Assembly: GCF_034314045.1 (NCBI RefSeq) | Contig: NZ_JAVIWL010000001.1 | Location: 4,898,001 to 4,962,000 of the forward strand | Source: Glaciimonas sp. CA11.2 | GTDB lineage: Bacteria > Pseudomonadota > Gammaproteobacteria > Burkholderiales > Burkholderiaceae_D | Reading direction: 5' to 3' | Length of the DNA stretch: 64,000 nt | Part shown: piece by piece, positions 1 through 64,000 of the stretch | Layout of the letters: the number at the start of each line of letters is the position of its first letter | How positions within the stretch are numbered: position 1 is the first letter of the stretch | Made by a program: the position numbers and the translations under genes | Notes under the pieces: generated by a model | What the model saw: only the letters and a program-made list of their open reading frames with translations | Database searches by the model: none | Told to the model about the DNA's origin: nothing

Positions 1-392
1 ATTAACAAAGTGCCTCCGCGCAGGCTCTTGGCATTGCCCAGCGACGACACGGTGACATCGATATTCTGACCGGGCTGGGCGAATGAAGGCAGACTCGCCG
101 TTACCATGACTGCCGCAACATTTTTTAGCTGCATATTATTGCCCGCAGTGACCGAAATCCCCAATTGCGACAACATATTGCTTAGGCTCTGCGTAGTAAA
201 TGGCGTTTGCTGCGTTTGATCGCCTGTGCCATCCAGGCCAACCATCAATCCGTAACCAATCAACGGATTGTCACGAACGCCTTGAATGTTAACAAGTTCT
301 TTCAAGCGCTCTGCTTGTGCTGGCAGTGGACTGAGGAATGCACAGAAAAGAATGCTGACAAATAAAGCCGCACAAGTCTTACTCACGCGCAT
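1..392 (-). CDS. flgI: Flagellar P-ring protein FlgI (partial, N-terminal part)
   Basis: FlgI forms the periplasmic P ring around the flagellar rod in the peptidoglycan layer. Only about the first 130 residues are present; the 3' end lies beyond the left edge. The translation has a hydrophobic signal peptide ending in PLPAQA, then the family-typical [33 protein letters not shown] and [22 protein letters not shown] start at the ATG at 392 because it gives a compact signal peptide. An in-frame ATG at 437 would add 15 residues, and neither has a strong Shine-Dalgarno sequence. It follows flgH in the same direction; flgJ is expected beyond the edge. Confidence 0.93.
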
Positions 393-452
393 TAGAATCG
401 GTAAGGAACAGTAGTCGGTAAGCTGCTTAGGATACATATTGGGAGCGCTAAC

Positions 453-1238
453 TCAGAACGGTAAGACATTGAGGAAGAAACGTTGCAGCCATCCCATGTT
501 CTGCGCTTCGTCGATATAGCCCTTTGCACTATATTCAATACGTGCATCAGCGACTTGATTGGACGATACCGTATTGCTGCCAGTAACGGTACGCGGATTG
601 ACTACGCCAGAAAAACGGATGAACTCAGTCCCTTGATTAATCATCATTTGCTTCTCGCCGCTGACTATTAAATTGCCATTACCCAGGACTTCAGTCACGG
701 TCACCGTAATTACACCGTTGAAGGTATTGGCCGCATTAGCACCGCCCTTCGCCACCAATGCACTCTTTCCATCGGCTCCGGCATCAAGACCACCGAACAA
801 GCCACCAAATAGTTTGGGAACTGCAGTGATCGCGGAACTAGCGCTACCGGTACGACTGGCATTGGTACCGGAATTCTTTGTGGCATTGACGTTTTCATTG
901 ACAACAATCGTCAAAATATCGCCGACATTACGCGGTCTTCTGTCTTCGAATAAAGCTTGTGATCCGTAGCCGGATTGAAAAATAGAGCCATTCACTGGCG
1001 CTACCGGACGGACTTCGGCACGTGCAGACATCGGCTGTTGTATCAACGGCTCACGCGGGATTTGCGCACAACCAGCCAATTGCGCAGTAAGTAGAACGAT
1101 TACACCCGCCAACCTGATGTGCAAATTGCTATGCTTATCAGTGCAGTTGTGCGTATTTTTCGCCTCGCAGGCAATCTCACGCGTACGGCTATATTTTCCT
1201 GCCAACCGATCCAGACCAGCGTTAACCACTTCCATCAT
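453..1238 (-). CDS. flgH: Flagellar L-ring lipoprotein FlgH
   Basis: FlgH is the outer-membrane L-ring protein that, with the P ring, forms the bushing for the rod. The lipobox LAGC is followed by an Ala/Gln-rich linker, then the FlgH core: [55 protein letters not shown] and [12 protein letters not shown], ending in FFLNVLPF. The start used here overlaps the flgG stop (TGATG), so it is translationally coupled, but it places about 50 residues before the lipid-modified Cys, long for a lipoprotein signal. A TTG codon at 1121, starting [11 protein letters not shown], would give a normal signal peptide and may be the real start. Confidence 0.95.
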
Positions 1239-2020
1239 CACAACTGCGTCAGTTTTTGTAACATTTGATCTGATGTAGTCACGGCCTTGCTATTGATTTC
1301 ATATGAGCGCTGAGTCTGAATCATGTTTACCAGCTCTTCCACCACGTTGACGTTGGAGCCTTCAACGTATCCCTGACTGAGCGTTCCACCGCCATTTTGG
1401 GCCGGCGCGGTTTGATTAGGACCTCCAGAAGCATCGGTTTCAATGTACAAATTTTCGCCCTGACTTTGTAAGCCGGTCGGATTCAGAAATGTCGCTAACT
1501 GGATTTGTCCCACCTGTACAGCAGCGGTGTTGCCCGGTTGCGTGACCGAAACAGTGCCGTCACGACCAATCGACATACTAGTAGCGTTTTGCGGCAAAAT
1601 AATTGCTGGTTGCATCGGAAAACCGCTGGCTGTTACCAATTGACCGTTCTGGTCAGTTTGAAACGAGCCATCGCGGGTATAAGCTGTTGTACCGTCTGGC
1701 ATCAAGACCTGAAAAAAGCCATCGCCGTTGATCGCGATATCCTTAGCGTTATCGGTCTTGGTCGGATTGCCCTGCGTATGGATTCTTTCAGTGGCCACCA
1801 CACGCACACCGGAGCCGACCTGCAAACCCGACGGCATGCGCGTCTGATCCGACGTCTGTCCACCCGCCTGGCGCAGGTTTTGATACATCAGATCTTCAAA
1901 TACAGCACGACTACGTTTAAATCCTGTAGTGCTGACGTTGGCAAGATTGTTGGAAATGACGTCGAGGTTGGTCTGTTGAGCGTCAAGACCGGTTTTAGCA
2001 ATCGAAAGGGAACGCAACAT
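1238..2020 (-). CDS. flgG: Flagellar distal rod protein FlgG
   Basis: FlgG builds the distal part of the flagellar rod. The 260 residues match the usual length. The N-terminus carries the rod/hook signature ([20 protein letters not shown] followed by [20 protein letters not shown]). The C-terminus has the matching motif [20 protein letters not shown] followed by [22 protein letters not shown] good Shine-Dalgarno (CAGGAG, 7 nt spacing) precedes the ATG. The stop overlaps the flgH start. About 195 bp separate it from flgF upstream. Confidence 0.97.
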
Positions 2021-2215
2021 CTAAAACTCCTGCAAGGTGGCCGAAGCCGTAATCAAATATTCTCGGGAAAGACTGGCTAGCTAGTCACCGGAACTGTGAA
2101 ATGTTCAATCCAGATCGGAACAATCAAACGTGGCAAAATTGCATAACTATTCAGCCTGTATTCAAGCGAAACGATGAGACTCAGATTCAGCTTAAGCCTC
2201 AACCACAACTCAACC

Positions 2216-2959
2216 TCAACTCATGCTCAGCAATTGATTGGCATGTTGATCGTTCGTATCGGCGCTCTGCACTACTTTCATCTGCATCTCAAACTGTCGT
2301 GCATTGTTGATCATGTCAACCATCACTTCGACCGGATTCACGTTGCTGCCTTCTATCGCACCCGAGGTAACAGTTACCGTTGGATCAGCTTCTGCGGCAG
2401 CCATCCCGTCACGCATACGAAACAAGCCATCATCGCCGCGCACTAAATCTGCGTTGGATGGCTTAACCAATTTCAACCGACCAACTCCCGCTGCGCCAGT
2501 GATCGGATCGCCCGCCCCCATAGCGGTAATCAATCCATCTTTGGTAATGCTGACAGTCGAACCCGGTGGCACGACCAGCGGACCGGCGTCGCCGATCACA
2601 GGTCGTTGATCCATGGTAGTCAATTCACCGCCAGCGCCAACCTGAAGATTGCCGACGCGTGTATACGCCTCCCCGCCATCGGATGCTTGTACTGCTAACC
2701 AGCCATTGCCATTGATGGCGACGTCCAATGCGCGACCAGTTTCTGTAATCGGACCATTGCGCATATCGGCTCCAGGCGTTGATGCCACTACAAACGACCT
2801 GGTTGCCGCACCTTCGCCGACTACCGGCACCGCGCGGAAGTTGTTGAGTTGCGCCCGAAAACCGGCAGTTGAGACGTTCGCCATATTGTTCGCTATGGAA
2901 GCTTGTTGCTCCATAGTTTGCTTGGCGCCGCTCATGGCGACATAAATCATCCGATCCAT
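2216..2959 (-). CDS. flgF: Flagellar proximal rod protein FlgF
   Basis: FlgF is one of the proximal rod proteins secreted by the flagellar type III apparatus. It has 247 residues, the normal length. The N-terminal MIYVAMSGAKQTMEQQASIA and ANNMANVSTAGFRAQLNNFR, and the C-terminal GAIEGSNVNPVEVMVDMINN and ARQFEMQMKVVQ, are the flagellar basal-body rod signatures. It sits between flgE and flgG in canonical order. The start has a GAGAG-type ribosome-binding sequence upstream. Confidence 0.96.
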   Translation of the reverse strand: MDRMIYVAMSGAKQTMEQQASIANNMANVSTAGFRAQLNNFRAVPVVGEGAATRSFVVASTPGADMRNGPITETGRALDVAINGNGWLAVQASDGGEAYTRVGNLQVGAGGELTTMDQRPVIGDAGPLVVPPGSTVSITKDGLITAMGAGDPITGAAGVGRLKLVKPSNADLVRGDDGLFRMRDGMAAAEADPTVTVTSGAIEGSNVNPVEVMVDMINNARQFEMQMKVVQSADTNDQHANQLLSMS

Positions 2960-3053
2960 GATGCACTCTCTTTACATTGCGCTGCGCGGAGTTCATCAGA
3001 CCAGTGATGACAGCATGAATCAAACGTCAGCAGGTGTAGTGATGGCAACTTCA

Positions 3054-4343
3054 TTAGCGCATGCTCACCAAGGTCTGCATGACCTGATCTTGCGTCTTGA
3101 CTGTTTGTGCATTGGCTTGATATGTGCGCTGTGCAATGATCATATTCACCAGCTCGCTAGTCAAGTCAACATTAGATGCTTCCAGCGCGCCGGAACGTAA
3201 TGCTCCTACTTTGCTACCGACACCTGGCGCGCCAGTCAGCGGCTGACCGGAGGCAGCAGTTTCCGAATAGCCATTGTCGCCAGTAGGCACCAAGCCATCA
3301 GGGTTGGCAAATGCGCTCAATACGATTTGCCCCAGTGACTTGGTTTGCTCATTTGAATATTTGCCGGTAACCGTACCGTCCGGATTAATCGCAAAAGCGG
3401 TCAACGTACCCGAAGTGTAGCCATTTTGATTCTGGTTTTTGGCCTCACTGACATTCCCAAACTGACTAGTGCTAGTGATATCCATGCTGAACGCTAATGG
3501 GGTTGACCCGTTACCGAAATCCAGACCTGCAAAATTTATTTTCCCACCAGCCGGGCTAGTCGGTTGGCCCGCTGCATCAACGGCTAGTTTTCCGTTAGTG
3601 TCAAAGGCAATGGCACTCAGTGCGGCACCACCGCTTGATGGCTTGGTCGCATCAGTGGCGTCAGGCGCCACTTTTGCACCGTTAGCATCTAGCGGCCAGC
3701 CGTCGGCCGTGGCGTACATACTCCACGCGTTAGCACCAGTTTTAACAAAATAGGTTGAAATTTCGTGTGAGTTACCGAGCGAATCAAACACCGTTGTCGC
3801 ATTGGGATAGTTGTAAGTCGTCGAATCCGTAGCGTCGAATGGTGTTTTGATCGGGACCGCACTGCGCGAATCCAAATTGAATTGCGACACAATAGCGGTA
3901 GTCGATTTTGGTGCCATGGCAACTTGCGGTATCTGTAGCGCCGTTGGATTGCCACCACTCAAAGTACCGCTGGCGGTGACAGGATAGCCAGTCAGACGCA
4001 GACCGCTTGCGCTGACGATATAGTTATCTTTATCCACATTGAACTGGCCATTGCGTGAATAGGATATTTCGCCACTAGGACTAGCCAGACGAAAAAATCC
4101 ATCCCCGCCCGTGATCGCCATATCGAGTGCTCGTGTGCTGGTCTGAACTGCACCTTGCGTGAAATTTTGCGTAATACCGGCAACATGCGTCCCCAGACCG
4201 ACCCGTGAACCTGCATAGACATCAGCGAACAAAACACTACCTGTCTTAAATCCAACGGTCCCCGAGTTGGCAACGTTATTGCCGATAACATCGAGATTAT
4301 TAGATGCGGCATTTAAGCCGCTTACTCCCTGTGCAAAACCCAT
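3054..4343 (-). CDS. flgE: Flagellar hook protein FlgE
   Basis: FlgE polymerises into the hook, the universal joint between rod and filament. The 429-residue product starts MGFAQGVSGLNAASNNLDVI and GNNVANSGTVGFKTGSVLFA and ends with GALEASNVDLTSELVNMIIA and QRTYQANAQTVKTQDQVMQT, the paired terminal helices of the hook/rod family. The middle is a long variable Ser/Thr/Gly-rich surface domain. The Shine-Dalgarno AAGGAA lies close before the ATG. It lies just downstream of flgD, whose product caps the growing hook. Confidence 0.97.
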   Translation of the reverse strand: MGFAQGVSGLNAASNNLDVIGNNVANSGTVGFKTGSVLFADVYAGSRVGLGTHVAGITQNFTQGAVQTSTRALDMAITGGDGFFRLASPSGEISYSRNGQFNVDKDNYIVSASGLRLTGYPVTASGTLSGGNPTALQIPQVAMAPKSTTAIVSQFNLDSRSAVPIKTPFDATDSTTYNYPNATTVFDSLGNSHEISTYFVKTGANAWSMYATADGWPLDANGAKVAPDATDATKPSSGGAALSAIAFDTNGKLAVDAAGQPTSPAGGKINFAGLDFGNGSTPLAFSMDITSTSQFGNVSEAKNQNQNGYTSGTLTAFAINPDGTVTGKYSNEQTKSLGQIVLSAFANPDGLVPTGDNGYSETAASGQPLTGAPGVGSKVGALRSGALEASNVDLTSELVNMIIAQRTYQANAQTVKTQDQVMQTLVSMR

Positions 4344-4442
4344 TGTGTTTCCTTTTCGGATTGATTGTAAACAACCTAATTTTTTACCATCGCTAACCCG
4401 GCGTTATGCCATGAACCACGATGAAGATGGTGACAGACCCAA

Positions 4443-5105
4443 TTACAAAATCAACTTAACATCACTCAAACTGACTTTGGCTGGCTTGCCCACATCTAGC
4501 GAAACCGACCCGCCGCTCTGCACAACGCTGGCCACATTCTCGTACGTGAGCGTATTTGCTGCGACTTTGTCGACCCCAGAAGTACCTGCAACACTGATCG
4601 TGTAATTGCCATCCGCCAATTCCGTTCCGGCATCGCTCTTGCCATCCCACACCATATTGGTAACTCCCATTGGCTGCGCGCCAAGATCAAAGGTACGCAC
4701 GACATCACCTTTGGCATTGGTCACGCTGACACTGACCTTATCGGCAGAGCCCAGCATTTCTACGCCAAATTTAGTATCGCTACCGCTTACATATTTGATG
4801 TCTTGACCCGGTACCAACACCGTCCGACCGATCAACGACGCCGCTTGTAGCGCCTGGTTGGCCCCACTTTGATTCACCAGCGAATCCAGCGTCGCATTGA
4901 GTTTTTCGATCCCACTGACGGTGCTCATCTGGGCTAATTGCGAGGTAAGCTGGGCATTGTCGAGCGGATTAAGTGGGTCCTGATTATTCAATTGCGTGAC
5001 GAGTAATTTAAGAAAGCGTTGTTCACTGTCAGCGGTCGATGTACCGTTTAGCGATGCCGTTGCAGAAGACTGAGCGTCGAGTGAATTTGTTGCGGTAATT
5101 GCCAT
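4443..5105 (-). CDS. flgD: Flagellar hook-capping protein FlgD
   Basis: FlgD is the scaffold/cap that directs FlgE assembly and is discarded when the hook is complete. The conserved N-terminal block reads RFLKLLVTQLNNQDPLNPLD then NAQLTSQLAQMSTVSGIEKL; the FlgD Ig-like region follows, with GAQPMGVTNMVWDGKSDAGT. I start at the ATG at 5105 (MAITATNSLD; 220 residues) because an AGGA Shine-Dalgarno lies 9 nt upstream. A longer frame to 5252 exists, but its extra 49 residues have no family character. Confidence 0.95.
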   Translation of the reverse strand: MAITATNSLDAQSSATASLNGTSTADSEQRFLKLLVTQLNNQDPLNPLDNAQLTSQLAQMSTVSGIEKLNATLDSLVNQSGANQALQAASLIGRTVLVPGQDIKYVSGSDTKFGVEMLGSADKVSVSVTNAKGDVVRTFDLGAQPMGVTNMVWDGKSDAGTELADGNYTISVAGTSGVDKVAANTLTYENVASVVQSGGSVSLDVGKPAKVSLSDVKLIL

Positions 5106-5271
5106 AAATTTTTCCTGAATCGAACGAAGAAGAAAGCACCGCGTAAAAAACGCGTAATGCACTATTCTGAGTTGCGTGAGCTGGGCTAAATAGTCCTGTT
5201 CTAAATAAGCTGATAGTAAGTAATCTGGTATTACGTGATGAGCTCGCTTCAAGTGATATCTCGCTATTGCT

Positions 5272-5685
5272 TTATTGGCCGATCGTCAGGGTTTTTAGCA
5301 TCATGGTCTTTGCGGTATTCAAGACTTCCACGTTCGCTTGATAGGACCGCGATGCCGACATCATATTGACCATTTCCTCGACCACATTGACGTTCGGCAT
5401 TGTGACGTAACCATCTGCGGCGGCCATTGGATTTTTAGGGTCGTACACCATCCGCATGGGCGACTGATCCTCCACTACACCTGCAACTTTGACGCCACCG
5501 ATATCGCTTTGATTCGATGATGCGACTTCAAACATGACTTGCTTGGCCCGGTAAGGTTTACCGTCGGGGCCGCTCACGCTATCGGCATTGGCAAGATTGC
5601 TGGCGGTGACGTTCATACGTTGCGATTGCGCGCTCATGGCAGAACCAGCAACATCGAAAATACTCATGGAAACATTCGACGGCAT
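5272..5685 (-). CDS. flgC: Flagellar proximal rod protein FlgC
   Basis: FlgC is a small proximal rod component. The 137 residues fit the family. The N-terminal motif is [20 protein letters not shown] then [22 protein letters not shown] segment is typical of FlgC, and the C-terminal [20 protein letters not shown] and [13 protein letters not shown] complete the pattern. An AAGGA Shine-Dalgarno lies 7 nt before the ATG at 5685. It is placed between flgB and flgD as in other bacteria. Confidence 0.96.
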
Positions 5686-5780
5686 GTGCTTATCCTTTCG
5701 TAACTAGGTGCTGACATCTCTATGTCAGTTTATGACTTCGGCCATTTGCCGACCGTCTTATTGGTACTTCCAATAAGACA

Positions 5781-6185
5781 TTACTGCACCGCCGATAGCA
5801 TTGATTTAATTTGCGCACTAATCACGGTCAGACTAGATTCGTAGTGCAACGCGTTATCAGCAAAATTGACACGCTCAACATCCATTTCTACTGTATTGCC
5901 ATCGATACTGGATTGGGTGGGAATCCGATACAGTAAATCTGTATCGTTGCTAAGCGTTTGCTCACCTGCCAAATGCCGGGAAGAAGTCGTTGTCATAGAA
6001 AGCGATTCAGATTGCCGTCCACGCTCAACTGCCTGCGTCAACGTGCTGCTGAAATCGAAATCGCGCGCTTTGTAATTAGGCGTGTCTGCATGGGCGATAT
6101 TGACCGACAAAACCTCTTGCCGCCGAGCGCGCAAATTGAGCGCCTCCTGCTGAAACCGAAGTGCATTATCAAGTCTGTCGACCAT
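5781..6185 (-). CDS. flgB: Flagellar proximal rod protein FlgB
   Basis: FlgB is the first rod subunit in the basal body. The 134-residue protein begins MVDRLDNALRFQQEALNLRA and RRQEVLSVNIAHADTPNYKA then RDFDF, the FlgB signature. It ends in the amphipathic helix ALHYESSLTVISAQIKSMLS. It is the first gene of the minus-strand flgBCDEFGHI operon and diverges from flgA across about 440 bp. Confidence 0.96.
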   Translation of the reverse strand: MVDRLDNALRFQQEALNLRARRQEVLSVNIAHADTPNYKARDFDFSSTLTQAVERGRQSESLSMTTTSSRHLAGEQTLSNDTDLLYRIPTQSSIDGNTVEMDVERVNFADNALHYESSLTVISAQIKSMLSAVQ

Positions 6186-6621
6186 GTTTCCATCCTATAA
6201 ATTAACCGCCCTGCCTACATCCCGAGTGCATTCCGATCTTGGCTATCCAAGTAAACCAACCGCGATAAGATCGCGTAATTTTCCTAGACCTTTTGATGAA
6301 AACAATTATAGGTAGCGCGACGCCATCCCAATCGCTAGAACAAGAAGAGAATGTCAATCCAATTCACACTTTGCAGGGACCAATGCATTTGTCCGTGCAT
6401 GCGTTTTAGATCGTAGGTAAGCCCGATTACCCAAACAAGACTGCGATCACTTGCCTCTTCAACGGTTGGTGCGAATCGAATATTCCGTAAAATCAAGGCA
6501 ACTGACTGGTGCGCCAGTGATCACCGATCCAAAATCGGCAAAAGTGCCGTTTTCACCGGCGTGCGCACCACCATCAACAGATGATTTAATCAAATATATT
6601 ACCCAGAGCGAGGCTGCATCA
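6186..6621. promoter_or_regulatory. Divergent flgB/flgA intergenic region
   Basis: This region separates the flgB-led operon from flgA and must hold both promoters. I looked for a sigma-54 pair (GG-N10-GC) and a FliA-type promoter on each strand and could not recognise a convincing match. The plus-strand frame is open from 6451 and reaches into flgA, but that part has no family similarity and is probably untranslated. Confidence 0.4.
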
Positions 6622-7437
6622 ATGCACCTGCATCGACAAAATCGACGGCAATCACGATCATTCCGCACGCAGCTTTGCGTCCTTTTACGCTTTAGCGTGG
6701 ACCTGCTAGCTGCTGTCATGAGTATGCTTCTGGTTGCGAATCACTCTTACGCTAGTACACAAAGAGCTACGCCGCTTAGCGGTAATGCGCTGCCGATCAT
6801 TAAGGCATTTTTGTTAAATCAGGCTGCTGGGCTGCCCGGAAAAATTGTTATTACAGTCGATACCCCGATGTCCGGCGCATTGCCGCCGTGCGATGCGCCC
6901 GAGCCATTTTTACCAAGCGGCGCAAAAGTATGGGGCCGCGTATCCGTAGGCATCCGCTGTAATGGTGTCTTACCCGTCGCCGCGACGTCGATCAATGCGC
7001 CCGCTCCTCAAGCGCAACAGGCGTGGACACGCTACGTGCCGGCCTATGTCGCAGTCATCGCCAATTATGTTGTCGCAACCCGTGCGATCAATGCGGGGGA
7101 AACATTGCGCGCTGGTGACTTCAGTTTGCACGAAGGCGATCTCTCCATGCTGCCACCCAATATTCTGACTAACGTTGAACAAATTAATGGCATGGTCGCA
7201 CTCAATCGCATTGCGTTGGGCGCGCCAGTGCGACCAGAACTATTGCGTGGCGTGGTCGTTATACAGTCGGGACAAAACGTCAAGGTAATGGCAACAGGAA
7301 CCGGATTTGTCGCCAGTACCGAAGGTCGCGCCATGACTAGCGCAGCCATCGGTTCCCGACTACAAGTCAAGACCGTCAGTGGCCAAATGGTCAGCGGTAA
7401 AGTGCGCGCGGACGGCAGTGTTGATTTACTATATTAG
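6622..7437 (+). CDS. flgA: Flagellar P-ring chaperone FlgA
   Basis: FlgA is the periplasmic chaperone needed for FlgI to assemble the P ring. The C-terminal half carries the SAF-type domain: VVATRAINAGETLRAGDFSL, then GMVALNRIALGAPVRPELLR, VVIQSGQNVKVMATGTGF and VSGKVRADGSVDLLY. I start at the ATG at 6622 (271 residues) because GAGG lies 8 nt upstream and a basic stretch plus a hydrophobic segment (about residues 23-45) then forms an N-terminal export signal. An in-frame ATG at 6451 would give 328 residues with an implausible cytoplasmic leader. Confidence 0.92.
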   Translation: MHLHRQNRRQSRSFRTQLCVLLRFSVDLLAAVMSMLLVANHSYASTQRATPLSGNALPIIKAFLLNQAAGLPGKIVITVDTPMSGALPPCDAPEPFLPSGAKVWGRVSVGIRCNGVLPVAATSINAPAPQAQQAWTRYVPAYVAVIANYVVATRAINAGETLRAGDFSLHEGDLSMLPPNILTNVEQINGMVALNRIALGAPVRPELLRGVVVIQSGQNVKVMATGTGFVASTEGRAMTSAAIGSRLQVKTVSGQMVSGKVRADGSVDLLY

Positions 7438-7461
7438 TCCAATGACTATTCGCTATAGTGG

Positions 7462-7541
7462 GATAGCAAACATCAAGTTGATAACCCAAAAGTATCGACA
7501 ATGGCATAAGTTGTCAACTTAACATCAATAAAAAAGCTATC
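7462..7541. repeat. Nested inverted repeat between flgA and flgM
   Basis: Two inverted-repeat arms are nested here. GATAGC (7462-7467) pairs with GCTATC (7536-7541), and inside it AAGTTGA (7475-7481) pairs with TCAACTT (7514-7520). The arrangement lies just after the flgA stop and just before the flgM promoter. It could be a terminator-like fold for flgA or a protein-binding site. There is an A-run inside the right flank but no classical T-tract after the stem. Confidence 0.4.
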
Positions 7542-7566
7542 TCGCTCCCTACACGAACAACCAGAC

Positions 7567-7593
7567 TAAAGTTTTTCAACCAACTGCCGTTAT
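7567..7593 (+). promoter_or_regulatory. FliA (sigma-28) promoter for flgMN
   Basis: The -35 element TAAAGTTT (7567-7574) is identical to the sigma-28 consensus. An 11-nt spacer follows, then the -10 element GCCGTTAT (7586-7593), matching GCCGATAA at six of eight positions. It lies 27 nt upstream of the flgM start. This fits the known logic in which the anti-sigma factor gene flgM is itself a late, FliA-driven gene. Confidence 0.85.
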
Positions 7594-7620
7594 ACCGTTG
7601 AGATCCTCTGAGGAAATATT

Positions 7621-7977
7621 TTGAAAATCAATCTACCCATTAATTCGGCAAATAGTATCGTTAGCCCTGCCTCTGGCATCAACAAGCCAAACTATAGTCG
7701 CGTTCAGGGGAGTAATCCCCCTGCTACGACAGCGACCAACGTTGTCGATACCGCCTCCGGCCTACCGAATAACCCCAGTTCGCTGACAAACCAGGTGCGT
7801 GAATTGCAAAATCAACTGGTGCAACCAAGCAATGGCGATTTCGATGCTGCCAAGGTGGAAAAAATCCGTCAGGCTATCAGCGAAGGGCATTATCAGGTAA
7901 ATGCAGGCAAAATCGCTGACGGTCTGCTGGACACGGTAAGGGACTTACTAAAAACGTCAGCCGAACCGAACCAATAA
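7621..7977 (+). CDS. flgM: Anti-sigma-28 factor FlgM
   Basis: FlgM binds and inhibits the flagellar sigma factor FliA until it is exported through the completed hook-basal body. The 118-residue product has the disordered Ser/Asn/Pro-rich N-terminal half and the conserved C-terminal FliA-binding region (DAAKVEKIRQAISEGHYQVN then AGKIADGLLDTVRDLL). It begins with TTG, with a clear Shine-Dalgarno TGAGGA 7 nt upstream. A FliA promoter lies just before it and flgN follows after 21 nt. Confidence 0.95.
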   Translation: MKINLPINSANSIVSPASGINKPNYSRVQGSNPPATTATNVVDTASGLPNNPSSLTNQVRELQNQLVQPSNGDFDAAKVEKIRQAISEGHYQVNAGKIADGLLDTVRDLLKTSAEPNQ

Positions 7978-7998
7978 TTTGGGTCACCTGGTAACTTT

Positions 7999-8457
7999 AT
8001 GAGCAGACATCACATCAGCCTTATGGATGAGGAACGCGCCGCTATGGAAGCGTTTCTGGCGTTACTCGAGCAAGAGGCGCAAGCCTTGATCGGTGGCAAA
8101 TTCTCGGATTTGGCGTTGTTGACAGAGCGCAAAGGACAATTGGCTGATCGTATCGCTGTCCTTGACCATGAGCGCGAGCAACAATTGCAAGAACTGGGTT
8201 ATCCGACCAATCGCGCAGGTGCAGATGCGGCAGCCGCGGCTGGCGGCGATGGCTTGCAACGCGCTTGGCAGAGACTGTTGTCATGCGCGGCGACATCACG
8301 CGACCTGAATCACCGAAACGGTATTCTGATCCATACTCATCTGGAGTTCAGTCGTAATGCAATTAATTTTTTAAGCGCCTGCGGACAATCTCTGTACGGT
8401 CCCGATGGACAGCACAGGGTTGGGCGAGGAGTTGGTAAAAGCCTCGCTTCAGGCTGA
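7999..8457 (+). CDS. flgN: Flagellar export chaperone FlgN
   Basis: FlgN is the cytoplasmic chaperone for the hook-filament junction proteins FlgK and FlgL. The 152-residue protein is mostly helical. It has the FlgN-type N-terminal helix (EERAAMEAFLALLEQEAQAL), the segment LALLTERKGQLADRIAVLDH, and the later NHRNGILIHTHLEFSRNAIN typical of the family. It is co-transcribed with flgM and ends convergently with flhE. Function rests on position and family pattern. Confidence 0.9.
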   Translation: MSRHHISLMDEERAAMEAFLALLEQEAQALIGGKFSDLALLTERKGQLADRIAVLDHEREQQLQELGYPTNRAGADAAAAAGGDGLQRAWQRLLSCAATSRDLNHRNGILIHTHLEFSRNAINFLSACGQSLYGPDGQHRVGRGVGKSLASG

Positions 8458-8520
8458 AACACGCTCCTATATCGGCCCTTAATATCAGATACCACAATTG
8501 GCACGGTTAGTATTAAGTGG

Positions 8521-9114
8521 TTATTCGTAATTCATGGTGACCTGACCCGATTGCCCCTGCAATCCTGGTGTCAAAGCCCCTCTCCCGCTGATCACAAAAG
8601 CAAACGTAAAATTTGAATAGGCGTTATCGCCATCAAAAGCTTCAGTGGACCCGCTCGCACGGCTCAAGCCAACACATCGGGTTGCATTACATAAATAGGC
8701 TAGTAATCCAACTGGAGGCGGCGACATGAAGGCGTACCGCCAACTAACTTTACGTGCTGTAGCGTTGTTTTTGATAGTTCCATAAGGCTTAATCTGACCG
8801 GACTCGACTGCTTCACCACGTTGGAAAATGGCCGGTAGTGAGATTGATCCGGTCCACGAACCGTTGACCCTTTTGTTTAACGCCTCCTTAAATCGGCTAT
8901 CTCCACCTGATTTATACCGCTTCAACGGATCGTTAGCCGCGGTGTCATAACGCTGTAAATAGCGCGCTAAAGGTATCGCATCGGGTGCGGTTTCCGTGGC
9001 GTTAGCAGGCGTAGAACCCACCATTAAAAAAAATAAAAGCCACGTTCCACTGCCTGCCTTTGCCCATTTTCCATGCGCGGAATGTACGCTTTTTTTCTCG
9101 TATTGTTGACGCAT
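8521..9114 (-). CDS. flhE: Flagellar protein FlhE
   Basis: FlhE is a periplasmic protein linked to flagellar export-gate control in enteric bacteria. Here the C-terminal 110 residues carry its hallmarks: SWRYAFMSPPPVGLLAYLCN with the Cys pair in LCNATRCVGL, then SRASGSTEAFDGDNAYSNFT, and a final GLQGQSGQVTMNYE. A hydrophobic export signal (GTWLLFFLMVGSTPANA) is visible after a basic N-terminus. I start at 9114 because GGAGGT lies 8 nt upstream and the start is 1 nt past the fliA stop, so translation is probably coupled. At 197 residues it is longer than enteric FlhE (about 130). The extra part between signal and core (residues about 45-90) is unassigned. Confidence 0.88.
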   Translation of the reverse strand: MRQQYEKKSVHSAHGKWAKAGSGTWLLFFLMVGSTPANATETAPDAIPLARYLQRYDTAANDPLKRYKSGGDSRFKEALNKRVNGSWTGSISLPAIFQRGEAVESGQIKPYGTIKNNATARKVSWRYAFMSPPPVGLLAYLCNATRCVGLSRASGSTEAFDGDNAYSNFTFAFVISGRGALTPGLQGQSGQVTMNYE

Positions 9115-9115
9115 A

Positions 9116-9874
9116 TCAAACCACCTCCGCCCCAATCGTGTCACGCATGCGCCCACGCAAACGACTGATAGCCTGACTATGCAATTGGCAGACGCGAGAC
9201 TGACTTACCTCAAGTACTGCGCCAATTTCCCGCAAATTTAGCTCCTGATCGTAATATAAACTCAGCAAAAGACGCTCTCGATCAGGCATACTTTCTATCG
9301 CCTCCAACAGCACCTTACGCAGCCCGCTTTGCAGCAATTTCTGGAGAGGATCACTATTGTCGGTCGGCTTATCTTTTTCATGATGCGCGCCGCTTAATTG
9401 CTGATCAAGAAACGAATTCTCATTACTGCCACCTTCGAAGTCTTCGTAATACACCAACTGACAACCATGAATCTCTTGCAATAGTCGTTGGTATTCCTCC
9501 AGTGACAACGCCATGGCCTGCGCGATTTCACTTTCAGTCGGTGACCGCGCAAGTTTTTGTTGAAGCCCTTGCAAGGCGACCTCAACCTTGCGCGCAGACT
9601 GTCGCAACCCACGTGAGAGCCAATCGTTGGCACGCAACTCGTCAAGCATTGATCCACGAATTCGCTGGCTAGCGTAGGTTTCAAACTGCGCCCCCTGATT
9701 GTCCTGGTAACGATTAGCGGCATCCAATAGGCCCAACATACCAGCTTGTATCATGTCATCAAGCTCAACGCTGGCTGGTAATTTGGCAATTAGCTGCAAG
9801 GCCAGACGACGTACCAACGGTGCAAATTTAGTCAGCGTCCCGGACTTGTCCATTCTCCCCTGTGCTGTATACAT
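9116..9874 (-). CDS. fliA: RNA polymerase sigma-28 factor FliA
   Basis: FliA directs transcription of late flagellar and chemotaxis genes. The sequence shows sigma region 2 (LVRRLALQLIAKLPASVELD, then DMIQAGMLGLLDAANRYQ and FETYASQRIRGSMLDELR), region 3 and region 4 (MPDRERLLLSLYYDQELNLR, EIGAVLEVSQSRVCQLHSQA). The ATG at 9874 (252 residues) is chosen because AAGGA lies 8 nt upstream; the longer frame to 9922 adds residues not seen in the family. It is followed directly by flhE and preceded by flhG. Its target promoters are recognisable upstream of flgM and the MCP gene. Confidence 0.96.
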   Translation of the reverse strand: MYTAQGRMDKSGTLTKFAPLVRRLALQLIAKLPASVELDDMIQAGMLGLLDAANRYQDNQGAQFETYASQRIRGSMLDELRANDWLSRGLRQSARKVEVALQGLQQKLARSPTESEIAQAMALSLEEYQRLLQEIHGCQLVYYEDFEGGSNENSFLDQQLSGAHHEKDKPTDNSDPLQKLLQSGLRKVLLEAIESMPDRERLLLSLYYDQELNLREIGAVLEVSQSRVCQLHSQAISRLRGRMRDTIGAEVV

Positions 9875-9992
9875 TGCGATGTTCCTTATCTTCCCTATCT
9901 TCTTAATTAACGCTGGTACCAAACTTTAGGTATCGCCACTGACTACGCCCCTCACACATTAGCTGACGTGCCAAAGTCATTCGGTCATTCGG

Positions 9993-10859
9993 TCATGCAA
10001 GCAGTTCCGGCATCGCTGTGCGGTGTGAAGAGTCTCCATTTGCCACATCGCTCCTTACCTTGGATGACCATTGCATCAGGTCAGCCGCTATCCGGCGAAA
10101 CGTCAGGGCTGCGGTGCTCCTTTTGAATGCCTCTACCACGGTCAAATGTAATTGCTGCGCGTGTAAAATCTGCAAGTCAGTCATCACCGCACCAGCCGGT
10201 TCCACCGATACGGCCAGATAACGACTGCCGGTAACGGCAAGATTAGTAAGAATGCGAGATGCCTCTGCATCGCTGGCAGCACCATTCAGCACTATCCGTA
10301 CCTGTTGAAGCGCGTGTGCATGGTGAAGACGTTTGATACAAGCATAAGCGGCCGTAATGGACGCCGGTTGTGGCTGCAACACCACCATCACATAATCGGC
10401 CTGACATGCTAATGGCGACAGCGTACCGTCGTCGCCTAAAGCGGCATCAATCAGGATAATCTGATCTTGGCGCAATTGCTGTAACCCAGTCGCTGATACC
10501 GCCTTTGATACTAACTCTCTCCGTGCTATGAGTACCTGAACGCCGCAAGCGGCACGACCACCCGCCGCATCCAGAGACAGCCGTCCCGACACTACGTCGC
10601 TCCAGTTACCCAATGCGTCAACTTGCCAGATCGCAGAAGCTGTGCCTGAAGGACTCGGCGTGTGATGGACAGATTCATCGATAAGTAATACGTGCTGACC
10701 TTGTTGTGTCAGTGCAGCGGCAAGATTCATCACGACCGTGGTCGCGCCACTTTTACGACCGCTTCCTACCACGGCGATCATCCGTTGGACGTTAGTTGAA
10801 GAGGACTGCGCCATCATCGCGCGCAACCCATCGGCCTGATCGGACATTTTTGGGATCAT
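9993..10859 (-). CDS. flhG: Flagellar number regulator FlhG (FleN, MinD-like ATPase)
   Basis: FlhG is a MinD/ParA-type ATPase that restrains FlhF and so sets flagellar number and placement. The N-terminus has the FlhF-activating helix (DQADGLRAMM). The deviant Walker A reads IAVVGSGRKSGATTVVMNLA, followed by the Walker A-prime-like VLLIDES and a later switch segment IILIDAALGDDG. The C-terminal part is a membrane-type amphipathic region with ALTFRRIAADLMQW. The gene sits 34 bp after flhF and before fliA, the normal order. Confidence 0.9.
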   Translation of the reverse strand: MIPKMSDQADGLRAMMAQSSSTNVQRMIAVVGSGRKSGATTVVMNLAAALTQQGQHVLLIDESVHHTPSPSGTASAIWQVDALGNWSDVVSGRLSLDAAGGRAACGVQVLIARRELVSKAVSATGLQQLRQDQIILIDAALGDDGTLSPLACQADYVMVVLQPQPASITAAYACIKRLHHAHALQQVRIVLNGAASDAEASRILTNLAVTGSRYLAVSVEPAGAVMTDLQILHAQQLHLTVVEAFKRSTAALTFRRIAADLMQWSSKVRSDVANGDSSHRTAMPELLA

Positions 10860-10893
10860 CCTAATCTCCGCTGGCGTTGGCGGGTCTCAGCCG

Positions 10894-13698
10894 TCACCGC
10901 AGCCCCGACTCAGGAATTGCCGATATATTGATCAAAGCTATGGCTGGATCGATATCCACTACACCAGAGTCAGCACTTTCACGATTTTCTATCGGCATGT
11001 CTTTTGCGGCATTTTGTAGCGACACTACGCCAGTATCCAAAACGTCCATCAATACCAAACATTTTTCCAGCCCTTCGAGCAACACCGTGCCTGACACGGC
11101 AGCCGACACCGGACTGATCCCGTCCATGCGCATGCGCATTGATCTTCCAGCCAGATGGGCTAACAATGCACGAGCCGACGGGGCCCATTCCGCTTGCGCA
11201 CGTTGCAAACGCCATACGGTCACGCTGGTCTGACCAGCGATGAGCAATCGCTTCATCATGTCGGCATCACCAGGCTCACCGCAGCCACCAGATTGCTGGA
11301 TAGCCTGCTTCAACAATTTGAAATAAGTGTCGGCTTCCACACGCCAGCGATACCACTCGATCATTTGTGAGGCCGCTACTGATTGCCCCAGATTGCTTAA
11401 CAAATGCCATTGCGCCAAACTCTTACCTGATCGTAAATCGATGATCCTCGTCACCACGCAACGCACCTCGGTGATCACTTGGCAATGAATAGTCGTATCG
11501 CCTTTTTTTTGTAAATTGCGTAGACCAACCGTTATTTCTGCTAAGGATTGAAGCGCTGCTTTGCCTTTATAGATAATCGGTTCCGACGATCCAAAATGCA
11601 GTTTATCAGCTAGCTTCGTCAGAGAAATCAACGTATCAGCAAAGATGACGGAAGTAGAAGCGCGGCCCCGCGCCAACCATTGCAAACTGCTGTTTTGCTG
11701 ATCAATGAGCAAGCTGAACGGGGGCAAGCTATCCAGAACATGGATAACAGGCTTGCCAAAATCCTGTTGTTGCAGCCACGATAATTGCCGCAGAACAGGT
11801 GAACTGGCTGACGCTTTTTCCGCGGTGACAGGGTTCTGGCGAACAGCCGTTGTCAATATCTGACGCGGCGCGGCAAGCGCCATACCAGTACTATCCGACA
11901 ACAGCAAACCGCCATGCAACATATAAGCATCGCCGCTATGCGCCGCATTTAGCGTCACTTTGCCACCAATCGCCAGCACCACCTCGTTACAACCGACTGC
12001 AATTTCGTGACGGGCATGTGTCATCAATGTCTGGGTTACACCGGTAGCGCTCACCTCTTTATCGTCCAGTTGGCGTCGCAGGCTTCGTGTCGCATCAAAA
12101 CCAATACCACCGGCGGCAAGAGCGGCTGCATTGGCTCTCAATGCTACGGAGTCATTGGATAGCGCCCGAATCAATTGCCGACATTGCATGCGCAAGCGCT
12201 CCGTAGTTGCGGTGTGTAATACCGTCTGGGCCTCGTGCGCCGCGGCTTGCAAAGCGGCAGCTTGAGCGATCTCCGGTAACGGCGTCAGTGGACTTTTCAG
12301 ATCAGCCTCACCGGGAACAAATAAGGCACTCCGACTCGCGGACTGAAACACACTTTCGACTAGTTCAGACCGATTGGCAACGATCAGATTTTCAGGCACT
12401 TTTTGGCCGGTTGAAACATAATGGACCGGCAGTCGGTGGCGTATGGCCGTGTCCAGCAATGCGCCTGGATGCGTGGCTTCGTCCATCTTTGTGAATATGC
12501 ATCCAGCTAATGTGCCGCCATCGATATCTTGACGGTACGCGTGTACCACTTCGTTAAGGGTATCGCCATGGCTGCTGGCATTGAGAAGCAACAAACGCTT
12601 AACCGGATGGCCTGTGCCGCACAGCATCGCGACCTGTTCGGCGACACTACGATCACGCTGACTTTTGCCCACAGTATCAATCAGCACCATATGTTTATCC
12701 CGCAAATCGTCAAGGACCAGCCGCAGGTCCACAGCATCCTTCACCGCATGCACCGAAACACCCAAAATCTGACCATAAATACGCAACTGCTCGTAAGCAC
12801 CGATTCGGTAAGTGTCAGTGGTCAACAATGCCAGCTTTTCAGGACCGAAACGCATTACGCAGCGGGCCGCTAATTTTGCGGTGGTAGTCGTCTTGCCAAC
12901 GCCGGTCGGCCCCATCAACGCATAGACGCCGCCATTATCCAGCAGTGCATTTTCATCTTCGAGAACTGGCAGATTACGTGCTAACTCGGCTTTAACCCAC
13001 GCCATACCGGAAGCGTAATTTCGTCCCGTCGGCAAATGATCCAGCATAGCCTTCGCCAGCCGTGCACTGAATCCCGCTCCCAGCAGCATGCGTAATAAAT
13101 GACTGCGAACGGGATCGCGACGCTGCTTTTCGTTCCATGCCAAACCTGCCAGTTGCTCCTCAATCATGCCGCGCATTGACTGTAACTCGGTTAATACACT
13201 GTCTTTAGTTGGACTGTCATCAACTTTTATGACTGGTGTTTGCAGCAATGGCTGAGGCAACGGTGGGACCGCAGCAATGTTGATCGGCGCAACAAGCTGC
13301 TCAGAAGGCGTTGATGGCGTGGTACTAATCATCGGGATGATTGCCGGTGCGACCGCAGACAAGACAGCAGACGCAAAAACGTCGCCCTCTACAAACGCCA
13401 CGATTTCTACGCCTTGTGGGGTAACACGATTAGAAATAATCACGGCATCCGGCCCTAGCTTTTCGCGCACCAAACGTAGCGCCTCCCGACTGGTTGCTGC
13501 GGTGATCGTCGTGGTGTTGACGACATTACTGATGGCAGTGATATTGCCTCCCTGGCTAACCGGTGTGGATGCTACAAAATCTGCTAAATGACTTGCTGAT
13601 TCAGCTTTTGATTCAGTTTTTAAGTTGCTCATCAAGATGCGCTCAGATTCGCCCATTAACGCTTGATCGGTTGCGGTCATGTCATTAAGGGCGTTCAA
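10894..13698 (-). CDS. flhF: Flagellar GTPase FlhF with a transposase-like C-terminal extension
   Basis: FlhF is an SRP-type GTPase that marks where a polar flagellum is built. Residues 60-110 form the FlhF N-terminal segment (ITAATSREALRLVREKLGPD). Residues 175-465 form the NG GTPase domain: P-loop GPTGVGKTTTTAKLA (263-277), TTDTYRIGAYEQLRIY, IDTVGKSQRD (340-349) and TKMDEA (403-408). FlhF usually ends there, but this frame runs on to 934 residues. Residues about 560-890 resemble IS4/Tn5-family transposases: GKPVIHVLD (648-656), SLAQWHLLSNL, EWYRWRVEADTYFKLLK (781-797), MKRLLIAGQTSVTVWRLQR, then SARALLAHLAGRSMRMR. The start overlaps the flhA stop (ATGA). No frameshift is apparent, so the fusion seems genuinely translated. 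Confidence 0.93.
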   Translation of the reverse strand: MNALNDMTATDQALMGESERILMSNLKTESKAESASHLADFVASTPVSQGGNITAISNVVNTTTITAATSREALRLVREKLGPDAVIISNRVTPQGVEIVAFVEGDVFASAVLSAVAPAIIPMISTTPSTPSEQLVAPINIAAVPPLPQPLLQTPVIKVDDSPTKDSVLTELQSMRGMIEEQLAGLAWNEKQRRDPVRSHLLRMLLGAGFSARLAKAMLDHLPTGRNYASGMAWVKAELARNLPVLEDENALLDNGGVYALMGPTGVGKTTTTAKLAARCVMRFGPEKLALLTTDTYRIGAYEQLRIYGQILGVSVHAVKDAVDLRLVLDDLRDKHMVLIDTVGKSQRDRSVAEQVAMLCGTGHPVKRLLLLNASSHGDTLNEVVHAYRQDIDGGTLAGCIFTKMDEATHPGALLDTAIRHRLPVHYVSTGQKVPENLIVANRSELVESVFQSASRSALFVPGEADLKSPLTPLPEIAQAAALQAAAHEAQTVLHTATTERLRMQCRQLIRALSNDSVALRANAAALAAGGIGFDATRSLRRQLDDKEVSATGVTQTLMTHARHEIAVGCNEVVLAIGGKVTLNAAHSGDAYMLHGGLLLSDSTGMALAAPRQILTTAVRQNPVTAEKASASSPVLRQLSWLQQQDFGKPVIHVLDSLPPFSLLIDQQNSSLQWLARGRASTSVIFADTLISLTKLADKLHFGSSEPIIYKGKAALQSLAEITVGLRNLQKKGDTTIHCQVITEVRCVVTRIIDLRSGKSLAQWHLLSNLGQSVAASQMIEWYRWRVEADTYFKLLKQAIQQSGGCGEPGDADMMKRLLIAGQTSVTVWRLQRAQAEWAPSARALLAHLAGRSMRMRMDGISPVSAAVSGTVLLEGLEKCLVLMDVLDTGVVSLQNAAKDMPIENRESADSGVVDIDPAIALINISAIPESGLR

Positions 13699-15827
13699 CC
13701 TTTACCTCCGATAGTGGCAGTAACCTTGATATTGCGGTTATCTGGAATTTCGGCATGCGACAGCACTTTTAGCTGCGGCAAGCTACGTCTTAAAAAGCGC
13801 GCCAAGAGTGCACGCAGTGGATGCTGGACCACCAGAACAGGCGTCAGACCAAGTTGTTGCTGGCGATCAATAGCCACCTGCGTCTGACTCAGCAAACTAT
13901 CCGCCAGACCAGGCTCAAGACCGCTTCCGGTGCTTAACGCCTGTAACAACATGCGATCAAGCGCCCCATCAAGACCAATGACCTGCAATTCGCTATCGCC
14001 GGGAAACAACTGCTGCGTAATCGCACGACGTAACGCCAATCGTGTCATTGACGTCAACTCGTTAGCGTCACTGATCGCTGGCGCATGTTCGGCCAACACT
14101 TCTAAAATGGAGCGCATATCACGGATAGGAACACTTTCGTCAAGCAAGTTCTGCAAGACTTTCTGTAAATTCGTCAGTGACAGGACCTTTGGCACCAAGT
14201 CATCACAGAGCTTGGGCGCTTCTTTGCTGATCCGATCCAATAGCTGCTGAACTTCTTGCCGTCCTAATAATTCGGCTGCGTGCGCATGGATCAGATGGTT
14301 CAGATGTGTCGCGATCACCGTGCTTGCATCGACCACTGTGTAGCCATAAATTTGCGCCTGTTCACGCAAATTGCTATCTATCCAGAAAGCGGGAAGCCCA
14401 AAAGCCGGATCGACGGTGGCCGTACCCGGCAAGGACGCGCTGACCTGTCCTGGGTTGATCGCCATCCATTGCCCCGGAATCGCTTCACCATGGCCTATTT
14501 CAACCCCTTTGAGAGTAATCACATACGCATTGGGCTTGAGTTCAAGGTTGTCTCGAATATGGACGACTGGGACCAAAAAGCCGATGTCCTGCGCAAACTT
14601 TTTACGAATACTTTTGATGCGCCCGAGTAGTTCACCATTTTGCGTGCGATCCACCATGGCAATCAATCGATAACCAACTTCAAGTCCAAGCGGATCAATC
14701 AGCGCCACATCGTCCCACGTCGCCTCCGCTGGCTCCATCGCCGCAGCCGCAGCAGCGGCAGCGTTCGCGGCAGACGCGGGACTATTGGCAGCATCCGCCG
14801 CCATTACTTTGCGTCGGGCGACGCGCTGACCAATCCAGACCAGACCACCAGCAATCGCCAAAAACGCGAAATGCGGCATACCCGGAATCAATCCCATCAG
14901 GCCAATGATGCCCGCGGTCAAATACATTACCTGTGGATTGGAGAACAATTGCCCCATCAACTGCTCGCCAACGTTCTCATCGGTAGTCACGCGTGAGACG
15001 ATCACACCAGCAGCGGTCGATATCACCAGCGCCGGAATCTGGGCGACCAGACCGTCGCCGATGGTGAGCAAAGTGTAACTCTTGGCAGCGACTGATATAT
15101 CCAATCCGTGCTGCGCCACGCCGACCACCAGTCCGCCAATCACATTGATCAACATGATGAGCAAACCGGCAATGGCATCACCGCGCACAAATTTGCTGGC
15201 ACCGTCCATGGAACCGTAAAAATCAGCCTCTTGCGATACTTCTGCGCGGCGTTTACGTGCAACATCCTCACCAATCAGTCCTGCATTCAGGTCAGCATCA
15301 ATCGCCATTTGCTTACCCGGCATTGCGTCAAGGGTAAACCGTGCGCCCACTTCGGCAATCCGGCCTGCACCTTTTGTGATGACCATAAAATTGATCAGCA
15401 CTAAAATGATGAACACGACGATGCCGACCGCAAAATTACCGCCAACCAAAAAGTGACCAAACGCTTCGATCACCTTCCCCGCAGCATCTGGCCCTTTATG
15501 ACCTTCCATGAGAACCACGCGGGTAGAAGCGACGTTGAGCGATAGCCGCAACAAAGTCGAAAACAACAAAATCGCCGGGAAAGCAGCAAAATCCAGCGCC
15601 TTCATTGTGTACATGCTGACCAGCAACACCATCACTGACAGCGCAATGTTGAAAGTAAATAGCAGATCCAGCAGAAACGGCGGCAACGGCAAAATCATCA
15701 TGCCGAGAATCAGAATGATCAGAATAGGACCGGCCATGCCTTTGATCTGATTGCCCGCTAACAGCAACTTTGGTAGTTGCATAAAAGAGGTCAGGCCAGA
15801 TTTGGCGGTTAAGTCTGCAAACTTCAT
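13695..15827 (-). CDS. flhA: Flagellar export gate protein FlhA
   Basis: FlhA is the large inner-membrane ring of the flagellar type III export gate and the docking site for chaperone-substrate complexes. At 710 residues it is full length. The N-terminal half holds the transmembrane helices with the family signature around LLRLSLNVASTRVVLMEGHK and FGHFLVGGNFAVGIVVFIIL; KGAGRIAEVGARFTLDAMPG marks the conserved cytoplasmic loop. An Ala-rich linker (about residues 340-360) precedes the cytoplasmic domain. It overlaps flhB and flhF by 4 nt on each side. Confidence 0.98.
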   Translation of the reverse strand: MKFADLTAKSGLTSFMQLPKLLLAGNQIKGMAGPILIILILGMMILPLPPFLLDLLFTFNIALSVMVLLVSMYTMKALDFAAFPAILLFSTLLRLSLNVASTRVVLMEGHKGPDAAGKVIEAFGHFLVGGNFAVGIVVFIILVLINFMVITKGAGRIAEVGARFTLDAMPGKQMAIDADLNAGLIGEDVARKRRAEVSQEADFYGSMDGASKFVRGDAIAGLLIMLINVIGGLVVGVAQHGLDISVAAKSYTLLTIGDGLVAQIPALVISTAAGVIVSRVTTDENVGEQLMGQLFSNPQVMYLTAGIIGLMGLIPGMPHFAFLAIAGGLVWIGQRVARRKVMAADAANSPASAANAAAAAAAAMEPAEATWDDVALIDPLGLEVGYRLIAMVDRTQNGELLGRIKSIRKKFAQDIGFLVPVVHIRDNLELKPNAYVITLKGVEIGHGEAIPGQWMAINPGQVSASLPGTATVDPAFGLPAFWIDSNLREQAQIYGYTVVDASTVIATHLNHLIHAHAAELLGRQEVQQLLDRISKEAPKLCDDLVPKVLSLTNLQKVLQNLLDESVPIRDMRSILEVLAEHAPAISDANELTSMTRLALRRAITQQLFPGDSELQVIGLDGALDRMLLQALSTGSGLEPGLADSLLSQTQVAIDRQQQLGLTPVLVVQHPLRALLARFLRRSLPQLKVLSHAEIPDNRNIKVTATIGGKG

Positions 15828-16972
15828 ACCGGACTTCCTAATGGATCAAGTGATTCGGGTACTGGTAAATCTTCCGGATTACGCGGGGCGGCGCCGTTGC
15901 CACTTCCCTCGCGCCAACGCTGCAACTGATATACCCAGGCCAACACTTCAGCAACCGCGGTATAAAGCGCTGCCGGTATCTCATCACCGAGATTGGTGTG
16001 CCGATAAAGCGCACGGCTCAAAGGTGGCGCTTCGAGAATGGGCACATTATTTTCGACACCGATGGCACGGATTCGCAAGGCGATCAGATCGGTCCCTTTG
16101 GCCACCACGCGCGGTGCACGCATTTCTTTATCCTGATACTTAAGCGCGACGGCAAAATGGGTTGGATTCGTGATCACTACGTCTGCAGTCGCCACGTCCG
16201 ACATCATGCGACGACGCGCCATCTGTTGCTGCTGGCGACGTATCTTGGCCTTGACCAGCGGATCGCCTTCACTTTCTTTATGTTCTTGGCGCAGATCTTC
16301 ACGCGACATGCGCAACTTCTTATGAAAACTCCATAGCTGATAAGGAACATCAATAGCGGCGATCAAAAACAATGACGCGATAATCCATCCGCAACAATTG
16401 GCGACTAGTCGCACTGTATAAGGGAGCGCTGAATTAATCGGTTCGGTTAAGAGCGCCAGTATCGCGTCCATTTTTGCGGAAATAATCGCGTAGGCGATGC
16501 TACCGACCAAAAATGATTTGGCGATGGCCTTGGTTAATTCAGCCAGCGATTGAGACGAAAACAGCCGGCCAAGGCCAGCGAGTGGATTTAGCTTGGAGAA
16601 TTTGGGTGCCAGCGATTCAACTGAAAACAGCCATCCACCCAACAAAAGTGGCGCTACCAGCGCCGCTATAAACATCAGCCCCAATAGCGGCGCAATGGCT
16701 TGTAATGCCTCAAGCCACACCATTCCAGCCTGCGCCAGCATGTGCGAGGGATCGAAGGCAGAAGCACGTTCGAATTGCAAGCTGCTTTGTAAAGCATGGC
16801 CCAGCCGTTCGCTCATGGGTATCGCGGTCAACCACAACCCACCGACGCCGGTTACCAATAATACGAACGTAGTCAGTTCTCGTGAACGTACAACCTGCCC
16901 TTCTTCCCGCGCCTTTTCAAGACGACGAGGTGACCCTGGTTCCGTTTTTTCGAGATCGCTTTCTTCCGCCAT
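15824..16972 (-). CDS. flhB: Flagellar export switch protein FlhB
   Basis: FlhB switches export from rod/hook to filament substrates after self-cleavage. The autocleavage motif NPTH lies in VITNPTHFAVALKYQDKEMR. The N-terminus EKTEPGSPRRLEKAREEGQV and four hydrophobic helices follow the family pattern. The 382 residues are the normal length, with a short C-terminal tail. A GGAG ribosome-binding site precedes the ATG. It heads the flhBAFG-fliA-flhE run, 150 bp after cheZ. Confidence 0.97.
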   Translation of the reverse strand: MAEESDLEKTEPGSPRRLEKAREEGQVVRSRELTTFVLLVTGVGGLWLTAIPMSERLGHALQSSLQFERASAFDPSHMLAQAGMVWLEALQAIAPLLGLMFIAALVAPLLLGGWLFSVESLAPKFSKLNPLAGLGRLFSSQSLAELTKAIAKSFLVGSIAYAIISAKMDAILALLTEPINSALPYTVRLVANCCGWIIASLFLIAAIDVPYQLWSFHKKLRMSREDLRQEHKESEGDPLVKAKIRRQQQQMARRRMMSDVATADVVITNPTHFAVALKYQDKEMRAPRVVAKGTDLIALRIRAIGVENNVPILEAPPLSRALYRHTNLGDEIPAALYTAVAEVLAWVYQLQRWREGSGNGAAPRNPEDLPVPESLDPLGSPV

Positions 16973-17122
16973 GCATGCTCCGTGCCTGAGGGAGCGAAGT
17001 GTGCTCCCCCGACAGGGATTATTGCTGCTGGAGCCATGGTTTGATCAAGGGAACAGGCTCGAGAACGGGTTGCTTCTTGGGCAATCGATGCGTTTGAGAG
17101 CTATCCGCACAAATCAGAGGAC

Positions 17123-17806
17123 TTAAAAACCCATACTGGCAAGCAGGTCATCAACTTGGGTCTGATCGGATACAGCATCTGCCGAACTGATAGGAGCGAC
17201 TTGCGGACCGTTCAAGAGACCTTGGGTATCGGTCTGAATCACGACATCAGGACGCTTATCCTGTGATGTATTGTCAATAAGCAATTGCAACAATTGTGTT
17301 TCCATTTGTTGTACCACTTCCATCATTTTTTTGATTACCTGTCCCGTCAGATCCTGAAAGTCCTGCGCCATCATGATTTCAGTCAATTGCACGTTCGTTG
17401 CTGCTGTTTGCTGCGGGACTGCTTGCAGATAGCTGCGCGTGTCGGTCACAAGTGCTCGGGCATCGCCTAGCGCCACAGGTTTTGCAAACCAGGCATCCCA
17501 ACGGCTGTGTAATTGCCTGGCTTGGGACGCTAACTGATCTTGAATTGGTTGTGCAACATCGACGGCATTCAAAGCACGTTCCGCCGCACGTTCGGTCATG
17601 GCAGCCACATAATTGAGACGGTCGCGCGCATCCGGTATCGCCTGTGCTGCTTTGGCAATCTCTTGATCCAACCCTAACTCGCGCATGCTTTCGCGTAACG
17701 TCCGTGTCAAATGCCCAATACGACTAACCAGCTGTTCGGCAGTGTCTGCGGCAACCGGAATGGGGGATTGAAGCGACATATCTGATGCAACGATGGTATG
17801 CGGCAT
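17123..17806 (-). CDS. cheZ: CheY-P phosphatase CheZ
   Basis: CheZ dephosphorylates CheY-P and ends the chemotactic signal. The catalytic region [20 protein letters not shown] contains the Asp/Gln pair typical of CheZ, and the C-terminal peptide [10 protein letters not shown] is the usual CheY-binding tail. I start at the ATG at 17806 (227 residues), where a GGAG sequence lies upstream and inside the last codons of cheY. A 10-codon longer start exists at 17836. It is coupled to cheY by overlap. Confidence 0.95.
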
Positions 17807-17807
17807 C

Positions 17808-18206
17808 TCACACTCCTTCTCTTTGAATTTTTTCAAAAATCTTGGTGATTTTCTCTTCCAGCGTTGCGGCGGTGAATGGCTTCACCACATAACCGCTTGC
17901 ACCCGCCTGCGCCGCTGCAATAATATTTTCTCTTTTGGCTTCCGCCGTGACCATCAATACTGGCAACTTTGCCAGCAACGGATCGGCGCGAATCACCTTC
18001 AACATGATCAAACCATCCATGTTAGGCATATTCCAATCCGAGACAACCAGTCCGAAGTTACCCGCTTTCAACTTCTCCAGCGCCGCAACACCGTCTTCTG
18101 CTTCATCGACGTTGATGAAATCCAACTCTTTGAGCAGATTGCGAATAATTCTGCGCATGGTTGGGAAATCATCTACCACGAGAATTTTGATACTTTTGTC
18201 GATCAT
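17808..18206 (-). CDS. cheY: Chemotaxis response regulator CheY
   Basis: CheY is the single-domain response regulator that binds the flagellar switch when phosphorylated. The 132 residues show the acidic pocket ([17 protein letters not shown]), the phospho-acceptor Asp in [14 protein letters not shown], the conserved Thr in [13 protein letters not shown], and Lys in [16 protein letters not shown]. It is followed by cheZ. About 240 bp separate it from cheB, so it may have its own promoter; none was convincing. Confidence 0.97.
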
Positions 18207-18443
18207 TTAGTGCTCCAGACGATGATTACTATTGCAGGTCGACCGCTTTTCTGGCGGACAAAACTGCTACTTTATAAAAAATTTTCAGGTAAAAGGTAGG
18301 ACTAAACACCACTGCTTATCGATCTGGTCTTTGGACTACAAATGCCGTGCACATTAGCTTTCAAACAATCGGTATAAATTGGTGTGCCTGGCTTCCGGTA
18401 GCCTCTCATTAGTCTTCACTTGCCACTCGTTAACTTCTTTTCT

Positions 18444-19529
18444 TTAAAAACGACGCGTTCTTTCGCTCAGTACCGTAAAACGGGTGAATACACGCTGACT
18501 CATTTCACTCATACTCACCACTTCAGTTGCTGCCCCAATTGCTATCGCTTCGCGTGGCATACCAAACACCACGCAACTGGCTTCGTCTTGCGCAAACGTG
18601 TAAGCACCCGCCTGACGCAACCGTAGCAAGCCGGCGGCGCCATCGCGGCCCATACCGGTCAGGATGATGCCAATAGCATTTTTTCCTACGGCTTTGGCAG
18701 CTGAATCAAATAAAACGTCGATTGATGGTCTGTGCCGATTGACTGGTGGCTCCTGATCGACCTGAAGTAGGTATTGCGCGCCCATACGCGCTATCGAAAG
18801 GTGATAGCCGCCTGGGGCAATGTAGGCATGACCGGGTAAAATTGGTTCGCCGTGAACAGCCTCCTTGACCGTAATTCGACACAATCCATTAAGACGTTGT
18901 GCAAAAGATTGCGTAAATCCGGGCGGCATGTGTTGCGCGATCAAAATACCAGGGCACTCCGGTGGCATGGGCTGCAATATCTCCCTAATTGCCTCGGTCC
19001 CACCAGTCGAGGCCCCAATGACAATAATTTTTTCTGCATTTAATAACGACACACACGCTAAGGGCGGCGGTGCAACATTGATCTCGTTTTTCTCGCGGCG
19101 AACCAACGTGCGCCTGATCTGCAGACGTGCACGTGATGCCGTACGAATTTTATCTGCAACCAGATTGGTGTATTCAACCAGGTCATCAGAGGCACCAAGC
19201 CGCGGCTTTGGAACAAAATCGACTGCACCCAACTCCAGCGCACGCAAGGTAGTTTCTGATCCTTGTTCCGTCAGCGAAGAGACCATTACGACCGGCATTG
19301 GTCGTAATCGCATAAGTTTTTCCAAAAAATCAAGGCCATCCATACGTGGCATTTGTACATCTAACGTCAACACATCTGGATTTAATAGTTTAATCAGCTC
19401 ACGCGCAACAAGCGGATCGGGCGCTGTCGCAATCACAGTCATATCCGGCTGACTATTGATGATTTTACTAATCAGACAGCGCATTAAAGCTGAATCATCA
19501 ACACATATTACTTTTATTTTATTAGCCAC
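18444..19529 (-). CDS. cheB: Chemotaxis methylesterase/glutamine deamidase CheB
   Basis: CheB removes methyl groups from chemoreceptors as feedback in adaptation. Residues 1-120 are a receiver domain ([17 protein letters not shown], phospho-Asp in [20 protein letters not shown]). The C-terminal esterase domain has the catalytic Ser in [17 protein letters not shown], His in [19 protein letters not shown], and Asp in [18 protein letters not shown]. Full length is 361 residues. It lies between cheD and cheY as is common in Burkholderiales. Confidence 0.97.
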
Positions 19530-19756
19530 TTGTCCCTCGTTTTTTATGGCCGTCTCATTCCGGGTTTATTTCACCGACTACAACAATTCAACTTATTTCC
19601 GTCAATTCAGATCTCTTAATACAGGTGTACGATCTGATCATCAAATCGCGGCAAGCAAAGGAAAGCTGGGATCAGCTTCAGTCCGTCAAGATTTAAGCAC
19701 CGTTTAGTCCGCGATACAAACGTGTAGTGAGGATCAAAGAAAGCTTCCCTGCAAAG

Positions 19757-20386
19757 TTACGGCAAACGCGCTAAAACCTGCACCAGTTCACGCTCCTCTT
19801 TTTGCACTTGCACGAAATCATCATGTCGACGTAACTTCAACACCATCACTTTTCCGGTTCTTGGAAAGTAATTCACTCGCCGCGGTAATTGCCCGCGTAA
19901 ATCCTGCGCTGCTAAACGAATCTGATTCAACTCAAGATAACGCAGCACAAACTCAGCGTTGCGATCCCCTATGTTTAACATCGTCATATTTGCTAATACC
20001 GCACCGCCACCGAAAACCTTGGCTTCGAGTCGATCACGACGCGCACCGGCTTTCAATAGCTCGTTCAAAAGCACTTCCATGGCGTACGCGCCATACCGCA
20101 TGGCATGCATTGATTTCATTCCCTGCAAAGCATTCATTGATACCGCGGCTGTGGCATCCCGCGTATTGGCCCCGCCATCTTCAGGCAGCATGAAATGATT
20201 CATACCACCAATACCCGCCATACTATCGTGCACACACGCCGACACGCATGAGCCGAGTACTGTTGTCAGTACCATGTCCTTGTCGGTGACGTAATATTGA
20301 TTGGGTAACAGCTTCACGGCTTCAATCTGAAATTCGCGATCAAAATAATGATGACTAGCGACCGGCTCCATTTTTGCAGAAATCAT
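19757..20386 (-). CDS. cheD: Chemoreceptor glutamine deamidase CheD
   Basis: CheD deamidates receptor glutamines and modulates CheY-P turnover in species that have it. The active-site Cys is in [13 protein letters not shown], and the His in [13 protein letters not shown]; the later [20 protein letters not shown] also fits. The 209 residues are typical for beta-proteobacteria. The start overlaps the cheR stop (ATGA), so the two are translationally coupled. Confidence 0.96.
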
Positions 20387-21252
20387 GGTCGCACTTTAGG
20401 TGTGGTCAGTTCATAGACGGTTTGTCCACGCAATCTAAACGGTTGATTTACATAAGAAAAACTCTCCGAATGTCCAGCAAATAACAGGCCGTGCGGCTTC
20501 ATTAAAGGCGCAAAACGCTCCAGAATTTTTCCTTGGGTTGGCTTATCGAAATAGATCATTACATTGCGACAAAAAATGGCGTCAAATGGCTCTTTGAGAG
20601 CCCAGTTTGGGCTCAAAAGATTCAATTGTTCAAAGCGGACCATAGCGGCAACTTCCGGTCGAATTTTTGCCTTTCCGGTCTGTGCTCCGGAACCTTTTAA
20701 AAAAAATCGCTTCAGCCGCTCCGGTGACAATTTTCTCACCTGTTCGATGCTGTACTCACCGGTTGCAGCCTTATCAAGTACCTGCGTGTCGATATCTGTT
20801 GCCAATACCCGGGCGGTGCTAGCCCGATTACCGAGCGCCTCAATAAGCGTCATGGCGATTGAATACGGCTCTTCACCGGTGGAAGCAGCAGAACACCAGA
20901 CGGTGATCGGCTGGGCGCATTTAAGAGCGTGCGCTGCCAATAACGGAAAGTGATGCGGTTCGCGAAAAAAAGCGGTCAGGTTGGTAGTCAGTGCGTTAGT
21001 AAAGGCCTCCCATTCGAGGCTATCCTGATCAGATTCCAGCATCGCCAGATAGGACGCAAATTCGGTAAGTCCCAAAGCGCGCAAGCGCCGCGATAACCGG
21101 CTGTAGACCATTTCACACTTTTTTTCGCCCAAGGCTATACCAGCGCGTTGATAGATCATATTTCTTACGCGGGAAAAATCATACTCCGTGAGCACAAAGT
21201 CGCGCATAACGCTAGTGTTTGAAACTGGTGATATTGGTGAAGAACGCGTCAT
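20383..21252 (-). CDS. cheR: Chemoreceptor methyltransferase CheR
   Basis: CheR methylates receptor glutamates using S-adenosylmethionine. The N-terminal helical domain ([40 protein letters not shown]) precedes the Rossmann-type methyltransferase domain: [51 protein letters not shown] and [15 protein letters not shown]. At 289 residues it is full length. It is followed by cheD with a 4-nt overlap. More than 500 bp lie between it and the MCP gene upstream. Confidence 0.97.
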
Positions 21253-21783
21253 GGCGTTACCGTCCTGACCATGCGGATACAGAAAAATCGTTCGCTAGCA
21301 TCCTGCAACGGAAGGTTTTTCGAAAATTTTGGAGTGCACACATCAAATAATTTGCCAGTGATATTAACGATGATGCGAACCATCTAAGAATGACAGCCAA
21401 CGATGTCAGAAACTGATGGTCATGCTGTGATTTTCTGCAACTATCTGGATATCCCTTCAACACAGTCAACGTTATGTGTACCCGATCAAAATCAATCGAT
21501 TGGCAAATAGCATTGGCTACCCATTTTTTTCTTTGCGTATTCGACCGAAAAATATTGTTATGCATGTTTTATCTACACGATGATAAATATACATAAATCT
21601 GTTGCCATTCAATGGGTCGAAAAACACGTTAAAACAAGGCTTCCTTCCTGCATGTAACAAATACTTGCGCCCGAAAGCTTACCTTGAATGTCGGACTGAT
21701 CACCTGCGTACAAGTTTGCAAATCTGATTAACGACCCATACAAAGCAATTTGACAACGTTCACCAAGCAATTCGACGGAATCG
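21253..21783. other. Intergenic region between MCP gene and cheR
   Basis: This 531-bp stretch holds no confident gene. A 79-codon minus-strand frame at 21609-21848 is listed separately. Another minus frame of about 100 codons (21257-21565) has no recognisable features and no ribosome-binding site. The stretch 21560-21600 is A+T-rich and could contain the cheR promoter, but no FliA-type pair was found. Confidence 0.4.
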
Positions 21784-21848
21784 TTATTCAGAGCCCGTTG
21801 GATGCTTTGATGGCGAATGGGTGTGACTTGTATGGCCTGCGCGACCAT
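21609..21848 (-). CDS. Possible small protein overlapping the 3' end of the MCP gene
   Basis: A 79-residue frame starts inside the last 65 nt of the MCP gene in another frame and runs past its stop. Its composition is protein-like, with a helical-looking segment ELLGERCQIALYGSLIRFAN and two Cys. There is no clear Shine-Dalgarno before the ATG, though coupling to the MCP stop is possible. I do not recognise a family. It may simply be a non-coding open frame. Confidence 0.3.
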   Translation of the reverse strand: MVAQAIQVTPIRHQSIQRALNNDSVELLGERCQIALYGSLIRFANLYAGDQSDIQGKLSGASICYMQEGSLVLTCFSTH

Positions 21849-23541
21849 GTAACATGCGCGCTGGTGGGGTAATATCGATGACGCGCTTGGCTGCCGGCTG
21901 GTTTTTTTCGGTAGTGGTTTGTGATGTATTCAATGATGCATGCAATGAACTATTGAATGATGTCTGACCATGCAAATGTGTCACAACATCATGTCGATCC
22001 AGCTTAAATGCGCTGACGACGTCAGCCAGAGCAGCAGCTTGATCTTGCAAACTCTCAGCCGCCGCAGCCGCTTCTTCAACCAATGCGGCATTTTGTTGTG
22101 TGACCTGATCCATCTGACTAACCGCCTGATTTATCTGATCGATCCCGGCAGTTTGTTCATGACTGGCCGCGCTAATATCACCCATGATGTCAGTGACGCG
22201 ACGGATGCTAACTACAATGTCGTTCATCGTGGTACCGGCCTGATCAACCAGCTGAGAACCAAGGGTGATTTTGTTGACCGAATCATCGATTAAACCTTTG
22301 ATCTCTTTGGCAGCACTCGCGGAACGCTGCGCCAAATTTCTGACTTCTGCAGCGACGACGGCGAAACCGCGCCCTTGTTCACCCGCCCTCGCCGCCTCGA
22401 CCGCGGCATTCAATGCCAGAATATTGGTTTGAAACGCGATCCCATCGATGACGCCGATAATGTCTACAATTTTTTTCGATGACGCATTAATTGAGCCCAT
22501 CGTCGTCACCACCTGAGTGACGACAGAACCGCCGTGGAGAGCGACTTCCGATGCAGTGACGGCAAGTTGATTAGCCTGGCTTGCATTGTCGGCATTTTGC
22601 CTTACGGTTGATGTCAATTGCTCCATCGATGCCGCTGTTTCTTGCAGTGAACTAGCTTGTTGCTCGGTACGCGACGATAGATCCTGATTCCCTGCTGCGA
22701 TCTGACTCGATGCGGTGGCAATCATATCGGTACCATTGCGTACTTCACCCACTATCTGCTGAAGGCTTGCATTCATATCTTTTAACGCCTGCATGAGTTG
22801 CCCGGTTTCGTCCTTCGACCTGACTTCAATATCGGTGGTTAAATCACCATCCGCCACCCGACGCGCAACATCCACTGCAAACTCCAATGGCTGCGCTACC
22901 TTGCGCGCAATCCACATCGCCATCCCCATACCAATGACGATCATCGCGATCAATAGTGCACAAATAGCAAGGCGAGCGTTACGGAAAAGTGTCTCTCCAT
23001 TTGCGCTAGCTTTTTGGCTGCCAATACTATTCGCCTTTTCCAACTGATCGAGCGAAGCATTTAATCCTTGAAAGGTCGAAAAAGATTCATCACGAATAGC
23101 GTTTAGCGCATCTTCTTTTTCGTTTCCTTTCGATAACGCGAATATCTTATCGTTCTGGGAAAAGAAAGTCTCCATACCGGCTTTAACTTTTTCAAAAGTA
23201 ATCTTCTCGGCCGCTCCTAGATTCATCGCTCCATAAAAAGATATATTTCTTTTTAGCGCCGCTTTTATTTCTGGCACCTGGACGGAATAGCTTTCCATGC
23301 CCTTTTCATCGTAGGACGTGACGTGCTGCAACTCCATTAGACGCAATCTGGACAACTCCGATTTCAGACGCAGAACGGCACGAACACTTGGTAACCAGTT
23401 GCTGTTAATTTCGGTGGCTGCGCTATTTACACGCCCCAACTGCAAAATCGAAAAGCCGCCCAGTAATATGGTCAGAATCAGCATCAATGCGAAAGAAAGT
23501 ACCATCTTCCTTGCAATCTTGAGGTTATTGAACCAAGTCAT
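21784..23541 (-). CDS. Methyl-accepting chemotaxis protein
   Basis: A transmembrane chemoreceptor of 585 residues. One helix at residues 10-32 and another at about 190-212 bracket a four-helix-bundle type periplasmic sensor of unknown ligand. A HAMP domain follows (ARRVADGDLTTDIEVRSKDE). The signalling domain has the conserved hairpin tip IDGIAFQTNILALNAAVEAA then RAGEQGRGFAVVAAEVRNLA. Methylation-helix sequences such as SSLQETAASMEQLTSTVRQN are present. The tail is His/Ser-rich (HTSHTHSPSKHPTGSE) and lacks the NWETF-type CheR/CheB tether. A FliA promoter lies upstream. Confidence 0.95.
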   Translation of the reverse strand: MTWFNNLKIARKMVLSFALMLILTILLGGFSILQLGRVNSAATEINSNWLPSVRAVLRLKSELSRLRLMELQHVTSYDEKGMESYSVQVPEIKAALKRNISFYGAMNLGAAEKITFEKVKAGMETFFSQNDKIFALSKGNEKEDALNAIRDESFSTFQGLNASLDQLEKANSIGSQKASANGETLFRNARLAICALLIAMIVIGMGMAMWIARKVAQPLEFAVDVARRVADGDLTTDIEVRSKDETGQLMQALKDMNASLQQIVGEVRNGTDMIATASSQIAAGNQDLSSRTEQQASSLQETAASMEQLTSTVRQNADNASQANQLAVTASEVALHGGSVVTQVVTTMGSINASSKKIVDIIGVIDGIAFQTNILALNAAVEAARAGEQGRGFAVVAAEVRNLAQRSASAAKEIKGLIDDSVNKITLGSQLVDQAGTTMNDIVVSIRRVTDIMGDISAASHEQTAGIDQINQAVSQMDQVTQQNAALVEEAAAAAESLQDQAAALADVVSAFKLDRHDVVTHLHGQTSFNSSLHASLNTSQTTTEKNQPAAKRVIDITPPARMLHGRAGHTSHTHSPSKHPTGSE

Positions 23542-23977
23542 ATTTTTCTTTTCAATTCAAAAGTGTAAGCAACGTATCAGTCGCAGCGGTGTAAAAATGG
23601 GTGCAGATGTCAGGATGTTAAATATCAATATGGCACTATTCTAGTTTTCGATCAGTCACGCTTAAAAGATCTTTATATAATCTCTGAAAAGTAGCCGTTA
23701 CCAAGACCAACAACGCGACTTAAAGGGGTTAACGGCAACATTGAAGATTTATTTAAGCCTTCTACTACAGAATTTTCACAAGAAGATTTGACGAAAGCGA
23801 TGCACATAAAAACTCATCAGAGAGCACGTAGAACATTTGGCGCGGACTCCATGACAAAAAAACGCATAACAAACCATGCTAAACATGAGCAAGCAGTAAA
23901 ATAGGGGCTCAATACCAACCATCTCCAGTCAAACCCATGAACACATCACCAAACACAGTCGTTGCACTGGAGATTAA
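23542..23977. other. Divergent intergenic region between MCP and DedA genes
   Basis: This 436-bp region holds the MCP promoter (listed separately) on the minus strand and presumably the promoter for the plus-strand DedA gene. No gene is apparent. In related organisms cheA and cheW usually lie next to the receptor gene here, but neither is present. Confidence 0.5.
23729..23755 (-). promoter_or_regulatory. FliA (sigma-28) promoter for the MCP gene
   Basis: Read on the minus strand, the -35 element is TAAATAAA (23755-23748). An 11-nt spacer follows, then the -10 element GCCGTTAA (23736-23729), which matches the GCCGATAA consensus at seven of eight positions. It lies about 190 nt upstream of the MCP start. 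The spacing is identical to that of the flgM promoter in this window. The -35 keeps the TAAA core only. Confidence 0.65.
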
Positions 23978-24901
23978 ATGTCTTACCTGCTCCAACTGAT
24001 CGAGCAATACGGTCTGATTATTGTTTTTTTTAATGTCTTACTCTCACAGTTAGGCGTGCCGCTGCCAGCATATCCGACGTTGATCATCACTGGCGCACTA
24101 GCCAGCGGTGGTGAATATTCAACTACAATGTTGTTACTCACGGCAGTATTGGCGGCATTAATTGCTGACTATGGCTGGTATCTGACAGGACAACGCTACG
24201 GCAGAAAAGTGATGGGAATGTTATGCCGCGTTTCGCTGTCGCCAGATTCCTGCGTACGGCAAACGGAGGCGATTTATGCACGATGGGGTCCGCCCTCATT
24301 GCTAATTGCCAAATTTATTCCTGGCTTCGCCTCAATCGCCAGCGCATTGGCCGGTACGATCGGGACCCGTCGCCCAACTTTTCTGCTCTTTGACGGGGCT
24401 GGTGTGGCCTTGTGGGCCGGTCTGGCAATTTTCCTTGGTTCGCGCTTTAGCACGACAATCGACCAGTTATTGCTTCTGCTAGAAGAGTTGGGTGAAACCG
24501 GTTTAGCGATCATCCTTGCTGGAGTTGCCATTTTTGTCGTGGGGAAATGGTGGCAACGCAAACGTTTTATGAAGTCATTACTGATGGCGCGTATTTCGGT
24601 GGCGGAATTAGAACGATTACTGCAGCAAGGTATAAAACCGGCGATTGTTGATGTCAGAACGCCTTTGGCGCAACAGCAGGGTTGGATTCCTGGTGCAGTC
24701 ATCACCTCATTACAACAGATCAATACCTTCACCCTCGATGCGACGACCGATCAGGAAATCATCGTCTATTGTGCGTGTCCTAATGAAGCATCGGCGGCAG
24801 CGGTCGCCAAACAATTGATGCAACGTGGTTATAAAAAGGTACGGCCCCTGACTGGCGGTATCGATGCGTGGGTTGCTGCTGGTTATCCTGTCGAAACCTG
24901 A
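23978..24901 (+). CDS. DedA-family membrane protein fused to a rhodanese domain
   Basis: The N-terminal 200 residues are a DedA/VTT-type membrane protein: VPLPAYPTLIITGALASGG, LIADYGWYLTGQRYGRKVMG and the conserved RWGPPSLLIAKFIPGFAS followed by ALAGTIG. DedA proteins are implicated in lipid-carrier or phospholipid translocation. After a membrane helix and a basic patch (KWWQRKRFMKSL), residues 205-307 form a rhodanese domain with IVDVRTPLAQQQGWIPGA and a predicted active-site Cys in IIVYCACPNEASAAAVA. A GGAG ribosome-binding site lies 5 nt before the ATG. Confidence 0.9.
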   Translation: MSYLLQLIEQYGLIIVFFNVLLSQLGVPLPAYPTLIITGALASGGEYSTTMLLLTAVLAALIADYGWYLTGQRYGRKVMGMLCRVSLSPDSCVRQTEAIYARWGPPSLLIAKFIPGFASIASALAGTIGTRRPTFLLFDGAGVALWAGLAIFLGSRFSTTIDQLLLLLEELGETGLAIILAGVAIFVVGKWWQRKRFMKSLLMARISVAELERLLQQGIKPAIVDVRTPLAQQQGWIPGAVITSLQQINTFTLDATTDQEIIVYCACPNEASAAAVAKQLMQRGYKKVRPLTGGIDAWVAAGYPVET

Positions 24902-24990
24902 CACCGAACTAAGACAACATGGTTGTAGCGCTGGCGGTATTGCGATGAAATACCAAAGGTGTCGAACTATTTTCCCCCACGAAAGTTGGC

Positions 24991-25929
24991 ATGCTTAGAT
25001 TAAGCCTTGATGCGTTACAAATTTTGGATGCAATTGACAGGCGTGGTTCATTCTCAGCAGCGGGCATTGCCTTACATCGCGTTCCCTCGACAATTTCCTA
25101 CACAGTCGCCAAACTGGAACAGGACTTAGGCGTACAAGTATTTGAGAGACGTGGACCAAAAGTCACATTAACCTTAGCTGGTGCTGAACTTCTAAAAGAA
25201 GGCCGCTATATTTTAAAGGCCGCAGAAGACCTTCAACATCGCGTCAGACGCGTGGCGTCCGGCTGGGAAACTGAACTCACCATCGGGTTGGATTCACTAT
25301 TTTCAGGCGGAGCGCTGGCAACCGCACTGGTGACTGATATCGCCGCATTCTATGAAGTCGCTGATCATACGCGGCTGCGCATTGCACGAGAATCGCTGGA
25401 TGGCACGTGGGAAGCACTACTTGATCGTCGTGTCGACCTGCTCATTGCAGCGCCGGGTGAAGGCCCAGCTGGTGGCGGCTACATTGCCGAGCCGATGGGA
25501 AGTCTTTCATTCGTCTTTGCCGTCGCGCCAAACCATCCTCTTGCACAAGTAACGCACCCTTTAGGAAAAGCCGACATGCACCCTTATCGCGCCATTACGG
25601 TGGCCGATTCTGCCAGAAAAATGGCGGCGCGCACTGTCGGACTTTTGCTGGGACAAAATACCTTAACAGTACCCGATATGCAGAGTAAGTTCGCATTACA
25701 AGTTGCCGGGATCGGCTTTGGTTTTTTGCCAGAACCGTGCGCGCGTGCAGCGCTTGCTTCGGGTCAGTTAATCGCCAAAGAAGTGGAAGAACCGAGACAG
25801 GATGAACAGTTTTATCTGGCTTGGCGAACCGGTGAGAATGGTGCTGCGCTGGCGTGGTGGGTAGAACGCATGCAGCAACCAGATGTAATGCCGCGCCTAA
25901 TCAATCGCATGATTCAGGGAATACATTAA
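24991..25929 (+). CDS. LysR-family transcriptional regulator
   Basis: A 312-residue LysR-type regulator. The N-terminal winged helix-turn-helix reads LQILDAIDRRGSFSAAGIAL, HRVPSTISYTVAKLEQDLGV and QVFERRGPKVTLTLAGAELL. The C-terminal part is a periplasmic-binding-protein-like effector domain (LTIGLDSLF, DLLIAAPGEG). It lies 87 bp after the DedA gene in the same direction and ends convergently with the next gene. Its target and effector cannot be read from the sequence. Confidence 0.93.
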   Translation: MLRLSLDALQILDAIDRRGSFSAAGIALHRVPSTISYTVAKLEQDLGVQVFERRGPKVTLTLAGAELLKEGRYILKAAEDLQHRVRRVASGWETELTIGLDSLFSGGALATALVTDIAAFYEVADHTRLRIARESLDGTWEALLDRRVDLLIAAPGEGPAGGGYIAEPMGSLSFVFAVAPNHPLAQVTHPLGKADMHPYRAITVADSARKMAARTVGLLLGQNTLTVPDMQSKFALQVAGIGFGFLPEPCARAALASGQLIAKEVEEPRQDEQFYLAWRTGENGAALAWWVERMQQPDVMPRLINRMIQGIH

Positions 25930-25955
25930 TCCACATCGAAAACGCAATTGATCTT

Positions 25956-26900
25956 TTATGACGATGGCTTCTGCTGACGCTGATACTCACTATGCTTGAT
26001 CTCAAGATAGGTAGCACGATCCATTTCATGTAACTGTTTCGCATATTGTTCGGTAGAAGTAAACCAACTTTGCAGCCGCATTTCACGCTGCGCGGCGGGT
26101 GGCGCAGAAAATGCGGAGAGGTAGGAATCAATGGCGAGGTAATAGCGCATCGTATTACGCTCCACCAGGCCACGCACGCCGCCGATATAATCCGGGCTTG
26201 CATGCAATTGCTTACTCGTACCATTTTGGATGGTGAACCCGACTTTATCTCGACCGATTGTTGCGAGATAACTTTGCATAGCTAAACGCCCTGCGAAGCT
26301 GTAAGCGTATGAATACGTCAGATGCAGAAAAGTTTTACCTTCCTGAAGCGATGCTGCTTCAAGTTGTATATGGTAGTCACTCGTACTAAGGGGACCGTTT
26401 TTTGCATGAAGACGCACAGCAAAATAATCTGGTGTCTTCGCAGCTACGCTGTACGAAAATGTGACATCAAAAGCTTGAGAAAGTGGCTTATCGTATTTTG
26501 TCCCAACGCTAACCAGCAGCGCGTCGCCACTTTTATCTGCAGAAGCATGACAATATTTGATATTAAGATGCAGCGTTAACACGTCACACCAATGCGACGG
26601 ATCATTGAGCGCTATATTGACGGTAGAAAATGGGTAATCCACTAATACGTAAATATCACCCTTCAAATGACTGGAAGACTCGGTAGAGTCGAGATATAAC
26701 GGCCTATTAAACTGATTATGACTAAGTTGTCCGCGCAAATCGGCATATCTGGCGCGTAGGGTTACGGGTGAAAGCGATTCCACTACTTCTGGCTTGACTA
26801 TTCCTGCGGCAACAGCGGATCCCGCACCAATTAATAGCATGCAGATAGCTAAACAGCGCAACATCCGCCTTGTTGAATATTTTTTAACTAAAGTATTCAT
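25956..26900 (-). CDS. Uncharacterised exported protein
   Basis: A 314-residue protein I do not recognise. It has a basic N-terminus and a hydrophobic signal peptide ending near AAGIVKPE (residues about 12-33), so it is probably periplasmic or outer-membrane associated. Two Cys in a WCDVLTLHLNIKYC segment could form a disulfide. The rest alternates beta-strand-like stretches (YLFAVRLHAKNG-type) with a charged C-terminus. It is convergent with the LysR gene and divergent from the GST gene, with no operon partner. Confidence 0.8.
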   Translation of the reverse strand: MNTLVKKYSTRRMLRCLAICMLLIGAGSAVAAGIVKPEVVESLSPVTLRARYADLRGQLSHNQFNRPLYLDSTESSSHLKGDIYVLVDYPFSTVNIALNDPSHWCDVLTLHLNIKYCHASADKSGDALLVSVGTKYDKPLSQAFDVTFSYSVAAKTPDYFAVRLHAKNGPLSTSDYHIQLEAASLQEGKTFLHLTYSYAYSFAGRLAMQSYLATIGRDKVGFTIQNGTSKQLHASPDYIGGVRGLVERNTMRYYLAIDSYLSAFSAPPAAQREMRLQSWFTSTEQYAKQLHEMDRATYLEIKHSEYQRQQKPSS

Positions 26901-27023
26901 CCTTCTTATATCTTACTGCGTGCAGAATTTATCTGCTGAAATACTGTCACTCAACAGTAGGTTCTAATAACCTACGATTGTTTGACCTTGCCTTGTCCAA
27001 TATCTTCCGGCTATAGTTAAGGC

Positions 27024-27752
27024 ATGCGTTATAAACTATATTACTGGCCGACGATTCAAGGGCGCGGAGAATTTATTCGACTCGCGTTAGAGCAATCCGG
27101 GGCGACCTATACAGACGTAGCACGTCGATCGGAGCGAAGCGGGATGGGCGTGGCGGCGATGCTGCGTTTGATGGAAAATGGCGTCAATCCGTTACCCTCG
27201 TTCGCCCCGCCGTTCTTACAATCTGGCGATATATTCATTGGGCAAACTGCAAACATCCTTTTGTTTTTGGGCCCACGTCTACATTTAGTTCCTGAAGATG
27301 AAGCAACGCACCTCTGGGCCCATCAGCTACAACTCACCATCGCCGATCTGGTCACCGAAGTGCACGATACCCATCACCCTGTCGCCAGTGGCCTGTATTA
27401 CAAAGATCAAAAGCCTGAAGCATTACTGCGCGCAACTGACTTCACTGGTGCAAGGCTACCGAAATTTTTGGATTACTTTGAGTCGATTATCGTCAGCAAC
27501 CCAAAAAGTGACAAACACTTAATCGGCGACGCGTTATCTTATGTGGACCTGTCAATGTTTCAGATAGTCGCAGGATTGCGATATGCATTTCCAAAAACCA
27601 TGAAAAGACTTGAACCCGATTATCCCTGTTTGATAGCATTGTACAAATTAGTCGCTTCACAGCCGCGGATAGCACGATACCTGGCCTCATCAAGACGGCT
27701 GGCGTTTAACCAGCAAGGGATTTTTCGCCGCTACCCTGAATTGGATAGCTGA
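27024..27752 (+). CDS. Glutathione S-transferase family protein
   Basis: A 242-residue GST. The thioredoxin-like N-terminal domain begins YKLYYWPTIQGRGEFIRLAL, as in sigma/alpha-type enzymes with a catalytic Tyr near the start. The glutathione-binding cis-Pro/Gln-Thr region reads SGDIFIGQTANILLFLG. The helical C-terminal domain includes KHLIGDALSYVDLSMFQIVA, the N-capping/hydrophobic staple motif. The substrate is not predictable. The gene stands alone. Confidence 0.9.
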   Translation: MRYKLYYWPTIQGRGEFIRLALEQSGATYTDVARRSERSGMGVAAMLRLMENGVNPLPSFAPPFLQSGDIFIGQTANILLFLGPRLHLVPEDEATHLWAHQLQLTIADLVTEVHDTHHPVASGLYYKDQKPEALLRATDFTGARLPKFLDYFESIIVSNPKSDKHLIGDALSYVDLSMFQIVAGLRYAFPKTMKRLEPDYPCLIALYKLVASQPRIARYLASSRRLAFNQQGIFRRYPELDS

Positions 27753-28215
27753 GCGCACACGCAGTACCCATCAAGAATAACAGCGTTTAGTACGGCTGAG
27801 CGTCCTAATATAACGCGACCACGCCACCACCTAATACCCCACATATGAGAACTAAACTTTCGTTCTAGTCCTAGCGACAGAAGAAAAGCTTAGTGATAAT
27901 TTAGAGAAACCAACGCAATTAAATAAATACGATACCGTACTTATTTAGTTGCTATTGGTAGCGTCCACAGGGCGTGAATTTGAAAGCTTTAGCGCGTACA
28001 AGGCAACAACTAGCTTGTCTTACCTTCAATTTATATCCTTAGTTTCAATTTATATCTTTTCTTAACTGTCACCCAGCCATGTTAGACGGCTTCGCATCAA
28101 TAAATGCACGATTGACAACCAAAACTATAACCGGAAACATCCCCAGCTAAGTCGGTGTTTCGCAGCATCTTGGTCGCTCGTCGTTACCTGTCAATAACAT
28201 CATCAAAGGATGCCC
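27753..28215. other. Upstream region of the first giant-protein gene
   Basis: This 463-bp A+T-rich region contains no gene. It includes a block (27851-27924) that recurs upstream of the second paralogue and a short imperfect palindrome at 27921-27946 (AAATAA...TTATTT with inner TACG/CGTA). I checked for a hrpII-type box (TTCG-N16-TTCG) and found none. Confidence 0.5.
27851..27924 (+). repeat. Direct repeat upstream of giant-protein gene, copy 1
   Basis: This segment, containing ACTTTCGTTCT, GACAGA, TGATAATTTAGA and CGCAATTAAA in order, is repeated with substitutions at 36347-36424. Both copies lie about 260-370 bp upstream of the start of a paralogous gene. The duplication of the two genes therefore included their upstream DNA, and the retained similarity may mark a shared regulatory region. 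Confidence 0.65.
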
Positions 28216-30891
28216 ATGGGCCCTATCACCTCCCGTCTCTCAACGTCACCGCCCCCCGCGAATTCCGCAGCTCACGCGCCGGCTTTAACTGCCGGCGCCC
28301 GTTCGACATTTAGCACTCGGGTCACAAACTGCAATGGTGTTGATGCCTCACAACACAAAGTGAAATTGTCGCATCATGCAAAAGCGCCCAGGGAAACCCG
28401 CAGACAACGCATTAATACGGAAATTAAAAATGAAAAAATAAATGAAGAAAATGAACAAGTGGAAATGGCCGCACTGCGAGATGGTTACGCGCAATTTTAC
28501 GGGAATCCTGGCGACGTTTCTTGCCTTAGCTCATGCGCTGCGGAAGGACCTATCAATAAAACAGGATTGGCGCTAGCCATTGTACTGATAGCAAATGCAT
28601 GTAAACCATCGCTATTATTTTCAGCTTATTGTAAACAGACGGGAACGCGTTTTCCTATCTTACCGACGACCACTGAAGACCTGAAGCTAACGGCACCCAT
28701 CAAAAGCCGGAACAATGATACGGCTGCAGTCACACCGTCAAATATACCCACGTTAGCAGACATCGGGAACGGCCTTTTAGAATGTGGAAAATATGTATAT
28801 GACAGCCTGCCAGCGTTACCCAAGGGAGGTATACAGGGCGTCGGCGCAAGTGTTCCTGAACATAACCGGGAAAGATATTGGCACGTAGCTGATCAAGAAC
28901 CTAAGCCTACTCCTAAAACTTTCTGGGCCGCCCTTACCGCCGATGCTGAGACAACTTCTTTAAATACCTCAGCAGCAATATTTAGCGGTATCAACGCTTA
29001 TCACCACTGGCTACCGAATGTTCCGCAAGACGAACGATTAAAGGGTCTAGCACTCGAGTACACCCGTAATAATATAGTCGATGTTAAGCAGCTTCTGGTC
29101 GCGTTCGCACCTTTAATTCGGCGCGAGTGGGGGAAGGAGGTAACGGTTGATCAATATGAGTACGCGATATTGAAGTATGCGACGCAGCTCCAGCGCGCTC
29201 CCGCTGGCAGCAGGGTCTGGTTGAGTGACATTGTGCAACCGCAAACGGTTAGGCCGCAGACAGAATTAAAAGAAGCAGCCACGAAGCTATTCTTTAATGC
29301 TTTAGCAGAAATAAATGAAACATTGGGCGCTCGAACCTTAAGAGATTTCATACACAGCATTGTAGACTGGGATCTACACGCTAATCCCACCTTGGATAAA
29401 TTGCCTAAATTGGCTACTCAAATAAGAGGGTTAGTGCTCAGGAGGCTGGCGCTTCCCGGGCTTTCACTGACTGCGACGGAGCGTCACCGATTGGATACGC
29501 TGGTAAATTGGTTTACCGAGGCGACATTGGTGGATATGGATCCGTTGCTTAGCGCGGAACTTAACATTCAGCATCCTGACTTTGGCCAGACTTCCTATCA
29601 TAGTCGTGACGGCACATTAATGAGCATTGGGGCCGGATTCATTCATCAATTTCCAGCAAAAACCAGCCACGCCCTCACGCCCGCCGTTCTGCGTGAGGTG
29701 GGCCTGCATAGCTTGATTAATCTTTCTCCTCAAGCATGGCCATCGACTACCGGCGCTGCCCTGATACGCTTTTACAATTCGCTTCCGGCAAATGCGCCTG
29801 GTGAGCCCTTAAAGAGTCCCGCTGAACGTATGAAAGCCGGACTATCTTCTCTGATGGCGCCTGTACTAACCAAAATTCGGCTCTTGCAGGAAGTCAAAAT
29901 TAAAGAGAATGCGTTCTTATTATGTGCAGCCGAACGGTTCAATAACGATACATTTCACGAACAGCAGTCCAGGAGTGCGCTAAATGAACTTGAGTTAAGT
30001 AAATTTCATTTATACAAATTCGGCATTGAGCATTTGCCACAAACCGATCAAGAAAATCTTATCCGCTCAAGTAGTGAGGGTCGACTAGAAGTATTTGTAC
30101 CCGAAGTGATTTTATATAAAGCCGAAGACGATAACGCCTCTTATAAAGCCACACTTACTGCAACATCTGGATTTATTGTCGGAACCGGATCCACACACAG
30201 CACGGGGTCTTCCGAATATTATTTATTTTCAGAGGAGCGCTCCTGGAGCTCCCCGGTTGTTTCCAGAATTACGAAACAAATAGCGGGCGATGTAACAAGG
30301 TACGTGAATGACCATCATGCCACCTTTACCAGCGGCGTCCGGTTCCAGCCGTCCAGCCAGATTAGCTTTGAGACTTCATCTATCTTTACATTTGGAACAA
30401 ATCCAGATGAAATCGCCATCGCCTTGAGTGGGTTGTACAACTTCCCACCATCGATACATAAAAGATTTATCGATGCGTCAGCGGAGAAACCACCATCGAC
30501 AACCGTAACCGGAAACCTCCATTCTACAATTTATGCATTCGGAAAATTCCTTATTGGAATGATTCCAGAGGGAAGTTGCGTAATTGCCGTCCTTGACACA
30601 GCTGAAATGATCGCACTGCCCGCAAATACCGACGAGGGTCTCGCGGAGCAAGGAATGGCAATAGGGACGGATGCCTTATTTTGTTTCACCGGGATGGTCA
30701 GAGCAGAGCAGGCAAGTTATCTGATTCCCTCTGTTCGCCCTCCTTTTAACTTCAGAATTTCAGACGAATTTGCGGAATCCAAGATTACAACGCATCTGGC
30801 AAAACAAGCGCCCGAAACCGGCTCAAAAGTGGATCTGAAGCAGGAGTGGGTATTCTGGCCGATCGTGACCACCGATTCTGGTCTATCGTGA
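28216..30891 (+). pseudogene. Giant HExxH-containing protein, copy 1, N-terminal fragment (split by IS21 element)
   Basis: The first 877 codons of a gene that was about 1,730 codons long. I start at the ATG at 28216, where AGGA lies 5 nt upstream; the ATG at 28210 is too close to it. The N-terminus is Ser/Pro/Thr-rich without a Sec signal. A hydrophobic stretch (TGLALAIVLIANACKPSLLF) lies near residue 115. Throughout, it parallels the paralogue at 36884, for example SGINAYHHWLPNVPQDERLK and STLMSIGAGFIHQFPAKTSH with matching spacing. Native sequence ends at 30846, and the last 14 codons plus stop come from the IS21 end. Function unknown; a secreted toxin or effector is a guess from size, duplication and the metallopeptidase-like motif in the other half. 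Confidence 0.8.
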
Positions 30892-30943
30892 CCGACCATT
30901 CTGGCGCATCGTGACCGCTCATTCCGGTCTATCGTGACCGATT
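30852..30943 (+). repeat. Four tandem 23-bp repeats at the IS21 left end
   Basis: Four copies with a strict 23-bp period start at 30852, 30875, 30898 and 30921. Each begins ATTC(T/C)GG and contains ATCGTGACC. Inverted copies follow just inside (about 30950-31003), and two inverted copies lie at the right end (about 33430-33476). Such multiple terminal repeats are the usual transposase binding sites of IS21 elements. Confidence 0.85.
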
Positions 30944-31099
30944 TCAAGCCCGACCAGAATCGGCGGTCACGATAGCAGAATCATCGGTCACGATACCGGA
31001 ATGGTGTCGTACAGCACCGTGATGATGTTACGCATAGAGCAACCGAACGGGTACGCTTCCAGTTTGTCTGGAGACAACGTGCCCGTACAAAGGATCACT

Positions 31100-32602
31100 A
31101 TGCGTAAGATAAAAGACGTATTACGTTTAAAACTGGATGCCAAACTATCGCACCAGCAGATTGCCGCAGCACTGGGGATTTCAAAAGGAGTCGTCACCAA
31201 GTATGTCGGCCTGGCCGCCGTTGCCGGTTTGGACTGGTCGGCGGTGCAAGATGTAGACGACACCGAGTTGGCGCACCGGCTTTTGGTCACGCCAGAACGG
31301 ACCCGAGACCATGTCCAGCCAGATTACGCCAGGCTGCATCACGAACTGCGGCGCAAGGGGATGACGCTGATGTTGCTATGGGAAGAGTATCGTGCCGATT
31401 ATGCCCAGCACCAGACCTATGCCTACTCACAGTTCTGCGTGAATTACCGGCAGTTTGCCAAACAGCTCAAACGCTCTATGCGCCAGATTCACCGGGCTGG
31501 CGAGAAACTGTTCATTGATTATGCTGGTCCGACTATCGGTCTCACTGATGGTAGCCGTGCCCACATCTTCGTCGCTGCTCTGGGCGCATCGAGCTACACC
31601 TATGCCTGTGCTACGCCGCGTGAGACGATGGCCGACTGGCTCACTTCGACAGCGCGTGCGCTGCGCTTCTTCGGCGGGGTACCGCAGTTGATTGTTCCCG
31701 ATAATCCGAAGGCTATGATCGCCGACGCCAATCGCTACGAACCACGCAGTAACGACACCGTACGCGATTTTGCGCGCCACTACGGCACCTCCATCTTGCC
31801 AGCCCGTCCGCGTCATCCTCAGGATAAAGCGAAGGCCGAATCAGCAGTGCAGATCGTCGAGCGCTGGATCATGGCGCGTCTGCGACATCAGCAATTTAGC
31901 AGCGTCCACGAGGTCGATGTCGCCATCGCACCGCTGCTGAGCGTACTTAACGATAAGCCGTTTCAGAAGCTACCCGGTAGTCGCGCCAGTGCGTTTGCCC
32001 AACTCGATGTCCCGGCGCTACGGCCTTTGCCATTGCAATGTTATGAGATGGCGCATTTCAAGACTGTCAGGGTGCATAACGATTACCACGTTGAGATCGG
32101 CCGCCATCACTACAGTGTGCCGCAAGCCCTGGTCGGTCAGGTGCTGGAAGCCCGGATGACAGCGACGACAGTGGAAATCCTGCATCGCGGTCAACGTGTC
32201 GCCAGTCATCCGCGCAACAGTGGCGAAGGCGGGTTCACCACCGACACCCTGCATATGCCGGTGGCGCATCGTGCGCAATTGGAATGGACGCCACAGCGAC
32301 TGATTCACTGGGGACAGACCATCGGTACGGCGACAGCGGAGGCGGTGACGCGTCTGATGGCCGAGAACAGACATCCCGAGCACGGCTACCGTGCCTGTCT
32401 TGGTCTGCTGTCATTGGCCAAGCGCTACGGCAAGCCACGTCTTGAAGCAGGATGCATGCTGGCCTTACAGCTCGGTGCCTGCCAATACCGCCACGTCCGT
32501 GACATTCTCAAAAATAACCGTGATCGCACACCGTGTGCCCCAGTTGGCGATTGGGTCAGTCCTGACCATGCCCATGTGCGTGGCCCTGATTACTATCAAT
32601 GA
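31100..32602 (+). CDS. istA: IS21-family transposase IstA
   Basis: IstA is the DDE transposase of the element. It has a helix-turn-helix N-terminus (LKLDAKLSHQQIAAALGISK, GVVTKYVGLA). The DDE residues are visible in LFIDYAGPTIGL, LIVPDNPKAMIA and HPQDKAKAESAVQIVERW. I start at the ATG at 31100 (500 residues) because AAGGA lies 6 nt upstream and the following MRKIKDVLRLK is the family N-terminus; an upstream in-frame start would lie in the terminal repeat region. Its stop overlaps the istB start. Confidence 0.95.
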   Translation: MRKIKDVLRLKLDAKLSHQQIAAALGISKGVVTKYVGLAAVAGLDWSAVQDVDDTELAHRLLVTPERTRDHVQPDYARLHHELRRKGMTLMLLWEEYRADYAQHQTYAYSQFCVNYRQFAKQLKRSMRQIHRAGEKLFIDYAGPTIGLTDGSRAHIFVAALGASSYTYACATPRETMADWLTSTARALRFFGGVPQLIVPDNPKAMIADANRYEPRSNDTVRDFARHYGTSILPARPRHPQDKAKAESAVQIVERWIMARLRHQQFSSVHEVDVAIAPLLSVLNDKPFQKLPGSRASAFAQLDVPALRPLPLQCYEMAHFKTVRVHNDYHVEIGRHHYSVPQALVGQVLEARMTATTVEILHRGQRVASHPRNSGEGGFTTDTLHMPVAHRAQLEWTPQRLIHWGQTIGTATAEAVTRLMAENRHPEHGYRACLGLLSLAKRYGKPRLEAGCMLALQLGACQYRHVRDILKNNRDRTPCAPVGDWVSPDHAHVRGPDYYQ

Positions 32603-33384
32603 GGATGTCAACGATGATGATGCATACCACTCTGGCCCAATTGCGGACCTTAAAACTCGATGGCTTAGCGACCGGACTGGAGGAACAATTGACGCAGGCC
32701 AGTATGGCGGCGATGAGTTTCGAGGAACGTCTGGCACTCTTGGTTGATCGCGAAGTCCATTGCCGCAATGACCGCAAGCTCCTGCGCCTGCTTAAGAACG
32801 CCCACCTGAAATACGCACAAGCGGCGATTGAAGACATTGATGCCCGCTCGGGGCGTGGCATCGACCGCCGTGAAGTGATGAGTCTGGCGCTGGGAGATTG
32901 GGTCAGTGCTGGCCACAGCATTCTCATTACCGGACCGACCGGTGCTGGCAAATCGTGGCTGGCCTGCGCACTGGCACAGTACGCCTGTCGGCGCGGATAC
33001 TCTGCTGTTTATCAACGCGTACCCCGTCTACAGGAAGAACTACGCATCCGGCACGGCAGCGGCAGCTTTGGGAAATGGCTGCTCCAACTCGCCAAGATCG
33101 ATGTCTTGGTACTTGATGACTGGGGCATGGGCGCGATCGACAGCACGACCCGTTCCGACTTGCTGGAGATGATTGACGACCGGGCGGCAAACAGAGCGAC
33201 GATTATTACCAGTCAACTTCCTGTTGACCATTGGCATGCCTGGATTGGCGACGCCACTATTGCCGACGCCATCCTGGACCGCATTCTGCAGCGCAATCAT
33301 CGGCTGACACTGACCGGCGATTCACTGCGTGGCGCAGAACGACCTAAAACCAGCAAAAAGGAGAAAACTATCGACCCATCGTGA
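32599..33384 (+). CDS. istB: IS21-family helper ATPase IstB
   Basis: IstB is the AAA+ ATPase, related to DnaC, that directs IstA to target DNA. The Walker A reads ILITGPTGAGKSWLACALAQ and the Walker B VLVLDDWGMGAID. The sensor region ATIITSQLPVDHWHAWIGD and the conserved ADAILDRILQRNHRLTLTGD complete the pattern. At 261 residues it is full length. The ATG overlaps the istA stop (ATGA); a second in-frame ATG follows a few codons later. Confidence 0.95.
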   Translation: MRMSTMMMHTTLAQLRTLKLDGLATGLEEQLTQASMAAMSFEERLALLVDREVHCRNDRKLLRLLKNAHLKYAQAAIEDIDARSGRGIDRREVMSLALGDWVSAGHSILITGPTGAGKSWLACALAQYACRRGYSAVYQRVPRLQEELRIRHGSGSFGKWLLQLAKIDVLVLDDWGMGAIDSTTRSDLLEMIDDRAANRATIITSQLPVDHWHAWIGDATIADAILDRILQRNHRLTLTGDSLRGAERPKTSKKEKTIDPS

Positions 33385-33481
33385 CCGCAGACATTACAAT
33401 TTAACCGCGTAACAACATCGCAGGCGCAGCGGTCACGATCGGCCAGAATGAGCGGTCACGTTGACCAGAATACGCAAGGAG

Positions 33482-36043
33482 AGAAGAAAGCTTGCGGCAA
33501 GTACTCATATGGCGATGAAACCAAAGGACTTACAGTTTAGAACTGGGATTTCCGAATTTATTGACACTACACCAGCTAAAATCGTAACGCTCCCTAACAA
33601 GATTTCAGTTCGGGGAAACACCCTCAGGGTGCCGCGCAACTTGGCCCCGAAAGGCCTTATACAAAAGTCTGAGGGTGGGCAAATATATATCGTCATGGGG
33701 TTAGCTAATTCAGAAAAAAAAGTGAGTTACCTCTGGAATGAGCCAAAACAAATATTGGAATTGCAAACCGATCAATGGTTGAAGTCATATGAACATCTGC
33801 TCGATCAAGATCCGCAAGTTTTATCCACATTTATGCGTAAATTTCCCCAACCCTCATCCTCAGCAGATGTAGCCGGCATGTTATACAACAACAAACGTCT
33901 CAACAGCGTGCGCCAGATCAAATACCAGAGTTTCTTTGATCATCCGCCTGTGCAGGCAAAGCATGGTATCTACAGCGTAGGAGACCGTGAATATATCAAA
34001 CTTGAGGGCGGATTCTATTTACTCGAAGAACAATCCGAGCCCAGTGGAGAACGTCGTATTAAGGGAGAGGGTATTTTGGGAAAGGGCATACCGGAAGACT
34101 TACGTCTTGATATGAAATATGACGGCGCTAATTGGTACGTAACGAACAATCATTTGATTACACCCATGAGCGAACTTCCCAAGACTATTACTTCTTTTAA
34201 CGCGGCAATAGAACAGGGGTTTAACCTACCAGAAGGTTGGTCGACATCCACGATGTACGTTGATCATTTTAACCGCGATCAATTTATTTTCAGCTTTCAT
34301 GATAAGGAAGGCAGAATCCAGTATCGCTCTGGCCCGGACCGAAATGATGCACTCGAAGAACTTACCACTGAAAAATTCGATGAAAAGCAATGCCGAGTGA
34401 AACGAGCGCCACCCGTCAGTTTGCAAGCAAGCTGTAGTTCGCCGGCCGCGTATATTTCTCCTCTGCCATCCGAATCCATGCGTAGACAAGCGATCAATGA
34501 GCTGGTTGCATTAGACATTGAAACGCGTCCGTTTTATGAACGCCCACTGCTGCGACTTGAAATACTTCGCGATGCTGAAAAAATTCAAAATGTGTTCCAC
34601 ACTAATCCTGAACTGGAACTACACTTTTCCACCATAGCCCTCCTTATCCGTAGAGAAAGATCAACATGGCTGCGCATAATGAGCCAAATGAAGACGTTGC
34701 AATGGGGAACTGATACCGTACCGGCAAAAAGTTTATTGCGCCTGTCAAATTTTTGGAAAGGCGTGCAGGACCATTTAAAACGTGCATCGTTTGAAGATTT
34801 TGGAGGTCAGGAATCGGCGTTAAACGATATCTGCGAGACGAACCTGAAACTCTGCGAGAGCCAGCGATCCTATAGTGAACTGAAAGAGGTTTATCTTAAA
34901 AAAGTAGTTACGTTGAATCGGTTAAGTAATGAATACAAAACTGACTTCCTCATACCACAACAAAAAGCCACAACCCGCTTATGGAAAGTGGTTATAGGTC
35001 CCGTTTTAACCACAAAGTTTACTAAGGCTGAAGACTGGACATTCGAGATACATGCGAGAGGTATATCGGAAATAAGAAAGGCTTATGGACAAAACTTTGC
35101 TGATAATGTCCTATCTGCTTACGCCACCAACCATGAACATGCGGAAAATTTGGTCGACTGGTCGAAAGACGCCCCTGAATCATTCTGGAAGGACGCTTCT
35201 GCGTTTTTTCACGTTATCCCTGAAGATATAACGCTAGCTTACAAAAAGGAAATGATTGGAGTACTGTCGAATTTTCGGAATCACGCTGCTCCGGCCAGTG
35301 CCGACAATTTACGCATCGTCTCACCGGCAATCAGCCCAGAAGGAGTTCAGTATCGATATAACCTGCAGAACCACGTAAAAGGCGCTCCTCAGGAGTCTTC
35401 GCTCTTTGGCAACGAGATTACAGCCTATACGTTTGAAGAGAATTGGGAGGGTGGGCAGCGGGGCGAGGTATTTCTAACGACCTCAGCATTTTTATCACCC
35501 ATTAATAGCCCCATGACGCTGGAGGAAGTTCTGGGACACGAGTTGGCACACCTGGCAATTCCAGAGGGTCAGCAGGAAATTTATCTCTCTGCAGACCAAT
35601 CAAAATTCGGCCATTGCTCAGAAGACGGGATGCGTCGGCACGCGGACGCGATACTCGGCTCACCGGCGGCATTTCTGAGTTATATAAAAAATCCACCGGA
35701 TATGAAACTAGGTTTTCTAACGCATTTCAGGACGGTATTGCCCTCTCGTTTCAAAGAGCATTTTCCCCAGGGCATCAAAGGAGCTATCAATCAGGAACGC
35801 TTTGATGGTTTTGTAACAAAATTGTTCGAAGGGCCACCTGATGAAAAAATTAAGGCGTTTATGATGCCCGACATATTTGTATCATGGCTTCAACACATGT
35901 TGAAAACACTGCCCACTGGAGACGCTCAACCATCAAATTTTAGACATAAACGCGAGTCCTCACCTAACCCTTTAGATGCTCAAATCCAAAAACTTCTGGT
36001 ACGTGAATTGTTTGACGCAAGCCGACGCAAAAAAAACACCTGA
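33482..36043 (+). pseudogene. Giant HExxH-containing protein, copy 1, C-terminal fragment
   Basis: This is the remaining 853 codons of the interrupted gene. Joining codon 879 (ending 30846) to 33482 keeps the frame and gives a 1,732-residue protein. Notable features in reconstructed numbering are GHELAHLAIPEGQQEIYL with HExxH at 1565-1569, followed by SKFGHCSEDGMRRHADAIL, which may supply a third metal ligand. A basic CRVKRAPP site and a C-terminal RHKRESSP site are also present. An open frame continues upstream to 33461 inside the IS end with a TTG, so a truncated product is possible. Confidence 0.78.
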
Positions 36044-36686
36044 TGTCGCACCCATGGATTTGATGTGTGTTAGCTGTCAGGTCGTTATGCAATATCAAAA
36101 ATTCATGAAGGCCTATCGACTTTATTTTAACTAAAAAACCGAAATCGCTATTGCTAGTGTTGCGAATATACCTATGCGTTGAGCCCGTTTGTTGTAACTT
36201 ATATTGATTCAGTACAAGCCTACATGGTTTGTGACATTCGCAGAATCGCTCCACCACATTACGGTTTCGGTACTACTGGCAGTATTCTCTTTGTTCGTTC
36301 CAGTTTTCTGTCGCTTGTTGCATATCAGCTCTCTCTTGAGCATAACAAATTAGACTTTCGTTCTCGTCCTAACGACAGATGAAAATGGCAATGATAATTT
36401 AGATAAACCACCGCAATTAAACAATGTCGCCTCGTACTTTTTTGAACCACTTTCTTTTGCGTTCAGAAGGACATGAAATTCTTTTTTAGTTGGTATGAGA
36501 AGAGACGAACAGCCTACCTCATTTTGATTTTTACCATCTTCACTCAGCTATCACCGAGCAGTTTTAAATGGCATGACCTCACTGAAAGCGCAATTAAATA
36601 TCCGTGAACATGCGCAGAAAAGTCAGTGCTTTACAACCTCTAAGTTGTTCATAGTTACCGGTTATTAACATCATCAAAGGATGCTC
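36044..36686. other. Region between the two giant-protein genes
   Basis: About 640 bp without a supported gene. It contains the second copy of the upstream repeat (36347-36424). Just before the second gene it has the same AACATCATCAAAGGATG string found before the first, so the ribosome-binding region is also conserved. No promoter elements were convincingly recognised. Confidence 0.5.
36347..36424 (+). repeat. Direct repeat upstream of giant-protein gene, copy 2
   Basis: This is the second copy of the block at 27851-27924, sharing ACTTTCGTTCT, GACAGA, TGATAATTTAGA and CGCAATTAAA in the same order with scattered substitutions. It lies about 260-340 bp upstream of the second paralogue's original start. 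Confidence 0.65.
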
Positions 36687-36887
36687 ATGGGTCTCGTCAT
36701 CTCCACTCCCTCAACCCTAACCTCTTTTAAGAGCTCCGCAGCTCGACGACAGGGTACTAGCCCTGGCACTCCATCCCAATTCAGTACGCGATTCAAAAGC
36801 TGTAACGGTTCTGAAACGTCCCTGCATCGCGTGAATTCACCGCATTCAAAAGCACCTAGACTAAAGCGCAAAGAACGCATTGGGTGA
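36687..36887 (+). pseudogene. Frameshifted 5' end of giant-protein gene, copy 2
   Basis: This 66-codon frame is homologous to the first 60-odd residues of copy 1: both start MG, both contain SxFSTR followed by a NG-x-(D/E)-x-S motif, and then a SHSKAP/SHHAKAP stretch. It has the same AGGA Shine-Dalgarno 5 nt before the ATG. It ends at TGA (36885-36887), while homology to copy 1 resumes in the -1 frame from 36884. I infer a 1-nt insertion or 2-nt deletion near 36880; no canonical slippery heptamer is visible. Confidence 0.7.
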
Positions 36888-39800
36888 GAAATAAAGCTGA
36901 AAAGATAGCCCAACAACAGGAACAACAAAGAACGGCGGCAATTCGAGAGATGAACACGCCTATATTGCAGGACTCAATCCGCCCACTAATCGGTAAAACA
37001 GAATTGGCCCATGCAGTTTTAGGGCTAGTCACTGGAATTAATCCCATGCCAATTTGGTCGGCTTACCGTGATCATCCTGGCATGCACTTTCCTGTGTTGG
37101 CGAATACAACTGGACGGACGTATCTGGTGGGACCTATCGAACGCGAAAACACTAGTACTGCGAAGGTCGAACCGTCGCACTTACCGACCTTGAAAGACAT
37201 CGGAAACAGCCTTTCAGAATCTGACAAGCATATAGACGACCACCTACAAAAGTTACCGGGTTCGCGGAGGTTATTGCAGGTAGCCAAGGATGCGCCTGTC
37301 TTTTTGAAGAGTCCATATCGGCCGCCAGATGATGAAGCTAAACAAGAGACATCTGCTTCTTTGATCAGAAGCTCCTCTCCCCCGGCACCGACGGTAACTG
37401 CAGCTCCGGGTTCCACTCCTGTTACTACCAGCATCGCAAAATCCTCATCTCCTACAAATCAGGCTTATGCTTCGATAGACAAAGCAGCGATGTTGAGCGG
37501 CATAAACGCTTACCAACACTGGCCTACGAACGTCCCGCAAGACGAGCGATTAAAGGGTATCGCATTCCAGCGACATAATGATCATATCTCAAATGTTTAT
37601 CAGCTTCTGGACGCGTTCGCGCCGTTAATGCCACGTACATGGGGAAACAAGGTATCGGTGGATCAGTATGAGTACGCGATGTTGAAATATGCGATGCAAT
37701 CCCATCGTTTTTCTGCTGATGGCGGAGGCGCTCGGATTGACCCTGCAGAACCGCAGCCAGCCAAACAGCAGGCAGAACTGCAAAACGACGTCGCGAAGTT
37801 ATTTTTCAGTGCTTTAGTACAAATAAATGGATCATCTAGCGCGCAAAGCTTAGAGGATTTTGTACACGACCATGTAAGCGCGGAACTAGACACTAATCCT
37901 ACACTGGATAAATTGTCCAAATTTGCAGTTCGTACCAAAGCGACGGTTCTTCAGCGGCTAGCATTGCCAGCGCTCTCGCTGAGTGGAGCCGATCGTAACC
38001 GGTTCAATACACTCACAAGGTGGTTTGCCGAGGCGGTATTAATTGATATTGATCCTTTGTTCAGCACACGACTTAACATTGAGCATGCTGATTTTCGCCA
38101 TACGCCGTACCACAGCCATGACAGCACATTAATGAGCATCGGGGCGGGATTTATTAATCAATTTCCAGCTAAAACTAGCCAGGTCCTTACGCCCGCAGTT
38201 TTACGTGAGGCGGGACTGCATAGTGTGATTGATATGTCTCCTTCGGCATGGCCATCTGCCACTGGACAAGCGCTGATGCGCTCCTACAATTGGCAGACAA
38301 AAAATATATCGGGTGAGCGTTTGGGAACGCCATCTGAACGGATAAAGTTCGCACTTGCGACCTTAATTGCACCTGACATACCAAAGATCCGACTCATGCA
38401 GGAAGTCGAAATTAATGAGGAGGAATTCTTATTAAGTGTGAATGATCGGTTTAATGGAGATGCGCTCCACAAACTGCAATCCAAGAATGCGTTAAATAAA
38501 CTTAAACTCAGCAAATATAATTTATACAATTACGGCCTAGAGCATTTACCTTTATGGGATCGAGAGAACTTAATCGCATCAGGTAATGCTGCGCAATTAG
38601 AAGTGTTTGTGCCGAAAGTAATTTTGTATGAAGCCAAACATGCTGATGTCTCTTATAAAGCCGTGTTTAATGCAACATCAGGCCTCATTATACGAACCGG
38701 TTCAATAAACAACGATGCGCCTTCTGACTATTATTTATTTTCCGAAGAGCGCTCGTGGGGATCGCCCGTCGTTTCAAAAATTACGGAACAAATACATCAA
38801 GCCGGTAGTGTCAATAAGTATGTGAACGAAAATCATGCCAGCTTTACCAGCGGGGTTCGGTTCCATCCATCCAATCACACCACCTTCGAGGCTACATCTA
38901 CCTTTATCCATGCAGAGAATTTTGACAAAATTGCCAGAGTCGTGAGTGGCTTACAGAGCTTTTCGCCGACAATACATGAAAGGTTTACTGATGCCTCCCC
39001 TTCGCAACCACTGTCTCCAACGTTAACTGAAGAAATCTTTCACTCCGAAATTTATGCACTTGGAAAATTTATTATTGGGATGATTCCGGGAGGTAATTGC
39101 GTGATCGCCATCATGGATACTGCAGAAATGATCGCACTGCCGGCAAAAACCGAGGATGGTAAAGCCGAGCAAGGATTAGCGGTAGAGATGGATGCGCTAT
39201 TTTGCTTTACCGGACTGGTTAAAGCTGATCAGGCGCGTTATCTAATACCCTCTGTTCGTACTCCTTTTAACTACAGGTCACCGAACGAATTTGCTGCATC
39301 TAAGGCTACAGAGCATCTTTCAAAACAACCTCCCGAAATAAGCCCAAAAGCCGGCTTACCGATAGAACACACGAAACTTGAAATAAGTACACATCTCGCT
39401 ACCAAACCAGAAGATTTGCACTTCAGAACTGGCATTTCCGAATTTGTCGATACCGCACCAGCAACCGTCAGCGCGCTTCCGAACACGATTTCAGTTAAGG
39501 GAAACACGCTCAATATCCCGCATAACCTGTCCCCCAAAGGACTCATACAAAAGATGGCTGGTGGACCGATATATCTGGTCATGGCCTTAGATGGTTCAGA
39601 AAAAAAAGTGGGTTACCTCTGGAATGAATCGGAAGAAAAATTGGAATTGCAGACTGAGCAATGGTTTAAAGGATATGGACATCTGGTCGATGAAGATCCG
39701 CAAGTTTTTTCCAGGTTCATGAAAAACTTTCCACAACTCTCATCGTCATCGGACGTAGCGGATATGTTGTACAACAACAAAATTCTCAACGCGGTGCGCA

Positions 39801-41902
39801 AGCTTGAGTACCAGAGTTTCTTTGACCAAGCGCCGGAACGGCCAGAAAGCGGCGTCTATAGCTTAGGAGGCCGTGAATATGTCAAGCTTGAAGACGAATT
39901 CTATTTACTGGAAGAGAAATCTGGACCGGGCACGGAACGTCGCGTTATGGGAGAAGGTATTCCAAACGACTTACGCCTTGATATGAAATATGACGGCGAA
40001 AACTGGCACGTAACAAATAATCATTTGATTACACCAGTCTCTGAGCTTCCTAAGACTATTACCTCTTTTGATGACGCAATAAAACAGGGGTTTAACTTAC
40101 CAGAAGGTTGGTCAGCATCGACGATGTACGTTGATAATTTTAATGCCGATCAATTTATTTTCAGCTTTCAAGATGAGAGCGGCAACATCATATATCGCCA
40201 TGGCCCGAACCAAAAAAATGCATTCGAAGAACTTTCTGCTGAGGCGTTTGAAGAAAAGCGATGCAGAGTGAGGCGAGCGCCACCTGGTACTTTGCAAGCA
40301 AGTTGTAGCATGATGGGCTTTAACATCACGCCCTTACCACGAGAGTCGGCACGGACTAAGGCAATCAATCATCTTGTTACGCTGGATATGAAAAACCTTC
40401 CTTTTTATGAGCGCTCGCTGCTTCGACTTGAAATGCTACGCGATGCTGAAAAAATTGAAAATGCGTTCCAAAAAATTCCCCAACTCGCACAAGATTTTCT
40501 CGCTTTAACCGCTCGCATGGTTAGCAAGCCGAAATTGACCGTGTCTGCCGCCAGCAAGGAGCTACGCACGTTAACATGGGGACGCGGCACTGTGCCAGCA
40601 AATAGGCTGCGGGATTTGACGCAGTTTTGGCAAGAAGTACACTTACAGCTAGAGCATGAATCCTCTGATCATTTGGGAGGGGCGGCCACTGCACTGAAAG
40701 ATGTGTGCAAACTAGGCCTGCAACTCTGCCAGACACAACAGTCTTATGGCGAATTAGCAGACCTTTACGTTGATCAGGTAAAAGAGCTGAACCACTTAAA
40801 TGATGATTACGAAACCAACTTCATCATGCCGCAACAAAAAATGACATCGCGGCTCTGGAAAACGGTATTTGGTCCCCCTCCAGCCTCAGTACTGACAGAG
40901 GCTGGAGGCTGGACATTTGCGGTGCGTGCCAAAGGCTTATCTGAAATAAGTGCTATTTATGGAGCGAAATTTGCCCACGATATTAGTGCTGCATACGCCA
41001 ATAGCTACTCACTTGCCGGTCAGTTGACAGACTGGGCGAAGAACGACCCACAACCATTCTGGCAGCATGCTTCTGCTTTTTTTCACGTTGCTGAAGAAAG
41101 TTTGACAATGGCCTACAAAGATAATTTGGTACGAACAATATCAAAATTTGGCAGTTGCGCCGCTCCCTACAACATCAATAAGCTACGCATTATCTCGCCG
41201 TCAATCAGCCCGCAAGGAATACATTACCGATATAACCTGGAAAAACATATAGAAAGCGCACCTCAGGAGGCGTCGCTCTTTGCCAACACGATTTCAGCCT
41301 ACACTTATGAAGGCGGCCCTGAGCGTGGCGAGCTTTATCTGACAACCACAACATTTTTATCACCAATCAACAACCCCAGTTCGTTGCAGGACACCTTACA
41401 ACATGAGTTGTCACATTTGGCAATACCGGACGGTCACCAGGAATTTTATCTTACAGCAGACAGATCAAAATATGGGCACTACTCAGAAAACGGTCTGCGT
41501 CGGAACGCCGACGCCATACTCAGTTCACAGGCGGCATTTCTGGGATATGCGGGAACTCAACCACAAACAAAGCAGATTTTTTTAGCGCATTTCAAAACGG
41601 TATTGCCCGCTACCCTCAAGAATTATTTGCCCGAAGGTATTAAGAACGATCTCACTGATAAACGTTTTCAGGAGTTTGTCAAAAAAGTCTTCGAAGGACC
41701 ACCCGATGAAAAAATTGCGGCATTTATGATGCCTGATCTATTTATCGCATGGCTTCAACATATGTCAATAGTATTACCTAAAGTAGGTGCTGAAAATACA
41801 AAATTGAGACATACGCGCGATGCTTCACCTAACAATATGAATGTCCAGGTCCAAAAATTTCTGGCACGTGAATTGTTTGAGGCGAGCAGTCATAAAAAGT
41901 AA
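36884..41902 (+). CDS. Giant HExxH-containing protein, copy 2
   Basis: A 1,672-residue protein of no family I recognise, paralogous along its whole length to the interrupted copy 1. It opens at a GTG that overlaps the stop of the frameshifted 5' part (GTGA), so translation may be coupled or the true N-terminus lost. A Ser/Thr/Pro-rich linker lies near residues 150-200. The C-terminal region has FLSPINNPSSLQDTLQHELS with HExxH at 1507-1511, then HLAIPDGHQEFYL and SKYGHYSENGLRRNADAIL, suggesting a zinc metallopeptidase. A CRVRRAPP site lies mid-protein and RHTRDASP near the end. No Sec signal is seen. A toxin or host-targeted effector role is speculative. Confidence 0.8.
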   Translation: MRNKAEKIAQQQEQQRTAAIREMNTPILQDSIRPLIGKTELAHAVLGLVTGINPMPIWSAYRDHPGMHFPVLANTTGRTYLVGPIERENTSTAKVEPSHLPTLKDIGNSLSESDKHIDDHLQKLPGSRRLLQVAKDAPVFLKSPYRPPDDEAKQETSASLIRSSSPPAPTVTAAPGSTPVTTSIAKSSSPTNQAYASIDKAAMLSGINAYQHWPTNVPQDERLKGIAFQRHNDHISNVYQLLDAFAPLMPRTWGNKVSVDQYEYAMLKYAMQSHRFSADGGGARIDPAEPQPAKQQAELQNDVAKLFFSALVQINGSSSAQSLEDFVHDHVSAELDTNPTLDKLSKFAVRTKATVLQRLALPALSLSGADRNRFNTLTRWFAEAVLIDIDPLFSTRLNIEHADFRHTPYHSHDSTLMSIGAGFINQFPAKTSQVLTPAVLREAGLHSVIDMSPSAWPSATGQALMRSYNWQTKNISGERLGTPSERIKFALATLIAPDIPKIRLMQEVEINEEEFLLSVNDRFNGDALHKLQSKNALNKLKLSKYNLYNYGLEHLPLWDRENLIASGNAAQLEVFVPKVILYEAKHADVSYKAVFNATSGLIIRTGSINNDAPSDYYLFSEERSWGSPVVSKITEQIHQAGSVNKYVNENHASFTSGVRFHPSNHTTFEATSTFIHAENFDKIARVVSGLQSFSPTIHERFTDASPSQPLSPTLTEEIFHSEIYALGKFIIGMIPGGNCVIAIMDTAEMIALPAKTEDGKAEQGLAVEMDALFCFTGLVKADQARYLIPSVRTPFNYRSPNEFAASKATEHLSKQPPEISPKAGLPIEHTKLEISTHLATKPEDLHFRTGISEFVDTAPATVSALPNTISVKGNTLNIPHNLSPKGLIQKMAGGPIYLVMALDGSEKKVGYLWNESEEKLELQTEQWFKGYGHLVDEDPQVFSRFMKNFPQLSSSSDVADMLYNNKILNAVRKLEYQSFFDQAPERPESGVYSLGGREYVKLEDEFYLLEEKSGPGTERRVMGEGIPNDLRLDMKYDGENWHVTNNHLITPVSELPKTITSFDDAIKQGFNLPEGWSASTMYVDNFNADQFIFSFQDESGNIIYRHGPNQKNAFEELSAEAFEEKRCRVRRAPPGTLQASCSMMGFNITPLPRESARTKAINHLVTLDMKNLPFYERSLLRLEMLRDAEKIENAFQKIPQLAQDFLALTARMVSKPKLTVSAASKELRTLTWGRGTVPANRLRDLTQFWQEVHLQLEHESSDHLGGAATALKDVCKLGLQLCQTQQSYGELADLYVDQVKELNHLNDDYETNFIMPQQKMTSRLWKTVFGPPPASVLTEAGGWTFAVRAKGLSEISAIYGAKFAHDISAAYANSYSLAGQLTDWAKNDPQPFWQHASAFFHVAEESLTMAYKDNLVRTISKFGSCAAPYNINKLRIISPSISPQGIHYRYNLEKHIESAPQEASLFANTISAYTYEGGPERGELYLTTTTFLSPINNPSSLQDTLQHELSHLAIPDGHQEFYLTADRSKYGHYSENGLRRNADAILSSQAAFLGYAGTQPQTKQIFLAHFKTVLPATLKNYLPEGIKNDLTDKRFQEFVKKVFEGPPDEKIAAFMMPDLFIAWLQHMSIVLPKVGAENTKLRHTRDASPNNMNVQVQKFLARELFEASSHKK

Positions 41903-42319
41903 AATTGGTGTAGATTTCATGGTATTTTTGCCTCATGTGCATGATGTAAGGAAGGTATGCGGTATCAAAAGCACATCGAGGTGAGTTGATATTCGTCAAC
42001 CAAAGTACCGAAAACAATGCCACAAATGAATCGAAGCGAACTTGTCGCAAAGCCAACTCACCTAGGTTCCGCAATATGCGGAAAGAATCACCCCGCTAAC
42101 GCTATCGATCTACAGACAAAATAAAGCCAATATTTAGCAAAATTCAGCATCAAAGTGGGCTCATAACAAAATTAGCTAATGAATTATTGAAGAGCCATTG
42201 AAAAAGTACTGTATATTTATACAGTACAATAGAAATTATCTTTTCCTCGTCTATTCAAATAATCTGTTAATTAAGTCAGTTAGCAAAAATGCTATCCGAC
42301 TAAACAATTGAGCTAAATT
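41903..42319. other. Intergenic region before imuA
   Basis: This A+T-rich stretch follows the giant-protein gene and contains no supported gene. It holds the LexA box listed separately, with a TTGAAA hexamer at 42198-42203 that may be part of the imuA promoter. No terminator hairpin was recognised after the giant-protein gene. Confidence 0.5.
42207..42226 (+). promoter_or_regulatory. LexA (SOS) box upstream of imuA
   Basis: TACTGTATATTTATACAGTA is a perfect CTGT-N8-ACAG palindrome with one change from the classical E. coli-type LexA consensus. It lies 93 nt before the imuA start. It places the imuA-imuB-dnaE2 cassette under DNA-damage control, as is known for this mutasome in other proteobacteria. 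Confidence 0.92.
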
Positions 42320-43198
42320 ATGTCCGCCACTCCACATATTATTGCGCCTCCTGCCGCTCGCTCCAGCAGCATATCCGTTGCTGCACAGTCGCTAGTTGAA
42401 TCGCTCCCGCATGCGTTGTGGCGCGGCAATCAAATGTCATCTTATCGCGGCGCCGTCATGACATCTGGTCATGACGCTCTGGATCAAGAACTCCCCAATC
42501 GCGGATGGCCCCATTCGGCATTAATAGAGCTTTTGTTGCAGCAAGCTGGAAGTGGTGAAATGCATTTATTGCAACCTGCCTTAACCATGCTCACGCAAGA
42601 GAATCGAAGGATCGTCCTTTTGCACCCCCCCCATTTACCCCAAATAGCAGCGTGGAGCGGCTGGGGTCTGCCTGTGCATCAATTGCTATGGATAAAGACC
42701 GCCGGAAGCGCTGATGCACTTTGGTCAGCTGAGCAGATTTTACGCAATGGTAGTTGTGGTGCTCTGGTTTTCTGGCAATCTCATATCCGTACCGATGCGC
42801 TACGACGCTTGCACCTCGCAGCACAAGCCAGCAACACCATGTTGTGGATGGTCCGACCTTTGAGCGCGGCCCATGAGTCGTCACCTGCGCCGTTAAGACT
42901 GTTGCTCCGCCCTGCACATAACGGTATCGAAGTACAACTACTCAAGCGTCGCGGACCGCAACATATTGAACCGCTTTACCTGACTTGGGCCAATAGCGAA
43001 GCATCGGATGCAGTGGAAGAAACATCAAATCCATTAATACATTCAGTCAGCACAAATATTACGGACACAAAAATACTCTCAAGAATCAACATTAAGACAA
43101 CTCAGTCCATGAAGAAGAACCAAGGGCATAACCAGGAACTCGCACTAGAAACACAAATCCAGTCTGTGGAATTGCCAGCACCGCATAACCAATATTGA
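42320..43198 (+). CDS. imuA: SOS mutagenesis protein ImuA (RecA-like)
   Basis: ImuA is a RecA-related accessory protein of the DnaE2 translesion mutasome. The family N-terminus is visible as ALWRGNQMSSYRGAVMTSGH and LDQELPNRGWPHSALIELLL, with the core LLQPALTMLTQENRRIVLLH and QLLWIKTAGSADALWSAEQI. The Walker A is degenerate, as usual for ImuA. The last 60 residues are poorly conserved and polar. It is the first gene after the LexA box; imuB follows after 50 bp. Confidence 0.92.
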   Translation: MSATPHIIAPPAARSSSISVAAQSLVESLPHALWRGNQMSSYRGAVMTSGHDALDQELPNRGWPHSALIELLLQQAGSGEMHLLQPALTMLTQENRRIVLLHPPHLPQIAAWSGWGLPVHQLLWIKTAGSADALWSAEQILRNGSCGALVFWQSHIRTDALRRLHLAAQASNTMLWMVRPLSAAHESSPAPLRLLLRPAHNGIEVQLLKRRGPQHIEPLYLTWANSEASDAVEETSNPLIHSVSTNITDTKILSRINIKTTQSMKKNQGHNQELALETQIQSVELPAPHNQY

Positions 43199-43248
43199 CG
43201 CGAATTGACTCGAACTGACGCGTACAGCCACTTTTTAGGAGGCCAATA

Positions 43249-44724
43249 ATGATGCCTTTGTGGATTGGTGTACATCTTCCTTTATTACCGCTTGAAACCT
43301 GCCGCCCGCGCTGGTCTGCACCAGGCATGATGGCGGTAATGGATCACGATCAGGTATTGACGATGACAACCGATGCTGCCGCCAGCGGTGTGCGCAGCGG
43401 AATGCGGCGCGGCGGCGTGCTGGCAATCGCTCCCCAAACTACCCTTTATGAACGGGATTTAGTCAAGGAGCAAAGTGCAATGGATGCGATAGCGCTGACA
43501 TTGTTGCAATACACACCGGAAGTCACACATGCCGAAGAAGCCAGCTTACTGCTTAACATCAGCGCCAGCCTGAGCGCTTTCGGCGGTCGCTTAGTACTCT
43601 GTCGTCGTGTGCGTGCAAGCATTGATGCGCTCGGCTTTACCGCACAAATCAGCATGGCGCCAACCGCACAAGGAGCGTGGTGTTTAGCGCGTTATGTACC
43701 GCGTTCCGGTCTACCCAAACAACGTCGCAGCGTCCGAATGGATACCGCACTGCGCTACATCCAGGCATTACCATTTTCTGTATTGCCGGCAACACATCCT
43801 TATCAAGAGTGGCTGGAAGGAATCGGCTGTCGCACCATTGCTGATCTTCGCAGATTACCGCGCGCGGGATTGCTGCGACGTAGCGACAAACGGATACTGG
43901 AAACGCTCGATTGTGCGTATGGCGTCGCACCGGAAATGTTTGAATGGGTGCAAGCCCCGAAAGAATTCTCAGCCTATCTGGAATTACCAGATCGGATAGA
44001 ACATGCCGAATCGGTCTTGTTCGGCGCACGTCACTTAATCCAGCAAATGATCGGCTGGCTGGCGGCACAACAGTTGGCGATCTCTGGTTTTGTTCTTTCA
44101 ATGGAACATGAACGCGGGCGTCAGGCAATTGCACCAAGCACTTTGGAAATAACACTCGCAGAACCGGCATGGCATGAAGCGCATTTGTTGCGCTTGCTAA
44201 AAGAGCGTCTTAGCCGTTATCAGCTAAGTGGTCCGATTATTGCCGTGCGACTGAGTGCAACCCAGGTAACCCCAATGTTGCCACCTACCGCATCACTCTT
44301 TCCTGAGCCCGGCGGCACCTCAGCTGACTATCATCGTTTGTTAGAACTCTTAACAGCACGACTCGGCGCAGAAAATGTCCTCGCGCCAGCTGCATTGGCA
44401 GATCATCGGCCAGAAGTGGCGAATGCCTGGCAAGCTGCCAGCAATACCCTTTTGCAGACGACCAATACGATCATTGCAAGCCAACGACCATTTTGGCTTT
44501 TACAACAACCACTCGCCCTGTTGGTGCGCGACCATCGACCATTTTATGGATCACCGTTAAGGTTGCTGTCGGGGCCGGAAAGAATTGAAGCCGGATGGTG
44601 GGACGAAGGACTTGCTGTACGCGATTACTTCATCGCAGAAGGCAGTGAAGCGGCGCGTTATTGGGTCTATCGCGAACGTGATGGAGAAGATATCAATTGG
44701 TATTTACACGGACTGTTTGCCTGA
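43249..44724 (+). CDS. imuB: Y-family polymerase-like mutasome protein ImuB
   Basis: ImuB is a Y-family polymerase homologue that lacks the catalytic carboxylates and acts as an adaptor linking DnaE2, ImuA and the sliding clamp. The N-terminus reads LWIGVHLPLLPLETCRPRW, without the acidic residues expected of an active enzyme. GVRSGMRRGGVLAIAPQTTL and the LEGIGCRTIADLRRLPRAGL helix-hairpin-helix follow, and the C-terminus ends RDYFIAEGSEAARYWVYRE. At 491 residues it is full length. A strong AGGAGG ribosome-binding site precedes it. Confidence 0.94.
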   Translation: MMPLWIGVHLPLLPLETCRPRWSAPGMMAVMDHDQVLTMTTDAAASGVRSGMRRGGVLAIAPQTTLYERDLVKEQSAMDAIALTLLQYTPEVTHAEEASLLLNISASLSAFGGRLVLCRRVRASIDALGFTAQISMAPTAQGAWCLARYVPRSGLPKQRRSVRMDTALRYIQALPFSVLPATHPYQEWLEGIGCRTIADLRRLPRAGLLRRSDKRILETLDCAYGVAPEMFEWVQAPKEFSAYLELPDRIEHAESVLFGARHLIQQMIGWLAAQQLAISGFVLSMEHERGRQAIAPSTLEITLAEPAWHEAHLLRLLKERLSRYQLSGPIIAVRLSATQVTPMLPPTASLFPEPGGTSADYHRLLELLTARLGAENVLAPAALADHRPEVANAWQAASNTLLQTTNTIIASQRPFWLLQQPLALLVRDHRPFYGSPLRLLSGPERIEAGWWDEGLAVRDYFIAEGSEAARYWVYRERDGEDINWYLHGLFA

Positions 44725-44899
44725 ATCCTCTCGTCTTTAATTCAGTAATGAAAATCGTCAATAAATGATAATCCCACTTAAATAAGAGTATTGGCGTACT
44801 GCATACAAACCAAGAATCACCTTCAAGAATATCAAAAATACGCGTTAAATTTTGACTTATTTTTTACTAATTAAATGTAAAGACTTCCCGTAAAGCCGC

Positions 44900-44930
44900 G
44901 TTTTATCGTTTTTTTATCGTTTTTTTTAAA
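44900..44930 (+). other. T-rich leader directly before dnaE2
   Basis: A TTTATCG unit followed by a T-run is repeated twice in tandem, ending in eight T and AAA immediately before the ATG. No Shine-Dalgarno sequence is visible. The whole 206-bp gap after imuB is A+T-rich and lacks a recognisable LexA box. Confidence 0.5.
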
Positions 44931-47900
44931 ATGAATACTCTGCCCCTAAAATCAACACTTCCGGACTATGCTGAACTGCACTGCGCCACCAACTTTAGCT
45001 TCCTGCGTGGTGCGTCGCATCCGGAAGAATTGGCTACCCGCGCTGCACAGTTAGGCTACCGCGCACTCGCCATTACCGATGAATGCTCTGTAGCTGGCGT
45101 TGTCCGCGCACATACCGAAGCCAAAATCCATAAGCTGCATCTGATTATCGGCAGCCGATTTCAGTTAGTCGACCAAGATGACAATCCGACTTTCTCAATC
45201 ATCGTATTAGCCCAAAATCGCGAAGGCTACGGTAATTTATCAGAGCTCATAACATTAGCACGTACGCGGGCTACCAAAGGATCATACCGCCTGAGCGCCG
45301 ATGATCTGACTGAACTTGATGTCGCTCCCCACTCAGATGAATGCGAGAATCCGTACGCACATCTGCGCACTCTGCCTGATTGCCTGATCATACTGTTGGC
45401 TAGTCATGGCATGAGTGCTGCCGCCCTCGCCAAACAGGCAAAGTGGCTGAAAAAAAACTTTCCACAGCGGGCCTGGATCGGTTTAACGTTGCTCCATCGT
45501 GCCGATGACGATCATCATCGTGGCATCGTCGAAATGGTGGCAAGCAAGATGTCCATTCCAATAGTTGCGACCGGCGATGTCTGCATGCATGTGCGCTCGC
45601 GCAAGCCGTTGCAGGATACGCTGACCGCTATCCGTTTGGGTAAGCCGATTGCAGCGTGCGGATATGATCTGGTACCAAATGCCGAACAGCATCTGCGGAC
45701 GCGATTGCGTCTGACTAACCTCTACTCACCTGCGGCATTAGCAGAAACCATCAACATCGCCGATTTGTGTCATTTTTCACTCGATGAACTACGTTACGAA
45801 TATCCGGATGAGTTAGTACCTGCGGGTCAGACGCCCACCACTTATCTGCGACAGGAAACCTATATCGGCGCGCACCAATTGTTTCCGGAAGGTATTCCCC
45901 TTAAGGTCCAAAAACAAGTTGAGCAAGAACTCGACCTGATCAATGACCTCGGTTATGCGTCGTACTTTTTAACCGTCTATGACATCGTTCGCTTTGCGCG
46001 CAGTCAGGACATACTATGTCAGGGACGCGGTTCGGCTGCGAATTCTGCAGTATGTTATTGCCTCGGCATTACCGCAGTGGACCCAGCGCGCAGTACGCTT
46101 TTATTTGAACGCTTTATTAGCAAGGAACGCAACGAACCACCGGATATCGACGTCGATTTTGAGCATCAGCGGCGCGAAGAAGTTATCCAATATATCTATA
46201 ATAAATACGGACGGCTGCGTGCTGCATTGACGGCAGTAGTGATCAGCTATCGTCCGCGCAGTGTATTGCGCGATGTCGGCAAAGCGCTTGGTGTTGATCT
46301 CGGCGTAGTCGATCAGGTTGCCAAATCGCATCGGTGGTGGGATGACAAGCACAATCTGGATCAGCGTTTTCTGGAGTGCGGGGTCGATCCCCAATCAGCG
46401 CTGGCCCAGCAGTGGTCAACGATATCCCATACGTTATTGGGATTTCCCCGCCATCTGTCTCAGCATCCCGGTGGCTTTGTGATTTCACGCGGCAAGTTAT
46501 CACGTTTGGTGCCGATCGAAAACGCAACGATGAAAGATCGTAGTGTTGTCCAATGGGATAAAGACGATCTGGATGCCTTGGGAATACTGAAAGTTGACAT
46601 ACTGGCGCTAGGCATGCTGACGATGCTACGGCGTGCCTTGGCGTTGGTGGCGCAACAACGCGGTGAAGCATTTGAGCTGCGCAATATTCCTGCCGAAGAT
46701 ACGGCAACCTACGACATGATTTGCAACGCCGATACCGTTGGCGTATTCCAAATTGAAAGTCGGGCTCAGATGAGCATGCTGCCGCGTTTGCGACCAAGAA
46801 AATTTTACGATCTGGTCATCGAGGTGGCAATCGTCAGGCCCGGACCGATTCAGGGCGGCATGGTACATCCTTATCTTCGCCGAAAACAAGGGCTAGAAAA
46901 AGACAACCTTCCTAATGACGAATTAAAAGCGGCTTTAGGCCGCACTTTAGGCATCCCTATTTTTCAGGAACAGGTCATGCAAATCGCCATTATCGCAGCA
47001 GGATTTACACCCGGCGAAGCAGACGGTCTGCGCCGTGCGATGGCAGCATGGAAACGAAAAGGCGGATTGGATAAATACCGTGAAAAATTGATTGCCGGGA
47101 TGACGGCAAATAATAAATATGAAAAGTCATATGCCGAAGCAATCTACAGCCAAATTCAAGGATTTGGCGAATATGGCTTTCCAGAAAGTCATGCGGCCAG
47201 TTTTGCTTTGCTGGCCTATGCCAGCGCATGGTTGAAATGTCATGAACCGGAGGCTTTTCTATGCGCGCTATTGAATAGTCAGCCAATGGGATTTTATTCG
47301 CCATCGCAACTAACGCAGGATGCCCGCCGCCATGGCGTTGAAGTGTTGCCGGTTGATGTCACCATCAGCAATTGGGAGGCAACTCTGGAAACCTGTTCTC
47401 AATCAGAAGCAACTCAATTAAATACAGCGCAGCCAAGGGCAAGACAAGCAGTAAGATTAGGACTAAATATGGTGCGCGGCTTAAGCGCCGATAGCGTGAT
47501 GGCGATCGAAGCGGCCCGTGCAATCAGAGCCTTTAGCGACATTCATGACATGGCCTTACGCGCGCATTTAAAGCGCGATCAGTTACAAGCATTGGCGGCA
47601 GCCAACGCACTGATCGCCCTATCTGGCAATCGTCGACAGGCGTTATGGCAAGCATTGATCAGCGCACCCGATAGAGATTTGTTAAAGATCGCAAAAGTAG
47701 AAGAGCCGTCGCTATTGCTAAACGCACCCAGTGAAGAAGAAAGTCTGGTCAACGATTACCGCACGCTAGGACTGACACTTGGTCGCCATCCTCTCGCATT
47801 TTTGCGCAAACAATTAAGCGCAAAACGGTTCGTTCCAGCCGATGTACTCAACACCTTTGCCAATGATCAACTGGCCCGTGGCTGCGGCATCGTCACTGTT

Positions 47901-48149
47901 CGGCAACGTCCCGGCACAGCAAAAGGCACCATGTTTGTCACCATCGAAGACGAGACCGGTTCAATCAATGTCATTGTCTGGCCTGGATTAGTCGAAAAAC
48001 AGCGCAAAGAATTGCTCAGCGCCACCCTTCTCGGCGTCTATGGCATTTGGCAATCCAAGGACAACGTCAGACATCTGGTCGCTAAACGACTGGTGGATTT
48101 ATCTGCATTACTTGGGCAATTACAGACTAGCAGCCGAGATTTTTGTTAA
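44931..48149 (+). CDS. dnaE2: Error-prone DNA polymerase DnaE2
   Basis: DnaE2 is the C-family translesion polymerase of the SOS mutasome. The PHP domain opens with YAELHCATNFSFLRGASHPE, and the catalytic palm Asp residues lie in PPDIDVDFEHQRREEVIQYI (Asp at 405, 407 and 409). QGRGSAANSAVCYCLGITAV and VGVFQIESRAQMSMLPRLRP are typical. The C-terminal OB-fold region reads GTMFVTIEDETGSINVIVWP. At 1,072 residues it is full length. The ATG has no Shine-Dalgarno and follows a T-rich leader. Confidence 0.96.
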   Translation: MNTLPLKSTLPDYAELHCATNFSFLRGASHPEELATRAAQLGYRALAITDECSVAGVVRAHTEAKIHKLHLIIGSRFQLVDQDDNPTFSIIVLAQNREGYGNLSELITLARTRATKGSYRLSADDLTELDVAPHSDECENPYAHLRTLPDCLIILLASHGMSAAALAKQAKWLKKNFPQRAWIGLTLLHRADDDHHRGIVEMVASKMSIPIVATGDVCMHVRSRKPLQDTLTAIRLGKPIAACGYDLVPNAEQHLRTRLRLTNLYSPAALAETINIADLCHFSLDELRYEYPDELVPAGQTPTTYLRQETYIGAHQLFPEGIPLKVQKQVEQELDLINDLGYASYFLTVYDIVRFARSQDILCQGRGSAANSAVCYCLGITAVDPARSTLLFERFISKERNEPPDIDVDFEHQRREEVIQYIYNKYGRLRAALTAVVISYRPRSVLRDVGKALGVDLGVVDQVAKSHRWWDDKHNLDQRFLECGVDPQSALAQQWSTISHTLLGFPRHLSQHPGGFVISRGKLSRLVPIENATMKDRSVVQWDKDDLDALGILKVDILALGMLTMLRRALALVAQQRGEAFELRNIPAEDTATYDMICNADTVGVFQIESRAQMSMLPRLRPRKFYDLVIEVAIVRPGPIQGGMVHPYLRRKQGLEKDNLPNDELKAALGRTLGIPIFQEQVMQIAIIAAGFTPGEADGLRRAMAAWKRKGGLDKYREKLIAGMTANNKYEKSYAEAIYSQIQGFGEYGFPESHAASFALLAYASAWLKCHEPEAFLCALLNSQPMGFYSPSQLTQDARRHGVEVLPVDVTISNWEATLETCSQSEATQLNTAQPRARQAVRLGLNMVRGLSADSVMAIEAARAIRAFSDIHDMALRAHLKRDQLQALAAANALIALSGNRRQALWQALISAPDRDLLKIAKVEEPSLLLNAPSEEESLVNDYRTLGLTLGRHPLAFLRKQLSAKRFVPADVLNTFANDQLARGCGIVTVRQRPGTAKGTMFVTIEDETGSINVIVWPGLVEKQRKELLSATLLGVYGIWQSKDNVRHLVAKRLVDLSALLGQLQTSSRDFC

Positions 48150-48493
48150 ACGCATTTACCGCAAGATTATTTACTTGTAGCAGAGCAAATCGACCCCGCC
48201 AATCAGTGTACGATTTTATCGCGCCTTAACACTTCTCGAACTTCTGACTTCGACCGAGATTGTATGAAAACGCAAAAGCAGGAAATTTTCGTGGGTAGAG
48301 TGATCATTGCCGATATCGTGACGATCACGTAGCGACCGTTTTATGGTGCCGATTGTTATGTGCACCGAATTTTTCTGCGTTTTCACACAGCCTCGGCCAA
48401 AAGCGGACGTGTAATCGCTATCGAAAAAAAGTGAGCGCACACGCCCTTGCAGGCTATCAAAGAAGTAAAGAAATGCGAATCAAAGAACAGCAC
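48150..48493. other. Intergenic region after dnaE2
   Basis: No gene, terminator hairpin with T-tract or repeat was convincingly seen in these 344 bases. A short GTGATC...GATCAC palindrome near 48300-48330 may be incidental. Confidence 0.4.
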
Positions 48494-48742
48494 CTACCGA
48501 TAGAAAGATTCGACCGTGCCTTTCACTTTAGTCATTAAGGGGTTGCCCTTCCGATCTAGCGCCTTTCCGGCCGGGACTTTAATCCATCCCTCGCTGATAC
48601 AATATTCCTCAACATCGAAGCGTTCTTTATCGTTAAGTTTAATACCAACATCATGTTCAAATATGGCCGCATTATGGAAAGGGCTACGAGGATCGACTGA
48701 GAGCCGATCAGGAAGTGGGGGGCGGTTTTGGGTATCGTTCAT
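48494..48742 (-). CDS. DUF3297 family small protein
   Basis: An 82-residue protein with the strongly conserved DUF3297 pattern: PPLPDRLSVDPRSPFHNAAI, FEHDVGIKLNDKERFDVEEY, CISEGWIKVPAGKALDRKGN and KVKGTVESFYR. The function of the family is unknown. I start at the ATG at 48742 (MNDTQNRPP); a TTG five codons upstream is possible. It is encoded alone on the minus strand. Confidence 0.88.
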   Translation of the reverse strand: MNDTQNRPPLPDRLSVDPRSPFHNAAIFEHDVGIKLNDKERFDVEEYCISEGWIKVPAGKALDRKGNPLMTKVKGTVESFYR

Positions 48743-49198
48743 GGAGTCAATTATCAACTATAAGATTAACCAAAACAATTTTTTTTCGTGGTTTCGCTAA
48801 ATCACTTGATTGAATCTGCCGCCAATTGCGGTCATTTACACAGCGCCAGCTGAACGGCCCCTTCAGACTGATAGCAGCCTGTCAGGCTCTCTCATAAGCT
48901 TGCACAATGATTGATTTAATGTCAATCTCAGTTTTGCCGTTTGTCACGCGACAAATGGCCACAATCGAATAGCTGCTTGAAACGAATAAATAGCGTCTTT
49001 GTTGCACGCGGATGGCTTTTTAAGCACTTGATGGAGGCCTCGGCGGGGGCGGCTGGATTAGAGTCGGATTCCCCTAAATGTAGACCAATGACAGTTACGG
49101 TTTTGAAATCTAAAGCGTTGAATTTGGCAGAGCCTTGGTTACCTATCAAAGTTAATTTCATCAGATAGTCGAAATAATTAAGTTACATAAAGAATATC
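48743..49198. other. Intergenic region before the HNH-ATPase gene
   Basis: About 450 bases without a supported gene; short open frames on both strands around 48930-49165 are mirror frames with no ribosome-binding sites. The promoter for the HNH-ATPase pair should lie here. No inverted repeat or attachment site was identified. Confidence 0.4.
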
Positions 49199-51223
49199 AT
49201 GATCCGAATATCACGCTCTTTGGTGAGCGCTCCCTTAAGTGACGGACAGAGATCGGCGCTCCGTAAAAAGGCGTATAGCTTTTTTGAATCGCCTCTCGAG
49301 GCACGCCGGCAGAACCGTTACGACTTTGATGCATTCAATCCCGATTGGAACATTCACGCTGTACGGGCCGCGCTTACCCAGCTATTTCACGGGAAATGTG
49401 CTTACTGTGAGTCGCCTCTTTCTGCAGCATCGGGGTACGTTCACCGTCACCGTCCAGCGAAGGATACGATTTCCGAAACCGGCGTATATCTGCCCGACCA
49501 CTATTGGTGGATGGCCTATCGCTGGAGCAACATGTTTCTGACGTGTGCGATTTGTGCTAGAGCCAAGGGTTCAAAATTTCCAATTGAAGGCCCGCGTTCA
49601 CCTGTCGACGGTCAGTCAGGATCGTTACGCGCCGAGCGTCCTCTTCTGCTGAATCCCTGTGAGGACGACCCGTCGCAGCATCTGATCTCTGACCGTAGCG
49701 GCAGACTCCTGCCCAGAACCTCGAGAGGTTATGTAACGATCGAGACCCTTGATCTGAATCGCCTAGATCTGGTTGGTGAGCGGAAAAAACTGGCGCAGAC
49801 CGTTTCTATCGATCTTGAAGATATGTTAAACGAGATGACGAGCGACCGCGCACCGTACTCGGGTTTCGTGAGATCCCTCGTGTTTGTCAGAACAGATGAG
49901 GGAAAACAGGCACTGGGTGCTGCGCGGGCCAACGCGCAACATTTCAGCGAGAGAGCTGGAAATGAAGCCGGGGGCAGACCGGATGAGACGGCCGAGAAGG
50001 ATTCGTCCAACTATATTGCCAGTGTATCGATGAGCAATGTTGGCCCTCTGGGTGACATTAAAATCGATCTGAACCGGAGTACTGATGAAAGGGCTCCATG
50101 GCTCGCGATCATTGGCGAAAACAATATCGGCAAGACATCGATTCTAAAAGGAATCGCTGTCGCACTTGCGGAAGGGAGCGCCATCAGGAAATACAAACCT
50201 GGGATGATTTCCGGATCGGATCATGGAGGCGTCACCGTAGAGCTCAGTAGGACCGGTCGAAATTCGGTCCAATGGAACGATAGAAATCGTCTCGAAGTGT
50301 CCCGATCGAATGGTAAGGTTTTGATTTTTGCATACGGCGCAACCAGACTTCTCGGACGGGATGAAGATAAAGAAAAACGTTCCAGAATAACCAACCTGTT
50401 TGACCCCTACCGTGGACTGACGGATCCTGTAAGATGGCTTCTTTCATTGAGCAACGAGCAGTTCGATTACGCGGCTAGAGCGCTCAAGTCCATATCCCAT
50501 CTGCCAAAGGATGCCAAGCTTGAGCGGAATCCGAACACAAACGAAGTGTTCTTACGGAGCCACGGTGTACTAACTCCCTTCAACCGGCTTAGCGACGGCC
50601 TGCAGTCCATGCATGCACTGGCGTGCGACATCATGAGTGGTCTCCTCGAACACTACGTGGCTGCAGAGATCGCGGAGGGCATCATCCTTATTGATGAGAT
50701 AGAAAACCATCTTCATCCAAAATGGAAAATGCAGCTGGTCCCGATGCTCAGAAAAGCATTTCCAAGAATGCAGTTCATCGTTACGACGCATGATCCCCTA
50801 TGCCTGAAGGGGCTCAGTCACGGAGAGGTTCTGGTATTGCGGCGAGACCAACATGGAGTGGTCAGGGCGCTTGAGAACCTGCCTGACATCGGATCGATGC
50901 GGGTCGATCAGATACTTACTTCTGAGCACTTTGGTCTGTCGTCAGCTGTGGATCCTGATGTCGAGCGGCTTTTTGATGAGTATTACAGTCTTCTCCGTTA
51001 CGAAGAGTTTGCACCCGCCGACCGCAGCAGGCTGGATGCGATTACGTTGGAATTGCAGAGCCAGCATCAGTTCGGCTTTACCCGGCGAGAGCGTTTGATG
51101 CTGGGTGCGATCGACCGATATCTGAGCGGGATCCCGGAAGCCGAACTAGACTCGAAAAAACTGCTTTCCGATCTCAACCGTAAACTGGCGCAACTGTCGT
51201 CTCCTAACGATGACAACAAGTGA
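49199..51223 (+). CDS. HNH-domain/AAA ATPase fusion, Septu (PtuA-PtuB)-like
   Basis: A 674-residue protein. Residues 1-200 are an HNH-type module like the PtuB family: GKCAYCESPLS with CxxC at 67-70, HRHRPAKD at 82-89, and YRWSNMFLTCAICARAKGSK with CxxC at 116-119. Against the usual EHFRPK...CNxxKG pattern, the catalytic His and the Asn appear replaced, so this nuclease may be inactive. Residues 275-550 are an OLD/PtuA-like ABC-type ATPase: Walker A IIGENNIGKTSILKG (306-314), signature region FNRLSDGLQS, Walker B ILIDEIENHLHP (496-507) and TTHDPLCL. An intact HNH gene follows after 9 bp. A defence role is inferred from architecture. Confidence 0.85.
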   Translation: MIRISRSLVSAPLSDGQRSALRKKAYSFFESPLEARRQNRYDFDAFNPDWNIHAVRAALTQLFHGKCAYCESPLSAASGYVHRHRPAKDTISETGVYLPDHYWWMAYRWSNMFLTCAICARAKGSKFPIEGPRSPVDGQSGSLRAERPLLLNPCEDDPSQHLISDRSGRLLPRTSRGYVTIETLDLNRLDLVGERKKLAQTVSIDLEDMLNEMTSDRAPYSGFVRSLVFVRTDEGKQALGAARANAQHFSERAGNEAGGRPDETAEKDSSNYIASVSMSNVGPLGDIKIDLNRSTDERAPWLAIIGENNIGKTSILKGIAVALAEGSAIRKYKPGMISGSDHGGVTVELSRTGRNSVQWNDRNRLEVSRSNGKVLIFAYGATRLLGRDEDKEKRSRITNLFDPYRGLTDPVRWLLSLSNEQFDYAARALKSISHLPKDAKLERNPNTNEVFLRSHGVLTPFNRLSDGLQSMHALACDIMSGLLEHYVAAEIAEGIILIDEIENHLHPKWKMQLVPMLRKAFPRMQFIVTTHDPLCLKGLSHGEVLVLRRDQHGVVRALENLPDIGSMRVDQILTSEHFGLSSAVDPDVERLFDEYYSLLRYEEFAPADRSRLDAITLELQSQHQFGFTRRERLMLGAIDRYLSGIPEAELDSKKLLSDLNRKLAQLSSPNDDNK

Positions 51224-51232
51224 GTTAGGCAA

Positions 51233-52099
51233 ATGATTTTTATCGCACGCGGGAATGTCCCTGCCGTATTGTCCGCTACTGATGCAGATCGGCTGGACGA
51301 GCTAGCTCGTGCTAAAGCGCATTACAACAAGCAGGTACTCCCTCGCAAGGGGTTCGAATTTGTGCATTACAAACACGACTCGGTTAAGGTCGCCTTAAGG
51401 ATAATGTTTGGCCGATTCTGTGCCTACTGTGAATCCGATTACGCCTGTGCGACCCCAGCTGATATTGAGCATTTCCGTCCCAAGGGCGCATATCTTGTTC
51501 AAGGCAAAAAGAAAGCGAAACTACATAAGCCTGGTTACTGGTGGCTGGGCGCGTCGTGGGACAATCTCCTTCTGTCCTGTCCCGGGTGCAACCGGGTCTG
51601 GACCCAAGAGATAAAAAGGGTTGCGCAGGCGCCGACAATGGACCTTGCAGGAAAGGGCAACTGGTTCCCTTTGGCTGATGAGTCCAAGCGAGCAACCAAG
51701 GAGGGGGATGAGGTACACGAGCAGTCAGTACTGGTTAATCCCTGCATCGACAAACCGAAAAATCATTTCAGGTTCCTTGAGAACGGGATGATAGAACCCA
51801 TGGACATTCGGGGCGACATATCGATCAAGGTGTATGGGCTGGCGCGCGCCGACCTGGTCAGTTCAAGGTCAGATCACGCGAAGCGAATCCGTTTTGCGAT
51901 GAGCATGTTAAAAATGGCAGTCAACGAACTCAACTTTGCCAGTCCAAATCCCTTTGAAAAGATCAAGCTGGCCCTGGACGAGATTTATGCGATCAGGAGG
52001 GAGCGTTACAAGGCAGTAGTACATGCCCTGTTTGACACAGACTTCAGGCAACTGATGGACGGGGTCGAGTCTGCTCTGCTGGATTACTTTAAGACCTAG
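51233..52099 (+). CDS. HNH endonuclease, PtuB-like
   Basis: A 288-residue HNH nuclease with the complete motif set: FCAYCESDYA (CxxC at 63-66), IEHFRPKGAY (Glu79-His80), YWWLGASWDNLLLSCPGCNR (CxxC at 116-119, Asn120). A later VLVNPCIDKPKNHFRFLENG is typical of the PtuB/TIGR02646-type family. It is separated from the HNH-ATPase fusion by 9 bp and is surely co-transcribed. In Septu systems PtuA and PtuB form one anti-phage nuclease complex. Here it could act with the fusion protein's ATPase. Confidence 0.85.
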   Translation: MIFIARGNVPAVLSATDADRLDELARAKAHYNKQVLPRKGFEFVHYKHDSVKVALRIMFGRFCAYCESDYACATPADIEHFRPKGAYLVQGKKKAKLHKPGYWWLGASWDNLLLSCPGCNRVWTQEIKRVAQAPTMDLAGKGNWFPLADESKRATKEGDEVHEQSVLVNPCIDKPKNHFRFLENGMIEPMDIRGDISIKVYGLARADLVSSRSDHAKRIRFAMSMLKMAVNELNFASPNPFEKIKLALDEIYAIRRERYKAVVHALFDTDFRQLMDGVESALLDYFKT

Positions 52100-52466
52100 A
52101 GGCGCACAGAAATCTTCAAATATCCTGTGCAAGTGCTGTAGGAGCCCGTCGCGCCTACGACCCACCGGCTGACACAGCAAGGAGGAATCGGAGGTGCTTA
52201 GTCGGACGAAGACGAGGTGACAATCTGCAGATGACATGATCTAGAAGGTCCGCTTTGGGGCTTGGATTCAACCGGTCAGAAGCGGCAGTTCCGCCAATGT
52301 CCGCAATCGCTGCATAGCTGTCATTGCAATGAAAAATCTGTACGACTCTTATTGGTCGATAGCGCGGGCATTAAGGGCAATATTGCCAGGGGCGATAACA
52401 GTGTAATCTGCGCCATTTCTGAGCTGACACTTCCTGTCAGATCAAACCATGACTACTGCATTGCAC
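52100..52466. other. Intergenic region after the HNH pair
   Basis: These 367 bases contain no gene I can support. A 76-codon plus-strand frame at 52262-52492 overlaps the next gene and has no family features. No clear terminator was found. Confidence 0.4.
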
Positions 52467-52787
52467 TCAATCAGGGCCGGGATTGCGTTTAGGCGATAAT
52501 GCCGCCGGATCAATGGCCGGTGTTGAAGACGGTTGTAAACTGCTACCACTTTCTACTTTGGATTCCACCATTTGCTCAATGCCGGCACCCGGATCTTCGG
52601 TTCCATCCGCCTGCACCGCGACTTCATGCAAAATATGCTGCGAATTCAGCCTATCTTCCGTGGCGGAAGGTGAAGACTGATCCTTTTCTACGTGAGAGGT
52701 TGATCCAGAACTAGAAGTCTGGGTCGGTACTTTCTGAGCTAAGAATTTTTTATCTTCCTGCTTAAATTTCTCTTTGCTGGTATCCAT
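52467..52787 (-). CDS. Small hypothetical protein, Ser/Gln/Glu-rich
   Basis: A 106-residue, low-complexity, highly polar protein without hydrophobic segments or Cys, likely disordered. I start at the ATG at 52787 because GGGAG lies 5 nt upstream. It does not resemble a family I know. It lies upstream of no obvious partner; the next genes on the same strand are 52854-53066 and 53121-53507. Confidence 0.6.
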   Translation of the reverse strand: MDTSKEKFKQEDKKFLAQKVPTQTSSSGSTSHVEKDQSSPSATEDRLNSQHILHEVAVQADGTEDPGAGIEQMVESKVESGSSLQPSSTPAIDPAALSPKRNPGPD

Positions 52788-52853
52788 TTCTGCTCCCAAC
52801 TGTCTAAGAATTTAATCGCGCCCAAGTCCTATTGTAGACTCCGTATTCAAAAC

Positions 52854-53066
52854 TTAAGGCTCAATCGACCATCCGGCATAGACATCACGCCTATCGTCTT
52901 CGTACTGCCACTTTACACCGCATTCCTCGCAGACGTAATGCGTCATGATGACTGCGGGCTGCCCCATATTGCGAACTTTCACCGGTTCACCAATTTGCGT
53001 CAACTTAGGATGGCCCACGCCTTTACGTTTTCTCAACTCTATTGCATTGCATGCTTGACACGACAT
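52854..53066 (-). CDS. Small zinc-ribbon-like protein
   Basis: A 70-residue protein with two Cys pairs, CQAC at the N-terminus and CEEC in THYVCEECGVKWQYEDDR, consistent with a zinc ribbon. The segment between them is basic and Gly-rich. The function is unknown. It is transcribed in the same direction as its two small neighbours. Confidence 0.7.
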   Translation of the reverse strand: MSCQACNAIELRKRKGVGHPKLTQIGEPVKVRNMGQPAVIMTHYVCEECGVKWQYEDDRRDVYAGWSIEP

Positions 53067-53120
53067 ACTGACTCCCTTTATTCGGACAACTCCAAAAAAA
53101 TATCACCACGCTTCATTCGT

Positions 53121-53507
53121 CTAGCCAGCGTTGGAGTCGATGTCAGCCAGGCTTTCACGCCCACGTAATGTTATCTCAAAGCCATCGCCGGATTCGTTAG
53201 CGACGATATGCCCTTTTCTACCGAGAAAAACTTCTACGTCAGCTTCAAGCGGCGCGAGCGGGTCGGTCGAAATAGCCCGAAGTCCTTCAATGCAACTTTT
53301 AACGAATAGCGTTTGCTCGCCCTTTTCTGTTAGGGCCAGTTGCCCATTCTTCCCATAGGCAATATATTTCAAACCCGATAGGCGCTTAGCATTACGCGCT
53401 ACGCAAGCCGTCTCTGGCCCACGGTTCCGTGTCCGCGCGATCTGTGCCAAGGCGTCGTATTCATCTTTTGTTAAACTTGTTGGACCGTTACTATTATTGT
53501 TACTCAT
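53121..53507 (-). CDS. Hypothetical protein
   Basis: A 128-residue protein I do not recognise. The first half has a possible winged-helix look (LTKDEYDALAQIARTRNRGP, then GQLALTEKGEQTLFV), and the C-terminal half is acidic with GFEITLRGRESLADIDSN. I start at the ATG at 53507, with AGGA 7 nt upstream; a longer frame to 53579 lacks such a site. It may form an operon with the two small genes downstream. Confidence 0.62.
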   Translation of the reverse strand: MSNNNSNGPTSLTKDEYDALAQIARTRNRGPETACVARNAKRLSGLKYIAYGKNGQLALTEKGEQTLFVKSCIEGLRAISTDPLAPLEADVEVFLGRKGHIVANESGDGFEITLRGRESLADIDSNAG

Positions 53508-54104
53508 TACTATTCCTGTTAAATATTCTTCTGTTATTTTCCGCTTGCTGAAAACCTGCATCATTTTAACGCAGCGCAATTAAACAGTTGAGTTGTAAAA
53601 CAAGCTTATTACATAGAAAACTCTTTGAAGACCGCTAATAACCCTATTAATCATGTTATTGCATACGCAAGGAAACACAATGCCAGCCGAGTGCACTCAC
53701 CGACCAGTGCAAACGCACTACCGGCGCGTTCTTTAATAGCCTCAATTGAATGACAATAGAACATCATTCATCGAGGTTGACACGCGTCAAAATGATAAAC
53801 AAGAAATCGCATGCAAACCCTTCAATGTACGGAAAAATGGCACCGATACCTGGTCAGGCTATGCTTAGTCCCAATAAATGATGCGACAAATAAGTTCGAA
53901 GTTGTACATCCAGCAAGCCGAATAATTGTCGAATGTATATTGAACCGCCTTTAACTGAGTGGTCTGTAAGTGGATTTGCAAAGGCGTGGACGGAACGGGA
54001 TAGACGGTGTGTTTTCTTTTTAATTGGTCGGCCAAACCGTCGATTTGTGACAAACAAACTGGCGATATCATTACATTAGTTACGCATCATATCGCCAGCA
54101 AAAA
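53508..54104. other. Intergenic region
   Basis: About 600 A+T-rich bases between the small-gene cluster and the aldo/keto reductase gene. Short minus-strand frames at 53854-54071 overlap in two frames and look incidental. No repeat, RNA gene or promoter was recognised. Confidence 0.4.
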
Positions 54105-55088
54105 TCACCAGTAATGTTGAACGTGTGGTCGAACTCGCTCACGATAAAGAACATCTATTGCTTGCAGCAAGCTATCTGGTAGCGGCGGCAAATCGGCGGC
54201 GATCATATTTTCTGCAACCTGATCCGCGCGCTTGGCGCCCGCTAATACGCAGGTGACCGCCGGTGACATCAATATCCAGCGCAGCGCCAGTTGCGCCATC
54301 GACATACCAGTCGGTACCAAAGCGCGCAACGCTTCAACTGCTTCCAAACCGGTGGCATAATCCAGCCCTGAGAACGTCTCGCCACGATCAAAAGCAGCGC
54401 CTTGTCGATTAAATTGACGATGGTCATCTGCTGCGAACGTACTGCTCGCATTGAACTTACCCGACAACATACCGGAAGATAACGGCAATCTGGCTAGCAC
54501 ACCTACATGACGACGCGTGGCTTCTGCAAAAAAGAGCTCTTGCGGACGTTGACGGAAAATATTGTAAATGATCTGAACGCTCTGCACATCCTGATATTCA
54601 ATGGCCTTTAATGCTTCTTCCACCCTTTCAACGCTAACACCGTAATGCTGCACCTTACCGGCTTTGACCAAGTCATCCAATACACCAAACACTTCCGGCA
54701 TGTAATAAACATCGGTCGGCGGGCAATGCAATTGCAGCAGATCTAGTGCATCAGTGTCCAGATTTCGCAAACTGCGTTCAACAAAGGCAGTTAAATTTTC
54801 GCGGTTATAACCGCCAGCAACATGCGGATCTAACCGACGTCCGGCCTTCGTCGCAATATGAAATTTTTCGCTACGTTCTTTGCGCAATTGCGCCAATAAC
54901 CGTTCACTGCGGCCGTCACCATACACATCTGCAGTATCGAAAAAATTCACGCCTTCATCTAATGCCTTGTGTAACGCCAGACGCGACTCTTCATCGCTCA
55001 CAGTGCCCCACGTTCCACCAATTGCCCAGCTACCAAAACTAACCGTTGAGACTTTCCAGCCAGTCCGGCCAAGTACACGATATTCCAT
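54105..55088 (-). CDS. Aldo/keto reductase
   Basis: An NADPH-dependent aldo/keto reductase of 327 residues. The barrel shows the family tetrad: Asp-Tyr in GVNFFDTADVYGDGRSERLL, Lys in FHIATKAGRR, His in LDLLQLHCPPTDV. The C-terminal cofactor region reads RWILMSPAVTCVLAGAKRAD. I start at the ATG at 55088; an in-frame GTG four codons upstream would lack ribosome-binding space. The substrate is not predictable. Confidence 0.92.
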   Translation of the reverse strand: MEYRVLGRTGWKVSTVSFGSWAIGGTWGTVSDEESRLALHKALDEGVNFFDTADVYGDGRSERLLAQLRKERSEKFHIATKAGRRLDPHVAGGYNRENLTAFVERSLRNLDTDALDLLQLHCPPTDVYYMPEVFGVLDDLVKAGKVQHYGVSVERVEEALKAIEYQDVQSVQIIYNIFRQRPQELFFAEATRRHVGVLARLPLSSGMLSGKFNASSTFAADDHRQFNRQGAAFDRGETFSGLDYATGLEAVEALRALVPTGMSMAQLALRWILMSPAVTCVLAGAKRADQVAENMIAADLPPLPDSLLQAIDVLYRERVRPHVQHYW

Positions 55089-55486
55089 TGATTGTTCCAC
55101 CTTGATGTTGACTACTCATTAGTTGTCGACCGTTGCCGAGACTGAATTGCCGACATTGAATGACACTCTGCAATACGTCACTCTGTTCACTATAAGGGCT
55201 TCAAGAAAATACATCCAATGATAACTTTGCTTTGGTTGATACCGGTTTTGACATCAACACACCGACACTGTGCTCATTGATACCAGAATCACTGCCGTCA
55301 TCATGGCGCTGATTGCGCTGCAAGTACTTTAGAAGGTAGCTAAACGCTATACAGATCCCGCTGCGGCAGCTTCCCTTGCCCGCTCTGCGTCATAGACTTT
55401 CAGATGTGCGTAAGCAATCCGCAAAGGTGACGGACTCTGTCACATCTTACTTCGTGGCAGACCTGAGTTATCAGGTCTGCCTGATG
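55089..55486. other. Intergenic region
   Basis: About 400 bases between the ChaC gene and the aldo/keto reductase. A short inverted repeat CAGACCTGA...TCAGGTCTG (about 55459-55480) is just past the ChaC stop and could be its terminator stem, although no T-tract follows. Nothing else was identified. Confidence 0.4.
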
Positions 55487-56047
55487 TCACAATGCGATCA
55501 AATGGCGCTCAATTTCAAACACATGCGCATCTTCTTTACCGAGCGCTCTGAGTGCTTCTGCCAGACCAACGAGATAGTCTTTATTGTCGCCGCTGGGACC
55601 AGCGGATGCGGCGATTTGTCGTGCAATCTCCAGCTCGGTCGCCGGTCCGAGGAAGGCCGAATTTTCTTCTGTCGCGATATAAACCAATCCCTGAGCGCTT
55701 GTGCCATCTTCAAATACCATCTCTGTGTAGAGACGCAGGTAACCGTTCTTTTCGCGAAAATCAAGCTGCTCTAAAATATCTGGCGTAATAAGATAGGCCA
55801 TTCCTTCGCAAACTGCGTCAGTTTGCGGTATCAGCGTCACCACTCTGCCGGGCGCATCAAGCGTCCCGCGATGATCGTATGAGCCTTGCCAGAAGCGTCG
55901 GCTCCAATGTTTAATATATGCAGGCCGTCGTTCGACAAACGGAAAATCAACTTTGAATATCAACGATCCATAGCCGAATAACCAAACACTGGAATGTGCA
56001 TTAAAACGATCCATCAATTTATTAATAGCCGTTGTATCAGCAGGCAT
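55487..56047 (-). CDS. ChaC-family gamma-glutamylcyclotransferase
   Basis: ChaC proteins cleave glutathione to 5-oxoproline and Cys-Gly. The substrate loop YGSLIF lies in SSVWLFGYGSLIFKVDFPFV. RRFWQGSYDHRGTLDAPGRV and the catalytic Glu region QLDFREKNGYLRLYTEMVFE follow, then GLVYIATEENSAFLGPA. The 186 residues fit the family. I start at the ATG at 56047, where AAAAGG lies 7 nt upstream. Confidence 0.92.
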   Translation of the reverse strand: MPADTTAINKLMDRFNAHSSVWLFGYGSLIFKVDFPFVERRPAYIKHWSRRFWQGSYDHRGTLDAPGRVVTLIPQTDAVCEGMAYLITPDILEQLDFREKNGYLRLYTEMVFEDGTSAQGLVYIATEENSAFLGPATELEIARQIAASAGPSGDNKDYLVGLAEALRALGKEDAHVFEIERHLIAL

Positions 56048-56322
56048 GGCCAAACCTTTTAGCGCTTATTAGTAATCGTGTTAATAACCAACTACGGGGA
56101 TTCAGAAACATGAAATTAGTTATCTATTAATTAAAACCTAATACTACAGAAATCTTTCTATGCTTGCTTGTCAAAATTAGCTGAAAGGTTGAAAAAACAT
56201 AATCTGATCGTACACACTTTAAAGCCACACAAACGCATTTGACAAGATTAGTCGGGATTGCCATTTCCCTAAAAAACATCTATAAACTCTTCACCCTTCT
56301 TTATTATGAATGCTCTGCCCTC

Positions 56323-57210
56323 ATGCCTTTTTTTGCCCCGCCGTCACCGCTTCACGCCATCGCATTACCATCGTTGATTGGGCGGGCGGTATGGATTAAA
56401 CGTGATGACTTATACCATCCAACAGTCTCCGGAAATAAATTTCGCAAGCTTAAATATCCACTCATCGCGCTTAAAGGCCGCAAAGTTACACTGACCACGA
56501 TGGGTGGGCCTTGGTCGAATCATCTGCATGCACTTGCTCATGCGGGCGCTTTGTTTGGATGGCCAACGCGCGGATTGGTACGTGGAACCGAAGCAATGAA
56601 TACAGCAACGTTAGATGACTGTCGACAACTCGGGATGGAAATTCAATTTGTGACACGCGAAGACTATCGCGCGCTACGTGATATAACGGATGAATGGCGA
56701 CGCTACCTATCCGAAACAAACGATGACGTCTGGTTTCCAGAAGGCGGTAGCTCGGCCGCCGCACTAAAGGGCGTAGCGGAACTAGTCAACGAACTTCCCT
56801 TTATTCCAGAAGTCATGATGGTGGCTTGCGGCACTGGTGCTACGATGGCAGGATTATTAGCAGGCATGCAGGGCAGAGGACGTGTAATCGGCATCGCCGT
56901 ACTCAAAAATGCAGGCTATCTCCATAAAGAAATTGCATTATTACTGCAACAAGCTGGTTATCCATCCTACACAAATTATGAGCTTATCACCGATGCGCAT
57001 CATGGCGGCTATGGAAAAGCACCGCCAGAATTACGACAATTTTGTCGCGATTTTTCGCAGGAAACTGGTATTCCTATAGAGCCGGTCTACACTGGAAAGC
57101 TTTTTTTTGCTTTGCGAAATATGGTCCACGCTAATGCATTTAGAGATGACGAACGCATTGTCGCTGTGCATACAGGAGGACTACAGGGAGCACGTGGATT
57201 TGCCGACTGA
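56323..57210 (+). CDS. PLP-dependent ACC deaminase/D-cysteine desulfhydrase family enzyme
   Basis: A fold-type II pyridoxal-phosphate enzyme. The Lys expected to bind the cofactor is in VSGNKFRKLKYPLIALKG; GGPWSNHLHALAHAGALFGW and the phosphate-binding VACGTGATMAGLLAGMQG are typical, and it ends IVAVHTGGLQGARGF. The members deaminate 1-aminocyclopropane-1-carboxylate or break down D-cysteine, and which applies here is not clear. I start at the ATG at 56323 (295 residues); an upstream TTG at 56239 would add residues without family similarity. Confidence 0.87.
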   Translation: MPFFAPPSPLHAIALPSLIGRAVWIKRDDLYHPTVSGNKFRKLKYPLIALKGRKVTLTTMGGPWSNHLHALAHAGALFGWPTRGLVRGTEAMNTATLDDCRQLGMEIQFVTREDYRALRDITDEWRRYLSETNDDVWFPEGGSSAAALKGVAELVNELPFIPEVMMVACGTGATMAGLLAGMQGRGRVIGIAVLKNAGYLHKEIALLLQQAGYPSYTNYELITDAHHGGYGKAPPELRQFCRDFSQETGIPIEPVYTGKLFFALRNMVHANAFRDDERIVAVHTGGLQGARGFAD

Positions 57211-57311
57211 CAGATCGCTTCGTATCGCCTTGGGCGTTACTTCTATAATGCTAAACCGAGACTTGCATTAGACGATCCGACGAATGTTGTAGGTTATACA
57301 TTACTCAGATT

Positions 57312-58205
57312 TCACTTTCGCGTTCTGCCTATCGCGCCCGTAATGCCCATTGAGCTCACAATAATGCACAACACCGCAATTCCCTGCGATGACGTCAATC
57401 CTTCTTTTAAAAACAGATAGCCGGAAATCGCGCCCAAGGCAGGTTCAAGGCTCATTAGCATACTAAAAGTTTTGGACGGCAATCTTGTTAGCGCGATCAT
57501 CTCAAGGCTGTAAGGCAGAGTCGACGAAAACAACGCTACCAGCAACGCAGTCGGCAAGATCGATAATGAGAACAAGTCAGTTCCCGCATGATAAAAGCCA
57601 ATAGGAAATATAAAAATGGTCGCCACCAACGCACCTAATGGGACACTCATGCGGCCATTCGCATCACCCGCCTTTTTACCCGCGATGATATAAACAGCCC
57701 AGCAGGCGCCAGCAAACAACGCAAATAAGATGCCCGTCGTGTCTAGCGCCCCTGACAATTGTCCGATCGGCAATAACAGATACAACCCAAAGACGGCCAA
57801 TCCTAGCCAGATCAGATCAGCAGGACGGCGCGAATAAAATATGGCAACGGCTAAAGGCCCAGTGAATTCGATGGCGACTGCTGGCCCCAACGGTATTGTT
57901 TTCAACGCCATGTAAAACGCGAGATTCATACAACCTAACGCGGTGCCATACATAATGATAGGACGCCAGGCGATCTGCGTTAACGGGGTTCGCCAAGGGC
58001 GAAAAATGGCACATAAAAAAATGGCTGAGAATCCGATGCGTAAAGCCGTCACACCTTCGGCCCCAATACCAGCGAATAAGCTTTTAGCCAGCGCAGCGCC
58101 GCCTTGCAGCGATGACATCGCGACTAGCAAGCAGACTATCGAAAGCGCTTTGCCTTGGCCCTTCGCCACCGACTGGACTGCGGGTGCTTCAGAAGAATGC
58201 TGCAT
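57312..58205 (-). CDS. rhtA: EamA-family exporter, RhtA-like
   Basis: A drug/metabolite-type membrane exporter with ten predicted helices. It closely follows E. coli RhtA, the threonine/homoserine exporter: SSLQGGAALAKSLFAGIGAE, GVTALRIGFSAIFLCAIFRP, AVAIEFTGPLAVAIFYSRRP, LPYSLEMIALTRLPSKTFSM and LMSLEPALGAISGYLFL. The start is taken at the ATG at 58205 (297 residues); the longer frame to 58283 adds an extra hydrophobic stretch. It sits just left of the IS30 element, which could affect its promoter. Confidence 0.88.
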   Translation of the reverse strand: MQHSSEAPAVQSVAKGQGKALSIVCLLVAMSSLQGGAALAKSLFAGIGAEGVTALRIGFSAIFLCAIFRPWRTPLTQIAWRPIIMYGTALGCMNLAFYMALKTIPLGPAVAIEFTGPLAVAIFYSRRPADLIWLGLAVFGLYLLLPIGQLSGALDTTGILFALFAGACWAVYIIAGKKAGDANGRMSVPLGALVATIFIFPIGFYHAGTDLFSLSILPTALLVALFSSTLPYSLEMIALTRLPSKTFSMLMSLEPALGAISGYLFLKEGLTSSQGIAVLCIIVSSMGITGAIGRTRK

Positions 58206-58385
58206 GAATAGTCTTTTTTGAGTCACTACAAAAGAAATAACCAGCACATAACCAGTAAATACCAAGTAAATAATAACCGGCATCCGCTTAGATCACTTTG
58301 ATGCATTTAAGAAATAGGGAAGATAGTATCCTTGATTTGCCGTTAACTCACCAGTCGACCAGCTATTCGAACCAAAGAGTAAACA

Positions 58386-59483
58386 GGGCGTTCTCAAAGA
58401 CCAAGTGCAACACCTTCTGCTGTAAGGTGCCGCCATGGCGAAAATTTACAAACATTTAACTACTCAGGAACGCGCCGTCGTCATGACCATGCGCGACGAC
58501 CTGTGCTCCACCCGATCCATTGCTAAACGCCTTTGCCGTTCAGCCAGCACGATTAGCCGCGAACTCAAACGCACCAGCGGTGCCGGCGTCTACGATGCCA
58601 ATCTGGCCCACGCACAATGCCAGGCGCGTCGTGTCCTGCCGCGACGTCTTCCCAAACTGCACGCGGACGGGGCCTTGTTCCAGGTCGTCCGGCATCAGCT
58701 AAAACTCCTCTGGTCGCCGCAGCAAATAGCGCGCAAACTCAGGGCCCTTTGGCCCGACAATTCTGAGAAATCTGTGTCCCACGAGACCATCTACAACGCC
58801 ATCTACTTGCACCCACGCGGCGAACTCAAGCGTGAGCTGATTGCCTGCCTGCGTCACCACAACCAGGTCCGTAAGCCACGCAGCCGTGGCACCGATCGCC
58901 GGGGTCAGATCCCAGATATGCAGAGCATCCACATCCGGCCTCCAGAGGTCGAGGACCGCCTCATTCCCGGCCATTGGGAAGGGGACTTGATCAAGGGTGC
59001 CGGCAACCGCTCATCGGTGGGCACGCTGGTCGAGCGCACGACCGGCTTTGTGGTGCTCGCCAAGATGGACAACGCAACCACCAAAGCGGTCGTCGACAGC
59101 TTCTCGGCGGTGCTCAACCGCGAGCCGGCAGCGATGCGCAAGACCATGACTTACGACCAAGGGCGCGAGATGCACGGCCACAAAATCCTCACCGAGCGCA
59201 CCGGTGTTCAGATCTATTTCGCCGACCCGCACAGCCCTTGGCAGCGCGGGTCAAATGAAAATACCAACGGCTTGTTGCGCCAATACATGCCCAAGGGTTC
59301 GGACCTGTCGATCTACTCTCAGGACGAACTCGACGCCATCGCCTTGTCGCTCAATACGCGTCCAAGAGCAAGGCTCGATTATGAGTCGCCACTCGTCGTT
59401 TATACTCAGCACATCGCGTTGCTACAACATCCGACTGACACTGTTAATTAACCCAGTGTTGCGCTTGGTATTTGAAACCGCCC
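58386..59483 (+). mobile_element. IS30-family insertion sequence
   Basis: A 1.1-kb element with a single transposase gene between imperfect 28-bp inverted repeats at 58386-58413 and 59456-59483. Both begin GGGCG, and they share CCAAG and GCAACAC in the same positions. I could not find a clear target duplication beyond 2-3 bp. It lies between the rhtA-like gene and the HU gene. Confidence 0.87.
58435..59451 (+). CDS. IS30-family transposase
   Basis: A 338-residue IS30-type DDE transposase. The helix-turn-helix region is HLTTQERAVVMTMRDDLCST then RSIAKRLCRSASTISREL. The DDE core is visible as PGHWEGDLIKGAGNRSSVGT, MTYDQGREMHGHKIL and DPHSPWQRGSNENTNGLLRQ, followed by the conserved LSLNTRPRARLDYESPL. 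It appears intact and could be active. Confidence 0.95.
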   Translation: MAKIYKHLTTQERAVVMTMRDDLCSTRSIAKRLCRSASTISRELKRTSGAGVYDANLAHAQCQARRVLPRRLPKLHADGALFQVVRHQLKLLWSPQQIARKLRALWPDNSEKSVSHETIYNAIYLHPRGELKRELIACLRHHNQVRKPRSRGTDRRGQIPDMQSIHIRPPEVEDRLIPGHWEGDLIKGAGNRSSVGTLVERTTGFVVLAKMDNATTKAVVDSFSAVLNREPAAMRKTMTYDQGREMHGHKILTERTGVQIYFADPHSPWQRGSNENTNGLLRQYMPKGSDLSIYSQDELDAIALSLNTRPRARLDYESPLVVYTQHIALLQHPTDTVN

Positions 59484-59541
59484 AGTCTTGATCGTAGCCC
59501 AACTGATCGATGCAACATGGAACGTTAACAAGCTCAGAAGA

Positions 59542-59575
59542 AAAAAAATGGCGAACGTTGGTTCGCCATTTTTTT
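59542..59575. terminator. Bidirectional intrinsic terminator after the HU gene
   Basis: A perfect hairpin: the arm AAAAAAATGGCGAAC, a GTTG loop, and the complementary arm ending in seven T. It has A- and T-runs on either side, so it can terminate transcription of hupB on the minus strand and of the IS30 side on the plus strand. Confidence 0.9.
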
Positions 59576-59596
59576 AAATCAGCCCAACAGAAAAAT

Positions 59597-59887
59597 TTAT
59601 TTTTTCTTTTTTGCACCGTTAACAGCGTCTTTAAATGCTTTACCTGCGGTGAATTTGACCGTCGTTGCTGCTTTAATTTTGATCGCTTCGCCTGTACGTG
59701 GATTGCGTCCGGTGCGAGCAGCACGCTTACCACTGCCGAATGTACCGAATCCAATTAATTGTACGGAGTCGCCCTTTTTTACCGCTTTAATGACGTTAGC
59801 AATCAAAGAATCGACAGCACGTTTAGCGGCTGCTTTTGATAGTTCACAATCTGCAGCAATACCTTCAATCAATTCATTTTTATTCAT
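59597..59887 (-). CDS. hupB: DNA-binding protein HU
   Basis: A 96-residue histone-like HU protein. It begins [20 protein letters not shown] and has the beta-arm motif [20 protein letters not shown] followed by [20 protein letters not shown]. The C-terminus is Lys-rich (NGAKKKK). I start at the ATG at 59887; a GTG four codons upstream is possible. It is monocistronic and ends in a strong hairpin terminator. Confidence 0.96.
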
Positions 59888-60137
59888 TTGGTGACTCACT
59901 CTATAGGTTGATAGAAAGAAAATTCTAGCACTGCATTGCCTAAAAGAAAATGAAACGTCGGTTATCAGGGCAAAATAGATGAAAATACACCCTATTTAAC
60001 ATAAATGCACACCCTCAACGCCTGTTCCTCTCCTGAAATTGCCGTGTTAGGGGATAATTACGTCTACATTCCTGCATGCGCAACGACCTCTTTATTGTTA
60101 CGCCAACAGATTCTTGTATTCACTTAATCAAACAATC

Positions 60138-61412
60138 ATGCCAAAAAACAAGCGCCCAATACCCCGAAAATCCGCCCCTTCCGACGAAGAAATTCAGGAT
60201 GCTTTAGTTCAGCAACTGTGCGATCTGTCTATCGGTCTGGCCGAGCAGGAAATCGGCGCAAGCAACGAAAATAACGAATCGGATGGTTCAAATGGACCAT
60301 CAAACGATACCTTAAAAGAACAAGAGCGCGAAGTGTACAAGATCATTAAAAAAAGTCTGCATCAAAAGAAAGACGACGTCTTATACGAATCGCTAGACCG
60401 CTTAAAACACGCAGACACGGCCGTCTACCAATTGCTAAAAGAGCGCATTGAAGAGGCTGCAGAAGTAGTCTTAACGCGTCGTGATGAAGGTATTACAGTT
60501 GAAATCAATGCATTTTTAATCCCTATGTTCGTACGCACGATCGGTGGCCTAGAGTGCGCGCAGTCATTTCAAAATCAGGATGCCTTCGATTTGCTGACCA
60601 AAAGTTTGCAAAAGGCGCAATTGGAAAGTCAGGACGCCACGGTCGTTCTGGTTAGCTACGCCTATCATTTGGATGAAATCGACAGCATCACTTTTAGCCA
60701 CATCAACGCCATGGTGCGCGAAGCGCTGGCATCGATGACCGACAAAAAAGCGGCTGCGACACCCGCTATTGAGAGTAGCTTTGGCGGTTGGCCTGACAGC
60801 GATTTCGGGCCGGATGATATCGCGGTCGAACTGCGCTTTTTGCTTGGCTTTACGTTAAAGACTGCTGATGACGCGTTTTATCACGTCCCGGATGAGGACG
60901 CTGCCGTTGACGCTTATTTTGAAGCGCGTGAGAAGCGTTTCCAAAGTTGGACAGAGCAAGCCGCACCGCTCGTCAAGCAATGCCTTATCACCGATGACCG
61001 CGAAGTCGATGTTAATTTTCTCTATCAGGATCTATTTCATGGCGGCAAAGAACGCGGTATCGCCGAATACTTTATGCTGCAAATGATGTCGGAATTAAAT
61101 CACGGTCTGGAACAGCAAGGTGTCAGTGCAGAAAATACTACCGCCATTATCGGACCGGCGGAAGTTCGCGGCGACGTGGTTTTGCGCGTGAATTTATATA
61201 ACGAATCCGATGGGGCGTTGATCGCATCGTCAGAAAAACCTTCCGCGGTTACCCGTGAACTAGGTATTGAAATCGAAGATACCTACGATGCACTGACGAC
61301 AATCGGCGTCAGATCGTTGTCGATTGCGATGAAATTTGATGTTTACGGACAAGCTATAGACGTTGAGGCTTATGTAGAAGGGGAAGCCGAAGCTGAAAAG
61401 AAGGCTACATAG
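60138..61412 (+). CDS. DUF2863-family protein
   Basis: A 424-residue cytoplasmic protein, acidic, with no membrane segments. The layout (KNKRPIPRKS start, an acidic linker, then EINAFLIPMFVRTIGGLE, FQNQDAFDLLTKSLQKAQLE and SYAYHLDEIDSITFSHINAM) resembles the DUF2863 family of Burkholderiales, of unknown function. I use the ATG at 60138; a TTG at 60114 is in frame. It stands alone after the HU gene. Confidence 0.8.
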   Translation: MPKNKRPIPRKSAPSDEEIQDALVQQLCDLSIGLAEQEIGASNENNESDGSNGPSNDTLKEQEREVYKIIKKSLHQKKDDVLYESLDRLKHADTAVYQLLKERIEEAAEVVLTRRDEGITVEINAFLIPMFVRTIGGLECAQSFQNQDAFDLLTKSLQKAQLESQDATVVLVSYAYHLDEIDSITFSHINAMVREALASMTDKKAAATPAIESSFGGWPDSDFGPDDIAVELRFLLGFTLKTADDAFYHVPDEDAAVDAYFEAREKRFQSWTEQAAPLVKQCLITDDREVDVNFLYQDLFHGGKERGIAEYFMLQMMSELNHGLEQQGVSAENTTAIIGPAEVRGDVVLRVNLYNESDGALIASSEKPSAVTRELGIEIEDTYDALTTIGVRSLSIAMKFDVYGQAIDVEAYVEGEAEAEKKAT

Positions 61413-61566
61413 GCCGATAAAACGCAAACGCGAGTACGCACTAAAAAACTAGCGCGTTGTTCGTATTTGTCTGGTATTCATCTCGTATTTATGGCGTCTC
61501 GGTGTTTCTGCGACCACATCTCGGCTAGCCTTTAGTGACGAGAGCAGTTTTAATTCGAGAAGAACC

Positions 61567-61596
61567 AAGCGCACGCTCAGCAATGCTGGTGCGCTT
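61567..61596. terminator. Hairpin after the DUF2863 gene
   Basis: AAGCGCAC pairs with GTGCGCTT around an inner CAGC/GCTG stem with an AAT loop. It lies between two convergent genes and could act as a terminator, but only a short T-run follows at some distance. Confidence 0.4.
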
Positions 61597-61668
61597 GACG
61601 GCAGCCTTTTAAACCGCCCATCTCCTCAAGTCAACTCAGATAACTATCAACTCCATCATGCAAGATCA

Positions 61669-62157
61669 TTACTGACTGCCGCTCGGCATCGCACCAGAGG
61701 GTGGAATGATTATCACAGGGGGGCCTACCTCGGTGGTCACACTCTCTCTTAAAATCCCACCAGACTGAGAACTTCCTCCGACTACGCCACCCGGCTGCAT
61801 ACGCTGAACACAATCCGAACGATCTTTTTCAGGCAATGCATCGCAACGGCTCAATCTATTTTTCTCGAGTTGCGCTTGCGGATCGGTCAACTGACCTTTT
61901 TTTGCTGCCTGAAGTGCCGCGCCAGCTTCACGCAGGCAAGTAGGCCGGTCTTCATTGGATGTACCGTTCATACAGGCGGTGCGTTGCCTTTGATAAGCGG
62001 CATTCGCATTCGATTGATTGCTATCTGCGGCTTGTACGGAAGTACCAAAAAGCATCGCCAGTAATGCAGCAAGGGCCAAAAATGAGGCACGAAAATGTTT
62101 GAACTTGCTTTGTGATGATGTATTTGATGTCTGGATCAGGTATCGAGGGGAAAGCAT
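61669..62157 (-). CDS. Exported protein with paired Cys motifs
   Basis: A 162-residue secreted or periplasmic protein. A signal peptide is clear (ASFLALAALLAMLFGTSVQAA). The mature part has two similar Cys pairs, RTACMNGTSNEDRPTCLREA and SRCDALPEKDRSDCVQRM, each with about ten residues between Cys, and a Gly/Ser/Pro-rich tail. AAGGAGG lies 5 nt before the ATG. I do not know its function. Confidence 0.75.
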   Translation of the reverse strand: MLSPRYLIQTSNTSSQSKFKHFRASFLALAALLAMLFGTSVQAADSNQSNANAAYQRQRTACMNGTSNEDRPTCLREAGAALQAAKKGQLTDPQAQLEKNRLSRCDALPEKDRSDCVQRMQPGGVVGGSSQSGGILRESVTTEVGPPVIIIPPSGAMPSGSQ

Positions 62158-62328
62158 AAAAACCTCCTTTTAATAGCGGCCAATAGATATCTGGCTGCTG
62201 AAGACGAATTATGTTGCGAATATCGATGATGCCAGTGTTGGACTTCTTAAGATGTAATAAATTGTCTCAAACCAATTAAAGCCAGAAACAGAGGAGCACT
62301 AAAACGTTTGTGTGACATATACCTCGTA

Positions 62329-62360
62329 TTGGTGGGATACGTACTATTGCATCCCACCAA
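62329..62360. repeat. Inverted repeat after the RND gene
   Basis: TTGGTGGGAT pairs perfectly with ATCCCACCAA across a 12-nt loop. It lies about 95 nt past the RND pump stop. Neither strand has a T-tract after the stem, so it may be a processing or regulatory structure rather than a simple terminator. Confidence 0.5.
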
Positions 62361-62453
62361 ACCAAACTTCAACCACCGCTCCCGATGATTGAAGCCCATT
62401 GAAGCTGAGCTTAGCCTTGTGACCATTAAATTTCTGTGATGTTCAATCGATTC

Positions 62454-64000
62454 TTAATCTGCCTGCAATAATTTTCCCGGAGCGGCTTTTTTTGCAGCAA
62501 CCGCCTGATGATCTTCAGCCAGGAACAAATACATGGCAGGAACAACAAACAGCGTGAATAATGTGCCGATTGACAGGCCGGTAAAAATCACCAGCCCCAT
62601 CGCATGCCGCCCCGCCGCGCCCGCGCCAGATGCGATCACCAGCGGTAATACACCAAAGACCATGGCCGCAGTCGTCATCAAAATAGGCCGCAACCGCACA
62701 GCGGCAGCCTCTTCAATCGCCTGCCGTTTACCTACGCCGGTTTTTTGTAGTTGATTCGCCACCTCAACAATCAAAATACCGTGTTTGCTGATAAGCCCCA
62801 TCAGGGTCACCAAACCGACTTCGGTATAAATATTGATCGAAGCAAATCCCAAAAAGATAAACATCGTGGCCCCGAACAATGCCAGCGGCACGGACACCAG
62901 AATCACAATTGGATCGCGGAAACTTTCAAACAATGCAGCCAACGCCAGAAACACAATAATCACCGCAAATAGCATAGTCACGAGGAACCCGCCCGACTCC
63001 TGCATGAACTGCCGCGACTGTCCCGAATAATCAACCGTATAACCGCTCGGCGCGACCTCGGCGACTGCGCTGCGCATGAAAGCCAACACATCCCCTTGTG
63101 AGGAACCAGAAACGCCTGAAAGCGTGACCGAATTGAGCTGCTGAAAACGACTGATCGCTTCCGGCACTACGTCGTATTTAATATGGGCAACAGTGCTCGC
63201 TGGAATCATCGTACCGGTTGGCGTCTTGATGTAAAAATTCAACACCTCGGACGGATTTAAACGGTTGACTTGCAAGACCTGTGGAATCACCTTATACGAG
63301 CGCCCCGCGATCGAAAAATAATTGACGTAACCACCGCCCAGCGCAGCACCTAACGCAGCGCCCACATCTTGCTGCGTCATACCAAGCGCGGCAATCTTAT
63401 CCCGATCCACCACCACTGTCGCCTGCGGTTTATCGATCTTCAGGTCAGTATCGATAAAGTAAAATTTGCCGGAAGTCCGCGCCTTGTCCAATACGAGTTG
63501 TGCGATGGTATTGAGATTTTCGAAAGGCTCGGTAGTGGTGATAACAAACTGCACCGGCAATCCAGACGAGCCCGGCAAAGCGGGAAACTGAAACGCTGCA
63601 ATTTTTGCACCGGCAATCTTATTCCACTGCGCCTGCAAATCTTGTTGAATTTCCTTGGCGCTGCGGGTTCGATCTTCCCACGATTTCAATAGCATGCCGC
63701 CAATACCGGCATTCACGGTAGGCACACCGGTTATCTGGAACATTTGGCTATACTCAGACATGCCCTTGCCGACCTTGAAAACCTGGTCCGCATACCTTTG
63801 CATTTGATCCGAGGTAGCCGTTGGTGCACCGACGACCTGAGACAAGACGATGCCCTGATCTTCTTCCGGCGCAAGTTCCGATTGCGACATCTTGAACATC
63901 AGGCCAAGCACCACCATCAATATCACCGCCATCACAATTAACACCGGCCAGGTATTCAACAATGAATGCAAGGTGCGCTGATAAGTGTGATGGACCTTTT
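62454..64000 (-). CDS. RND multidrug efflux permease (C-terminal part, truncated at window edge)
   Basis: This is the second half of a HAE1-type RND inner-membrane pump; the frame stays open to base 64000, so the N-terminal half is outside. The periplasmic loop begins LAPEEDQGIVLSQVVGAPTA. Later ones are GVPTVNAGIGGMLLKSWEDR and GYTVDYSGQSRQFMQESGGF, and the helices near ALFESFRDPIVILVSVPLAL and GLISKHGILIVEVANQLQ are typical. It ends in a short Ala/Lys tail. Such pumps work with a periplasmic adaptor and an outer-membrane channel, which are probably encoded beyond the edge. The substrate cannot be told. Confidence 0.93.
   Translation of the reverse strand, partial: KVHHTYQRTLHSLLNTWPVLIVMAVILMVVLGLMFKMSQSELAPEEDQGIVLSQVVGAPTATSDQMQRYADQVFKVGKGMSEYSQMFQITGVPTVNAGIGGMLLKSWEDRTRSAKEIQQDLQAQWNKIAGAKIAAFQFPALPGSSGLPVQFVITTTEPFENLNTIAQLVLDKARTSGKFYFIDTDLKIDKPQATVVVDRDKIAALGMTQQDVGAALGAALGGGYVNYFSIAGRSYKVIPQVLQVNRLNPSEVLNFYIKTPTGTMIPASTVAHIKYDVVPEAISRFQQLNSVTLSGVSGSSQGDVLAFMRSAVAEVAPSGYTVDYSGQSRQFMQESGGFLVTMLFAVIIVFLALAALFESFRDPIVILVSVPLALFGATMFIFLGFASINIYTEVGLVTLMGLISKHGILIVEVANQLQKTGVGKRQAIEEAAAVRLRPILMTTAAMVFGVLPLVIASGAGAAGRHAMGLVIFTGLSIGTLFTLFVVPAMYLFLAEDHQAVAAKKAAPGKLLQAD

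Follow-up and report, generated by a model that had tools for sequence, protein, structure and literature searches.

The 64,000-nucleotide stretch of the Glaciimonas sp. CA11.2 genome analyzed here (the window) contains a flagellar gene cluster in which flhF lies in the order flhA-flhF-flhG, with flhA recognized by the TIGR01398 model and flhG by alignment (Table 1). FlhF is a central flagellar placement factor. Residues 63-451 of the window's FlhF constitute an ordinary version of the protein (TIGR03499 scores 259.7 bits, its cut-off being 174.15), and it shares with such versions both the B and NG domains and the flhA-flhF-flhG gene order. Everything from about residue 470 onward is additional to the ordinary FlhF. 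A first-pass annotation had noted that the protein runs well past its usual end, to residue 934, in a frame free of stops or frameshifts. The frame (10894-13698, reverse strand) is indeed uninterrupted and encodes 934 residues, with those beyond ~470 being extra; set against 95 extension-free FlhFs (38 and 57 in the two sets described below), the window's protein is longer by about 400 residues past their end. The evidence from sequence comparison and structure prediction supports the reading of this second half as an in-frame, domesticated transposase domain of the IS4/Tn5 type with a broken catalytic triad.

Table 1. Features of the flhF locus, with positions in the window; residue numbers are those of the FlhF frame as listed.
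Feature	Position	Strand	Basis or remark
flhF open frame	10894..13698	-	934 aa; start listed as TTG, but possibly at a later ATG
FlhF N-terminal B domain, residues 63-102	13393..13512	-	TIGR03499 match 63-344; strands and helix in model
NG (SRP54-type GTPase) domain, residues 258-451	12346..12927	-	Pfam SRP54, E 1.4e-34
Long predicted helix, residues 476-529, from NG domain to transposase-like domain	12112..12273	-	Structure models; aligned to transposase N-termini
Tn5/IS4-type transposase-derived domain, residues ~534-900	10999..12099	-	Sequence, profile, predicted fold
Gly579 replacing first catalytic Asp	11962..11964	-	Alignment
Asp656, second catalytic Asp	11731..11733	-	Alignment
Asp790 in catalytic Glu column of YREK motif	11329..11331	-	Alignment; Y783, R786 and K797 kept
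C-terminal tail, residues 901-934	10897..10998	-	Mostly low model confidence; poorly conserved among relatives
flhG, partner ATPase gene	9993..10859	-	DQADGLR start; degenerate Walker A; aligned with counterparts
flhA, upstream neighbor	13695..15827	-	TIGR01398; overlaps flhF frame
Presumed fliA (sigma-28), downstream of flhG	9116..9922	-	Provisional name

Sequence and profile comparisons reveal homology of the extension to IS4/Tn5-type transposases along the whole transposase length. Four rows (L004, L005, L006 and L009) of the first alignment of the extension with transposases were excluded from the reading, and the later comparisons used eight transposases chosen by profile. The model of the extension has a Tn5-like predicted fold; its best match among solved structures is the Tn5 inhibitor, and its TM-scores to Tn5, normalized by query length, are 0.46-0.50. 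The first-pass annotation had described residues ~560-890 as transposase-like and named a profile search and a structure prediction as the means of checking this. The former matched IS4/Tn5-type transposases and the latter predicted the Tn5-like fold, with the domain now spanning residues ~534-900. The predicted helix that joins it to the NG domain occupies residues 17-70 of the extension-only model and 476-529 of the full-length model, where its pLDDT stays below 50 as far as residue 515. The full-length AF2 model is weak overall (pLDDT 60, pTM 0.44), and hence dimer or domain contacts cannot be read from it. Searches of Pfam and of PDB sequences returned no match for the extension, and the NCBIfam IS4 model NF033590 gave 22.9 bits, below its curated cut-off of 160.

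The long form is already modeled at NCBI as an FlhF, extension included. The NCBIfam model NF011312 (PRK14723, "flagellar biosynthesis regulator FlhF") aligns almost end to end, its positions 7-767 covering residues 66-888 of the window's protein, but the score of 836.7 bits does not reach the curated cut-off of 951. Its C-terminal part also matches three annotated transposases (E 2e-21, 3e-32 and 1e-26, all below the cut-off). In practical terms, real transposases can be hit strongly, though below the cut-off, by a model whose name omits any mention of them. In the part of a 2025 review that was available (PMC12826062), the description of FlhF domains names no such C-terminal domain. Likewise, among the matches listed in our literature search, whose coverage excludes most subscription journals, no title or abstract opening describes an FlhF-transposase fusion.

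The first-pass annotation had proposed a length survey across the Oxalobacteraceae; in the window's family, the long form is present but rare. FlhF is matched in 337 of the 371 genomes of this family, and at least 11 of the 337 have the long form, with the match reaching position 766 or 767 of the 768-position model: two in the window's genus, eight in genus g28 and one in g13. The g28 genomes belong to Collimonas, three of their loci having an FlhF identical to that of named Collimonas loci, and the FlhF of the g13 locus is identical to that of Herminiimonas sp. CN. In the family of genome G527, FlhF is matched in 85 of 120 genomes, and in 11 of the 85 it is long and above the cut-off. All 11 are from genus g133, which has no genome among the non-matching ones listed (all but 15) and which we call Cupriavidus on account of its grouping with named records of that genus. 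The long form predominates in family f4, which we believe to be Alcaligenaceae: FlhF is matched in 42 of its 61 genomes, and in 37 of the 42 it is long, the match extending to position 657-767 of NF011312. Family f49 has 40 matching genomes out of 50, with a single long version, and the extension profile matched at least one of 150 genomes from this family. A scan of named genomes yielded 12 loci (five from Polaromonas, four from Collimonas, and one each from Herminiimonas, Rhodoferax and another member of the Burkholderiales), every one of which has the full FlhF-transposase fusion. In a class-wide sample of 370 genomes, at least seven besides the window's genome match the extension profile, in frames of 140-456 aa that are too short for a fused FlhF. 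As this profile (A1) is weak for f4, to which two of the nine matching genomes among 399 belong, the counts obtained with it are lower bounds.

The two forms are sharply distinct in length. In an uneven sample of 102 distinct FlhFs drawn from the fetched loci, 38 have 220-234 aa after the P-loop and 64 have 481-694, with no intermediates; only one of the 64 (L139, with 481) falls below 570. A further 57 FlhFs have 203-226 aa after the P-loop (L168, in which no P-loop was recognized, was dropped from this set). Five FlhFs of 831-1150 aa (L203-L207, four from family f31 and one from f49) were considered as additional extended versions and rejected: just 226-256 aa follow their P-loop, and their extra length lies N-terminal to it. 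L208, examined alongside them, is an f4 long form. The fusion is an old one, found in many genera of the Burkholderiales; its presence in further families rules out a peculiarity of this genome or of the Oxalobacteraceae. Two genomes deserve separate mention. G1245 of family f4 has FlhF matches on two contigs, C18 and C46, in frames of 382 and 206 aa; these may be two genes, or one that is broken or split. G003, from the window's own genus, has no FlhF match in its genome, yet its flagellar flhA scores above the cut-off. In its locus (L202, 5643-8608), a gap of 62 bases separates flhA from the next gene, which we take to be fliA, and neither flhF nor flhG lies between the two. Hence, the FlhF system appears to be dispensable within the genus.

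Using a Serratia transposase as a guide to the active-site columns, we find that the triad positions of the window's FlhF are occupied by Gly579, Asp656 and Asp790 rather than by D-D-E, while Tyr783, Arg786 and Lys797 of the YREK signature are retained. The loss of the first catalytic Asp and the retention of the second, both proposed in the first-pass annotation, are thus borne out, but its candidate for the third residue, Glu788, lies two residues N-terminal to the relevant column. None of the 64 FlhF extensions has an intact D-D-E, as against five of the eight transposases; the remaining three transposases are gapped (two) or have Asn (one) at the first Asp. The closest transposase by tblastn, from Acinetobacter (L013, 2441-3685), has this Asn and may be inactive. 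In its broken triad, the extension differs from the Tn5/IS50 transposase and the Tn5 inhibitor. The route of the loss differs between clades. The first Asp is gone in all 20 members of the window clade and all 14 of the Cupriavidus clade, with the Glu column holding D or E in 20/20 and 12/14, respectively. In family f4, 14 of 30 extensions retain the first Asp inside an HD motif resembling that of the transposases, and the Glu column holds K, R, Q or H in 29 and a gap in one. Most simply, these residues would still have been present in the fused ancestor, and catalysis would have been lost separately later. The extension is also an example of a bacterial transposase whose domestication kept the domain while different lineages lost catalysis through different residues.

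In a tree of the extensions, one branch with an SH-aLRT support of 100 separates all 64 from the eight transposases; this tree was made by a quick method, with several long branches flagged, and omits the transposase pieces L078, L080 and L081 and the distant L016. A tree of 102 NG domains without an outgroup likewise has a single branch (support 92) parting the long from the short FlhFs. When rooted with 28 outgroup FlhFs, the NG tree (155 rows thinned to 115, omitting the long-branch L136, L138, L139 and L141 as well as the truncated window copy L157) needs two changes between the long and not-long states, with a support of 86 at the key fork and a weak root. One gain plus one loss would account for the two changes, the loss falling in a branch of short f31 FlhFs, presumably those of Ralstonia and Burkholderia. 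Further, Gln occupies position 823 in 86-100% of the members of each FlhF clade, whereas 87% of the transposases have Met there; by this comparison Gln is a derived mark common to the FlhF extensions. The trees are best read as one capture event, in an ancestor shared by several lineages of the Burkholderiales. One could instead envisage several independent captures of related transposases, all at one position in flhF, given that the long FlhFs form three divergent clades and that the rooted tree needs two state changes. However, the placement of all 64 extensions on one side of the branch from the transposases, the M-to-Q change common to the FlhF clades, and the sufficiency of a gain plus a loss, or of one change in the outgroup-free tree, render such parallel captures very improbable. 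In the rooted tree, the NG domains of the window clade are nearer neighbors of these f31 versions than of the short ones in their own family, a hint that flhF may have been transferred horizontally.

In 22 pairs of near relatives, hand-chosen from the trees with members recurring between pairs and dS exceeding 1 in three, dN/dS (NG86) is 0.091-0.397 for the extension and 0.016-0.260 for the NG domain, and the extension has the higher value in every pair. Since its ratio remains below 0.4 yet above that of the NG domain, the extension is, by this measure, constrained, though less so than the GTPase domain. We found no second copy of the extension in the genome and no inverted repeats of 14 nt or more flanking the transposase-like domain; the scan at this length gave one 14-nt inverted pair, at 12131/12578, which does not flank it. 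Together with the presence of the same fusion in other genera, these results dispose of a recent transposon insertion, in agreement with the first-pass annotation. The extension occupies one gene position across many genera, has lost catalysis and is under purifying selection, as expected of a domesticated transposase. The earlier proposal of domestication therefore stands, with the sequence, fold, broken triad and single copy adding to it. Unlike Tn5/IS50 of the IS4 type, the extension is fused behind a GTPase and occurs once in the genome. Going by the available portions of the literature, the eukaryotic ALP1 and ALP2 are domesticated transposases kept for protein interaction and PGBD5 is one conserved for 500 million years; the FlhF case differs from these in being bacterial and fused to a flagellar positioning GTPase.

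We consider it likely that FlhF harbors a complete but dead IS4/Tn5-type transposase, maintained by selection after a single capture and now serving as a dimerization or docking module. The domain would act as a protein module rather than as a recombinase, most probably tethering two FlhF chains or docking them to a partner, and it might thereby change both the duration of the FlhF dimer and the site at which flagella are seeded. The Tn5 fold has a C-terminal dimerization domain through which the transposase pairs, and the Tn5 inhibitor works via pairing without cutting DNA. The NG domain of FlhF, for its part, must form a GTP-dependent homodimer, according to the available part of PMC12826062. 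With the triad lost by different routes and a transposase-like pI confined to one clade, the fold is the common property of the extensions, and this favors dimerization or docking. A functional extension would mean that entire branches of the Burkholderiales operate a flagellar switch into which a transposase fold is built. Several observations weigh against this proposal: the faster evolution of the extension in all 22 pairs, the failure of the Pfam and PDB sequence searches together with TM-scores to Tn5 of only 0.46-0.50, the weak full-length model, the rarity of the extension in the window's family, and the flagellar flhA of G003 in a genome lacking an FlhF match. The missing Pfam match could even suggest that the likeness to transposases stems from chance or composition without homology. 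The profile, the predicted fold and a reversed-sequence control refute this, leaving it with a vanishingly small probability.

An alternative that we regard as unlikely is that the extension still binds DNA and thereby anchors FlhF at the nucleoid or at promoters, with flagellar placement or flagellar gene expression being sensed via DNA. In the window clade, the mean pI of the extensions equals that of the transposases (both 8.43, with mean net charges of 3.1 and 6.2, respectively), and the R786 and K797 columns each hold R or K in 19 of 20. However, the mean pI is lower in f4 (7.17, range 5.61-9.63) and in the Cupriavidus clade (6.69, range 5.88-8.56), though the ranges overlap. Moreover, f4 has Ala in the K column in 21/30 (while R or K occupies the R column in 12/30), and the Cupriavidus clade lacks R in the R column in 14/14 (while having R in the K column in 14/14). 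That the extension might be a tolerated passenger, a functionless transposase remnant in slow decay, would agree with its evolving faster than the NG domain in every pair, with its absence from related lineages and with its apparent loss in the short f31 branch. Such decay sits poorly with a dN/dS below 0.4 in all 22 pairs, with the near-absence of shortened versions (L139 being the sole one of the 64 under 570 aa past the P-loop) and with the predicted fold of the window's extension, which is still Tn5-like; we hold it to be quite improbable.

A DQAxxLR-type FlhG start lies within 700 nt downstream of flhF in 34/34 long loci outside f4 and in 38/38 short loci of families f1 and f31, as against one of 30 long loci in f4 (the set comprising L055, L056 and the f4 loci among L112-L141), and that one, at L139, looks degenerate. 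Since the motif also goes undetected at 12 of the 29 f49 loci and at 13 of the 28 from the outgroup, little weight attaches to its absence alone. Of the 61 f4 genomes, 60 were matched by an FlhG profile, with a best score of 49.7 bits and no strong match standing out. We take these matches for ParA/MinD-type proteins, though the profile may miss degenerate FlhGs, as that of L139's genome scores 30.5. The link between the long FlhF and FlhG is thus suggestive. A bolder proposal, which we rate as rather unlikely, is that the dead Tn5-type transposase became a new regulatory domain of FlhF, assumed some of the functions of FlhG and so reset flagellar placement in the Burkholderiales. It draws on the lack of a recognizable flhG start beside flhF in 29 of 30 loci in the mostly long f4, on the want of a strong FlhG match elsewhere in the f4 genomes and on the long form in Cupriavidus, described as peritrichous. 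Polaromonas and Herminiimonas have polar flagella, which would count against a tie between the long form and peritrichous flagellation. In the available portions of the respective sources, peritrichous flagella are reported for Cupriavidus (PMC8650323), for Achromobacter (PMC12013912) and, along with FlhF, for a strain named Bordetella petrii (PMC9120033). We give the last little weight because the same source reports endospore-like structures; the portions on Collimonas give no flagellar position. The bolder proposal also draws on PMC8042155 (likewise available in part), where the enteric flagellum is reported to branch from a beta-proteobacterial cluster that includes Bordetella, Cupriavidus and Burkholderia. 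Separately, a pattern search for a GK[TS] Walker A after the FlhG start found it in 15/15 outgroup sequences and in 0/34 of the long non-f4, 0/38 of the short f1/f31 and 0/17 of the f49 loci; the partner ATPase of FlhF looks degenerate across the Burkholderiales.
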